From Nanobdellota archaeon (lineage in GTDB: Archaea; Nanobdellota; Nanobdellia; Pacearchaeales; GW2011-AR1): a stretch of DNA of 35,519 nucleotides. This document shows positions 1 to 35,519 of this stretch, in pieces. The notes beneath the pieces are model-generated. The model did no database searches. It was not told where the DNA came from and worked only from the letters and a program-made list of their open reading frames with translations. A program made the translations under genes and the position numbers. The stretch is taken from assembly GCA_030647965.1 (NCBI GenBank), contig JAUSIT010000005.1, positions 1 through 35,519 of the forward strand, given 5' to 3'. Positions within the stretch are counted from its first letter, which is position 1. Every line of letters starts with the position of its first letter.

Positions 1-2903
1 TTGAAAGAGATAAACAAACAACAGGATGTACTGGAAGTGATTCTTCTGGAACATATTCTAATTATTGCGACGGATGCGGGAATTGCAGAAAAGTCGGATG
101 GACTTATACAGGAGTTTATGATGCAAATCACTGGATTGGTGGAAGTGTTCAGTATTCTTGTAGACCATCTAATATTGGAGTAATTGGATGGAATAGTGCT
201 TCATCTTCATCGAATCCAATAGCCTTAAGTTATCATTCAGTATATCAAGATGTTGGAGATAAACCCCAACCTTCTTGGCAAGCAGCTCAATTTAAATGTG
301 ATTATAAAGATGGTTCTTCTGTAATTTGCACTAGTCCTTGTACATGGCCTTGTCAACAATATGATTCAACTGGAAATTGTGTAAATGTTGCTTCTGGAAC
401 AGCTCCAAATGTACAATTTGCAGGTATGGCTGATGCTGGTTGTGGATATTGTGATGGGCTTGGAAATTATAAAAATTTAGATTGGAGTGTATCTGCACCA
501 ACAACAACAACCGCTATTTCATCATGTAGTAATTTTGGTACTAGTGCGATGACTTGTACTGCTGGCAATGTTGGAAAATATGGTTATAGTCTTGATGGAC
601 AAGCATCATGGTGTAAATATAATGTTTGTAATGTTCAGGGAGCTCCTTGGACAAGTGCATCTGGACAAACAGTGTATAAACAACAATGCGATTCATATAA
701 TGTAAATAATATCATTATTGGTGCAGCTAAAATTGTTACTTGTACTCCACAAACATGTATTAATTTGGGAAAAAATTGTGGAACAACCGACGATGGATGT
801 GGAACTTCTATTAATTGTGGAAGTTGTGCTTCAGGAACTACTTGTTCAAATGGAGTTTGTATTTTATCATGTACTCCAAAAACATGTGCTCAATTAGGAA
901 AAAATTGTGGAACAACCGACGATGGATGTGGAACTTCTATTAATTGTGGAAGTTGTGCTTCTGGATCAATATGTGATAGTACTGCTGGAAAATGTAATTC
1001 AGTAACAACTTATTTAACAGGAAGTCAGGGATGGGCTTGGGCTGGAAAATATTGGTATTCTGGAAATTATGGAGAATCTTGTGATTCTGTTTGTTCAAGA
1101 AATGGAAAAACTTGTTCTGGAACATTTCAAGATGATTCGGGATGTAATATATGCAAGCATTTTTATCCAAGTGCTGTATGTGCTCGAGGAGCAGGTGAGT
1201 TTACTCCTGCTTGGTCTTTTAATAATATTTGTTGGAATGGATTAACAACTTCAGGAACTCCTGTATATTCTTCTACTTGTTCTGCAACAGCAGGAACATA
1301 TGCAAGAATTTGTGCTTGTGAAACAATTCAAGTTTTTAAATCTCTTGGAGCAAGTTCTTCTGCAGGTACAGAATGTGCTTCTGGATATTCTGTAGATGGA
1401 GTTTGTTGTAATTCTGCATGTTCTGGAACTTGTCAATCATGTAATATTGCTGGAAAAGTAGGAACTTGTTCAAATGATGTCGGCGGAACATCTTGTGGAA
1501 CAAATTTACAGTGTGATGCAAATGGTGCATGTAATTCTATTTTACAAACAAAGTGTTCTGATTGTGGAATTGGTTGGCTTAATGTGTGTGACCAAACAGA
1601 ATGTTTGAGTTTGGGTTCGTGTTATTTTTCAGGATTAAATAGTTGTAATAATCTTATTAATGCTCAGTGTGGAACAGCAAATACAAAAACAGTTTCAACA
1701 AAACCTCTTGGACCTGAATTATGTTCTGCAACAAGTACCTTTGATACAAATTCATTTTTAGAAAGTGCAATTGATTACAAATGGAAATGTTTAGGCTCTG
1801 CTAGTTCTTTAACAACAGATGATGTTACATGCTCTGCAAATAAATTAATTACAAATGCAGTTTGTGGAACAGCAAATACAAAAACAGTTTCAACAAAACC
1901 TCTTGGACCTGAATTATGTTCTGCAGGAACTTTTGGTTCTCTTACAGAAAGTACAATTGACTATAAGTGGAATTGTTTAGGTTCTTCTAGTTCTTTAACT
2001 AGCGACGATGTTAATTGTTATGCTAATAAACCTATTTTTAATGGAGTATGTGGAACAGCAGATGGACAAATAGTTTTAACAAAACCTACAGCAACTGAAT
2101 TATGTACTTTACCAAGTACTTATCAATCAAATTCAATTACAGAAAGCACTTCAGATTATAAATGGATATGCGTAGGTTCTGATAGTACAAAAACAACTAT
2201 TTGTCATGCTAATAAATTGCCTCTTGGAGCAAGTTCTTCTATAAGTACAGCATGTGCTTCTGGATATTCTGCTGACGGAGTTTGCTGTAATTCTGCATGT
2301 TCTGGAGCTTGCCAATCATGCAATATTGCTGGAAAAGTAGGAACTTGTTCAAATAATGTTGCAGGAACAGATTCTTCAAATGAATGTTCTTCTATAACTT
2401 GTACTGATTATCTTAGTGGATGGATTGATGGTGGATGTTGGACTTATAAATCAAGTACTTCGAATAATGGACAATGTAATGGTTTAGGTGCGTGTTCTAG
2501 TGTTACAGAATCTTGTACCGGTATAAAGACTGGTTTAATTGGAAATAGTGGAACTGGGCAGTGTAATATTGCTTCTTCATGTGTTAGTGGTTCTGTTGCT
2601 ATTTTAAATCAACCGGCAAATTATTATTATTATATGGATAATTTACAACATGGATGTGCTTCTAGTTATGTTTGTGGTTCTAGTTCTTGGGGAAATTGTA
2701 TAAAACCAATTATTAACGGAGCTTGTGGAACAGCAAATGGACAGAAATTTACTTCATCAACATTTAATTCATTACCTACTATTAATTTGTGCAGTTCAGG
2801 AACTGTTGCTAATAAATATGCATACACTGGTGGTACTTGGGGTTGGGATTGTATGGGTATTAATGGTGGAACAATGGCATCATGTTATGCCTTGCAAATT
2901 TAA
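1..2903 (+). CDS. Giant Cys-rich repeat surface protein, 5' end outside the window
   Basis: The reading frame is open from base 3 to the TAA at 2901-2903, giving 966 visible residues. The ATG at 426 is internal, because the frame upstream of it already encodes the same Cys/Gly/Ser/Asn-rich sequence, so the true start lies left of the window. Three kinds of repeat are visible: two tandem Cys modules with a GTTDDGCGTS core, two distant copies of a module with DGVCCNSACSG, and four copies of a CGTAN...C...W.C module like those in large extracellular proteins of CPR bacteria and DPANN archaea. The regular Cys spacing suggests disulfide-bonded modules outside the cell (inference). No C-terminal membrane segment or sorting signal is seen before the stop; a signal peptide would be off-window. 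The likely role is adhesion or cell-surface binding; no enzyme motif was recognised. There is no neighbour in the same direction. Confidence 0.8.
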   Translation, partial: ERDKQTTGCTGSDSSGTYSNYCDGCGNCRKVGWTYTGVYDANHWIGGSVQYSCRPSNIGVIGWNSASSSSNPIALSYHSVYQDVGDKPQPSWQAAQFKCDYKDGSSVICTSPCTWPCQQYDSTGNCVNVASGTAPNVQFAGMADAGCGYCDGLGNYKNLDWSVSAPTTTTAISSCSNFGTSAMTCTAGNVGKYGYSLDGQASWCKYNVCNVQGAPWTSASGQTVYKQQCDSYNVNNIIIGAAKIVTCTPQTCINLGKNCGTTDDGCGTSINCGSCASGTTCSNGVCILSCTPKTCAQLGKNCGTTDDGCGTSINCGSCASGSICDSTAGKCNSVTTYLTGSQGWAWAGKYWYSGNYGESCDSVCSRNGKTCSGTFQDDSGCNICKHFYPSAVCARGAGEFTPAWSFNNICWNGLTTSGTPVYSSTCSATAGTYARICACETIQVFKSLGASSSAGTECASGYSVDGVCCNSACSGTCQSCNIAGKVGTCSNDVGGTSCGTNLQCDANGACNSILQTKCSDCGIGWLNVCDQTECLSLGSCYFSGLNSCNNLINAQCGTANTKTVSTKPLGPELCSATSTFDTNSFLESAIDYKWKCLGSASSLTTDDVTCSANKLITNAVCGTANTKTVSTKPLGPELCSAGTFGSLTESTIDYKWNCLGSSSSLTSDDVNCYANKPIFNGVCGTADGQIVLTKPTATELCTLPSTYQSNSITESTSDYKWICVGSDSTKTTICHANKLPLGASSSISTACASGYSADGVCCNSACSGACQSCNIAGKVGTCSNNVAGTDSSNECSSITCTDYLSGWIDGGCWTYKSSTSNNGQCNGLGACSSVTESCTGIKTGLIGNSGTGQCNIASSCVSGSVAILNQPANYYYYMDNLQHGCASSYVCGSSSWGNCIKPIINGACGTANGQKFTSSTFNSLPTINLCSSGTVANKYAYTGGTWGWDCMGINGGTMASCYALQI
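741..998 (+). repeat. Two tandem Cys modules, period 129 nt
   Basis: Two modules of 43 codons follow each other, starting at 741 and 870 with Cys-Thr-Pro. About 65 nt (768-832 and 897-961) are identical at the DNA level, while the module ends differ. Such identity implies recent duplication or gene conversion. Each module carries the pattern C-x5-C-x5-GKNCG, then DDGCG and CGSC. Confidence 0.85.
1343..2359 (+). repeat. Two dispersed copies of the DGVCCNSACSG module
   Basis: A module of about 137 nt occurs at 1343-1479 and again at 2223-2359, in the same frame and 880 nt apart. Both begin LGASSS, contain GVCCNSACSG and end GKVGTCSN, with only a few substitutions. The copies flank three copies of another module, so the protein has been built by shuffling of repeat units. 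Confidence 0.85.
1651..2900 (+). repeat. Four CGTAN...YKW.C...C modules
   Basis: Units of about 62 codons begin near 1657, 1849, 2035 and 2713. Each starts with Ile/Asn-x-x-Cys-Gly-Thr-Ala, has an ELC or NLC, an aromatic-Trp-x-Cys near the middle and a Cys-x-Ala near the end. The first two share a run of identical residues (CGTANTKTVSTKPLGPELCS). The fourth is the most divergent and ends the protein. Confidence 0.8.
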
Positions 2904-2932
2904 AAGAACTAATTTTTATTTAATTTTATTTT

Positions 2933-3889
2933 TTAATGCATTTTTATAATCTTTAACAAATTCTTATATGGCTCTAGAAATTCCTGGATTTTTTTTGAAA
3001 CCTCTCCTTTAAAGACAACTAAACAAGGCATTTTTTCATCAGATGCTTTTTGATATGCAAATATTAAATCTGCTTCTGAAATCTTTTTTTTGTCTTTTGC
3101 TATCATTAAAAAATTTATTTTATCTAAATCAGAATTTATTCTTATTTTTGCAATAACTTCTTTTTTATCTATTAAAACTTCTTGTAAGAATTCTATATCT
3201 TTTTTTAATAAGAATTCTTTTACTTCTTCTAAGAATTTTGTAGGTATTGGTTTTTCTTTTTTTGGTTTTTTAGATTTGATAGCTAATTCATTACTGAATG
3301 TCTCTTCTGTTTCTTCTTTTTTAGATTGTTTTGCGAGAATTATATTTTGATTTGGTTCTATTTTTATTTCAGCTTCTTCTTTTATCTCAATTTTTTCTTC
3401 AATTAAAATAGGTATTATTTTTTGAGGGATTATTTTTGGAATATCTGGTTTTCCTGAAAAAATTTGAATTAACTCTTCATTTGAAATTGTAAAATATTTC
3501 CAGATAACTTCTTCGTCTAGTTTTAATGGGATTGCAAAATCTTTAATTGCACTTAGTGCAACTCTTATTGCAGGTTCTTGTTCATCATTTTTTAAAAATT
3601 TATTTTGTTTTAATTTTGTAAATGCTGCCTTTTCCATTGATTTTAAATTATCTGCAAACTCTTCTAGTTTTGATTCTTGGCCTGGAAGAAAATATAATGG
3701 GGAACTTCCAATTCTCATAAAACTCATTTTTACTTTTTCTTCACCTAACATTTCAGATAGAATTGCAGATACAAAAACCATTGAAAGTCCTGTTGTTTTT
3801 GCAAGATGAACTGGCAGGCTAGGGCCTTTTTGATTTAGAAACCATACTATTCTTTTTTTTACTTCTTCTACATTTATTCCTGTGTGCAT
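2933..3889 (-). CDS. Winged-helix protein with charged linker and conserved C-terminal domain
   Basis: 318 residues. Residues about 1-75 look like a winged helix-turn-helix: a helix (VEEVKKRIVWFLNQKGP), a second helix entering a recognition-helix-like segment (LAKTTGLSMVFVSAILSEML) and a wing with KMSFMRIGSSPLYF. Residues about 160-215 are Lys/Glu/Ile-rich and probably disordered. Residues about 220-318 form a second compact alpha/beta domain (FLMIAKDKKK..., CLVVFKGEV) that I cannot assign. A TATA-like TTTAAA lies about 25 nt before the ATG, which suits a leaderless mRNA. It is probably a DNA-binding or DNA-associated protein; its target is unknown. It shares its direction with endA, which lies upstream on the minus strand, but a structured repeat separates them. 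Confidence 0.55.
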   Translation of the reverse strand: MHTGINVEEVKKRIVWFLNQKGPSLPVHLAKTTGLSMVFVSAILSEMLGEEKVKMSFMRIGSSPLYFLPGQESKLEEFADNLKSMEKAAFTKLKQNKFLKNDEQEPAIRVALSAIKDFAIPLKLDEEVIWKYFTISNEELIQIFSGKPDIPKIIPQKIIPILIEEKIEIKEEAEIKIEPNQNIILAKQSKKEETEETFSNELAIKSKKPKKEKPIPTKFLEEVKEFLLKKDIEFLQEVLIDKKEVIAKIRINSDLDKINFLMIAKDKKKISEADLIFAYQKASDEKMPCLVVFKGEVSKKIQEFLEPYKNLLKIIKMH

Positions 3890-3956
3890 TTATTTTAAAG
3901 AAGTCTAGGTTTTAAATATCTTTAGAGGAAAATTATCTGACTAAACTTGCAACTGC

Positions 3957-4095
3957 GTTGAATTAGTTTGCTTTAATAAATGGAATTGTCTGGCGACAAT
4001 TTACGATTAATTAATTGATAGCCGGAGCCGAAAGGCGACTTAATATTCCCACAAAGTGCAATAATTAGTAAACTTAAATTTTATTGGGATTATTT
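3957..4095 (+). repeat. Dispersed structured intergenic element, copy 1
   Basis: Intergenic sequence closely similar to 17362-17562 and, on the other strand, to 10895-11000. Shared blocks are TAGTTTGCTTTAA, TTGTCTGGCGA, TTAATTAATTGATA and GCC-GAAA-GGC (4027-4036) followed by GACTTAATAT, then a tail ending ATTGGGATTA. Copy 1 has a local hairpin TTGTC-TGGC-GACAA where copies 2 and 3 have a longer AT-rich hairpin. The two neighbouring genes are on the other strand. It could be a small RNA, a mobile palindromic element or both. Confidence 0.55.
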
Positions 4096-4099
4096 AATT

Positions 4100-4618
4100 T
4101 CAAGGTCTTACCCAGGCGATATCATAATAAGAAACATCATTTTCTTCGTCGACAATTGCAATCAACAGATTTTTCTTTGTTGAGTGTGCAACTCTGTTTT
4201 TTGCTGAAAAATCATGCCATGTTAATTCAGATGTTTCTGAAACAGGGTATAAAATCCATTTTGCATGGTCTTGTCCAATATTTGCTCCTTTTTTATAAAC
4301 TCTAAATTCTGCCCCAAATTTTAGTGCTGTTTTTACAATATATCCTTTTCTTCTCAAATCTTTGAAAACAATATATTTTATCTTGAATTTTTTATCTATT
4401 TTTTCAAATTGATTTAGAATTTGTTTTATTGTTAGTTTTTTATCTTTTTGATAAATATCCATTTTTTTATCTTCAACTAAAAATAATGCTTCTGGAAGAG
4501 AGTATTGTATTTTTTCATCTGATTTTTCCCCAAATCTTTGTGAAGAAAATAAATCTGATGCAGCTTTTGAATTAGATAATATTTTTTCTCCGCTAAGGTC
4601 TGCTTTAATTTTTACCAT
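4100..4618 (-). CDS. endA: tRNA-splicing endonuclease EndA (short, homotetramer-type)
   Basis: Cuts archaeal tRNA introns at bulge-helix-bulge motifs. 172 residues, the size of the alpha4 (homotetrameric) family such as that of Methanocaldococcus jannaschii. The catalytic triad of the family is present: Tyr108 in FRVY, His118 in QDHAKWILYPV and Lys149 in AHSTKKNLLIAIVD. The N-terminal half is the expected divergent domain. The gene stands alone on the minus strand; a TATA-like TTTATATAA lies about 25-30 nt before the ATG, so the mRNA is probably leaderless. A tRNA-Gln gene with an apparent 17-nt intron at the canonical 37/38 position lies 3 kb away and is a likely substrate. Confidence 0.93.
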   Translation of the reverse strand: MVKIKADLSGEKILSNSKAASDLFSSQRFGEKSDEKIQYSLPEALFLVEDKKMDIYQKDKKLTIKQILNQFEKIDKKFKIKYIVFKDLRRKGYIVKTALKFGAEFRVYKKGANIGQDHAKWILYPVSETSELTWHDFSAKNRVAHSTKKNLLIAIVDEENDVSYYDIAWVRP

Positions 4619-5037
4619 TAATAACTAATGAAAAATTATTATATAAATCTAGTGATTGATTGTTTTTAGTATTTATTTTAATCAGTAGTTAAAGTTACGA
4701 AAAATTTAAATAGCTATCTTTTATTTCATTTTTATGCATCAAGCAATATTTCGGTGGCGTTAGAATATTATTTAATTCTTTTAGCTTGAGCTTTAACAAA
4801 TCAACTTATTTTAATCCTCAAATAAATTTAGCCGAAAGGCGGGAGAAAATACAATGAATTTGAGAAAAGAAAAAAGAACTAAATCTCCGGAGGGAAATAT
4901 GGGAAGAATTTTATCTAATTTTAATTGGCGTTGCAATAAAAATAATTGAAGAGCCAAAGGCTTACTTTGATAATGAAGGTAAGCAGAAACTTGAGGAGAT
5001 TGTAACAATTGTAAGGAGGGCTTTTGGAAGAGAACAA
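4619..5037 (+). other. Gene-poor stretch before the GNAT gene, with a possible broken start
   Basis: A TATA-like AAATTTAAAT lies near 4700. At 4830-4843 a GCC-GAAA-GGC hairpin resembles the core of the dispersed element. A 31-codon frame runs from ATG 4854 to TGA 4947-4949 and contains a second ATG at 4899 behind a strong GGAGGG. From 4864 the frame of the GNAT gene is open without a stop down to its first ATG at 5038, and it encodes plausible protein (IKIIEEPKAYFDNEG, then a helix LEEIVTIVRRAFGRE) but has no ATG, GTG or TTG. A one-base shift between 4901 and 4947 would join the well-initiated frame to the GNAT gene. Confidence 0.4.
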
Positions 5038-5559
5038 ATGGATTATCAAGATATCTATTTACATGTAACTTCTCCGGAAATAGTGTTTTTGGCAGAAGAT
5101 ATTTCTAGACAAAATAATGTTTTAGCTATGGCTAGTTATAACTCTACTGTTTTGTCAGGAATACCCTCTTTAATTGTTGAAGGAATAGCTATTGCCCCTG
5201 AAGCACAGGGAAAAGGAATTTTTTCTAGAATGACTGATGAAGCAAGAAATAGTGAGTACGCTATTTGTCTAAGAACACAAAATCCAAGAATGTACAGAGC
5301 ATTACAAAAATATTGTTATGCAGTTTATCCAAATAAAATAGAGATACCTTCTGCAATAGTGGAAATGAGAAAAGCACTAGCAGAATATACTGGGTGTCAG
5401 ATGGATAATAAAGGGGTTGTAAAAGGATATTATGGTGGTCTTTTTTATGGAGAAGAGCCATTGCACCCAACTATTACTTCCTTATTTAAGGAAGAATTTG
5501 GTTTAAAATCTGAAAGAGGGGATGCTCTTCTTTGTATAGGGATAGGAAAATCTAAATGA
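5038..5559 (+). CDS. GNAT-family N-acetyltransferase, N-terminus uncertain
   Basis: 173 residues from the first ATG. The acetyl-CoA-binding motif A of the GNAT fold is visible as VEGIAIAPEAQGKGIFSRM (residues about 48-66), with Q-G-K-G in the pyrophosphate loop, followed by the expected helix and the strand ICLRT. The C-terminal 70 residues are less typical. The substrate cannot be read from the sequence. The normal first strand and helix of the fold are missing from this start, but upstream codons in the same frame (4864-5037) encode a segment that would supply them; see the upstream entry for a possible frameshift. The stop overlaps the next start as ATGA, so the two genes are probably co-translated. 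Confidence 0.7.
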   Translation: MDYQDIYLHVTSPEIVFLAEDISRQNNVLAMASYNSTVLSGIPSLIVEGIAIAPEAQGKGIFSRMTDEARNSEYAICLRTQNPRMYRALQKYCYAVYPNKIEIPSAIVEMRKALAEYTGCQMDNKGVVKGYYGGLFYGEEPLHPTITSLFKEEFGLKSERGDALLCIGIGKSK

Positions 5560-6263
5560 AAATTGCAATTGTTTGTTGTTTGCATGGAAACGAATCTTAT
5601 GGGCTGGAAGTTGTAAAGAAGCTTCCAGCTTCTATCCCTTTTTTTATTGCAAATAAAAAAGCTTTAAAGGAAAACAAAAGATTTATTGAGGCTGATTTAA
5701 ATAGATGTTTCCCTGGTAGTAAATTTGGGAATTATGAGGAAAAACTCGCTAATGGTTTAAAAAATAAACTTAGTAAATTTAATTATATTCTTGATTTGCA
5801 TTCTTCTTCTAATAATTGTCCTTTATTTGGCATTATAACAAATCCTAATAAAGAAAAAATAGAATTTGCTCAGAGGTTAGGATTGAAAAGATTAGTAATA
5901 ATGAATGAATCTGTTGCTAGTGGAAAATCTTTAATAGATTATGTTAAATTAGGCATTAGCCTTGAAATTGGCCCTCATCAAAAAGTTGAAAATGAAAAAG
6001 AAGTTTTAGATTTAATATATAATTTAATTGAAAACAAAAATTATTCAAGAGACTTAGAAATTTATGAAGTTTTTAAAATTGTAAAGAAAGAAAAAAATGA
6101 AGTATTAATAAATAATTTTGATGAGATTAAAAAAGGCCAGATTATTGCAAAAAATAATGATGAAAAACAATATGCAGAAGAAGATTTTATAGCAATTTTA
6201 GTTAATGAAGAAGCATATAAAAATACTTTGTGTTTGGCTGCTAGAAAATTAATAAATTTTTAA
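5556..6263 (+). CDS. Aspartoacylase/succinylglutamate desuccinylase-family zinc amidohydrolase
   Basis: 235 residues of the AspA/AstE branch of zinc carboxypeptidases. The zinc ligands are His10 and Glu13 (CLHGNESYG) and His82 (LDLHSSS); the substrate-carboxylate motif DLNRCFPG is at residues 47-54; the catalytic Glu is probably Glu137 in SLEIGPH. The C-terminal 80 residues form the usual beta-rich second domain. It hydrolyses an N-acyl amide bond; the substrate (N-acetyl-Asp, N-succinyl-Glu or another acyl amino acid) is undetermined. Its start overlaps the stop of the GNAT gene by 4 nt, so an acetyltransferase and a deacylase may be made together, perhaps acting on the same acyl-amino acid (inference). 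Confidence 0.75.
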   Translation: MKIAIVCCLHGNESYGLEVVKKLPASIPFFIANKKALKENKRFIEADLNRCFPGSKFGNYEEKLANGLKNKLSKFNYILDLHSSSNNCPLFGIITNPNKEKIEFAQRLGLKRLVIMNESVASGKSLIDYVKLGISLEIGPHQKVENEKEVLDLIYNLIENKNYSRDLEIYEVFKIVKKEKNEVLINNFDEIKKGQIIAKNNDEKQYAEEDFIAILVNEEAYKNTLCLAARKLINF

Positions 6264-6270
6264 TAGGTAA

Positions 6271-6840
6271 TTATCTTTCTTTTGCAAATCTTATTGCTTT
6301 TTCTACTTCATTTAAATTTGGGCCATCATAGTGAATTACATTTGGGTAAGAAAAACTTGTATTTTCATTATTTGTTGGCATTATGACTAATCCTCTTGGT
6401 CTGTGATTAAGCCATGCTTGAACATAATCAGGATAGTCATCTACTAAAATTTTTCCATAAACTAAACTTTTATCTCTTGTTATTATAATGTCTGTATCTT
6501 CTCCAAAATTTTTATCAATGCATTTCTTTTTTCCAGACCATGAAGCAGGATTTTTTCTTGGGCCTTGAGTTAAAATTACTGTTCTAAAATCATATTTTTT
6601 TGTTAGTTCTAGTATATCCCAACCTGATTTTAGTTTTGGAAGATTTTCCCACCATTCCTCAGAACTTCTAATAATATTTGCTCTTTCTTTTATATAATCT
6701 GGAGCATTATCTCTTATTGGTTCAGTATATGGTTGTTCATTTGGACTTCTTAATTTTTCTAAAGAATTAAATAGTGCTAAGTTATAATCAAATAAAGTTC
6801 CATCCATATCAAATAGTGCAATGTCTTCTGCTTTTCTCAT
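6271..6840 (-). CDS. HAD phosphatase, 5'(3')-deoxyribonucleotidase-like
   Basis: 189 residues. HAD motif I is DMDGTL with nucleophile Asp11 and acid Asp13; motif II is the Thr in VILTQGP; motif III/IV is the Lys of KSLVYGK followed by ILVDDYPDY. The DDYPDYV...RGLVIMP ending resembles that of 5'(3')-deoxyribonucleotidases, which dephosphorylate dNMPs. With nrdD, dut and a dCMP deaminase in the same window, a role in dNTP pool control is reasonable, but specificity is inferred. Convergent with the amidohydrolase, with only 7 nt between stops. A TATA-like TTTATATAT lies just upstream, so the mRNA is probably leaderless. Confidence 0.7.
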   Translation of the reverse strand: MRKAEDIALFDMDGTLFDYNLALFNSLEKLRSPNEQPYTEPIRDNAPDYIKERANIIRSSEEWWENLPKLKSGWDILELTKKYDFRTVILTQGPRKNPASWSGKKKCIDKNFGEDTDIIITRDKSLVYGKILVDDYPDYVQAWLNHRPRGLVIMPTNNENTSFSYPNVIHYDGPNLNEVEKAIRFAKER

Positions 6841-6892
6841 ATTTTTGTATTATTTTAAGGATATATAAAATTAGTGGTTGTGAAAAATATAG

Positions 6893-7108
6893 CTCTAAAA
6901 AATTTTGCTTTTAGTATATAAAATATATCACCCCAAAAACTTTTACTCTTGATATATTACTTTAACATTTGCAAGAGCAAAAGTTTTTCCACCAGTCCTC
7001 AAAATTTTTTGGAAATTTTGGGAACTTCAATTCTCTATTAATCGAATTGAAGTGATTCGAACCTTAGTTCGAATCTGGATTATGCTATTTCACTTTGTTC
7101 AATAGCAT
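6893..7108. other. Chain of consecutive perfect hairpins next to tRNA-Gln
   Basis: The 270 nt between the HAD gene and tRNA-Gln hold no ORF but at least six stem-loops in a row: CTAAAA/TTTTAG (6893-6913), a 17-nt stem with one mismatch (6935-6988), CAAAATTT/AAATTTTG (7000-7020), ACTTCAATTC/GAATTGAAGT (7024-7053), GATTCGAAC-CTTA-GTTCGAATC (7054-7075) and ATGCTATT/AATAGCAT (7082-7108). Stem sequences are unrelated to each other. The GATTCGAAC of the fifth hairpin equals the T-arm sequence of the adjacent tRNA as read on the plus strand. Confidence 0.6.
6935..6988. repeat. 54-nt long-hairpin repeat, copy 1
   Basis: Stem AAAAACTTTTACTCTTG pairs with CAAGAGCAAAAGTTTTT with one A-C mismatch and a 20-nt AT-rich loop. 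The stem and loop resemble 11727-11781, which has the same mismatch in the same place, and 17410-17465, where the stem is perfect. Confidence 0.6.
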
Positions 7109-7110
7109 TA

Positions 7111-7200
7111 TAGCCCCACCAGGATTCGAACCTGGGTCCCAGCCTTTCTCGCCATTAATTGACCAGAGGGCCGGATCCTTGACCGCTAGACTATGGGGCT
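7111..7200 (-). tRNA. tRNA-Gln (CUG anticodon) with a 17-nt intron
   Basis: Read on the minus strand, the acceptor stem AGCCCCA pairs with TGGGGCT and the discriminator is A. The D arm is GTCT...GG.. and the T arm is CCAGG-TTCGAAT-CCTGG. The anticodon stem CGGCC/GGCTG encloses 24 nt instead of 7. Removing 17 nt (plus-strand 7146-7162) after position 37 leaves the loop CTCTGGA, anticodon CUG, as in archaeal tRNA-Gln with its A1-U72 pair. The intron junctions can form an imperfect bulge-helix-bulge (CTC of the exon with GAG of the intron, AAA bulge at the 3' site). tRNA-Glu is the main alternative, since the D arm also suits it, but it would need a non-canonical splice position. Confidence 0.8.
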
Positions 7201-7267
7201 GTATAATTTTAGATAATATATAATCAAATAAAAGGTATAAAAATCTTGTTAAATAAAGCATAAGTAA

Positions 7268-7279
7268 GATTTATAAATT
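7268..7279 (+). promoter_or_regulatory. TATA box of the eL41 gene
   Basis: GATTTATAAATT, centred about 26 nt before the ATG at 7300, which is the archaeal TATA-to-start-site distance. Transcription would begin at or next to the A of the ATG, so the mRNA is probably leaderless and the first ATG is the start. Confidence 0.6.
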
Positions 7280-7299
7280 GATTTTATTACCCTATAAAT

Positions 7300-7410
7300 A
7301 TGAAAAGATCTAGCAAACGTTGGAAAAAGAAAAATCAAATGAGATGGAAATGGCAACGTAAAAGATTAAAGAAAGAAAAAAGAAAGAGAAAGCTAAAGAG
7401 AAGTAGCTAA
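7300..7410 (+). CDS. rpl41e: Ribosomal protein eL41
   Basis: A 36-codon gene whose product is almost entirely Lys/Arg. Residues 14-36 (MRWKWQRKRLKKEKRKRKLK and RSS) match the eL41 family, usually only about 25 residues long (pattern MR.KWRKKRMRRLKRKRRK). eL41 is a single helix at the ribosomal subunit interface. The 13 residues before Met14 are an N-terminal extension. The TATA box puts the transcription start at the first ATG, which favours the 36-residue form; if translation starts at Met14 (7339) the product is 23 residues. It lies divergently from tRNA-Gln. Confidence 0.8.
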   Translation: MKRSSKRWKKKNQMRWKWQRKRLKKEKRKRKLKRSS

Positions 7411-7712
7411 TTTTAGAGACATTATTAATTGTATATTTCTAGATGTTTGAAATTAAACTGCATCATTTATGATGTAGACGAACTTTATTGCGTTAATTTC
7501 TGAGCATGTCAAGATTGCAAAATCTTGAGCATGTCAAGAAATTATATTTCTTGAGCACTGTCAGGAATTTACATTCCTGAAGCTGTTAAAATCTTACGAT
7601 TTTAAAGTCCCAAAAACAAGTGCTAATCAAACAAAAGTAGTGGCACATTGTTTTTCTGATATAACCATTATTTTATAATTATCTTTATAATGCCTTCTAA
7701 TGAGTAGATTAT
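7411..7712. other. Tandem hairpin array, possible structured RNA
   Basis: No ORF. Four hairpins with 7- or 8-bp stems start at 7510, 7535, 7562 and 7587, that is every 25-27 nt: CAAGATT-GCAA-AATCTTG, CAAGAAAT-TAT-ATTTCTTG, CAGGAAT-TTAC-ATTCCTG and TAAAATC-TTAC-GATTTTA. Linkers are alike (AGCATGT, AGCACTGT, AAGCTGT). A shorter hairpin CATCAT/ATGATG lies before them at 7461-7474, and a long one, AAAAACAAGTGC with GCACATTGTTTTT, follows at 7612-7655. Different stems in the same geometry point to selection on RNA shape. A TATA-like sequence for the next gene is near 7680. Confidence 0.55.
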
Positions 7713-8222
7713 ATGGCTGAATTAGAGATAGATTATAATAAATTAATGGATAGAGATTCTAAATTATTTTATGAAATTGCTGAAAGAATAACTGAGTTAA
7801 GGGATAAATTGGATTTGGATAAAACAAAAACTTTTGATGAACTCGCAAAATCAGAGAATTATAAAGAATTATTGCATTTAGAAGGATTAGTCCATAATGT
7901 TGTTTTTAGCGGAGAAGAAGTTATTGAGATTGTTCAAGAAGGGAATTCTCTTAAGGCGGATTATGAAAAGTTAGATAAGGAATATGTGGAGTTTGAGAAA
8001 AAATATAATCAATTAATAGATGATAATGAAAAGCTTAGGGGCAATTATGAAGATTTAAAAAATAAACATGATCTTTCAGAGAGAGTGTATTTTTCTCTTA
8101 GTTCTGAAAATCAAGAACTAAAATCAAGCCTTGATGAAAAAATTGGAAAAATAAAGTTATTAACTCGTGGTTTTAAGGGTGATTTAGTTGATAGAATAAA
8201 TGAAATAATCAGTAAAAAATAA
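7713..8222 (+). CDS. Coiled-coil protein of unknown function
   Basis: 169 residues, rich in Glu, Lys, Asp and Leu. Residues about 70-155 have the heptad-like pattern of a long coiled coil (VQEGNSLKADYEKLDKEYVE, then further Leu/Tyr-spaced repeats). The N-terminal 60 residues are predicted helical (KLFYEIAERITELRDKLDLD). There is no signal peptide, membrane segment or catalytic motif. The short C-terminal segment after the coil (RGFKGDLVDRINEIISKK) may be a small separate helix. It lies 63 nt upstream of rfcS, which has its own TATA box, so a shared transcript is uncertain. The role is unknown; a structural or scaffold function would fit its shape only. Confidence 0.6.
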   Translation: MAELEIDYNKLMDRDSKLFYEIAERITELRDKLDLDKTKTFDELAKSENYKELLHLEGLVHNVVFSGEEVIEIVQEGNSLKADYEKLDKEYVEFEKKYNQLIDDNEKLRGNYEDLKNKHDLSERVYFSLSSENQELKSSLDEKIGKIKLLTRGFKGDLVDRINEIISKK

Positions 8223-8256
8223 AAATAATCTTTACAAAAAATCAATCACAATAATG

Positions 8257-8265
8257 TTTATAAAA
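8257..8265 (+). promoter_or_regulatory. TATA box of rfcS
   Basis: TTTATAAAA, centred about 25 nt before the rfcS ATG at 8286. No Shine-Dalgarno lies between it and the ATG, so rfcS is probably read from a leaderless mRNA. Confidence 0.6.
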
Positions 8266-8285
8266 ACATTTAATTTTTTCATATT

Positions 8286-9251
8286 ATGGATTTTAAAGGA
8301 AGTGATGTATGGACTGAAAGATACAGGCCTAAAAAATTTGATGAACTTATAGGCCAAGATGAGATAGTAAAAAGGGTTAAATCTCTGGCTGATTCTATGA
8401 ATATACCTCATTTATTGTTTGCAGGCCCTGCAGGAACAGGAAAATCTACATTAGCATTAATTATTGTTAAAGAATTATTTGGGGAATCTTGGAGAGATAA
8501 TTTCTTAGAATTAAATGCTTCTGATGAAAGAGGAATTGAAGTTGTAAGGCAAAAAGTAAAAGATTTTGCAAGAACTAAGGCAATGGGCGATGTTCCATTT
8601 AAAGTTATATTTTTAGATGAAGCAGATGCACTAACAAGAGAAGCACAGCAGGCATTAAGAAGAACTATGGAAAATTTTACTTCAACTTGCAGATTTATAT
8701 TATCTTGCAATTATTCTTCAAAAATACTAGATCCTATTCAATCAAGATGTGTTGTTTTTAGATTTAGATTACTTGAAAAAAAAGATGTAAAAAAAGTTAT
8801 GGATAGAATTAGTTTAGGAGAGGGTTTGACAATAAATCCTGAAGCTTTTGATATGTTATATGAATTTTCAGAAGGAGATTGCAGAAGAGTTATAAATTTA
8901 ATGCAGGCCACTGCTTCAATTTCTCCAAATATAACTCTTGATTTAGTAAATACTATTGTTTCACAGGCAAAACCTTCTGATATAAAAATTGTTTTAGATT
9001 ATGCTCTTGCAGGGGATTTTTTAAATGCAAGAGAAAAATTATTAGATATAATGCTAAAAGAATCTATTTCTGGCCAAGATGTTATTAAAGCAATACAAAA
9101 GGAAATTTGGAATTTACCTATTGATAATGATTTAAAAGTAAGATTAACAGAAAAAACAGGTGAGGCAGAATTTAGATTGGTTGAAGGGAGTGATGAGTTT
9201 ATTCAATTAGAATCATTATTAGCAAGTTTTATTTTAGCTGGGGGGAAATAA
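8286..9251 (+). CDS. rfcS: Replication factor C small subunit
   Basis: Clamp-loader ATPase subunit that, with RfcL, opens and loads the PCNA ring. 321 residues, the usual length. Walker A is GPAGTGKST (residues 47-55), Walker B is FLDEAD (109-114), and the SRC motif with the trans-acting arginine finger is at 153-155 (IQSRCVVFRF). The N-terminal WTERYRPKKFDELIGQ and the NASDERG motif are diagnostic of the family. It begins a tight set: rfcS stop, 1 nt, deoxyribosyltransferase-like gene, then a 4-nt overlap into rfcL, so all three are probably one transcript. Confidence 0.97.
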   Translation: MDFKGSDVWTERYRPKKFDELIGQDEIVKRVKSLADSMNIPHLLFAGPAGTGKSTLALIIVKELFGESWRDNFLELNASDERGIEVVRQKVKDFARTKAMGDVPFKVIFLDEADALTREAQQALRRTMENFTSTCRFILSCNYSSKILDPIQSRCVVFRFRLLEKKDVKKVMDRISLGEGLTINPEAFDMLYEFSEGDCRRVINLMQATASISPNITLDLVNTIVSQAKPSDIKIVLDYALAGDFLNAREKLLDIMLKESISGQDVIKAIQKEIWNLPIDNDLKVRLTEKTGEAEFRLVEGSDEFIQLESLLASFILAGGK

Positions 9252-9252
9252 T

Positions 9253-9669
9253 ATGAAAATTGGTGTGATTGGAAGCATGCAATTTACAGAGAAAATGCTT
9301 GAAGTTCGTGATGAACTTATTAATTTAGGTCATTACGCTTTTGTAACAGATTTGCATAAGGATTTAGTAGGAAAATCTGATGAAGAAAAAGAAAAAATAA
9401 AAATATATCAAAAAAATAATCTTAATGCTATAAGAGAATTTTGGTATGCTATGCAAAAGGGAGATGCTGTTTTAGCATTAAATTTAACTAAAAATAATAT
9501 TGAAAATTATATCGGGGGCAATACTTTTCTTGAAATTGGATTTGCTCATGTATTGAATCAGCGAATATTTTTATATAATCCTATTCCAAATATTGCATTA
9601 TACAAAACTGAAATAGAAGCAATGAGGCCAATAATTCTAAATCAAGACTTAATAAGAATCCCAAAATGA
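9253..9669 (+). CDS. Nucleoside 2-deoxyribosyltransferase-like protein
   Basis: 138 residues. The N-terminus (MKIGVIGSMQF) is a Rossmann-like strand and loop, and the segment GDAVLALNLTKNN...IGGNTFLEIGFAHVLNQRIFLYNP matches the deoxyribosyltransferase/DNPH1 family, where a Glu in the G-x-x-x-E-I-G-x-A segment is the nucleophile. Relatives transfer deoxyribose between bases or hydrolyse the N-glycosidic bond of deoxynucleotides. Nucleotide-pool cleaning or salvage would fit the neighbouring deoxynucleotide genes; the exact substrate is unknown. It is wedged between the two clamp-loader genes with 1-nt spacing before and ATGA overlap after, so its expression is tied to replication genes. Confidence 0.7.
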   Translation: MKIGVIGSMQFTEKMLEVRDELINLGHYAFVTDLHKDLVGKSDEEKEKIKIYQKNNLNAIREFWYAMQKGDAVLALNLTKNNIENYIGGNTFLEIGFAHVLNQRIFLYNPIPNIALYKTEIEAMRPIILNQDLIRIPK

Positions 9670-10859
9670 ATCTTCCAGAAAATATTCCATGGTGTGAAAA
9701 GCATAGAGTGTTATGTTTTTCAGATTTAAAAGGGCAGGATTTGGCTGTTGACAAAGTAAATATGTTTTTGAAAAATTTTCCAAAGAAAAAAGCAATTATT
9801 TTACATGGGCCTCCTGGAACAGGAAAAACAAGTTTAGCATATGTAATTGCCTCTGAACTTGATGCGGAAATTTTAGAATTAAATGCTTCTGATTTGAGAA
9901 ATAAAGAAAAAATTTTACAAATAATAAAACCTGCATCTGAACAAAGGTCATTATTTAAAAAATCTAAAATTATTTTAGTTGATGAGGTTGATGGGATTTC
10001 TATTAAAGATAGAGGGGGATTGTCTGAATTACTTGCCATAATTGAAAAGAGCTGTTTTCCTGTGATTATTACTGCAAATGATATCTGGAAGCAGTCTTTT
10101 AATTTGTTAAGGCAGAAATGTGAATTAATTCAATTAAAGGAAATTGATTATAAAACTATTCTTGATCTTTTGATTAATATCTGTAAAAAAGAAAAATGTT
10201 TTGTAAATAAAGATGTTTTAACTTCAATTTCAATAAAAGCAAGAGGAGATATAAGGGCTGCAATTAATGATTTACAAATTATTTCAAGATTAGATGAAAG
10301 TTCTTTGGTAAAAGAAGTTGGAGAAAGAAATAAAGAAGAATCTATTTTTACTTCTCTTCAATATATTTTCAAAAATGCAAATATTGACGCTAAAATGCTG
10401 AATATTTTTGATGAAGTTAATATGAATATTGACGAGATTTTCTTATGGGTTGAAGAAAATATTCCTTTAGAATATAAAAAAGAAGAATTAGCTAAGGCAT
10501 TTGATGCATTATCTATTGCAGATGTATTTAGGGGCAGGATATATACTCATCAAAATTGGAGATTTATGGTTTATGAATATTTTTTACTTGGACCTGGAAT
10601 TGCTGCTTCAAAAAAATTTAACAGAACAGGGTGGACAAATTATAAAAAACCTTCAAGAATTTTAAAAATATGGCTTAATAATCAGAGATGTGCAAAAAAG
10701 AAAACAATATGCATTAAATATGCAAAATACTGTCATATTTCAACAAAACAAGCAATGAAAGATTTTATGTTAGTAAAAATCATACTAAGAGATAATAATA
10801 TTAGAGAAAAATTAAAATTAGGCAGTGAAGAAATAGAATATTTAGATAAACATATGTAA
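9666..10859 (+). CDS. rfcL: Replication factor C large subunit
   Basis: Large subunit of the archaeal clamp loader. 397 residues, somewhat short for RfcL. Walker A is GPPGTGKTS (48-56), Walker B is ILVDEVDGI (about 98-106), and the sensor region IITANDIW follows. The N-terminal IPWCEKHRVLCFSDLKGQ and LNASDLRNKE are typical. Residues about 225-397 are the collar and C-terminal region. I see no QxxLxxFF-type PCNA-interacting peptide at the C-terminus, where many archaeal RfcL proteins have one, so the tail may be reduced. Translationally coupled to the upstream gene. Confidence 0.93.
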   Translation: MNLPENIPWCEKHRVLCFSDLKGQDLAVDKVNMFLKNFPKKKAIILHGPPGTGKTSLAYVIASELDAEILELNASDLRNKEKILQIIKPASEQRSLFKKSKIILVDEVDGISIKDRGGLSELLAIIEKSCFPVIITANDIWKQSFNLLRQKCELIQLKEIDYKTILDLLINICKKEKCFVNKDVLTSISIKARGDIRAAINDLQIISRLDESSLVKEVGERNKEESIFTSLQYIFKNANIDAKMLNIFDEVNMNIDEIFLWVEENIPLEYKKEELAKAFDALSIADVFRGRIYTHQNWRFMVYEYFLLGPGIAASKKFNRTGWTNYKKPSRILKIWLNNQRCAKKKTICIKYAKYCHISTKQAMKDFMLVKIILRDNNIREKLKLGSEEIEYLDKHM

Positions 10860-10894
10860 TTGTTGCTTATTTGGATAACTCTGCTAAACAGATA

Positions 10895-11000
10895 TAGTTT
10901 TTATGATATTAAGTCGCTTGGCAGCTCCTGAACTTTTATTAATTAATCATTGTAAGCGCAAAACTTTTTTTGCGAAAGCAAGATATTTCATAGTTCAGAT
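10895..11000 (-). repeat. Dispersed structured intergenic element, copy 3
   Basis: On the minus strand this reads TTGCTTTCGC, a hairpin CGCAAAA/TTTTGCG, TTACAAT, GATTAATTAATAAAAG, then GCT-GCCA-AGC (plus strand 10916-10925) and GACTTAATATCAT. The core stem is GCT/AGC here but GCC/GGC in the other copies, a compensated change. It lies between the convergent ends of rfcL and the YkgJ-type gene. Confidence 0.5.
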
Positions 11001-11018
11001 TGAAAAGTTTATTATTCC

Positions 11019-11393
11019 TTAATCATCTTCAGATATTGCAATATCTTGGTCTAATCCTGATTCAATTGCTTCTTGAATCAATGAATTTTCTTTTTTTAGG
11101 TTTATATGCTTTGAAAGAGGGCAGTTTTTATCAACACTAACTACTGGCTTTCCATTTTCTAAAGTAAAACCAATTGGATATAATTTGCATGATAAGGGCC
11201 TATCTTCGTAGCTTAAGGTGCATTTTTCTTTTCCTAGAAAAATACATTTTGATCCAACATTTTTTAAAAATAAAATTCCATTAACTTCAACTACATTATC
11301 TTTTAATTTTTCTGCTTCTTCTTTTGTTAGCTGAACATAACTGATTACACAGCATTTTTCGTGACAACTTTCACAAATATTTTTTTTCTCCAT
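11019..11393 (-). CDS. YkgJ-type Cys-cluster protein (putative metal or Fe-S binding)
   Basis: 124 residues. The N-terminal C-E-S-C-H-E-K-C-C and the later CIFLGKEKCTLSYEDRPLSCKLYPIGF are the signature of the YkgJ/CxxCxxCC family, eight to nine cysteines in total, thought to bind zinc or an iron-sulfur cluster; no reaction is established for most members. The C-terminal 30 residues are acidic and helical. Downstream of the OB-fold gene on the same strand (25-nt gap), so probably co-transcribed with it. No evidence links it to DNA or RNA beyond this pairing. Confidence 0.7.
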   Translation of the reverse strand: MEKKNICESCHEKCCVISYVQLTKEEAEKLKDNVVEVNGILFLKNVGSKCIFLGKEKCTLSYEDRPLSCKLYPIGFTLENGKPVVSVDKNCPLSKHINLKKENSLIQEAIESGLDQDIAISEDD

Positions 11394-11418
11394 TAGTTAA
11401 AGAAATAAATTTTAATTT

Positions 11419-11703
11419 TTAAAGAATTTCTAATTTCCCAAATTTGCCTGTGGATAATTGTTTTTCACCTTTAAATTCACTTACCCATCCATTTGTTAGT
11501 TTTATAGTCATTCCTGGTTTGATTTTGTCAATATCTTGATTCCAAAAGCTCATTTTAATTTCTCCAGAATCATCTTTAGCCATAGCATTTGCAACTCTTA
11601 ATTCTTTTCCAAATTTGTTAAATGTTCTTGGTTCTTCTACTGAAATTATTTCAAGTTCTATTTCAACATTACCTTGGTTTGGTTTTAAATCAGAAACTTT
11701 CAT
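11419..11703 (-). CDS. Single OB-fold nucleic-acid-binding protein (SSB/RPA-like)
   Basis: 94 residues forming one OB fold: strand pattern VEIELEIISVEEPRTF, RVANAMAKDDSGEIKMSFW, IKPGMTIKLTNGWVSEFKGEKQLSTGKFG. The GEIKMSFWNQDIDKIKPGM segment is typical of the SOSS-B/RPA-like OB domains that bind single-stranded DNA. It has no acidic C-terminal tail or zinc finger. It could be the main or an auxiliary single-strand binding protein. The leader carries a long hairpin, a GGAG Shine-Dalgarno and TTCGC directly before A-ATG, resembling the leaders of nrdD, fusA and nrdG. Confidence 0.78.
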   Translation of the reverse strand: MKVSDLKPNQGNVEIELEIISVEEPRTFNKFGKELRVANAMAKDDSGEIKMSFWNQDIDKIKPGMTIKLTNGWVSEFKGEKQLSTGKFGKLEIL

Positions 11704-11781
11704 TGCGAAGACACTCCTGGTTTCTTAAAAAATTTTACTCTTATAATATTGCTATTTTCATTTGCAAGAGCAAAATTTTTT
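11704..11781 (-). promoter_or_regulatory. Structured leader of the OB-fold gene with long-hairpin repeat copy 2
   Basis: Read on the minus strand: a long hairpin (plus strand 11727-11742 with 11766-11781; 16-nt stem, one A-C mismatch), then a weaker hairpin in which AAG..AC pairs with GTCTT around the loop CAGGAGT, then CGCA and the ATG at 11703. The hairpin also could end transcription of the gene upstream. It is the second copy of the long-hairpin repeat. Confidence 0.5.
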
Positions 11782-11821
11782 CGCTTAATCTTCCTCTGAA
11801 TTTGATTCATGATTGATACCA

Positions 11822-12955
11822 TTATCCGCATTGAACTCCAGAATTAGTTGTTGTAGATTGTTGAACTACTTGAGAACATTCTGTTGGAGCATTATTAAAT
11901 GCAGAACATACAGAGTCTTTTAAGTTATCTGAAGATGTTGGGGATAACTGGGCTTTATTTACAAAATATGAAGGTGAAGAGCTTATTCCACCTAAACTTT
12001 GTCCATATTCATAATCTTCTATTAATAGTTTTAATCCTTGTTTTTGATTTACACATGAAGTTATATCTGTACCAGGTATTTTATTTTTATCTAAAGCAGA
12101 TTTCCAGCATGTTTCAAATTGTGCTGCGTCACCTTTTTTTGAAATACATTCTGCATTAAAGCTAGTTAAATATTGAAATAATTTTTCAGTGCCTGATATT
12201 TTTTGTATGCAAGCTTGTCTTTCACTTTCTTGTGATTCTAAAAGATTTGTTTTAGAATTATGTAATGCACATGAATAGTATGTTTTGCTATTGTAGTTGT
12301 ATGTAATACAACATTCATTTATTCCTTCATCTATTGATTTTCCTTGTGAAGAAAAGCAACTTGTTCCTGCTGCTTGTTTGTCTGTTGTTACAGGTCCAAT
12401 AAATCTTACTTTAGTATTAATTTTATTTCCAAATAGTGTTGCAAGAGGTGAGATTACACTTTCTCCATAAACTCCGCCTGGGCAAAAAGACCATACAAAT
12501 AATTCTAGTGTTGGAGCAGAAGATTTAGGAATTTCTACTGGTGCTTGAGTTTGTGTTTGAGTATTAGTATTGGAATTTGAGTTTATTGCACTTCCTGTTA
12601 TTGGGATTAAAGCATAACCTGGATTAATAAAATTTCCATCTTTTGTAAAATATAATGGGACTTGTTGGTTATCAATTCCAATCATAACCTGATAAACACC
12701 ACTTACCTGAGTTATTCCTTCAAGTGTTCCTGGAGTTTGAGAAAGTTGTGTATTAAAAAAAGTAATTGCATTATTTCCTACTTTGTTTTTTTGAAAATCA
12801 ATATATCCATAATTGTTTGCAAGAACTGCAACTAATAATAATGCTAGAATTACTGTGGAAACTAACCAATAGTTTTTAATAAACTTTTTAGTTTCTTTCA
12901 CGTCTTGTTTTATTTCGTTTTGAATTTCTTTTGTCACTTCGTTTTTTTCAACCAT
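11822..12955 (-). CDS. Membrane-anchored thioredoxin-fold (DsbA-like) protein
   Basis: 377 residues from the ATG at 12955; a TATA box (TTATTTATAAA, about 12975-12985) sits 25 nt upstream of it, so this start is preferred over the TTG at 12967. Residues about 29-47 (WLVSTVILALLLVAVLANN) are one membrane helix after a charged cytoplasmic N-terminus. A Thr/Gln/Asn-rich linker leads to a domain starting LELFVWSFCPGGVYGE, in the position of a thioredoxin CxxC but with one Cys (CPGG). The cis-proline loop appears as SSSPSYFVNK. About a dozen other cysteines suggest disulfides outside the membrane. Likely a thiol-redox or disulfide-handling protein; the single-Cys active site argues against a classic oxidase. 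Divergent from nrdR. Confidence 0.65.
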   Translation of the reverse strand: MVEKNEVTKEIQNEIKQDVKETKKFIKNYWLVSTVILALLLVAVLANNYGYIDFQKNKVGNNAITFFNTQLSQTPGTLEGITQVSGVYQVMIGIDNQQVPLYFTKDGNFINPGYALIPITGSAINSNSNTNTQTQTQAPVEIPKSSAPTLELFVWSFCPGGVYGESVISPLATLFGNKINTKVRFIGPVTTDKQAAGTSCFSSQGKSIDEGINECCITYNYNSKTYYSCALHNSKTNLLESQESERQACIQKISGTEKLFQYLTSFNAECISKKGDAAQFETCWKSALDKNKIPGTDITSCVNQKQGLKLLIEDYEYGQSLGGISSSPSYFVNKAQLSPTSSDNLKDSVCSAFNNAPTECSQVVQQSTTTNSGVQCG

Positions 12956-13100
12956 AAATAAGAACAAAAAAAAGTTATTTATAAACTTTTGTATGATTTT
13001 TTCAAAACTTGATTTTTTGTTTATTTTTTTCGGTTTTTTTCTGCTACAATTCTAAAGTTGTAATAAACATTTAAATACTCTGAGTTTTTTTGATAATCTT

Positions 13101-13150
13101 AACATCACAAGATGTTGTATTACTAAAGGAGGTTATATACAAGATATAGT
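13101..13150 (+). promoter_or_regulatory. nrdR leader with Shine-Dalgarno in a hairpin loop
   Basis: A hairpin AACATC-ACAA-GATGTT (13101-13116) is followed by TTGTAT and ATACAA (13115-13120 with 13137-13142) enclosing AAAGGAGGTTAT, so the ribosome-binding site can lie in a loop; the two hairpins overlap by 2 nt. A TATA-like TTTAAATA near 13071 would start transcription about 50 nt before the ATG. No paired NrdR boxes were recognised. Confidence 0.45.
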
Positions 13151-13588
13151 ATGTTGTGCCCATATTGCAATAATCCAGAAACTAAGGTAACTGATAAAAG
13201 AGATAGTGAAGGAGTTACTAGAAGAAGAAGGGAGTGCTTAAAGTGCGGAGAGAGATTTACAACCTATGAAAGAGTTGAAGCAGAACTTAATGTTATAAAA
13301 AAAGATGGCAGAAGAGAAAAATTTAATAGGGATAAATTAAAATCAGGATTTGAAAAAGCATTTGAAAAAAGGCCTTTTAATACAGAACAAATAGAAAAAG
13401 CTGTTGATGAGGTTGAATCAAAAATTTACAAGCAATCTAAAACAAAAGAAATTACTAGTTCAAAAATTGGACAGATTGTTATGGATAAACTGAAAAAAAT
13501 GGATAAGATTGCATATATAAGATTTGCATCTGTTTATAGGGAGTTTGCAGATATAGATGACTTCAAAACTGTAATGAAACAGTTTTGA
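13151..13588 (+). CDS. nrdR: NrdR, ATP-cone regulator of ribonucleotide reductase genes
   Basis: 145 residues, the usual length. The zinc ribbon has Cys3, Cys6, Cys29 and Cys32 with the family's RRRRECLKCGERFTTYE, and residues about 48-138 form an ATP-cone (VIKKDGRREKFNRDKLKSGF). In bacteria NrdR binds boxes upstream of nrd genes and represses them when dATP is bound. Here it precedes the MazG-like gene and nrdD on the same strand, which supports the same role, but it is a mainly bacterial family. A hairpin with a T-tract follows the stop, so it is probably its own transcript. Confidence 0.93.
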   Translation: MLCPYCNNPETKVTDKRDSEGVTRRRRECLKCGERFTTYERVEAELNVIKKDGRREKFNRDKLKSGFEKAFEKRPFNTEQIEKAVDEVESKIYKQSKTKEITSSKIGQIVMDKLKKMDKIAYIRFASVYREFADIDDFKTVMKQF

Positions 13589-13595
13589 CAGCCCT

Positions 13596-13628
13596 AAAAA
13601 CCTAACTAAAAAACTAGAAGGTTTTTTT
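13596..13628 (+). terminator. Hairpin terminator after nrdR
   Basis: AAAAACCT (13596-13603) pairs with AGGTTTTT (13619-13626), and the T run continues to 13628. It starts 8 nt after the nrdR stop. Confidence 0.6.
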
Positions 13629-13650
13629 GGTTTTAAAGAGGATTAAAAGA

Positions 13651-13677
13651 AGTTTCTCTTTTAGAAAAAGAGAAGCT
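13651..13677 (+). promoter_or_regulatory. 12-bp hairpin in the leader of the MazG-like gene
   Basis: AGTTTCTCTTTT pairs with AAAAGAGAAGCT through a 3-nt loop, with one G-T pair. It is followed by CTC and, after 6 nt, GAG, then AGGAG about 5 nt before the ATG at 13720. It may be a leader structure or a second terminator. Confidence 0.45.
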
Positions 13678-13719
13678 CTCAGGTAAGAGAAAACTACTAT
13701 AGAAATATTAGGAGAAAAA

Positions 13720-14058
13720 ATGAATTTAAAAGAATACCAAGAATTTTGCAAGTTGACTGCAAAGAAATTTGAAAATCCAGAATTAGAAATTGCTACCTGG
13801 GGTTTAGGAATTGCTGGAGAAGCAGGAGATGTTGCTAGTTGTATTAAAAAAACATTTGCACATAAGAATGATATTAAAGATGGAATAAAAGAAAATTTAG
13901 GAGATACTTTATGGTATAGTGCAATGATTTGCAATTTTTTTGGATGGGATTTTAATGAAATTTTAGAACAAAATGTTAGTAAATTAAAAGCAAGGTATCC
14001 TGAAGGATTTACAATTGAAAATGCAAAAAGGAAAATGATTGATTGGAGTGAAAAATGA
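13720..14058 (+). CDS. MazG-like nucleotide pyrophosphohydrolase
   Basis: 112 residues, a single all-alpha MazG domain. Metal-binding acids are visible as GEAGD (Glu34, Asp37) and ENLGD (Glu58, Asp62) followed by TLWYSAM, the pattern of short phage/archaeal MazG-like enzymes. They hydrolyse NTPs or dNTPs to monophosphates and pyrophosphate, often removing non-canonical nucleotides. Preceded by AGGAG at good spacing. Between nrdR and nrdD on the same strand, so it fits a house-cleaning role for the dNTP pool. Which nucleotide it prefers cannot be told. Confidence 0.8.
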   Translation: MNLKEYQEFCKLTAKKFENPELEIATWGLGIAGEAGDVASCIKKTFAHKNDIKDGIKENLGDTLWYSAMICNFFGWDFNEILEQNVSKLKARYPEGFTIENAKRKMIDWSEK

Positions 14059-14080
14059 TAAAAAAAATAAATGTATTTTC

Positions 14081-14158
14081 GCTTCAAGAAGTGAAGCTTC
14101 AAACACCGACAATCTTTCAGATTCTCGGATGTGCTCGTTACAAGAGGTGTAACTTCGC
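14081..14158 (+). promoter_or_regulatory. Structured nrdD leader, three hairpins, Shine-Dalgarno in the last loop
   Basis: H1 is GCTTC-AAGAAGT-GAAGC (14081-14097). H2 is CCGA.AATCT-TTC-AGATT.TCGG (14106-14128). An 8-nt linker ATGTGCTC follows. H3 is GTTAC-AAGAGGT-GTAAC (14137-14153) with the ribosome-binding GAGGT in the loop, then TTCGC and the ATG at 14159. Order, linker length and the GTGCTC and TTCGC sequences match the fusA leader, although the stem sequences of H2 and H3 differ. CTC of the linker could alternatively pair with GAG of the loop, a possible on/off switch (inference). Confidence 0.6.
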
Positions 14159-17143
14159 ATGAATATAAAAAAAGTTAGAAAAAGAGATGGAAGTGTTGTA
14201 TTATTTCAAAAAGAAAAGATAGCAGAAGCTGTTTGGAGAGCAGCAAAGGCAGTTGGAGGCCAGGATAAAGAAAAAGCAGAACATATTGCTGATTTAGTTT
14301 CTCAAAAACTTGGTTTGAAATATGGTGAAACAGGGATTCCTGAAGTTGAAGAAGTGCAGGATTTAGTTGAAAAAATGCTTATTGAAGAAGGACATGCAAA
14401 AACTGCAAAAGCATATATACTATATAGGAAAAGTCATGAGGAATTGAGAAATGTAAAAGGTTTGTTTGATACTATAGAGGTTGTTGATGATTATGTTGGT
14501 TTAAATGATTGGATGGTTAAAGAAAATTCTAATATGGGATTTTCTTTGCAAGGATTAAATAATTATATTGCAACAAAAATAATTACTAATTACTGGATGA
14601 GAAGGATTTATCCTGAAGCAATAAGAAAAGCACATGAAAATGTTGATTTGCATATTCATGATTTAGGCACTCTTGGAGCATACTGCGTAGGGTGGGATTT
14701 AAATGATTTATTAATTTCTGGATTTAAAGGAGTTGCAGGAAAAGTTGAATCAAAACCTGCAAAACATTTGAGAACTGCATTAGGGCAAATTGTAAATTTC
14801 TTTTATACTTTACAAGGGGAAACAGCAGGAGCACAGGCTTTTTCAAATTTTGATACTTTACTTGCTCCTTTCATAAGATATGATGATTTAGATTATAAAC
14901 ATGTAAAACAAGCAATGCAGGAATTTTTATTTAATATGGCGGTTCCTACAAGGGTGGGATTTCAATGTATGTCTGAAGATACTGAAATATTGACTTTGAA
15001 TGGATGGAAAAATTATGAAGATTTGAAGGTAGGCGATACTATTAAAACTTTTAATATTGGGAAAAAATCTATTGAAGATAAACCTATAAAAAAATTATTC
15101 AAGAGATATTATGAAGGCATTATGTATAATTTGAAAAATAGAATTCAAGACCAACTTATATCTCCCGGGCATAGAATTGTAAGAAAAAAATTTCAGACAG
15201 AAAATTATGTTTTAGAAGAAGTTGAAAAAATTGACAAAATGAAATCTCCTTTTATTGTTCCTATTGCAGGCAGAAATAATAATAAAGATTCAAAATTAAA
15301 AGATGATGAAATAAAATTGCTTGCTTGGGTTATTGCTGAAGGAACAGAAGAAAATTCAAATCAAAAATATAGGCATTCATGTAGAATTACTATTTATCAA
15401 TCTAAAATAAAAAATTATGAAAAGTATAAAGAAATTATTGGACTTTTAAAAAAATTTAAATTAAATTATTCTGAAAGAGATTCTTCTCCAGCATTAGGAG
15501 ATTCTGTGAAAATGATAAGATTGGATGCTGAATCATCAAGAAAAATTCATTTTTTATTTGGAACTAATGAAAGTATTAACTTTATCCCAAAAATTTTATT
15601 TAATCTAAGTAAAAGACAAGCAAGATTATTTTTAGAGACTTATATTAAAGCAGATGGTTTTGAAAATTGTAAAATTAGTACAACTAATAAAAATATTTTA
15701 GATGGGCTTCAACAAATTGCAGTTGATGCAGAGTATGGTTTTACAGTTTTAACAAGACAACCTACAATAGGAAAAAAATTAATTTATGTTTTAAGATTGA
15801 TTAAACATTTAGAAACTTATATTCAAAAAATAGAAAAAGTGAATTATAAGGGGATTATTTGGTGTCCTAATACGGATAATGAAACTGTAATTGCAAGAAG
15901 AAATGGAAAAGTTTTCATTACAGGAAATACACCATTTACAAATATTACTATGGATTTGAAAGTTCCTGTTCATATGAAAAATGAAGCAGTAATTATTGGA
16001 GGAAAACCTCAAAAAGAAACTTATGGGGAATTTCAAAAAGAAATGAATATGATAAATAAGGCCTTTGCAGAATGCATGCTTGAAGGGGATGCGTCTGGTA
16101 GAGTTTTTACATTTCCAATTCCAACATATAATATAACCAAAGATTTTGACTGGGATAATTCTGAATATGATTTAATTTGGGAAATGACTTCTAAATATGG
16201 GATTCCTTATTTTTCAAATTTTATTAATTCTGATATGAAACCAGAAGATGCACGTTCAATGTGTTGCAGATTAAGATTAGATCAGGCAGAATTAAGAAAA
16301 AGGGGCGGAGGATTATTTGGAAGTAATCCTTTAACTGGTTCAATAGGTGTTGTAACAATAAATATGCCTAGATTGGGTTTTAGTTCTGCAGATGAACAAG
16401 ATTTTTTAAAAAGATTAGGTGAATTAATGGAACTGGCAAAAGAAAGTTTAGAAATAAAAAGAAAAACAATAGAACAATTTACAGAAGTTGGATTATATCC
16501 TTATTCTAAATTTTATTTAAGAAGTATTAAAATGAAATTTGGAGAGTATTGGAAAAATCATTTTTCTACAATAGGATTATTGGGAATGAATGAAGCAATA
16601 ATGAATATTTATCCTGGTGAAAATATTGGAACTCCTAAAGGGGTTGAATTTACTATGAGAGTTTTAGGATTTATGAGAAAAAAACTTGAAGAATATCAAC
16701 AAGAAACAGGAAATATATATAATTTAGAAGCAACGCCTGGAGAGGGAACTACTTATAGATTTGCAAGAAATGATAAAAAAAGATTTGGCAAAATTATTGT
16801 TGCAAATGAAGAAGCTTTTAGAAAAGGTGCAAAACCATATTATACTAATTCAACACAATTACCTGTAAATTATACTGATGATTTATTTGAAGCATTAGAA
16901 TTGCAAGATGAACTTCAGATAAGATATACTGGTGGAACTGTTTTTCATGCTTATATTGGAGAAAAACTTCAAAAAGAAGAGATTAAGATGCTAATAAAAA
17001 AAATTGCAGATAATTTTAGAATGCCTTATTTTACAATAACGCCAGTATTTTCAATTTGTCCTATTCATGGTTATTTATATGGAAATCATGAATACTGTCC
17101 AAAATGTGATGAAGAAATTGGATTTATAGAAAATACTAATTAG
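14159..17143 (+). CDS. nrdD: Class III anaerobic ribonucleotide reductase, main chain, with intein
   Basis: Reduces NTPs to dNTPs with a glycyl radical made by NrdG. 994 codons: 673 extein residues plus a 321-residue intein (residues 270-590). An ATP-cone is at residues 1-95. The active-site Cys176 lies in LGAYCVGWDL, and the second conserved Cys is in ARSMCCRLRLD after the intein. The C-terminal metal site is SICPIHGYLYGNHEYCPKC. The chain stops just after this site (GFIENTN), so the glycyl-radical loop that normally follows is missing; it is encoded by the separate gene at 17194. The intein sits between VGFQ and TPFTN. No SD lies outside the leader hairpin. Confidence 0.95.
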   Translation: MNIKKVRKRDGSVVLFQKEKIAEAVWRAAKAVGGQDKEKAEHIADLVSQKLGLKYGETGIPEVEEVQDLVEKMLIEEGHAKTAKAYILYRKSHEELRNVKGLFDTIEVVDDYVGLNDWMVKENSNMGFSLQGLNNYIATKIITNYWMRRIYPEAIRKAHENVDLHIHDLGTLGAYCVGWDLNDLLISGFKGVAGKVESKPAKHLRTALGQIVNFFYTLQGETAGAQAFSNFDTLLAPFIRYDDLDYKHVKQAMQEFLFNMAVPTRVGFQCMSEDTEILTLNGWKNYEDLKVGDTIKTFNIGKKSIEDKPIKKLFKRYYEGIMYNLKNRIQDQLISPGHRIVRKKFQTENYVLEEVEKIDKMKSPFIVPIAGRNNNKDSKLKDDEIKLLAWVIAEGTEENSNQKYRHSCRITIYQSKIKNYEKYKEIIGLLKKFKLNYSERDSSPALGDSVKMIRLDAESSRKIHFLFGTNESINFIPKILFNLSKRQARLFLETYIKADGFENCKISTTNKNILDGLQQIAVDAEYGFTVLTRQPTIGKKLIYVLRLIKHLETYIQKIEKVNYKGIIWCPNTDNETVIARRNGKVFITGNTPFTNITMDLKVPVHMKNEAVIIGGKPQKETYGEFQKEMNMINKAFAECMLEGDASGRVFTFPIPTYNITKDFDWDNSEYDLIWEMTSKYGIPYFSNFINSDMKPEDARSMCCRLRLDQAELRKRGGGLFGSNPLTGSIGVVTINMPRLGFSSADEQDFLKRLGELMELAKESLEIKRKTIEQFTEVGLYPYSKFYLRSIKMKFGEYWKNHFSTIGLLGMNEAIMNIYPGENIGTPKGVEFTMRVLGFMRKKLEEYQQETGNIYNLEATPGEGTTYRFARNDKKRFGKIIVANEEAFRKGAKPYYTNSTQLPVNYTDDLFEALELQDELQIRYTGGTVFHAYIGEKLQKEEIKMLIKKIADNFRMPYFTITPVFSICPIHGYLYGNHEYCPKCDEEIGFIENTN
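14966..15928 (+). mobile_element. Intein with LAGLIDADG homing endonuclease inside nrdD
   Basis: 321 codons in frame. It begins with Cys (CMSEDTEILTLNGWKNYED, block A), has SPGH in block B and ends VFITGN before the Thr of TPFTN. The penultimate residue is Gly rather than the usual His. Two dodecapeptide motifs, LLAWVIAEG and LFLETYIKADG, keep the acidic residues of a LAGLIDADG nuclease, so homing activity may survive. NrdD of Methanocaldococcus jannaschii also carries inteins, so the host protein is a known target. Confidence 0.92.
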
Positions 17144-17157
17144 AAAATACTAATTAG
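17130..17157 (+). repeat. 14-nt tandem duplication across the nrdD stop
   Basis: AAAATACTAATTAG occurs twice in direct succession; the TAG ending the first unit is the nrdD stop. Removing one unit would put the glycyl-radical gene in the same frame as nrdD, but TAG, TAA and TGA codons would still separate them. Confidence 0.9.
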
Positions 17158-17193
17158 AAAATATAAATAATTAATTTAAATTGGAGGTGAAAA

Positions 17194-17316
17194 ATGAGAG
17201 AAAGAACAAGGTGTGAAGTGTTTAGCAGAATTGTAGGTTATCTTAGGCCTGTCCAGCAGTGGAATGAAGGCATGCAAGCACAATTTGCTGACAGAAAGAC
17301 GTTTAAGCTAAAGTGA
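17194..17316 (+). CDS. Stand-alone glycyl-radical domain of class III ribonucleotide reductase
   Basis: A 40-codon gene. The product (MRERTRCEVFSRIVGYLRPV, then QQWNEGMQAQFADRKTFK) is the extreme C-terminus of NrdD; Gly15 in RIVGYLRPV is the expected glycyl-radical residue, equivalent to Gly580 of phage T4 NrdD. A strong Shine-Dalgarno GGAGGTGA ends 3 nt before the ATG, and an in-frame TGA (17188-17190) overlaps it, so it is translated separately and not by frameshift from nrdD. It starts 51 nt after the nrdD stop on the same strand. It should bind NrdD so that NrdG can form the radical (inference). A free glycyl-radical domain has a precedent in YfiD/GrcA, which repairs pyruvate formate-lyase. 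Confidence 0.9.
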   Translation: MRERTRCEVFSRIVGYLRPVQQWNEGMQAQFADRKTFKLK

Positions 17317-17361
17317 TTGAAAAGAACATGATGGGTAAACCGTCAATCTTATATGCAATTA

Positions 17362-17562
17362 CATTGAAATAGTTTGCTTTAACAAGCAATTATACAAGGA
17401 TTGTCTAGCGAAAAAATTTCGCTCTTACAATATATAATCTAAGGATATAAGAGCGAAATTTTTTCAATGAACTTTAATTAATAAATAATTTGAGCCGTTA
17501 GGCGATTTAGTATCATCATAAAGTTCAATAATCAGTAAATGTAAGGTCTATTGGATTAATTA
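17362..17562 (+). repeat. Dispersed structured intergenic element, copy 2, with long-hairpin repeat copy 3
   Basis: Same order of blocks as 3957-4095: TAGTTTGCTTTAA, ATTGTCTAGCGA, TTAATTAATAAATAATT, GCC-GTTA-GGC (17494-17503), GATTTAGTATCA, AAGTTCAATAAT, then a tail ending ATTGGATTAATT. Inside it, GAAAAAATTTCGCTCTT (17410-17426) pairs perfectly with AAGAGCGAAATTTTTTC (17449-17465); this is the third copy of the long-hairpin repeat. Confidence 0.6.
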
Positions 17563-17610
17563 AGAAGAGTATAATATATTTTAAAAAGTAGTGTTTTAAT
17601 CTAGAGATAT

Positions 17611-17663
17611 GAAAATTTCACTAAATTTTCAATTACTCAATTGTGGAGGACAATTTTCGCATC
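17611..17663 (+). promoter_or_regulatory. Structured nrdG leader, Shine-Dalgarno in a hairpin loop
   Basis: GAAAATTT-CACT-AAATTTTC (17611-17630), then an 8-nt linker AATTACTC, then AATTGT-GGAGG-ACAATT (17639-17655), then TTCGC, ATC and the ATG at 17664. The geometry is that of the nrdD and fusA leaders, with different stem sequences. Confidence 0.6.
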
Positions 17664-18476
17664 ATGAAAATAAAAGGGTTTCAGAAATTAACTTTAATTG
17701 ATTATCCTGGTAAGTTAGCAAGTAGTATTTTTCTTTTTGGATGTAATTTTAAATGTGGCTTTTGCCATAATCCTGAATTAGTTTTAAAACCTAGTTTAGA
17801 AAGTTATTCTGAAGAAGATATTTTAAATTTCTTGGAAAAAAGAAAAAAATATCTTGATGGAGTTTGTTTTACTGGTGGAGAGCCTTTAATGACTTTAGAT
17901 ATAAATTTCGTGGAAAAGATAAAAGCACTAGGATATTTTATAAAAATTGATACAAATGGCTCTTTTCCTGAAAAATTATTGGAATTGATAAATGAAAATT
18001 TAATTGATTATGTTGCAATGGATATTAAATCTTCAAAAGAAAAATATTCTGAAATAACAAATGTTGATGTAAATTTTTTAGATGTCCAAAATGTGGTTCA
18101 AGTTACACCATCTAATACAATTCATTTTGGAGCATCCCAAAATCCGAACAAACCACATTTCTCTGAATGTGGTAAGATTCATGGATTTTATGATTTAGAA
18201 GAAAGCATAAAATTAATTTCAAATCTTCCTGATTATGAATTCAGAACAACTATTTTAGAAGAATATCATGATATTGCAGAAATAAGAAAAATTTTAGAAT
18301 GGCTAAATAAAACTAGTGGGAAAAAAATTAAAAGATTTGTTTTGCAGGGTTTTAAAAATCATGGAAAATTAATTGACAGCAAGTTTAATGAAGAAAAAAA
18401 TACTTCTGAAGAGCATTTATTAAAATTAAAGAAAATTGCAGAAGAGTATTGCGATAATGTTATTGTGAGGGTTTGA
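17664..18476 (+). CDS. nrdG: Anaerobic ribonucleotide reductase activating enzyme
   Basis: Radical-SAM enzyme that generates the glycyl radical of class III reductase. 270 residues from ATG 17664; the in-frame GTG at 17643 lies inside the Shine-Dalgarno hairpin and is rejected. The CxxxCxxC iron-sulfur motif is CNFKCGFCHNPE and the SAM-binding GGE is FTGGEP. About 36 residues (roughly 140-176, NVVQVTPSNTIHFGASQ...) look like an in-frame insertion, and the DNA there contains two inverted repeats. Its 3' end meets the ORF of rpe. It must recognise the small glycyl-radical protein, encoded 0.35 kb upstream. Confidence 0.93.
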   Translation: MKIKGFQKLTLIDYPGKLASSIFLFGCNFKCGFCHNPELVLKPSLESYSEEDILNFLEKRKKYLDGVCFTGGEPLMTLDINFVEKIKALGYFIKIDTNGSFPEKLLELINENLIDYVAMDIKSSKEKYSEITNVDVNFLDVQNVVQVTPSNTIHFGASQNPNKPHFSECGKIHGFYDLEESIKLISNLPDYEFRTTILEEYHDIAEIRKILEWLNKTSGKKIKRFVLQGFKNHGKLIDSKFNEEKNTSEEHLLKLKKIAEEYCDNVIVRV

Positions 18477-18505
18477 ATATTGAAAAAATGAAAGAGAGAA
18501 GTGTA

Positions 18506-19150
18506 ATGAATATTAAGATTGCGGCATCAATTTTATCTGCAGATAGAGATAATTTACAAAAAGATGTTAATGAAATAGAAAATTATTCTGATTGGCTTCA
18601 TATAGACATTATGGACGGCAAATTTGTTCCTCCAGTGACATTTATACCTAATCAAATAAAATCACTAGAAACAAAACTCATTAAAGATGTACATCTTATG
18701 GTGAATTATCCTTTAAAAGAAAATTTTATAAGAGATTATATTGATGCAGGAGCTGATATTATTACAATTCATGAAGAATGTATGGATAATATAAATAAAT
18801 GTATGGATTATATAAAAAATAATGGTGTTAAATTAGGCATTTCAATAAATCCTCCAACTTTATTAAAAAATTTAATGCCTTATCTTAATAGGGCTGATAT
18901 GATTCTTATAATGTCTGTTAATCCTGGCTATGGTGGACAAAAATTTATGCCAGAAGTTTTGCAGAAAATAAAAGAAATTAGAAAATTAAATTCAGTAATT
19001 GATATACAAATTGATGGTGGCATAAATAAAGATACAATAAAATATGCTGTCAATGCTGGTGCAAATGTCCTTGTTGCAGGTTCTGCTATTTTTGGAAAAG
19101 AAGATAGAAAAAAAGCAATAGAAGAATTAAGATATGCTTGTAAAAATTAA
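18506..19150 (+). CDS. rpe: Ribulose-phosphate 3-epimerase
   Basis: Interconverts ribulose 5-phosphate and xylulose 5-phosphate. A TIM barrel of 214 residues from ATG 18506. Family motifs: AASILSAD, HIDIMDGKFVPP (metal His and Asp), VHLMV, SVNPGYGGQKF and IDGGIN near the C-terminus, then AGSAIFG for phosphate binding. In-frame starts also exist at TTG 18473 and ATG 18488, but the family begins at the first strand right after the ATG chosen here, behind GAGAG. Close behind nrdG. It could supply pentose phosphate for nucleotide synthesis. The 3' end overlaps the convergent gene by 4 nt. Confidence 0.93.
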   Translation: MNIKIAASILSADRDNLQKDVNEIENYSDWLHIDIMDGKFVPPVTFIPNQIKSLETKLIKDVHLMVNYPLKENFIRDYIDAGADIITIHEECMDNINKCMDYIKNNGVKLGISINPPTLLKNLMPYLNRADMILIMSVNPGYGGQKFMPEVLQKIKEIRKLNSVIDIQIDGGINKDTIKYAVNAGANVLVAGSAIFGKEDRKKAIEELRYACKN

Positions 19151-19539
19151 AAATTTGGAATTACTCCAATATTTTCTTTAACTGATTCTTTAAAGGCTTT
19201 TGACTGCCCGTAATCTCTTGCAGCTAGATAAGCGCCCTGCCTATCACAATATAATTTTTTACAAATCCCCATTTCTAAAAAATGTTGGTCTAATTTGTTA
19301 TGTTTTTTTATGTGTTCTTTAGTTTTTATATAAGTTCTAAATGTTTCAGTGCCAAGCCTAGTTGCCCCTATACAGAAACCTCCTAGGGATGATAAAATAA
19401 GTCCCATAATTTTATAATCGCTATCTACAAAATTTCCATAAAGAAATGCTAGTTCTCCTAGAACAGTTATCCTATTTCCTAATAAAAGAGCTTCTGCATC
19501 TAATAATTTTTCTTTTAATTTATCTTTCAAGCTTGCCAT
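19147..19539 (-). CDS. Conserved-looking unknown protein with a hydrophobic helix
   Basis: 130 residues. Residues about 44-62 (IMGLILSSLGGFCIGATRL) are a hydrophobic, Gly-rich helix, perhaps a membrane-associated segment. Around it are charged helices (N-terminal LKDKLKEKLLDAEALLLG; a Lys-rich stretch after residue 70). The C-terminal part (CKKLYCDRQGAYLAARDYG) has two Cys five residues apart. I do not recognise the family. Codon use looks like that of the neighbours. It lies downstream of the HAD gene on the minus strand, separated by two hairpins that could terminate that transcript. Confidence 0.55.
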   Translation of the reverse strand: MASLKDKLKEKLLDAEALLLGNRITVLGELAFLYGNFVDSDYKIMGLILSSLGGFCIGATRLGTETFRTYIKTKEHIKKHNKLDQHFLEMGICKKLYCDRQGAYLAARDYGQSKAFKESVKENIGVIPNF

Positions 19540-19564
19540 TTTTTGTTATATTTTTGAATACACG

Positions 19565-19591
19565 TAAAAATCTACAACATTTAGGTTGTAG
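19565..19591 (-). terminator. Hairpin with T-tract after the HAD gene
   Basis: On the minus strand CTACAAC-loop-GTTGTAG (plus strand 19572-19591) is followed by ATTTTTA. It lies between the HAD gene and the 130-residue gene. Confidence 0.45.
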
Positions 19592-19624
19592 TAATTATTT
19601 GTTTAGTTAGATTTTTCCGGTTCT

Positions 19625-19658
19625 CACAAAACCACGAACAAACCTCCAGGGTTTTGTG
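19625..19658 (-). promoter_or_regulatory. 9-bp inverted repeat with GGAGG in the loop
   Basis: CACAAAACC and GGTTTTGTG (plus strand 19625-19633 and 19650-19658) enclose a 16-nt loop that reads CTGGAGGTT on the minus strand. It starts 5 nt after the stop of the HAD gene. No start codon follows within Shine-Dalgarno distance, so the GGAGG is probably not a ribosome-binding site. Confidence 0.4.
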
Positions 19659-19663
19659 ATCTT

Positions 19664-20314
19664 TTATAAACTTAATGCTAGATCTTCTAACTCAAAAATA
19701 TTTTTAATTGTATAATTTGCATTTTTATGATTTTCTCCATTTCTGCTTAGAAAACATGTTTGAATCCCAAAAGATTTTGGAACATCAACATCCTGAAATT
19801 TATTGTCTCCAACATAAAGAAGATTATCTGGATTTTCATTTCTTATTTTAATCCATTCTCCAAATAATCCATAATTGGTTTTTAATCCATCTTCTCTTGT
19901 AAAAATATATTTGAAAATCTGTTGATTAATTCCTATTTTATCTAGCTTTTTTTCAGTAACTATTTTAGTTGAACCAGTAAGCATATCTAATCCTTTTTGT
20001 AAAGATATTCTTTTTAGCATATTATCTAATTCTTGATTTTGTTTTATTAAGTCAACTATATCAACTTCTTTAATAATTTCTCCGAATATATCTTGGGGGA
20101 TGGTTATATTTCTATTTTTTGCTTCTTCGCTTAGTGTTTTTGAAAAAGAATTAAATTTTCTATATCCCTTATGAATTATATCTTTTGCTTCAATTGTAAA
20201 AATCCCTAAATAAAAAGACATTTTTTCATATAATGCATCATTAAATCTTTTATCTATTTCTTCACTAGTTGGATATAGGGTATTATCTAAATCCAAGCCA
20301 ATAACTTTTATCAT
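19664..20314 (-). CDS. HAD-superfamily hydrolase, phosphatase-like
   Basis: 216 residues. Motif I is GLDLDNTLYP (Asp8, Asp10), motif II is the Thr/Ser of MLTGSTKIV, motif III is a Lys near EDGLKTNYG, and motif IV is LLYVGDNKFQDVDVPK. The helical cap between motifs I and II fits subfamily I phosphatases such as pyrimidine 5'-nucleotidase and phosphoglycolate-phosphatase-like proteins; DNTLYP is common in the former. The substrate is not determinable from sequence. A TATA-like sequence lies upstream and the gene is divergent from the dCMP deaminase fusion. Confidence 0.75.
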   Translation of the reverse strand: MIKVIGLDLDNTLYPTSEEIDKRFNDALYEKMSFYLGIFTIEAKDIIHKGYRKFNSFSKTLSEEAKNRNITIPQDIFGEIIKEVDIVDLIKQNQELDNMLKRISLQKGLDMLTGSTKIVTEKKLDKIGINQQIFKYIFTREDGLKTNYGLFGEWIKIRNENPDNLLYVGDNKFQDVDVPKSFGIQTCFLSRNGENHKNANYTIKNIFELEDLALSL

Positions 20315-20430
20315 TTTTTTGTTTGTTTATCTAGACTTTAAAACTTAATTGTAATTTAGTATATATTCAATTATAGCAATGATTTTAAATAAGGAATCAA
20401 ATAAAAATTAGTAAATTAAATGAGGCAAAA

Positions 20431-21483
20431 ATGATAATTGGTTTAACAGGAACACTTGGTGCAGGAAAAGGAACTGTATCTGAATATTTAATTAGTAAGG
20501 GATTTAAGCATTTTTCTGTAAGGGATTTTTTAACAGAGAAAATTAAAGAAAAGGGATGGGCCATTAATAGGGATAATATGGTTTATCTTGCAAATGATTT
20601 GAGAAAGACATTTGGGCCGGATTATATTGTTAAAGAATTATATGATAAAGCAAAAAAGCATGAAAATAGCATTATAGAAAGTATTAGATGTCCTGGTGAA
20701 GTAGAAGCATTAAGACAAAAAAAAGATTTTTATCTTTTTGCAATTGATGCAGATATTGGAATAAGATATTCAAGAACATTAGAAAGAAAAACTGAAACAG
20801 ATAGTATTTCTTTTGAAACTTTTATTGAAAATGAACAAAGAGAAATGAGCTCAAAAGAACCATTTGAACAAAATCTTGCAAAATGTATTTCTATGTCTGA
20901 TTATCTTATTTTAAATAATAAAGGAATTGATGATTTAAATAATAAATTGGAAAATTCTGTTACAATTATCGATAAAGATGGAAGATTAAAAAGACGGCCA
21001 GATTTTGATGAAATTTATATGACAAATGCTTATAATTGGGCAGCTAAATCTACTTGTTTAAGAAGACATGTTGGAGCAGTAATTACTTTAAATAATGCTG
21101 AAATTTCTCAAGGATATAATGGCTCTCCAAGAGGTTCAAAACATTGTATTGAATTAGGATGTGAAAGAGAGAGATTAAAAATACCTTCTGGTCAGATGTT
21201 AGAAATTTGCAGAGCAGTTCATGCAGAGCCAAATGCAATTATAAATGCAGGAAGAAGTAATAGGGGGGTTGTTGGTGCAACAGTATATTCTACAACTTAT
21301 CCTTACAATATTTGTGCAGGATTAATAGTAAATTCTGGAATTTCAAAAGTAATTTATAATAGTAATTATACAAATCCTTTTGCAACTGAAATATTTAAAA
21401 ATTCTAAAGTAGATGTAATAAGATATGAAGGAGTTATGCCTAGTTCCTTTAGTAAGTTTTTTAATTTGGATAAATTAGTATAA
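20431..21483 (+). CDS. Nucleotide-kinase-like domain fused to dCMP/CMP deaminase
   Basis: 350 residues. Residues 1-185 are a P-loop domain like dephospho-CoA or nucleoside monophosphate kinases (Walker A GTLGAGKG, residues 7-14). Residues 190-350 are a deoxycytidylate deaminase, converting dCMP to dUMP: HCIELGCERERLKIPSGQ resembles the ComEB-type extra zinc loop, and the catalytic motif is HAEPNAI (His264, Glu266). The partner zinc motif, normally Pro-Cys-x-x-Cys, reads PYNIC: Tyr292 (TAC, 21304-21306) replaces the first zinc Cys, leaving Cys295. Yeast Dcd1 has a comparable N-terminal extension. dut follows directly, so dCMP to dUMP and dUTP to dUMP are co-encoded. Confidence 0.88.
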   Translation: MIIGLTGTLGAGKGTVSEYLISKGFKHFSVRDFLTEKIKEKGWAINRDNMVYLANDLRKTFGPDYIVKELYDKAKKHENSIIESIRCPGEVEALRQKKDFYLFAIDADIGIRYSRTLERKTETDSISFETFIENEQREMSSKEPFEQNLAKCISMSDYLILNNKGIDDLNNKLENSVTIIDKDGRLKRRPDFDEIYMTNAYNWAAKSTCLRRHVGAVITLNNAEISQGYNGSPRGSKHCIELGCERERLKIPSGQMLEICRAVHAEPNAIINAGRSNRGVVGATVYSTTYPYNICAGLIVNSGISKVIYNSNYTNPFATEIFKNSKVDVIRYEGVMPSSFSKFFNLDKLV

Positions 21484-21493
21484 TAATATTCTA

Positions 21494-21934
21494 ATGAACA
21501 TGGAAATTAAAATACAAAAAGTAAATGAGAGTGCTATAATTCCTAAATATGTTCATGAAGGCGATGCTGGAATGGATTTATTTTCTGTTGAAGATTATGT
21601 TCTTGAAGCAGGAGAAAGAAAATTAATTTCTACTGGTTTAATTTTTGAAATTCCTAATGGTTTTGAAATGCAAATAAGGCCAAAATCTGGTCTTGCATTA
21701 AAATATGGATTAAGTGTATTAAATACTCCTGGAACAGTTGATTCTGGTTATAGGGGAGAAGTTGGTGTAATTTTAATTAATCATGGGAAAGAAAAATATA
21801 TTGTAAAAAAAGGAGAAAAAATAGCTCAGGCAGTTTTTATGAAATTTGAAAAAGTAGATTTAATAGAATCTCAAAATTTGTCCGATAGCATTCGTTCAAC
21901 AGGTGGGTTTGGAAGTACTGGGGTGAAAAGTTGA
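21494..21934 (+). CDS. dut: dUTPase (deoxyuridine triphosphatase)
   Basis: Hydrolyses dUTP to dUMP and pyrophosphate, preventing uracil in DNA. 146 residues, trimeric type. All five motifs are present: HEGDAGMDLFS (I), RPKSGLA (II), GTVDSGYRGEVGVIL (III, with catalytic Asp and Tyr), GEKIAQ (IV) and RSTGGFGSTG (V, the C-terminal lid). Starts 10 nt after the deaminase stop; a second in-frame ATG at 21500 is possible. It converges on the winged-helix gene. Confidence 0.96.
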   Translation: MNMEIKIQKVNESAIIPKYVHEGDAGMDLFSVEDYVLEAGERKLISTGLIFEIPNGFEMQIRPKSGLALKYGLSVLNTPGTVDSGYRGEVGVILINHGKEKYIVKKGEKIAQAVFMKFEKVDLIESQNLSDSIRSTGGFGSTGVKS

Positions 21935-21947
21935 ATATTTGATTTGA

Positions 21948-22274
21948 TTAATTTTTGATTAAATCATTACTAATTAATTTGCCAGTTTCCATTTTTGTCA
22001 ATTCCCAATCAAATTTTATTAATTTCTGGACGAAAATATCTTTTTTATTTAATCTGAATAATTTTGCATTGCCAATTGTTCTTGTTGGAGTTATTATTTC
22101 TTTATTTAGTAATTTTTCCCAAATTTTTGTAAAAGCACTCCATCCCACTCCTGCTCCTCTTGCTACTTCTGTCATGCTGTAATCAAATTCCTGGCCTTGT
22201 ATTAAAAAATCCAAAACTTTTACATAAGGAGAGCTTCCTAAATATTCTACAAATATGCTTTTTTCTTCTTCCAT
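21948..22274 (-). CDS. Small winged-helix transcription regulator
   Basis: 108 residues, single domain. Helix VKVLDFLIQGQEF, then the helix-turn-helix SMTEVARGAGVGWSAFTKIWEKLLNKEII, then a wing with TPTRTIGNAKLFRLN, and a C-terminal helix that could dimerise (FVQKLIKFDWELTKMET). This is the layout of ArsR/MarR-like archaeal regulators without a ligand domain. It has no metal-binding Cys cluster. The target is unknown; it is convergent with dut (13-nt gap), and its own promoter region (22275-22330) is free for autoregulation. Confidence 0.7.
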   Translation of the reverse strand: MEEEKSIFVEYLGSSPYVKVLDFLIQGQEFDYSMTEVARGAGVGWSAFTKIWEKLLNKEIITPTRTIGNAKLFRLNKKDIFVQKLIKFDWELTKMETGKLISNDLIKN

Positions 22275-22399
22275 AATTAGTTAAAAAAATTAAAGTTTAT
22301 AAACTCTTCTATTTTGTTAACCTAGCATTATATAATGATAATTACTAAAACGGAGTTACTTATGAAAATATATTTAAATTAATGATTAATTAATGTTTA

Positions 22400-22657
22400 A
22401 TGTCAGAAGAGGATGATATAAAGAGATTTATTTTAAGAAAATTAGTCAGACATAGAATATGGATGCATAAACATACAAGCATTCATAATCTTCCAAAAGG
22501 CTTGCCAGATTTTTTAAGAAGTGGGAAAGGAGTAAAAAAAGTAATAGAAGAAATGTTAAAGCAAAAATTTTTATTATCAAAACCAACAAATTATGGTTTG
22601 GAAGTTTCTTTGAATATAGATAAAAAGAAAGAGATAGAAGAGTTTATTTTTGATTAG
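22400..22657 (+). CDS. Small helix-turn-helix-like archaeal protein
   Basis: 85 residues. Helix IKRFILRKLVRHRIWMHKHT, a conserved-looking HNLPKGLPDFLRSGKGVKKVIEEMLKQKFLLSKPTNYG segment that resembles a recognition helix plus wing, and a C-terminal strand and helix (LEVSLNIDKKKEIEEFI). It looks like a winged-helix domain of a type common as single small archaeal genes. Function and target are unknown. A TATA-like TATTTAAATT lies about 25 nt before the ATG, so it is probably leaderless. Followed by tRNA-Lys on the same strand. Confidence 0.6.
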   Translation: MSEEDDIKRFILRKLVRHRIWMHKHTSIHNLPKGLPDFLRSGKGVKKVIEEMLKQKFLLSKPTNYGLEVSLNIDKKKEIEEFIFD

Positions 22658-22722
22658 AATTATTCTAAAATAAGAATACTAAATCTTTTTAAACCGAATT
22701 TATCTATTTGAATTATAAGTAT

Positions 22723-22797
22723 GGCCTCGTAGCTCAGCCCGGTTAGAGTACTGGCCTTTTAAGCCAGGTGCCGGGGGTTCAAATCCCCTCGAGGCCA
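22723..22797 (+). tRNA. tRNA-Lys (UUU anticodon), no intron
   Basis: Acceptor GGCCTCG/CGAGGCC plus discriminator A; D stem GCTC/GAGT; anticodon stem CTGGC/GCCAG with loop CTTTTAA, anticodon UUU; T arm with TTCAAAT. All four arms pair. A TATA-like TTTTTAAA lies at 22686-22693, about 30 nt upstream. Confidence 0.96.
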
Positions 22798-22978
22798 TTT
22801 ATATTTTATTAAAAAAGTTATTAAAAGGGCTAAAATTTCGCAAAAATTGGCTAACCAAAAGATTTTTAAAGCCATTTTTGATTATTTGGTTATATCATTA
22901 TGGGGTAACAACCCTATAATTTTTAAAAACCTTTTATCGAGGGTTTTTAGTTAAATTTGCAAATTTCTAAACAGCAAA
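22798..22978 (+). promoter_or_regulatory. Hairpin-rich leader before rpoH
   Basis: No ORF between tRNA-Lys and rpoH. Visible pairings are TAACCAAA/TTTGGTTA (22852-22892), TATGGGGT-AACA-ACCCTATA with one G-T pair (22899-22918), TAAAAACC/GGTTTTTA (22924-22949) and a 14-nt palindrome (22952-22965). The third could end transcription from the tRNA side. I see no clear Shine-Dalgarno before the rpoH ATG. Confidence 0.45.
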
Positions 22979-23188
22979 ATGCACAAACTCCAGTCTAAAC
23001 ACTCCAAACTGAAAAAAGAAGAAGTTGAAAAGATACTTGAAAAATACAATATTTCTATTTCACAATTACCAAAAATATCTAAAAAAGATCCTTCTATTAT
23101 CTTAGAAAATTATGAAACAGGTGATGTAATGAAGATTGAGAGGAAAAATGAAGATGGGGTAGAAGAATACCTCAGGGTGGTTATTTAA
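22979..23188 (+). CDS. rpoH: RNA polymerase subunit H
   Basis: 69 residues, the usual length of archaeal RpoH (Rpb5 C-terminal domain). Motifs: HKLQSKHSKLKKEEVEKILEKYNIS, then QLPKISKKDPSI, then the ETGDVMKIERK strand and YLRVVI at the C-terminus. It forms part of the polymerase jaw. Its stop overlaps the rpoB start as TAATG, so the two are translationally coupled. First gene of the RNA polymerase operon. Confidence 0.97.
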   Translation: MHKLQSKHSKLKKEEVEKILEKYNISISQLPKISKKDPSIILENYETGDVMKIERKNEDGVEEYLRVVI

Positions 23189-26100
23189 TGGAAACTAATC
23201 TTTTAATTAAAGAATTTTTGAAAAATCACTCTTTAGTAGAATCTAATATTACTTCTTTTAATAATTTTATAAAAATGAGGATGCAGGAAATTGTTGATGA
23301 ATTATCTACTAGCCTTCCAACAGAAGATTTTGAAATAAAATTAGGAAAAATAAGTGTTGAAAAACCAAATATTGTTGAAGCTGATGGAAGTACAAGATTA
23401 ATTACTCCTGCTGAAGCAAGATTAAGAAATTTAACTTATTCTGCTCCAATAAAAATTGAAATTACTATAAAGTATGAAGGACAGGTTGAAAGTGCAGAAG
23501 TATATTTAGGAAGAATCCCAATAATTGTAAAAAGCGAAGTTTGTAATTTATGGGGATTAAAAGATAAAGAATTGACTGAAAAATTTATTGATCCTAAAGA
23601 CCCTGGTGGTTATTTTATTGTTAATGGAAATGAAAGAGTTATTGTAATGGCAGAAGATTTAGCTTCAAATCAGACTTTTGTAGAACATCCAAAAGGAAAA
23701 AAATTAAGATTAAGATTATTTTCACAAAGAGGTTCTTATAAAATTCCTATTTCTTTAACAGAAAATAATGAAGGAATTTTGGAAATTTCATTTTCTAGAT
23801 TTAAAAATATACCTGCAGTTGTTTTATTAAAAGCATTAGGAATGACTTCTGATGCAGAAATTTCAAATTTGATTAGAAAACAAACAGATAGTTTGATTGT
23901 TAATTTATATGAATATACTGCTATTGGAAATCCTGAAGATGCTTTAATGTATATTGCTGAAAAAACTTCATTGCAAGGAACAAAAAAAGAAATTTTAGAT
24001 AGGGTTAAGCAAAGAATTGATTCTTATTTCTTACCTCATGTTGGTTTAAAAAAAGAATCAAGAATTGAAAAAGCAAGAACATTATGTAAGTTTATCAAGC
24101 AATATTTTATTGCAAAAGAAAATCCTCAAGGTTTTTTAACAGATAAAGATCACTATTCAAATAAAAGAGTAAGACTTTCTGGAGATTTGCTTTCAGATTT
24201 ATTTAGAGTTAATTTAAATATTTTATTAAGAGAAATACAACATTCTTTACAAAAAACAGTAAAGAGAAAAAGACTTTATTCTATAAAAACAATTGCAAAA
24301 TCTACTTTATTTTCACATAGAATTAAATCTGCTATTGCAACTGGTTCATGGATTGGAGAAAGAACAGGAGTTACTCAAAATATGGATAAGACTAATTATT
24401 TGGCTATACTTTCACAATTACAAAGAGTTGCAAGTACATTACCTGGAGAACAAGAAAATTTTGCAGCAAGAACTGTTCATCCAACTCACTATGGAAGATT
24501 CTGTCCAATAGAAACTCCTGAAGGAACAGAAATTGGTTTAAGAAAAAATCTTTCAATGCTTGCTAGAGTTTCAACAATTCCAATTCTTAACTATGAAAAA
24601 ATTTTAGAAATTTTAATGGATTCTAAAATGAAAAAGAATTTAGAAAAAGATGAATTAACAGATGTTTTTTATAATGGAAGATTTATTGGGGTTGTTAGCA
24701 ATGGGGATGAATTTGTTAAAAATATAAGAGAAAAAAGAAGAGAAGGAAAACTTCCAATTGAAATGAGCATAAGATCTGATAAATTACTTGAAACAGTTTT
24801 CTTGACAACAGAAATTGGAAGAGTTTTAAGACCTTTAGTAATTGTTGATAATGGTGTTTCAAGATTAAAAGAAGAACATTTAAAATTAATTGAAGAAGGA
24901 AGTTTAAGTTGGGAAGATTTAGTTTCAAAAGGAATTTTAGAATATTTAGACGCTGCAGAAGAAGAAGATTGTTTTATTTCGGTATATGAAAAAGAAGTAA
25001 CTAAAGAACATACCCATTTAGAAATTGCACCTATTGCTTGTTTAGGGCTTGTTACTAGTTTAGTTCCCTATGGAAATCATGATCAGGCTCCAAGATTAAT
25101 GAGAGGTTCAAAAACACAAAAGCAGTCATTAGGTATTTATGCTGCTAATTTCCCAATAAGACTTGATACTGATGTTTCTATTTTACACTATCCTCAAAGA
25201 CCAATTGTAAGAAGTTTTGTTTATGATACTTTAGATATTTATCCTGCTGGACAAAATCTTATTGTTGCAATTATGCCTTATGAAGGTTATAATATGGAAG
25301 ATGCAGTTGTTTTAAATCAGGCATCTGTTGATAGAGGATTAGGAAGAAGTACTTATTTTAGACCATATGTTTCTGCGGAATTAAATTATGCTGGCGGATT
25401 AAAAGATGAAATATGCATTCCTGAAAAAGATGTTTCTGGTTATAGATTAGAAGAGCATTATAGATATTTAGAAGATGATGGAATTGTTTATCCTGAAGCA
25501 GATTTAAATGAAAACGAAGTTATTATTGGAAAAATTTCTCCCCCAAAATTTTTGTCAGAATCAAGAGAAATTTCTATACAAACAAGAAAAGAAAATAGTG
25601 TTGCTATAAGGCAAGAAGAAAAAGGAATTGTTGATGCTGTTTTTATAACTCAAGATGAAGAAGGAAATAAAATTATTCAAGTAAGAATGAGAGAAGAAAG
25701 AATTCCAGAATTAGGAGATAAATTTGCAACACCTCATGGACAGAAAGGAGTTGTTGGATTTATTGCATCTGAAGAAGATATTCCATTTACATCTAAAGGA
25801 ATTAAACCTGATTTAATGTTTAATCCTCATGGTATTCCTTCTCGTATGACTGTTGGATATTTGTTAGAATTATTAGCTGGAAAAGTTGCTGCACTATCTG
25901 GAAAAATTGTTGATGCATCTGCATTTTCAGGAGAAAGTTTAGACAGTTTGGAAAATCAAATGAAAAAAGTTGGATTTAGATATGATGGAAAAGAAATTTT
26001 ATACAATGGAATTACAGGAAAAATGATGCCTGTTAAAATTTATATTGGTAATATGTATTATTTGAAATTAAAGTATATGGTAGCAAATAAAATGCATGCA

Positions 26101-26445
26101 AGAGCTTCTGGAAAGATTGCATTATTAACAAGGCAGCCAATTGAAGGAAGATCAAGGGGCGGAGCATTAAGATTAGGAGAAATGGAGCAGCAAGCATTAG
26201 TTGCACATGGAGCATCATTATTATTAAAAGAAAGATATGATTCTGATAAAGTAGTATTATATATTTGTTCAAAATGCGGAGCACTTGCTATTGATGATAG
26301 AATACATGATAGAAGAATTTGCAGTTTATGCAGTTCAAATCTTGTAGAACCAGTAGAAGTTTCATATGCTTTCAAACTTTTATTAGAAGAATTACAAAGC
26401 ATGCATATTTTAACTAAATTTGATTTAAAGAATAAATACGAATAA
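23188..26445 (+). CDS. rpoB: RNA polymerase subunit B (unsplit)
   Basis: 1085 residues, one chain, slightly short for an undivided archaeal B (about 1120). Family signatures: PGGYFIVNGNERVIVMAEDLASNQ (lobe), CPIETPEGTEIGL (fork), MPYEGYNMEDAVVLN and GDKFATPHGQKGVVGFI (hybrid-binding domain), ARASGKIALLTRQPIEGRSR with GGALRLGEMEQQA (clamp), and a C-terminal zinc site CSKCGAL...CSLCSS. Two small genes and rpoA follow without gaps. No intein or split is seen. Confidence 0.98.
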   Translation: METNLLIKEFLKNHSLVESNITSFNNFIKMRMQEIVDELSTSLPTEDFEIKLGKISVEKPNIVEADGSTRLITPAEARLRNLTYSAPIKIEITIKYEGQVESAEVYLGRIPIIVKSEVCNLWGLKDKELTEKFIDPKDPGGYFIVNGNERVIVMAEDLASNQTFVEHPKGKKLRLRLFSQRGSYKIPISLTENNEGILEISFSRFKNIPAVVLLKALGMTSDAEISNLIRKQTDSLIVNLYEYTAIGNPEDALMYIAEKTSLQGTKKEILDRVKQRIDSYFLPHVGLKKESRIEKARTLCKFIKQYFIAKENPQGFLTDKDHYSNKRVRLSGDLLSDLFRVNLNILLREIQHSLQKTVKRKRLYSIKTIAKSTLFSHRIKSAIATGSWIGERTGVTQNMDKTNYLAILSQLQRVASTLPGEQENFAARTVHPTHYGRFCPIETPEGTEIGLRKNLSMLARVSTIPILNYEKILEILMDSKMKKNLEKDELTDVFYNGRFIGVVSNGDEFVKNIREKRREGKLPIEMSIRSDKLLETVFLTTEIGRVLRPLVIVDNGVSRLKEEHLKLIEEGSLSWEDLVSKGILEYLDAAEEEDCFISVYEKEVTKEHTHLEIAPIACLGLVTSLVPYGNHDQAPRLMRGSKTQKQSLGIYAANFPIRLDTDVSILHYPQRPIVRSFVYDTLDIYPAGQNLIVAIMPYEGYNMEDAVVLNQASVDRGLGRSTYFRPYVSAELNYAGGLKDEICIPEKDVSGYRLEEHYRYLEDDGIVYPEADLNENEVIIGKISPPKFLSESREISIQTRKENSVAIRQEEKGIVDAVFITQDEEGNKIIQVRMREERIPELGDKFATPHGQKGVVGFIASEEDIPFTSKGIKPDLMFNPHGIPSRMTVGYLLELLAGKVAALSGKIVDASAFSGESLDSLENQMKKVGFRYDGKEILYNGITGKMMPVKIYIGNMYYLKLKYMVANKMHARASGKIALLTRQPIEGRSRGGALRLGEMEQQALVAHGASLLLKERYDSDKVVLYICSKCGALAIDDRIHDRRICSLCSSNLVEPVEVSYAFKLLLEELQSMHILTKFDLKNKYE

Positions 26446-26446
26446 A

Positions 26447-26653
26447 ATGGCAAGAGATTATTTATTTATTGTAAAAACAAGAGAAAATATAGATGAAATC
26501 CCTCAAGGAAGCGGAATTTATGTAACAAAAGAATCAAAAAATAATTATAAGGGAATTTGGGCTTCACAATTTGGAACATTTAATGTAAAAATCCCAAAAG
26601 ATAAATGCTTTAGATTAGAGGAAAAATTAAATTCAATTGGGGGAGTTAAGTAA
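26447..26653 (+). CDS. Small unknown protein inside the RNA polymerase operon
   Basis: 68 residues: MARDYLFIVKTRENIDEIPQ, then GSGIYVTKESKNNYKGIWAS and QFGTFNVKIPKDKCFRLEEK. It looks like a small beta-rich domain with a C-terminal helix. Starts 1 nt after the rpoB stop and ends 1 nt before the next start, so it is part of the operon. I do not recognise the family. The usual archaeal order has rpoB directly followed by rpoA. It may bind RNA polymerase (inference from position only). Confidence 0.65.
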   Translation: MARDYLFIVKTRENIDEIPQGSGIYVTKESKNNYKGIWASQFGTFNVKIPKDKCFRLEEKLNSIGGVK

Positions 26654-26654
26654 A

Positions 26655-26855
26655 ATGGCAGAAAATTTTTTAGATAGAGAAATGAGAGAAAATATTGAAG
26701 CTATTAGTACTGCTTCTGGTTCTTCTGGTTTATCAAAATTATGCCCTTATTCTGCAAGGTGTAATGACAAGCTTCTTCATCAAGATACTTTTTGCTCTGA
26801 AAAATATAGATGGTGTTCACGTTATTTAGAAAGAAATGGGGGGATTATAGAATGA
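26655..26855 (+). CDS. Small Cys-containing unknown protein inside the RNA polymerase operon
   Basis: 66 residues from ATG 26655, not from the TTG at 26637, which overlaps the previous gene. The N-terminal helix (FLDREMRENIEAISTASG) is followed by CPYSARC...FC...WC, four cysteines (CPYSARCND, DTFCSEKYRWCSRYL) that could bind one zinc. Its stop overlaps the rpoA start as ATGA. I do not recognise it; a small zinc-stabilised partner of RNA polymerase is one possibility. With the 68-residue gene it forms a two-gene insertion between rpoB and rpoA. Confidence 0.65.
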   Translation: MAENFLDREMRENIEAISTASGSSGLSKLCPYSARCNDKLLHQDTFCSEKYRWCSRYLERNGGIIE

Positions 26856-29800
26856 TTAACAAACCAGTAAGAAAACAAGTTAATGGAATAAAATTCAGTC
26901 TTGTAAGTCCAGACCAAATTAATAAAATGGCTGTTGCAAAAATTGTAACTCCTGAACTTTATGATGTTGATGGTTATCCTGTTGATGGCGGTTTAATGGA
27001 TTTGAGATTGGGCGCTATTGATCCTGGTGTAAGATGTAGAACTTGCGGTGGAAGATTAAAAGAATGTTTAGGTCATTCAGGCATGATTGAATTAGCAAGA
27101 CCTGTTTTACATATAAAATATATTACTTTAATCGATATTGTTTTAAAAAGCACTTGTGAAGCATGCGGAAGAGTTTTGCTTAGTGAAGATTTTTTTGATA
27201 AAGATTTAAAGACAAGATTGAAAAAAGCAAAAGATGCAAAAAAATGCCCTCATTGCAGTTTTGTTCAAGAAAAAATTAAAATTGAAAAACCATCTTCATT
27301 TAAAATCGGAAAGAAAAGAATGTTTCCTTCTGAAATAAGGGAAAGATTAGTAAAAGTTTCTAATGCTGATTTAAAATTACTTGGAATGAACCCAGAAACA
27401 TGCAGACCTGAATGGGCAATTTTAACTTTATTATTTGTTCCTCCTGTAACAGTAAGACCTTCTATTACTTTGGAATCAGGTGAAAGAAGTGAAGATGATT
27501 TAACTCATAAGCTTTCAGATATTATCAGGGCAAATCAGAGATTATGGGAAAATTTAAATGCAGGTGCTCCTGAAGTTATTATCGAGGATTTATGGGATTT
27601 ATTACAATATCATGTAACTACTTTTTTTGATAATACTATTGCAAGAATTCCTCCTGCAAGACATAGAAGTGGTCAGCCATTGAAAACAATTACAGAAAGA
27701 ATCAAAGGTAAAGAAGGAAGAATTAGAAAGAACTTAACAGGAAAGAGAGTAAATTTTTCTGCTAGAACAGTTATTTCTCCTGATCCAAATTTAAAAATAA
27801 ATGAAGTTGGTATTCCTTTTGAAGTTGCAAAAATAATTACTGTTGCAGAAAGAGTTACATCATTAAATATTGAAAGATGCAGAAAAATAATTCTTGCAGA
27901 AAGTTATCCTGGAGCAAATTATATTATAAGACATGATGGAAAAAGAAAGAAAATTTCTCCTGATTTAAAAAAAGATTTAGCTGAAGAAATTGAACCAGGT
28001 TATATTGTTGAAAGACATTTACGTGATGGGGATGTTGTTTTATTTAATAGACATCCTTCATTGCATAGGGCTAGTTTGATGGCTCATTTTGTAAAAGTTT
28101 TACCATATAAAACTTTTAGAATGCATCCTGCTGTTGCTTTCCCATATAATGCTGATTTTGATGGTGATGAAATGAATATTCATAGACCTCAAACAGAAGA
28201 AGCAAGAGCAGAAGCAGAAGTTTTACTTAATGTTGAAGCAAATTTAATTTCTCCTAAAAATAATACTAATTTGCTTGGATGTATTTCCGATGCTGTAACC
28301 GGTAATTTTATTTTAGGTGAAAGTGAACTTTCTAAAGAAGATGCAATACAATTATTGCATGAAGCAGGAATTTCAAAATTTTCATTAAATAAACAAAATA
28401 GTGGAAAAGATATTTTTATGAAAGCTTTTCCTAAAGAATTGCAACATTTAAAATTAGGTGCTATTGATTCAAATATATTTGGTGTTGAAAGTGGAGAGAT
28501 GATTAAACAATTAGATAGAGAAATTGGAAGAAAAGAAACATTAAATGTTTTAAGAGATGTTTTTGCACTTGGAACTGTTTTCTTATCAAGAAATGGATTT
28601 ACAATTTCTGTTGATGATTTAAATGTTTCAGAACATATTAAATCTATAACCCAAAAAATTATTTCAGATGCAGAAGATAAAACTCAAAAAATTATCGAAT
28701 CTTATTATGATAAAAATTTAGAAGCTCTTCCTGGAAAAACTTTAGAAGAAACAAGAGAAATTAAAATATTGCAAGTTTTAAATGAAGTTAGAACAAATAT
28801 TGGAAAAATTGTAAAAGAAGAATTTCCAAAATCAAATCCAGTAAGTAAAATGATTAATTCTGGAGCAGGAGGTAATATTTTGAATATTACTCAGATTGCG
28901 TGTTCTGTAGGACAACAGGCATTAAAAGGAATGAGAATTAATTTTGGATATACTAATAGAACACTATCTTCTTTTAAAAAAGGAGATTTATCCCCATTAT
29001 CTAGAGGATTTATTTATAATTCATTTATTCATGGTTTAAGACCAGAAGAATTTTTCTTTGGAGCTTTAACAGGAAGAGATTCACTTATGGATACTGCATT
29101 AAGAACTCCAAAATCAGGTTATTTATATAGAAGATTATCTAATGCACTTCAAGATTTAATTATTGAATATGATGGAACAGTAAGGGATGCTTCTGAAAAT
29201 ATTGTACAATTTATTTATGGTAGAGATGGCTTAGATGTTAGTGGATTGCATAAAGATCAAAAAATTGCACCTGGAGAAGCAATTGGAATTATAACTGCAC
29301 AATCTTTTGGAGAACCTTCAACACAGATGGCATTGAATGTATTCCACTCAGCAGGAGTCGCAGAGATGCAGATTACCCAAGGGTTGCCAAGATTAATTGA
29401 AATTTTTGATGCAAGAAAAAAACCATCAACACCTACAATGGAAATTTATTTAGATAAAGAGCATAATAATGAAAAAGATTCAAGAGTAATTGCTGAAAAA
29501 ATAAAAGAAGTTAAATTAAAAGAAATAATGTCTGAAATTCATATTAATTTCACAGATAAAAAATTAGAAGTTTTAATTGATTTAGAAGCACTAAGAAGAG
29601 TTCATATGGGCATTGATAGTGTTGTTGATGTTTTAAATGAAAAAACTTTCAAAGCAAAGAAAAAAGAAGATTTAATTATAATTGATTTGAAAGATAAAGA
29701 TTTTAAAGAAATTTACAAGATAAAAGAAAAAATAAAAGAAGTTATTTTATCTGGAGTAAAAGGAATTGAACAGGTTTTGGTTGTTAAGAGAGATAAGGAT

Positions 29801-30295
29801 TTTATTGTTTTAACAGCAGGTTCAAATTTACAAGATGTTATTGCTTTTAAGGGAGTTGATTCTGAAAAAATTACTACAAATGATTTCCAAGAAATTTCTT
29901 CTGTTTTAGGAATTGAATCTTCAAGACAGGCAATTATTAATGAATTAAAGAAAGTTATAGTTTCTCAAGGTTTAGATATTGATAAAAGACATTTAATGCT
30001 TGTTGCAGATGCAATGACTTATTCAGGAGTTGTAAAAGGTATTACTAGAATGGGTATTATCTCTGACAAGAGTTCTGTATTAGCAAGGGCAAGTTTTGAA
30101 ACTCCCATAAAACATTTTGTAAATGCCACAAGAAGTGGAAAAAGGGATAAATTAGCTTCAGTAGTTGAAAATATTACATTAAATCAGCCAGTTCCTGTTG
30201 GAACAGGATTGCCAGGACTTCTTGTAAAAGTTACAGGACCACTATCTAAGGAACAGAAACATTTAAAGAGTGAAACCAAATCTAAAGATAAGTAA
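26852..30295 (+). CDS. rpoA: RNA polymerase subunit A, A' and A'' fused
   Basis: 1147 residues from ATG 26852; an upstream ATG at 26810 lies within the previous gene and is rejected. Zinc site Cys62, Cys65, Cys72, His75, then a second (CEACGRVL...CPHCSF). The catalytic NADFDGDEMN is at 433-442. The bridge helix is in GRDSLMDTALRTPKSGYLYR and the trigger loop in TQMALNVFHSAGVAEMQITQ. The A'' part (from about residue 800) continues in the same chain, with IGIITAQSFGEPSTQM and the C-terminal jaw. Most euryarchaea encode A' and A'' separately; here they are one gene and shorter than the sum of the two. It ends 39 nt before the rpl30e start. Confidence 0.97.
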   Translation: MINKPVRKQVNGIKFSLVSPDQINKMAVAKIVTPELYDVDGYPVDGGLMDLRLGAIDPGVRCRTCGGRLKECLGHSGMIELARPVLHIKYITLIDIVLKSTCEACGRVLLSEDFFDKDLKTRLKKAKDAKKCPHCSFVQEKIKIEKPSSFKIGKKRMFPSEIRERLVKVSNADLKLLGMNPETCRPEWAILTLLFVPPVTVRPSITLESGERSEDDLTHKLSDIIRANQRLWENLNAGAPEVIIEDLWDLLQYHVTTFFDNTIARIPPARHRSGQPLKTITERIKGKEGRIRKNLTGKRVNFSARTVISPDPNLKINEVGIPFEVAKIITVAERVTSLNIERCRKIILAESYPGANYIIRHDGKRKKISPDLKKDLAEEIEPGYIVERHLRDGDVVLFNRHPSLHRASLMAHFVKVLPYKTFRMHPAVAFPYNADFDGDEMNIHRPQTEEARAEAEVLLNVEANLISPKNNTNLLGCISDAVTGNFILGESELSKEDAIQLLHEAGISKFSLNKQNSGKDIFMKAFPKELQHLKLGAIDSNIFGVESGEMIKQLDREIGRKETLNVLRDVFALGTVFLSRNGFTISVDDLNVSEHIKSITQKIISDAEDKTQKIIESYYDKNLEALPGKTLEETREIKILQVLNEVRTNIGKIVKEEFPKSNPVSKMINSGAGGNILNITQIACSVGQQALKGMRINFGYTNRTLSSFKKGDLSPLSRGFIYNSFIHGLRPEEFFFGALTGRDSLMDTALRTPKSGYLYRRLSNALQDLIIEYDGTVRDASENIVQFIYGRDGLDVSGLHKDQKIAPGEAIGIITAQSFGEPSTQMALNVFHSAGVAEMQITQGLPRLIEIFDARKKPSTPTMEIYLDKEHNNEKDSRVIAEKIKEVKLKEIMSEIHINFTDKKLEVLIDLEALRRVHMGIDSVVDVLNEKTFKAKKKEDLIIIDLKDKDFKEIYKIKEKIKEVILSGVKGIEQVLVVKRDKDFIVLTAGSNLQDVIAFKGVDSEKITTNDFQEISSVLGIESSRQAIINELKKVIVSQGLDIDKRHLMLVADAMTYSGVVKGITRMGIISDKSSVLARASFETPIKHFVNATRSGKRDKLASVVENITLNQPVPVGTGLPGLLVKVTGPLSKEQKHLKSETKSKDK

Positions 30296-30334
30296 TATGG
30301 TAAAGTTTAAATAAGCTTTCTGGATTTTATAAAA

Positions 30335-30652
30335 ATGAATTTAAAAGATATTAAAGACGAAATAGATAAAGGAAAAGTTTTATTTGGGATAAGACAAACT
30401 TTGAAATTTTTTGAAGAAAAAAAGGAAAATGTAAAACCTTTAAAAGAAAAAACTTCTGCTAAACCTAAATCTGTAAAATCAATTTCATCCAAGAATGCAA
30501 GTGTTTTTTTAGCGCGTGATTCAAGAGAAGATACTAGAAAAATGCTTGAAGACAAGAAAATAGAATTTGAAGTATTTAAAACTTCAAAAGAAGATATTGC
30601 AAAAGAGCTTGGATTAAATTTTGAAGCAGAGGTTTTTTTAGTTAAGAAATAA
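30335..30652 (+). CDS. rpl30e: Ribosomal protein eL30-like
   Basis: 105 residues of the L7Ae/L30e fold. The first strand and helix are MNLKDIKDEIDKGKVLFGIRQTLKF; a Lys-rich linker (about 30-52) replaces the usual compact loop; then SSKNASVFLARDSREDTRKMLEDKK, FKTSKEDIAKELG and AEVFLVKK. This is the standard neighbour of rpoA in archaea. It binds RNA in the large subunit. A TATA-like GTTTAAATA lies 25 nt before the ATG, so a second, leaderless transcript may begin here. Confidence 0.85.
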   Translation: MNLKDIKDEIDKGKVLFGIRQTLKFFEEKKENVKPLKEKTSAKPKSVKSISSKNASVFLARDSREDTRKMLEDKKIEFEVFKTSKEDIAKELGLNFEAEVFLVKK

Positions 30653-30654
30653 TA

Positions 30655-31074
30655 ATGGCACATACTATCGATATGCAATTGATGAGATATATTAATTTAT
30701 TTGAAAAAGTCAGCCATGTTTCAACAACAAAATGTTTTATTTATAATAATACTATTTTCTTTGCTGTTCCTGGAAAATTTGTTTCAAAAGCAATTGGGCC
30801 TAATGCAGAAAATATGAGGCAAATTAGCGGCATTCTTAGAAAAAGAATTAAAGTTGTTGAAATGATTGAGGATATAAATCATATTGAAAGATTTGTAAAT
30901 TCTATTGTTGAACCAGTAACTTTTACAAAATTAGAAATTAAAGATAATGTTGTTATATTGAATGCAAATATGCAGAGTAAGGCTGCTTTGATTGGAAGAA
31001 ATAGAACAAGAGAACAAGAGCTCGAAGATATTCTAAAAAAATTTTTTGGGATTGAAAAATTGAGGATTGCTTAA
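30655..31074 (+). CDS. nusA: NusA-like KH-domain transcription factor
   Basis: 139 residues, two KH domains without the bacterial N- and C-terminal parts, the usual archaeal form. The KH signature is VSKAIGPNAENMRQISGILRKRIKVVEMI and the second is KAALIGRNRTREQELEDILKKFFG. Binds RNA during transcription or ribosome assembly. Starts 2 nt after eL30, so it is co-translated. Confidence 0.93.
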   Translation: MAHTIDMQLMRYINLFEKVSHVSTTKCFIYNNTIFFAVPGKFVSKAIGPNAENMRQISGILRKRIKVVEMIEDINHIERFVNSIVEPVTFTKLEIKDNVVILNANMQSKAALIGRNRTREQELEDILKKFFGIEKLRIA

Positions 31075-31133
31075 TTTAGCTTAAATAAAGACGCTACATT
31101 AAATTTAAAAACTCTTTTTTCAAGGTTAATACT

Positions 31134-31556
31134 ATGGGATTGATGAATGCAAGAAAATTAAAGAAAAGTAGAAAGAAAGATAGAATGAACGATAAAGTTT
31201 ATAGAAAGAAAAAACTTGGAATTACTTTGAAGTTTGCACCATTGGGAAGATCTTCACAGGCAAAAGGTATTGTTCTTGAAAAAATTCAAAAAGAAGCTAA
31301 ACAGCCAAATTCAGCTATGAGAAAGTGCTGCAGAGTTCAGTTAATCAAGACTGGAAAGCCTGTAACTTGTTTTATCCCAGGAAATTTAGCACAAAAATTT
31401 ATTGATGAACATGATGAAGTTTTAATTGAAAGAATTGGTGGAAAGCAGGGAAAAACAAAAGGAGATTTATCTGGCGTAAGATTTCAAGTTATTAAAGTAA
31501 ATGATCAATCTTTGAGAAGATTATGGAAAGGAAAGATTGAGAAGGGTAGAAGATAA
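31134..31556 (+). CDS. rps12: Ribosomal protein uS12
   Basis: 140 residues, the usual length of archaeal uS12. The decoding-centre loop is KQPNSAMRKCCRVQLIKTG, followed by FIPGNLAQKFIDEHDEVLIERIGGKQGKTKGDLSGVRFQV. The N-terminus is Lys/Arg rich. A TATA-like AAATTTAAAA lies near 31100, so a second promoter may serve this part of the operon. Two nt separate it from uS7. Confidence 0.97.
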   Translation: MGLMNARKLKKSRKKDRMNDKVYRKKKLGITLKFAPLGRSSQAKGIVLEKIQKEAKQPNSAMRKCCRVQLIKTGKPVTCFIPGNLAQKFIDEHDEVLIERIGGKQGKTKGDLSGVRFQVIKVNDQSLRRLWKGKIEKGRR

Positions 31557-31558
31557 AA

Positions 31559-32152
31559 ATGGCAATGAAAATATTTGGTTTATATGATGTAGAAGGAATT
31601 GAAGTTCAGGAAGCTGGATTAAAAAGAGTTGTAAATTTAAGCCCAAAATTAATTTTAAAAACTCATGGAAGAAATAGACAAGAATTTGCAAAAACAAAAA
31701 TAAATATCATTGAAAGATTAATTAATATTTTACAAGTTCCTGGTTCAAGAGGAAAAAAACACAAGATAATCACAAGATGGAATACTGGAAAATATAGCAA
31801 AAATGCAAAGATTGTTATTGGTGCATTAAATATGGTTGAAGCAAAAACAAAGCAAAATCCTGTTGCTGTTTTAGTAAAAGCAATTGAAAATGCAGCACCA
31901 AGAGATGAAGTTACTGCAATTGAATATGGTGGAGCAACATATCCTCAGGCAGTTGATGTTTCTCCTATAAGAAGAGTCAATTTAGTTTTAAGATTTTTAG
32001 TTCATGGAGCTTATGATAAAGCATTTAATAAAAAAGCAACAATAACTGAAGCACTTGCAAAAGAAATTATATTAGCTTCAGAAAATTCATCTGAAAGTTT
32101 TGCTATTCAGAAAAAGAATGACGCTGAAAAACAGGCAGATGCTGCGAGATAA
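31559..32152 (+). CDS. rps7: Ribosomal protein uS7
   Basis: 197 residues. The core motif VPGSRGKKHKIITRWNTGKYSKNAKIVIGALNM, then VAVLVKAIENAAPRDEVTAIEYGGATYPQAVDVSPIRRVNLVLRFL is diagnostic. A head-domain 16S rRNA binder. A second ATG 6 nt downstream is an alternative start. Ends 28 nt before the next gene. Confidence 0.97.
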   Translation: MAMKIFGLYDVEGIEVQEAGLKRVVNLSPKLILKTHGRNRQEFAKTKINIIERLINILQVPGSRGKKHKIITRWNTGKYSKNAKIVIGALNMVEAKTKQNPVAVLVKAIENAAPRDEVTAIEYGGATYPQAVDVSPIRRVNLVLRFLVHGAYDKAFNKKATITEALAKEIILASENSSESFAIQKKNDAEKQADAAR

Positions 32153-32180
32153 TTCTAAATAAATAAAATTGAAAAATAAA

Positions 32181-32384
32181 ATGGAAAATTATCAAAAAAG
32201 TTTACTTGAAAATGGAATGGATTTTTCTAGTCAGAGAATTATTGGGGAATTAGAAAAAATTGCAAAAACAGTTTCTTCTAATATAAGTTCTTTAGATTTA
32301 ACTCAAATGAGAGAATATCAAGAATTAACAAATGCATTAGTTAGATATAAAGAAGCAGCTAAGGCACAAATAAGAAGTTATTGA
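32181..32384 (+). CDS. Small helical unknown protein
   Basis: 67 residues from ATG 32181; the TTG start 12 nt earlier has no better signal. It is predicted to be two to three helices (MENYQKSLLENGMDFSSQRI, EKIAKTVSSNISSL, MREYQELTNALVRYKEAAK). It has no Cys and no membrane segment. I do not recognise it. Same strand as uS7 and just behind it; its stop abuts the minus-strand gene that follows. It may be an operon passenger or a small factor with ribosome genes. Confidence 0.5.
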   Translation: MENYQKSLLENGMDFSSQRIIGELEKIAKTVSSNISSLDLTQMREYQELTNALVRYKEAAKAQIRSY

Positions 32385-32591
32385 TTATTCTAATTTATAT
32401 TTTCCTATTGCATATTCTAAATCTTTTCCAACCATCCCCCAATCTTTTGAAATAGCAATTGCATCTTTTTGTTCTGGGGATAAAGAATTATTAAAGTAAA
32501 AATCTATTTCAGGGGGATAAATTTGTATTGTTGTTCCCAGGTCTAATATATGGGCCATTCCATTTAAAATATTTTTTAGAGTTTGTTTCAT
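32385..32591 (-). CDS. Small unknown protein
   Basis: 68 residues. A helix MKQTLKNILNGMAHILDLG, a short strand TTIQIYPPEIDFYF, then NSLSPEQKDAIAISKDWGMVGKDLEYAIGKYK. No recognisable domain; the C-terminal part has a D-W-x-x-V-G-x-D-L pattern. It is encoded against the ribosomal operon, between uS7 and fusA, and its stop directly abuts the stop of the preceding plus-strand gene. A TATA-like TTTAAAAAG lies upstream near 32614. Confidence 0.5.
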   Translation of the reverse strand: MKQTLKNILNGMAHILDLGTTIQIYPPEIDFYFNNSLSPEQKDAIAISKDWGMVGKDLEYAIGKYKLE

Positions 32592-32653
32592 AAAAAATAT
32601 AGAAGGGTAATCTTTTTAAACCTCTTTTTTTTAATCAGTTTATACAAAATCTC

Positions 32654-32727
32654 GCTTCTCACGAAGCTTCGAACTTAGAGAATTTTAAAAATTCTCTGGG
32701 TGCTCATTTGTAGAGGACAAATTTCGC
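32654..32727 (+). promoter_or_regulatory. Structured fusA leader, Shine-Dalgarno in a hairpin loop
   Basis: H1 is GCTTC-TCAC-GAAGC (32654-32667), H2 is AGAGAATTT-TAA-AAATTCTCT (32677-32697), an 8-nt linker GGGTGCTC, H3 is ATTTGT-AGAGG-ACAAAT (32706-32722), then TTCGC and the ATG at 32728. The architecture and the GTGCTC and TTCGC sequences match the nrdD leader. TTTTTAAA at 32614-32621 is a possible TATA box. Confidence 0.65.
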
Positions 32728-34914
32728 ATGGCAGAAGAAAAAAATTTCGATAAGATTAAAAGACTAATTAAGAGTCAGATTAATATTAGAAACATCGCTA
32801 CTTCTGCTCATATTCATCATGGAAAAACTGCTTTTACTGATAATCTTTTGGCTGCAGCTGGAAAGCTTGCTGAAAAAAATGCAGGGAATTTAGAAGCAGG
32901 AATGGCAACATGGCAGCATTCTGATGAACAAGAAAGATTATTGACTGTTGATTCTGCAAATGTTTCTATGGTTCATGAATTTCAGGGACAAGAATATTTA
33001 GTTAATTTAATTGATACTCCTGGACATGTAGATTTTTCAGGAAATGTTACAAGGGCAATGAGAGCAATTGACGGCACTGTTGTTTTAGTTTGTGCATCAG
33101 AAGGAATTATGCCTCAAACAGAAACTGTTTTAAAACAAGCATTAAGAGAAAGAGTAAAACCTGTTTTGTTTATTAATAAAGTTGATAGATTAATCAAAGA
33201 ATTAAAATTAAATCCTGAACAAATGCAGGAGAGATTTAAAAAAATAATTAATGAATTTAATAAATTAGTTTTAGCTATTGCAGAACCTGGATTTGGAAGC
33301 AAATGGCAAGTTAGTGTTGCAGATGGAAGTGTATGTTTTGGTTCTGCAAGAGATAACTGGGCTTTAACAGTTCCATATATGAAAAAGAAAAATGTTTCTT
33401 TTGCAGATATTTATAAAATTTATGAGATGGAAGAAAAAGAAAGAAAAGATTGGGTTTGGAAAAATGCATCTTTATTTGAAGTAATTATGGATATTGTTGT
33501 AAAACATTTACCAAGTCCACTAGAAGCTCAAAAATATAGGATTCCAAAAATTTGGAGAGGAGATTTAGAATCAGAATTTGGAAAAAATTTAATAAATTGC
33601 AATCCTGATGGGGAGATTGCATTTGTTATTACTCGAATTGTAATTGATCCAAAATCAGGAAAAGAAATTTCAGCAGGAAGATTATGGTCTGGAACTTTAA
33701 AAGTTGGAATGGATGTTTATTTAAATTTATTAAAGAAAAAACAAAGAATTCAGCAAGTTTTAGTTTACGACGGAATAAAGCCAGAACAAGTTGAAGAAGT
33801 TTCTGCAGGAAATGTTTTAGCTATTTCAGGTATTATGGGAGAAGCAGGAGAGACAATTACATTGAATGAACAACAGCCATTTGAAGAAATGAAACCAATA
33901 TTTGAACCAGTTATTACAAAAGCAATTGAAGTTGAAAAATCAGTTGACTTGCCAAAATTAATTGAAGTTTTGAGAAAAGTTGCAAAAGAAGATCCATCAA
34001 TAAAAATTGAAATTAATGAAGAGACAGGAGAAAATTTAATTTCAGGAATGGGAGAACTTCATTTAGAAATTGTTGAAAATAGGATTAAAACAGAAAAAGG
34101 AGTTAATGTAAAAACTTCTTCGCCAATTGTAGTTTATAGAGAATCTGTTATGAAAAAATCACCTGAAGTAGAAGGAAAAAGCCCAAATAAACATAATTCA
34201 TTTTATTTTATTGTTGAACCATTAGAAGATGCTGTTTCACAATCAATTGAAAAAGGAGATATTCCTGCAGGAAGAGTAAAGAAAAAAGATGATAAATTAT
34301 GGGCTGCATTAAATGTTGCTGGAGTTTCAAATGAAGAAGCAAGACAGTATAGGGATGTTTTTTCAGGAAGTGTTTTTTTAGATAAAACAAAAGGGGAAGT
34401 TCATATTGGAGAAGTTATTGAATTAATTTTAGATTCTTATGAAAATGTTATGAAGGCAGGACCATTAGCAAGAGAGAAATGTTATAAATTAAAAATTTCT
34501 TTAGTCGATATGAAATTGCATGAAGATGCAATTCATAGAGGGCCTGCACAAGTTTATCCTGCAATAAGAGAAGCAATTAGAGATGGTTTTAAAAATGCAA
34601 CACCGGTTTTGTATGAACCTTTACAGGTACATATGATTGAAGTTCCAACAGAATATATGGGCGAAGTTACAAAATTGATTTCTTCTAAAAGAGGACAGTT
34701 GTTAGATATAAGGCAGGAAGAACATGATAGTTTTATTCAGGCAAAAATTCCTGTTGCTGAAATGATTGGATGGAGTTCTTCTTTAAGAAGTGCAACAAAT
34801 GGAAGAGGAATTTCTTCTTTAATGGAACAGGATTTTGAAAGAATGCCGTCTGAATTGCAACAAAAAATAATTGCACAGATTAGAGCTAGAAAAGGCTTGG
34901 AAGAAAATCAGTAA
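32728..34914 (+). CDS. fusA: Translation elongation factor EF-2
   Basis: GTPase that translocates the ribosome. 728 residues, the usual length. G1 is AHIHHGKTAFTD (residues 27-38), G3 is DTPGHVDF and G4 is NKVD. The diphthamide loop is retained as HEDAIHRGPAQVYP, so the modifiable His is present. Domain V ends with MLARKG-like Lys/Arg residues (QIRARKGLEENQ). The leader is highly structured, which suggests translational control. Followed on the same strand by a small Cys-containing gene and EF-1alpha. Confidence 0.98.
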   Translation: MAEEKNFDKIKRLIKSQINIRNIATSAHIHHGKTAFTDNLLAAAGKLAEKNAGNLEAGMATWQHSDEQERLLTVDSANVSMVHEFQGQEYLVNLIDTPGHVDFSGNVTRAMRAIDGTVVLVCASEGIMPQTETVLKQALRERVKPVLFINKVDRLIKELKLNPEQMQERFKKIINEFNKLVLAIAEPGFGSKWQVSVADGSVCFGSARDNWALTVPYMKKKNVSFADIYKIYEMEEKERKDWVWKNASLFEVIMDIVVKHLPSPLEAQKYRIPKIWRGDLESEFGKNLINCNPDGEIAFVITRIVIDPKSGKEISAGRLWSGTLKVGMDVYLNLLKKKQRIQQVLVYDGIKPEQVEEVSAGNVLAISGIMGEAGETITLNEQQPFEEMKPIFEPVITKAIEVEKSVDLPKLIEVLRKVAKEDPSIKIEINEETGENLISGMGELHLEIVENRIKTEKGVNVKTSSPIVVYRESVMKKSPEVEGKSPNKHNSFYFIVEPLEDAVSQSIEKGDIPAGRVKKKDDKLWAALNVAGVSNEEARQYRDVFSGSVFLDKTKGEVHIGEVIELILDSYENVMKAGPLAREKCYKLKISLVDMKLHEDAIHRGPAQVYPAIREAIRDGFKNATPVLYEPLQVHMIEVPTEYMGEVTKLISSKRGQLLDIRQEEHDSFIQAKIPVAEMIGWSSSLRSATNGRGISSLMEQDFERMPSELQQKIIAQIRARKGLEENQ

Positions 34915-34991
34915 ATATTTTTCTTTAAAATTATTTTTATATTTTATTTTTTAACACAAACATTTAAAAGATAATTAAGATTTTTTTAAGT

Positions 34992-35405
34992 ATGTATGAG
35001 ATTGAAAATTATTGTCTTATTGATGGTTCTAAAATGATTATAAAATCCGATGATAATTCTAAAAGAAATTATCATTGCAATTTATGCGGTTTTGAATATT
35101 GGTTTTACTGCACTGAAGAACAAGCAAGAAGTGGGGCTAAAAAATATTTAAAAAATTTTTCTGATGAAAAAATAAATGAAATTGCAGAATTAATTAAACA
35201 ACAAACTCTGTCCCTTCCAACAAATAATGATCTGGAAAAAAGAGCTAAAGAATTTTTTATTGCTTTAAAATTTGATAATGATAATAAAAGAAAAGAGCTT
35301 GAAAAAAATTTAGAAAATTTTAATTTAGGCAGAGAATCTGTGTTAAATGAAATTAATGCTCGAATAATTACTAGAACTAAAATAATGGCAGTTAAAATAA
35401 CATAA
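34992..35405 (+). CDS. Small zinc-ribbon-like unknown protein between the elongation factor genes
   Basis: 137 residues. The N-terminal 45 residues (MYEIENYCLIDGSKMIIKSD, then YHCNLCGFEYWFYCTEEQA) have four cysteines arranged C-x(n)-CxxC-x(n)-C, resembling a one-zinc ribbon. The rest is Lys/Glu/Asn-rich and helical (ARSGAKKYLKNFSDEKINEI and later ELEKNLENFNLGRESVLNEI). No family recognised. A TATA-like ACATTTAAAAG lies about 25 nt before the ATG, so it is probably leaderless. Its place between fusA and the EF-1alpha gene suggests a translation-related job, from context only. Confidence 0.55.
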   Translation: MYEIENYCLIDGSKMIIKSDDNSKRNYHCNLCGFEYWFYCTEEQARSGAKKYLKNFSDEKINEIAELIKQQTLSLPTNNDLEKRAKEFFIALKFDNDNKRKELEKNLENFNLGRESVLNEINARIITRTKIMAVKIT

Positions 35406-35466
35406 GATTTATAAACCCTATTTTTTTAAGATAATTACTTAAAATTATAAAATAAAAACCTAAAAA

Positions 35467-35519
35467 ATGGCAAAAGAAAAACCAAGTATGAATGTTGTGT
35501 TTGTAGGACATGTTGATCA
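35467..35519 (+). CDS. tuf: Translation elongation factor EF-1alpha, 3' end outside the window
   Basis: Only 17 codons are visible: MAKEKPSMNVVFVGHVD, followed by CA of the next codon, fitting the His of the G1 motif (GHVDHGKST). The start and the order fusA-tuf are typical of archaea. TATA-like GATTTATAAACC is at 35404-35415. Confidence 0.88.
   Translation, partial: MAKEKPSMNVVFVGHVD

Follow-up and report, generated by a model that had tools for sequence, protein, structure and literature searches.

A small dispersed palindromic repeat, probably mobile, carries a loop Shine-Dalgarno motif to start codons in Pacearchaeota-type archaea

The structured leaders of nrdD, nrdG, and fusA in a 35,519-nucleotide stretch of a Nanobdellota archaeon (the window, contig C30 of a 982-kb draft genome of 45 contigs that is 85% complete) are likely to be copies of a new family of tiny palindromic elements that lie dispersed in the genomes of Pacearchaeota-type DPANN archaea and carry a Shine-Dalgarno (SD) motif in a hairpin loop. 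Comparison among species indicates that the family is probably mobile.

RESULTS

Three leaders share one structured unit

Direct reading of the leaders bore out an earlier note on this DNA, which had claimed that nrdD, fusA, and nrdG share a structured leader with GAGG in a hairpin loop and TTCGC at the start. All three end just 5' of AUG in NNN-UC-(6 bp)-RGAGG-(6 bp)-UUC-N'N'N', and a second hairpin (P2) lies directly 5' of this start-proximal unit. The first hairpin beginning with GCTTC that had been described for nrdD and fusA is indeed there, and as the third, 5'-most hairpin it is itself a TC-stem-loop-TTC unit, recognized in each leader by R2, a covariance model of the 28-nt core alone. 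The features, all on the + strand, are as follows.

14076 to 14103, +: 5' hairpin unit of the nrdD leader, TTT-TC-GCTTCA-AGAAG-TGAAGC-TTC-AAA (R2 match, 40.6 bits, E 1.9e-10); its loop, AGAAG, is an incomplete SD
14106 to 14128, +: middle hairpin P2 of the nrdD leader, CCGA..TCGG (sequence, RNA fold, part of the match to R1, the other covariance model)
14132 to 14159, +: start-proximal unit of nrdD, TGC-TC-GTTACA-AGAGG-TGTAAC-TTC-GCA (R2 match, 43.4 bits, E 2.3e-11); SD loop at 14143-14147, ATG at 14159
14159 to 17143, +: nrdD, anaerobic ribonucleotide reductase (Pfam NRDD, 6.9e-172, and ATP-cone)
17610 to 17631, +: P2 of the nrdG leader, TGAAAATTT..AAATTTTCA, a type B arm (sequence, fold), which includes an upstream ATG at 17609
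17634 to 17661, +: nrdG unit, TAC-TC-AATTGT-GGAGG-ACAATT-TTC-GCA (R2 match, 36.4 bits, E 4.3e-9); SD loop at 17645-17649, ATG at 17664, 3 nt farther from the unit than in nrdD and fusA
17664 to 18476, +: nrdG, radical-SAM activase (Pfam Radical_SAM, 1.4e-18)
32649 to 32673, +: 5' hairpin unit of the fusA leader, ATC-TC-GCTTC-TCAC-GAAGC-TTC-GAA (R2 match, 19.0 bits, E 0.0023), with a loop that lacks an SD
32674 to 32700, +: P2 of the fusA leader, CTTAGAGAATTTT..AAATTCTCTGGG (sequence, fold)
32701 to 32728, +: start-proximal unit of fusA, TGC-TC-ATTTGT-AGAGG-ACAAAT-TTC-GCA (R2 match, 41.0 bits, E 1.4e-10); SD loop at 32712-32716, ATG at 32728
32728 to 34914, +: fusA, encoding aEF-2 (Pfam EF-G/EF-2 domains)

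The three leaders are far more alike than chance would allow: the 982-kb genome has GAGG-N2-9-TTCGCAT at three places, each of them at one of these genes, and the reversed control has none. Their folding energies lie only modestly below expectation (z -1.5 to -2.9), and a search of Rfam returned nothing resembling them, with no match at or near the gathering score.

Two intein-like insertions were seen in passing. Pfam NRDD matches two separate stretches of the 994-aa nrdD frame (14159-17143), and the block between them is CMSEDTEILTLNGWKN..ITGNT; the EF-2 gene of a related member of the order (L239, genome G186) has an in-frame intein-like insertion in its GTP-binding domain.

The leaders belong to a dispersed repeat family

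A first search, with a loose pattern, covered 200 genomes of the order and gave two further true cases, 5' of the uL24 gene in genome G022 and 5' of a gene for a 174-aa protein in G045. The first pattern, TTCGCATG, was discarded as a tool on its own: its hits were mostly due to chance, the true ones being L009 and L013 only. Covariance model R1 was built from five copies, namely, the three window leaders and those two cases. It detected dozens of copies; at E up to 1, this genome has 10 matches, G014 has 15, and G022 has 13. R2 matched this genome 12 times and, at E < 0.001, picked up about 75 copies in 39 genomes. The earlier note had proposed such a covariance-model search, and it turned up many further copies in this genome and its relatives, also before other genes. 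Over the phylum, R2 matched four of 279 genomes: the genome under study, two more of the same family, and one that was marginal.

Among 84,980 species genomes, the exact core, TCGCTTTARGAGGTAAAGCTTC, was found only in Candidatus Pacearchaeota and Nanoarchaeota metagenome-assembled genomes (MAGs), and the core with up to two mismatches gave 19 matches versus none for the reversed pattern. By this distribution, the archaeon studied here is itself most likely of the Pacearchaeota type within the DPANN. The repeat is restricted to a few genera of one family. A viral origin was rejected, as the exact core had no match in IMG/VR. We found no paper describing the element among the open-licence literature.

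Several loci hold more than one copy. Tandem arrays occur at L116, L097, L131, and L148; in the first of these (positions 1-470, genome G051), the double hairpin is present as four tandem 97-bp copies with a non-SD loop. One ribosomal-protein operon of G022 (G022:C139:11193-13814, L081) carries at least four copies, 5' of the adjacent uL14, uL24, uS8, and uS14-like genes. Within the window, the leader of an OB-fold-like gene (11690-11760, - strand), ACCAGGAGTGTCTTCGCAATG, may be a decayed copy, although it has no R2 score.

Paired structure is conserved among copies

The simple unit, designated type B, is about 54 nt long and consists of an A/T-rich hairpin, GAAAATT..AATTTTC, followed by NNN-UC-6 bp-RGAGG-6 bp-UUC-N'N'N'; as DNA or RNA, it is predicted to form two hairpins side by side. 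Type A copies, such as those at nrdD and fusA, have an extra 5' hairpin and are about 100 nt long.

Forty-nine distinct cores, which had been selected for pairing, show changes on both sides at all nine pairs, with 97.5% of cells paired versus 65.4% when shuffled, 140 double changes versus 38.5, and pairing of only 29-47% once the partner is slid. Because of this preselection, an independent test was run on 57 hits of R1, the structure of which did not impose the basal-triplet pairs. Pairing between the triplet that precedes UC and the one that follows UUC holds at 90.6% of positions, against 63.9% under permutation (0/5000), the pairs seen being TGC/GCA, TAC/GTA, TCT/AGA, TCC/GGA, TGT/ACA, CTC/GAG, and TTC/GAA. 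The basal triplet and the 6-bp stem thus both covary, and UC and UUC form an internal loop between them.

This pairing changes the reading of the segment 5' of the SD hairpin. It had been described as a linker ending in CTC, whereas its NNN pairs with the N'N'N' that follows TTC. The CTC had also been thought able to compete for the GAGG; its first C pairs in the covarying triplet and the UC is one side of the internal loop with UUC, so it is not an anti-SD.

The earlier view that structure is conserved rather than sequence holds in its first half, given the compensatory changes, but the "rather than" does not, as sequence likeness is also present: the nrdG and uL6 leaders of this genome are 93.6% identical over 47 nt. 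Similarly, the uL24 and uL14 leaders of G022 have 49 identical nt in common. UC, RGAGG, and UUC are nearly invariant among copies at unrelated sites and in different genera, and the near-invariant UC/UUC beside the second hairpin suggests protein recognition.

Copies at start codons place an SD at fixed distances

Of 74 parsed copies, 44 lie directly 5' of a start codon, a biased set, since start-site copies made up most of the material from which the models were trained; the genomes compared are draft MAGs, and the classes of copies are likewise biased by the manner of finding. In these 44 leaders, AUG follows TTC at +2 in 17, at +5 in 26, and at +7 in one, and +3, +4, and +6 are unused; the spacing from GAGG to AUG is accordingly mostly 11 or 14 nt. 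The RGAGG loop, which offers GAGG(U), is a Shine-Dalgarno by the usual definition, a purine motif at initiation distance from AUG and complementary to the 16S 3' end, CACCTCC, as read from relatives (the 16S end of this genome being unassembled). Ribosomes presumably use it.

Of the 31 window genes examined, about 23 lack any SD-like word in the 20 nt 5' of the start; three of the eight that do have one get it from the element. This agrees with the low SD use published for Nanoarchaeota (PMC5397173). In two-unit leaders (nrdD and fusA here, metK in G018), the SD is present only in the AUG-proximal loop. Since most window genes lack an SD and only the AUG-proximal loop is one, we read the element as a ribosome-binding site that travels, and not as a switch dedicated to particular genes. 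Stronger SD retention in start-site copies than elsewhere was considered and is not claimed: the two sets do not differ clearly and there is a trend only.

The genes 3' of start-site copies have no function common to all. Ribosomal or transcription/translation proteins account for 18 of the 44 (uL14 twice, uL24 twice, uS8, uL6, uL13, uL16, eL18, uL18, uL10, eS1 twice, eS24, Spt4, Rpb4, TFS, and EF-2); the remainder are unrelated and include nrdD, nrdG, metK, and genes for chorismate mutase, phosphoglycerate mutase, a CBS protein, a PIN protein, and an M24 peptidase. At uL24, uL14, and eS1, the element is present in more than one genome each.

In type B leaders (e.g., 17609-17663), an ATG in the P2 arm opens a short upstream frame. 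The stop codon of this frame overlaps the main start codon in several copies, which makes translational coupling conceivable. A conserved leader peptide was rejected, as frames and peptides vary among copies.

Flanking duplications and occupied and empty sites point to insertion

Away from start codons, copies are found at the 3' ends of tRNAs and of genes, as tandem units, or in frame within proteins. The leader is thus not dedicated to the three genes at which the earlier note described it, nor is it conserved for them: among about 20 relatives, whose fusA orthologues are up to 87% identical, none has the element or an SD 5' of the AUG of that gene.

Direct repeats flank the copies, with a mean score of 20.8 versus 15.8 for permuted partners (0/5000). 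The target duplications vary in length from 12 to 35 nt, which sets them apart from those of classical transposition, the clearest being 22-35 nt. This genome has two clear cases, one at the 3' terminus of a GTPase gene (L067/L131) and the other L069; none was detectable at nrdD and fusA themselves. Occupied and empty sites can be compared directly at the DP2 C-terminus. In G161 it reads GKDKDKQLKLFV*, after which come the element and the target once more; in the congener G162 it is plain GKEKEKQMKLF*, an empty site.

Copies at tRNA ends are followed by a repeat of the 3' portion of the tRNA. Type A copies at tRNA ends (L092, L119, L115, L107, L123, and L133) and at ribosomal-protein starts (L081) have a similar 5' hairpin, CAAAAAC..GTTTTTG. 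Together, the common hairpin and the repeated tRNA end make it appear that one source feeds both kinds of site.

Insertion in frame is seen in the leucyl-tRNA synthetase (LeuRS) of this genome, in which an extra 18 aa, NMENKKFSKSSAKEVSLQ, correspond to one type B unit of 54 nt; none of 11 relatives has the insertion. Open in-frame copies are also present in a dihydrouridine-synthase (Dus)-like protein and near the ValRS N-terminus.

In the recent copies L105/L149, L067/L131, L104/L143, L080/L179, and L069, the 3' arm of P2 is approximately the reverse complement of the duplicated target, and in such cases the spacer is one nucleotide shorter. This hints that target sequence may be copied back into the element (snap-back) during insertion. 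Over all copies, the test for an inverted target copy was weak (z 2.5), so we claim one for these few recent copies only. The idea that P2 in every leader copies the start codon 3' of it was abandoned because the ATATG(A/G)AAAAT arm, which belongs to the type B unit, is also found in the LeuRS insertion, away from any start.

An IS200/IS605 origin was rejected as well. The search for a cognate enzyme, which covered the Y1 transposase family, found none, with no match in the genome under study (85% complete) or in the genomes G014, G018, G045, and G139, several of which are rich in copies.

DISCUSSION

How the element may spread and persist

The unit would insert often with duplication of 12-35 nt of its target, and it is found where the host is spared: at tRNA 3' ends, where the end is duplicated; at gene 3' ends, where the C-terminus is duplicated; in frame inside proteins, where 54 nt add 18 codons; and, most commonly, abutting start codons. 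At the last, the apical (A/G)GAGG loop would serve as an SD 11 or 14 nt before AUG. Start-site copies may be tolerated or favoured since they bring an SD to genes without one. The element is probably selfish in origin and may be put up with or used because it provides what its arrival at a start codon would otherwise upset; we infer that it still moves. An additional regulatory role is possible, and the sharp +2/+5 placement together with the share of ribosomal-protein genes could reflect such a selected role.

Comparison with known small elements

The element works like Rickettsia palindromic elements (RPE) and resembles mitochondrial double hairpin elements and miniature inverted-repeat transposable elements (MITEs), but by their defining features it is not clearly a member of any of the three groups. 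RPE are dispersed palindromic mini-elements that encode nothing themselves and lie in frame in unrelated essential genes, among other places (reviewed in PMC10969869). The copies in LeuRS, the Dus-like protein, and ValRS resemble them in being in-frame insertions into unrelated protein genes. RPE, compared here by description, are about 100-150 bp and bacterial, whereas our element is archaeal, about 54 nt in LeuRS, about 100 nt only as type A, has a loop SD, and lies most often at start codons; its exact core is confined to Pacearchaeota/Nanoarchaeota MAGs rather than a rickettsial host. The mitochondrial repetitive or double hairpin elements of Allomyces and sponges are tiny units of one or two hairpins, with compensatory changes, tandem copies, and insertion into genes (PMC2800124). 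All these traits recur here, but our element is archaeal, carries an SD, and has flanking duplications, which the Allomyces elements lack (PMC2800124).

Like prokaryotic MITEs, including those of Sulfolobus and haloarchaea, the element is short, multicopy, non-autonomous, and flanked by target duplications. Unlike those of MITEs, its duplications range from 12 to 35 nt instead of having a fixed length. It appears to have no terminal inverted repeats like those of a known transposon, and a search that covered the Y1 transposase showed no autonomous partner. REP/BIME and IS200/IS605-derived palindromes also combine a hairpin with a short conserved motif next to the stem, but the Y1 family is absent from this genome and most copy-rich genomes. 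Translational riboswitches and thermometers also have an SD in or near a hairpin just 5' of AUG; here, in contrast, the SD is in an open loop and not sequestered, there is no Rfam match, and the structure is not conserved at orthologous genes.

Alternative explanations

A genuine cis-regulatory RNA, riboswitch-like or bound by a protein, could control translation initiation of a growth-gene regulon, with the SD hairpin alternating with pairing of the P2 3' arm to the start region and with non-leader copies as relics. The covarying structure, the two exact distances to AUG, the 18 of 44 downstream genes with ribosomal or transcription/translation functions, and an internal loop that could bind a protein are all in keeping with it. 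We nevertheless regard it as unlikely, given that the element is present or absent at orthologous genes, precedes unrelated genes, is confined to a few genera of one family, and also lies at tRNA ends, within proteins, and at gene 3' ends.

Alternatively, the repeats may be non-mobile and have spread through gene conversion, tandem duplication, and error-prone repair of breaks (snap-back or template-switch copying), with no dedicated mobile element. Duplications of variable length, the four tandem arrays, P2 3' arms that in recent copies come close to the target's reverse complement, and the lack of a transposase in the Y1 search fit such an origin, yet random repair would not reproduce a near-invariant UC/RGAGG/UUC core across unrelated sites and genera, and we consider it quite improbable. 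The thought that these are ordinary SD leaders with hairpins alike by chance or convergence draws on the benefit of a loop SD for initiation, the abundance of palindromes in an A/T-rich genome, and the modest folding z scores. It is already contradicted by the repeat family: reversed controls and nearly all other genomes lack the core, unrelated genes have long leaders that are almost identical, and copies occur away from start codons. We give it almost no credence.

Implications

A dispersed, probably mobile element thus remains our preferred reading. A more far-reaching form of it, which we offer tentatively and hold to be rather less than an even chance, is that the element represents a new class of mobile hairpin of about 50 nt, moved by a putative enzyme that would copy target sequence into it, each insertion repairing the function that it interrupts, be it through an SD, a duplicated tRNA or protein end, or an open 18-codon frame. 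If this is true, the way in which essential genes of DPANN archaea initiate translation has been rewired by a self-spreading ribosome-binding site. A repeat that sets an SD at precisely the distance needed for initiation would give genomes a direct way to gain ribosome-binding sites, and it would link the expression of essential genes, ribosomal ones among them, to selfish DNA. The family sits in nearly unannotated territory, the DPANN archaea, and its clear empty and occupied sites make these ideas testable by comparison.

Follow-up and report, generated by a model that had tools for sequence, protein, structure and literature searches.

A MITE-like family of hairpin-rich intergenic elements carrying a nested palindrome in a Nanobdellota archaeon

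Three element copies and their surroundings

The window is the whole analysed stretch of 35,519 nucleotides (contig JAUSIT010000005.1). Its translation includes genes of archaeal type for replication factor C, RNA polymerase, and EF-2 as well as ribosomal genes, and these, along with the 1-Mb genome size, suggest a DPANN-type archaeon; by eye, RNA polymerase subunit A (26810–30295) forms one fused ORF of 1161 aa, as opposed to the usual two. At 7111–7200 (minus strand) there is a 90-nt Rfam tRNA match of 46 bits where ARAGORN reports none, possibly with an intron or a long variable arm.

Three copies of a dispersed element have been described in this window by a sequence-only reading, and they are present in the sequence within a few bases of the places given there. 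Our covariance model R1 matches them at 3948–4082 (plus), 17354–17549 (plus), and 10874–10995 (minus). Their E-values over the window are 3e-26, 1e-14, and 2.5e-08, respectively. The model also reports one antisense echo of the first copy and nothing at 4830; the "weaker core" suspected at 4830–4843 has no R1 match at E ≤ 5, shares only AGCCGAAAGGCG, and is not a copy. The three core stems of that reading, GCC-GAAA-GGC, GCC-GTTA-GGC, and GCT-GCCA-AGC, can be read directly in the sequence.

A full copy, which we call type A, runs from the terminal repeat TGTTAAGTAAAC through AACTKCGTTGAA, the hairpin HP2 (TTTGCTT-NNNN-AAGCAAA), and GATWWAWTGG to the hairpin HP3 (AATTGTC-TAGC-GACAATT). This is followed by GATTAATTAATAAAT, the hairpin HP4 (GCC-GNNA-GGC), GACTTARTAT, ACGAAGTGC, and the terminal repeat GTTTACTTAACA. 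In type B, HP2 is shorter, the outer repeats are absent, and a spacer often stands ahead of the right module.

Copy 1 is of type A and belongs to the seed of R1 (124.8 bits). Its left module AACTGCGTTGAA..AGTTTGCTT contains HP2 without the 3' arm, and its right module contains HP4 and AAAGTGC. HP3 (AATTGTC-TGGC-GACAATT, 3984–4001, plus) is read from the sequence, with the helix covarying over 82 rows, and HP4 (GCC-GAAA-GGC, 4027–4036, plus) is supported by sequence reading, covariation, and the loop census described below.

For copy 2, the full element spans 17329–17565 (plus) according to degenerate terminal inverted repeats matching at 9/12 on each end, and the flanking 5-mers GAACA and AGAGT do not match, leaving no visible duplication at this, the one window copy whose ends can both be read. 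Its core (75 bits) is matched with a nested hairpin treated as an insertion. HP2 (TTGCTT-TAAC-AAGCAA, 17374–17389, plus) rests on sequence reading and covariation, and HP4 (GCC-GTTA-GGC, 17494–17503, plus) on the loop census as well. The AT-rich hairpin of different sequence noticed earlier in this copy does exist, but it is a separate nested palindrome element, which the census of copies locates in the HP3 loop at 17409–17464 (plus). Copy 2 sits between a 40-aa ORF (17195–17317) and an nrdG-like gene. By eye, this ORF, lying between nrdD and nrdG, resembles a glycyl-radical domain that has been separated from an anaerobic ribonucleotide reductase, and the nrdD-like ORF (14159–17143, 994 aa) has an apparent intein-like insert (..CMSEDTEILTLNG..VFITGN..).

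Copy 3 (47.8 bits) retains the right module with HP4 as GCT-GCCA-AGC; its left part is decayed, with a short TTGC-GCAA hairpin, and a remnant of one arm of the nested palindrome lies at 10954–10968 (minus).

Copy number, placement, and marks of transposition

We have searched the archaeon's own genome with a core pattern of 22 bases (GAGCC NNN AGGCGAYTTARTAT, up to 3 mismatches), which occurs at 45 places against 0 for the reversed-pattern control, far above chance. The model R1 (145 positions, 26 pairs) was built from A1, an alignment of ten clean copies which includes copy 1 of the window but not copies 2 and 3; the structure was drawn by eye from A1 and then tested on 82 rows. On the own genome, with 150 of 2630 first-look candidates scored, R1 gives at least 109 matches at E ≤ 10. 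From these, 95 hit rows were taken, while 14 were left out as presumed antisense echoes or partial overlaps. Removing the rows below 30.3 bits and all overlaps leaves 82 copies, none overlapping another, in a genome of 982 kb; each copy scores at least 30.4 bits, on the same 150 scored candidates. The sequence-only reading had counted three copies and proposed a genome-wide covariance-model search for others; further copies have been found, and the number is corrected to about 82. With copies of about 230 bp, we infer that the element makes up ~2% of the genome. Such a structured element occurs about once per 12 kb in this 1-Mb archaeal genome, whose group is regarded as streamlined.

All 82 copies are intergenic, as none is overlapped for more than 60 nt by an ORF of at least 100 aa, while such ORFs cover 76% of the examined DNA; the earlier statement that no ORF lies inside the element is confirmed for ORFs of this size. 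The flanking genes are arranged as ++ for 24 copies, −− for 20, −+ for 17, and +− for 13, and the other 8 have one flank unresolved. According to a rough script, 48 of the 95 hit rows are of type A and 15 of type B, 22 are uncalled, and 10 have no downstream right module; in a few copies, hand reading reveals two left modules head to head.

Both terminal inverted repeats, TGTTAAGTAAAC and GTTTACTTAACA, are present at 9/12 or better in 21 of the 95 hit rows and at 10/12 in 10 rows; decay hides them in most copies. The ten copies whose repeats both reach 10/12 or better measure 182–185 bp (n = 3), 235–245 bp (n = 6), and 291 bp (n = 1), lengths which fit zero, one, and two nested palindromes of about 55 bp, respectively. 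The exact duplications GTATC and ATAAC flanking the two best copies were spotted first by eye and suggested a formal test of target duplication, which had also been proposed from the sequence alone. With the repeats at 9/12 or better, the 5-bp flanks are alike at four or more of five bases in 8/21 copies, compared with 1.04 expected (none of 20,000 shuffles reached as high), and without the two suggesting copies, 6/19 remain against 0.95 expected (p = 5e-05). At 10/12, flank duplication is seen in 4/10 copies against 0.5 expected, or in 2/8 against 0.25 (p = 0.018) once the two suggesting copies are removed. In addition, flank windows 3–9 bases long were scanned in 53 copies, with offsets from −3 to 3. 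At offset 0, the 5-base window scores 0.426; a single window scores higher (0.497), one of 3 bases at offset 1 that is contained in this 5-mer, and all the rest fall within 0.15–0.41.

Since the family combines terminal repeats, a 5-bp duplication, high copy number, and intergenic, orientation-neutral placement, its members are MITE-like transposed elements. The sequence-only reading had offered two options, a small RNA family with structure and a miniature mobile element with RNA structure, and these same features support the mobile half of that proposal. As for a mover, we searched the genome, which is 85% complete, for the transposase families Y1_Tnp (PF01797), DDE_Tnp_1 (PF01609), and rve (PF00665) and obtained no match; as a positive control, Y1_Tnp matches 5 of 14 control genomes.

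In 139 relatives, none of the same genus, R1 found no match under filters stricter than those used in the own genome. The core pattern gave a few 3-mismatch matches in 4 of 55 relatives, no more than its reversed control, and a search of viral contigs for a wider family returned none. Four bacterial loci among GTDB contigs also fit the core pattern, which we have judged to be chance because of the size of that collection. Overall, given the terminal repeats, the duplication, the intergenic, orientation-neutral placement, and 0/139 relatives with a copy, the picture is that of a MITE-like element which spread in a burst, by now old, within one lineage.

Covariation of the hairpins, as DNA or as RNA

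A covarying stem had been claimed for the three window copies, and the larger alignments support covariation strongly. In A1, which was not fitted to the model, 13 of the 26 pairs have changed at both positions. In A2, which was fitted to R1 so that its counts lean towards the model, all 26 pairs do, with 232 double-changed cells compared with 73.7 ± 7.2 in shuffled and 18–37 in slid controls. A2 holds 89 matches in 82 distinct rows, including a few antisense echoes, and its equality with the 82 copies is a coincidence. The proportion of paired cells on A2 is 93.7% for HP2, 92.8% for HP3, and 92.4% for HP4, and drops to 71.1% for the basal stem. On our first alignments, which suffered from nested inserts and misalignment, RNAalifold detected little structure for that reason unless RIBOSUM scoring was used; with RIBOSUM, it proposed HP2, HP3, and HP4 together with a portion of the basal stem.

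The basal stem P1, which joins the core ends, was considered as a selected helix and rejected, since only 71% of its cells are paired and A-C mismatches (91) exceed G-U (56). We read P1 as a decayed inverted repeat.

The family shows how covariation alone can be misread as a sign of RNA, as two simple comparisons, of mismatch types and of loop types, point to DNA. Under selection for an RNA folded from one strand, G-U is expected to be tolerated and A-C not. Within HP2–HP4, leaving aside the outermost HP2 pair, the mismatches are 33 G-U and 32 A-C; with that pair counted, G-U is higher (48 against 33). GNRA is a stable tetraloop in RNA. In the HP4 loop census, 40 of 46 intact loops begin with G and end with A, and these comprise 36 GNYA and 4 GNRA (the 95 hit rows were surveyed, of which 47 gave no loop and others repeated one already counted). 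In DNA, a GNNA tetraloop closed by C-G, d(cGNNAg), is stable (Nakano et al. 2002, cited in PMC8373063). Because G-T and A-C mismatches are about equal and the loop is GNYA rather than GNRA, the structure of HP2–HP4 looks like folded DNA, not RNA.

A structured RNA family, small RNA or mRNA element, whose copies are transcribed, folded, and kept for a host function, would account for the strong covariation of the three hairpins and for the 48:33 ratio obtained with the outer HP2 pair. We consider it quite improbable. The stems show no G-U excess inside, the loops are GNYA, copies lie in all orientations to genes, the element ends carry 5-bp duplications, none of the 139 relatives has a copy, and Rfam has no match: scanned at gathering thresholds, the window contains two tRNAs only, and for 17300–17650 at E ≤ 10 we obtained weak, chance-level matches far below the gathering scores, mostly to the nested palindrome. 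The RNA half of the original proposal is accordingly not sustained. We reject a cis-regulatory, riboswitch-like role, as the copies do not keep one orientation relative to genes.

The chief rival for the covariation keeps the same MITE-like element and concerns only what causes the paired changes, hence it does not exclude our preferred explanation. Here the covariation is unselected: template switching between the arms during replication would repeatedly rewrite the stems (quasi-palindrome correction), a mechanism reported for RNA genes in PMC8794818. Multi-base arm replacements in HP3 and the equal G-T and A-C mismatches fit such a DNA-level process, which would also be blind to G-U. The main objection is that the 3 pairs of HP4 are short for arm-templated repair, yet HP4 has 39 double-changed cells; moreover, its loop keeps G..A in 40/46 cases. 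We regard template switching as a real contender, with odds of about one in three.

Another reading, which we hold to be even less probable than the RNA family, is a single-strand mobilised element like REP/REPIN or IS200/IS605, for which a Y1 (HUH) transposase would read the hairpins. REPINs and REP sequences are likewise short, dispersed hairpin sequences, and HP4 with its GTTAG-like 5' neighbour resembles a REP. The DNA-like hairpins and loop and the palindromic left-left layouts would also suit this class. On the other hand, REPINs and REP sequences need the RAYT (Y1) transposase, and Y1_Tnp is found 0 times in this genome while 5 of 14 control genomes match. Elements of this class are not known to leave a duplication, so that the 5-bp duplication, together with the terminal repeats, does not fit.

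The nested palindrome, the overall interpretation, and known parallels

The nested palindrome is about 55 nt long, with the form AAAAAGTTTTRCTCTT-N~20-AAGAGYAAAACTTTTT. We have found it in 44 of the 82 copies, with 49 insertions in total, nearly always at one of four positions and mainly at hairpin tips. By hand reading, 23 lie in the HP4 loop, 10 in the HP3 loop, 7 on the 3' side of HP2, 6 before GAAGTGC, and 3 elsewhere. At three sites (HP4, 3'-end, and HP2), the unpaired middle of the palindrome is found in either orientation, which implies repeated hits or a flipped insert. A single ancestral insertion per site is not favoured, given these orientations and an identity of 0.78 within sites against 0.74 between sites, values that use the script's own site labels, some of them wrong.

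The exact palindrome pattern has 48 matches per strand, mostly the same places read both ways. Outside the 82 copies, the places examined lie in more decayed copies of this element (C8:10207, C10:37006, C13:72481, and C29:16512) or in other hairpin-rich repeats (C4, C10:24859, C20, C24, C31:23284, and C32). Within the window, one inverted repeat (I1, 6935–6988) lies in a different hairpin-rich repeat, and a lone one (11727–11781) lies between two minus-strand genes. None was found in 55 relatives, and Rfam gave nothing at E ≤ 0.1 on five loci with nested palindromes.

Taking all of this together, we favour, with a probability of roughly three in four, a non-autonomous MITE-like DNA family whose hairpins are kept as folded DNA and in which the palindrome lands at fixed sites. 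Speaking against it are the lack of a match to the three transposase families, the decay of the terminal repeats in most copies, their absence from type B, the missing duplication at copy 2, the G-U excess once the outermost HP2 pair is counted, and the fitting of A2 to the model. Between its terminal inverted repeats, an intact copy would extend ~182–185 bp; one nested hairpin brings this to ~235–245 bp, and a second one to 291 bp. The mover would have been a transposase of the cut-and-paste or copy-and-paste type, since lost or outside the assembly, which acted on the terminal repeats and produced the 5-bp target duplication. HP2, HP3, and HP4 keep their pairing while their sequence changes, and they would most likely act as folded DNA, single-stranded or cruciform, during replication or transposition. 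Recombination between left and right modules may have generated the rarer layouts, seen in a few copies. The ~55-nt palindrome occupies hairpin tips and two other fixed places, and exposed DNA hairpins may be what attracts it. For the host, the elements are most likely neutral intergenic ballast.

More tentatively, and in our opinion a doubtful extension, there may be two tiers of DNA-hairpin parasites: a larger element maintained via folded single-stranded DNA hairpins, and a mobile palindrome of ~55 nt which lands on the exposed tips, above all on one GNNA tetraloop, and which would insert into two or more other hairpin-rich repeat families of this archaeal genome as well. If the palindrome does target hairpin tips, structure-guided insertion would become directly testable.

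We place the element among prokaryotic MITE/BOX-type repeats, with its closest parallels being the pneumococcal BOX, RUP, and SPRITE repeats and the organelle palindromes of Volvox. In the available text on Streptococcus pneumoniae (PMC3049150), BOX, RUP, and SPRITE are small, interspersed, and hairpin-rich; RUP and SPRITE are AT-rich and BOX is modular. As here, terminal inverted repeats accompany target duplications in BOX and RUP, and the repeats insert into one another; SPRITE, which resembles a terminator and ends in AAAA/TTTT, closely recalls the nested palindrome. The likeness is one of architecture only; domain and sequence differ, and the same text describes neither insertion at a fixed hairpin loop in tens of copies nor a G-U/A-C or loop-type test. 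Prokaryotic MITEs, as presented in the accessible portion of a review (PMC10969869), share with our element the non-autonomous state, terminal inverted repeats, target duplication, AT-richness, and intergenic location; that portion names Sulfolobus, Halobacterium, Haloquadratum, and a Desulfurococcus-type archaeon, and contains neither "DPANN" nor "compensatory". The palindromes of Volvox carteri mtDNA and ptDNA (PMC2670323) are also short, spreading, and inserted within one another, but they are organellar, and the part of that report at hand mentions neither a larger host element in which they land at fixed sites nor terminal repeats or target duplications. Our literature search, which covered few subscription journals, retrieved no paper joining "miniature inverted-repeat transposable" and "DPANN" and no report of such a family.

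We also came across other repeats. The palindrome at 6935–6988 is hosted by a hairpin-chain repeat at 6890–7090 (CTTCAATTC..GAATTGAAG), and locus L138 (1–540) has tandem units of a similar repeat with two kinds of palindromes. Another intergenic repeat (GGTTTTGTGAGAACCGGAAAAATCTACACAAACAAATAATTACTACAACC), shared by L023 and L041 (C3 and C44) and also present at C10:36900, stands beside element copies. The segment 7450–7665 belongs to a different family again, in which short hairpins whose stems differ from one another (TCAAGAT/ATCTTGA, TCAAGAAAT/TTTCTTGA, TCAGGAAT/ATTCCTGA, and TTAAAATC/GATTTTAA) form a chain with 5–6-nt linkers, closed by CAAAAACAAGTGC..GGCACATTGTTTTT; its relatives at L134, L135, L137, L140, and L141 carry the nested palindrome.
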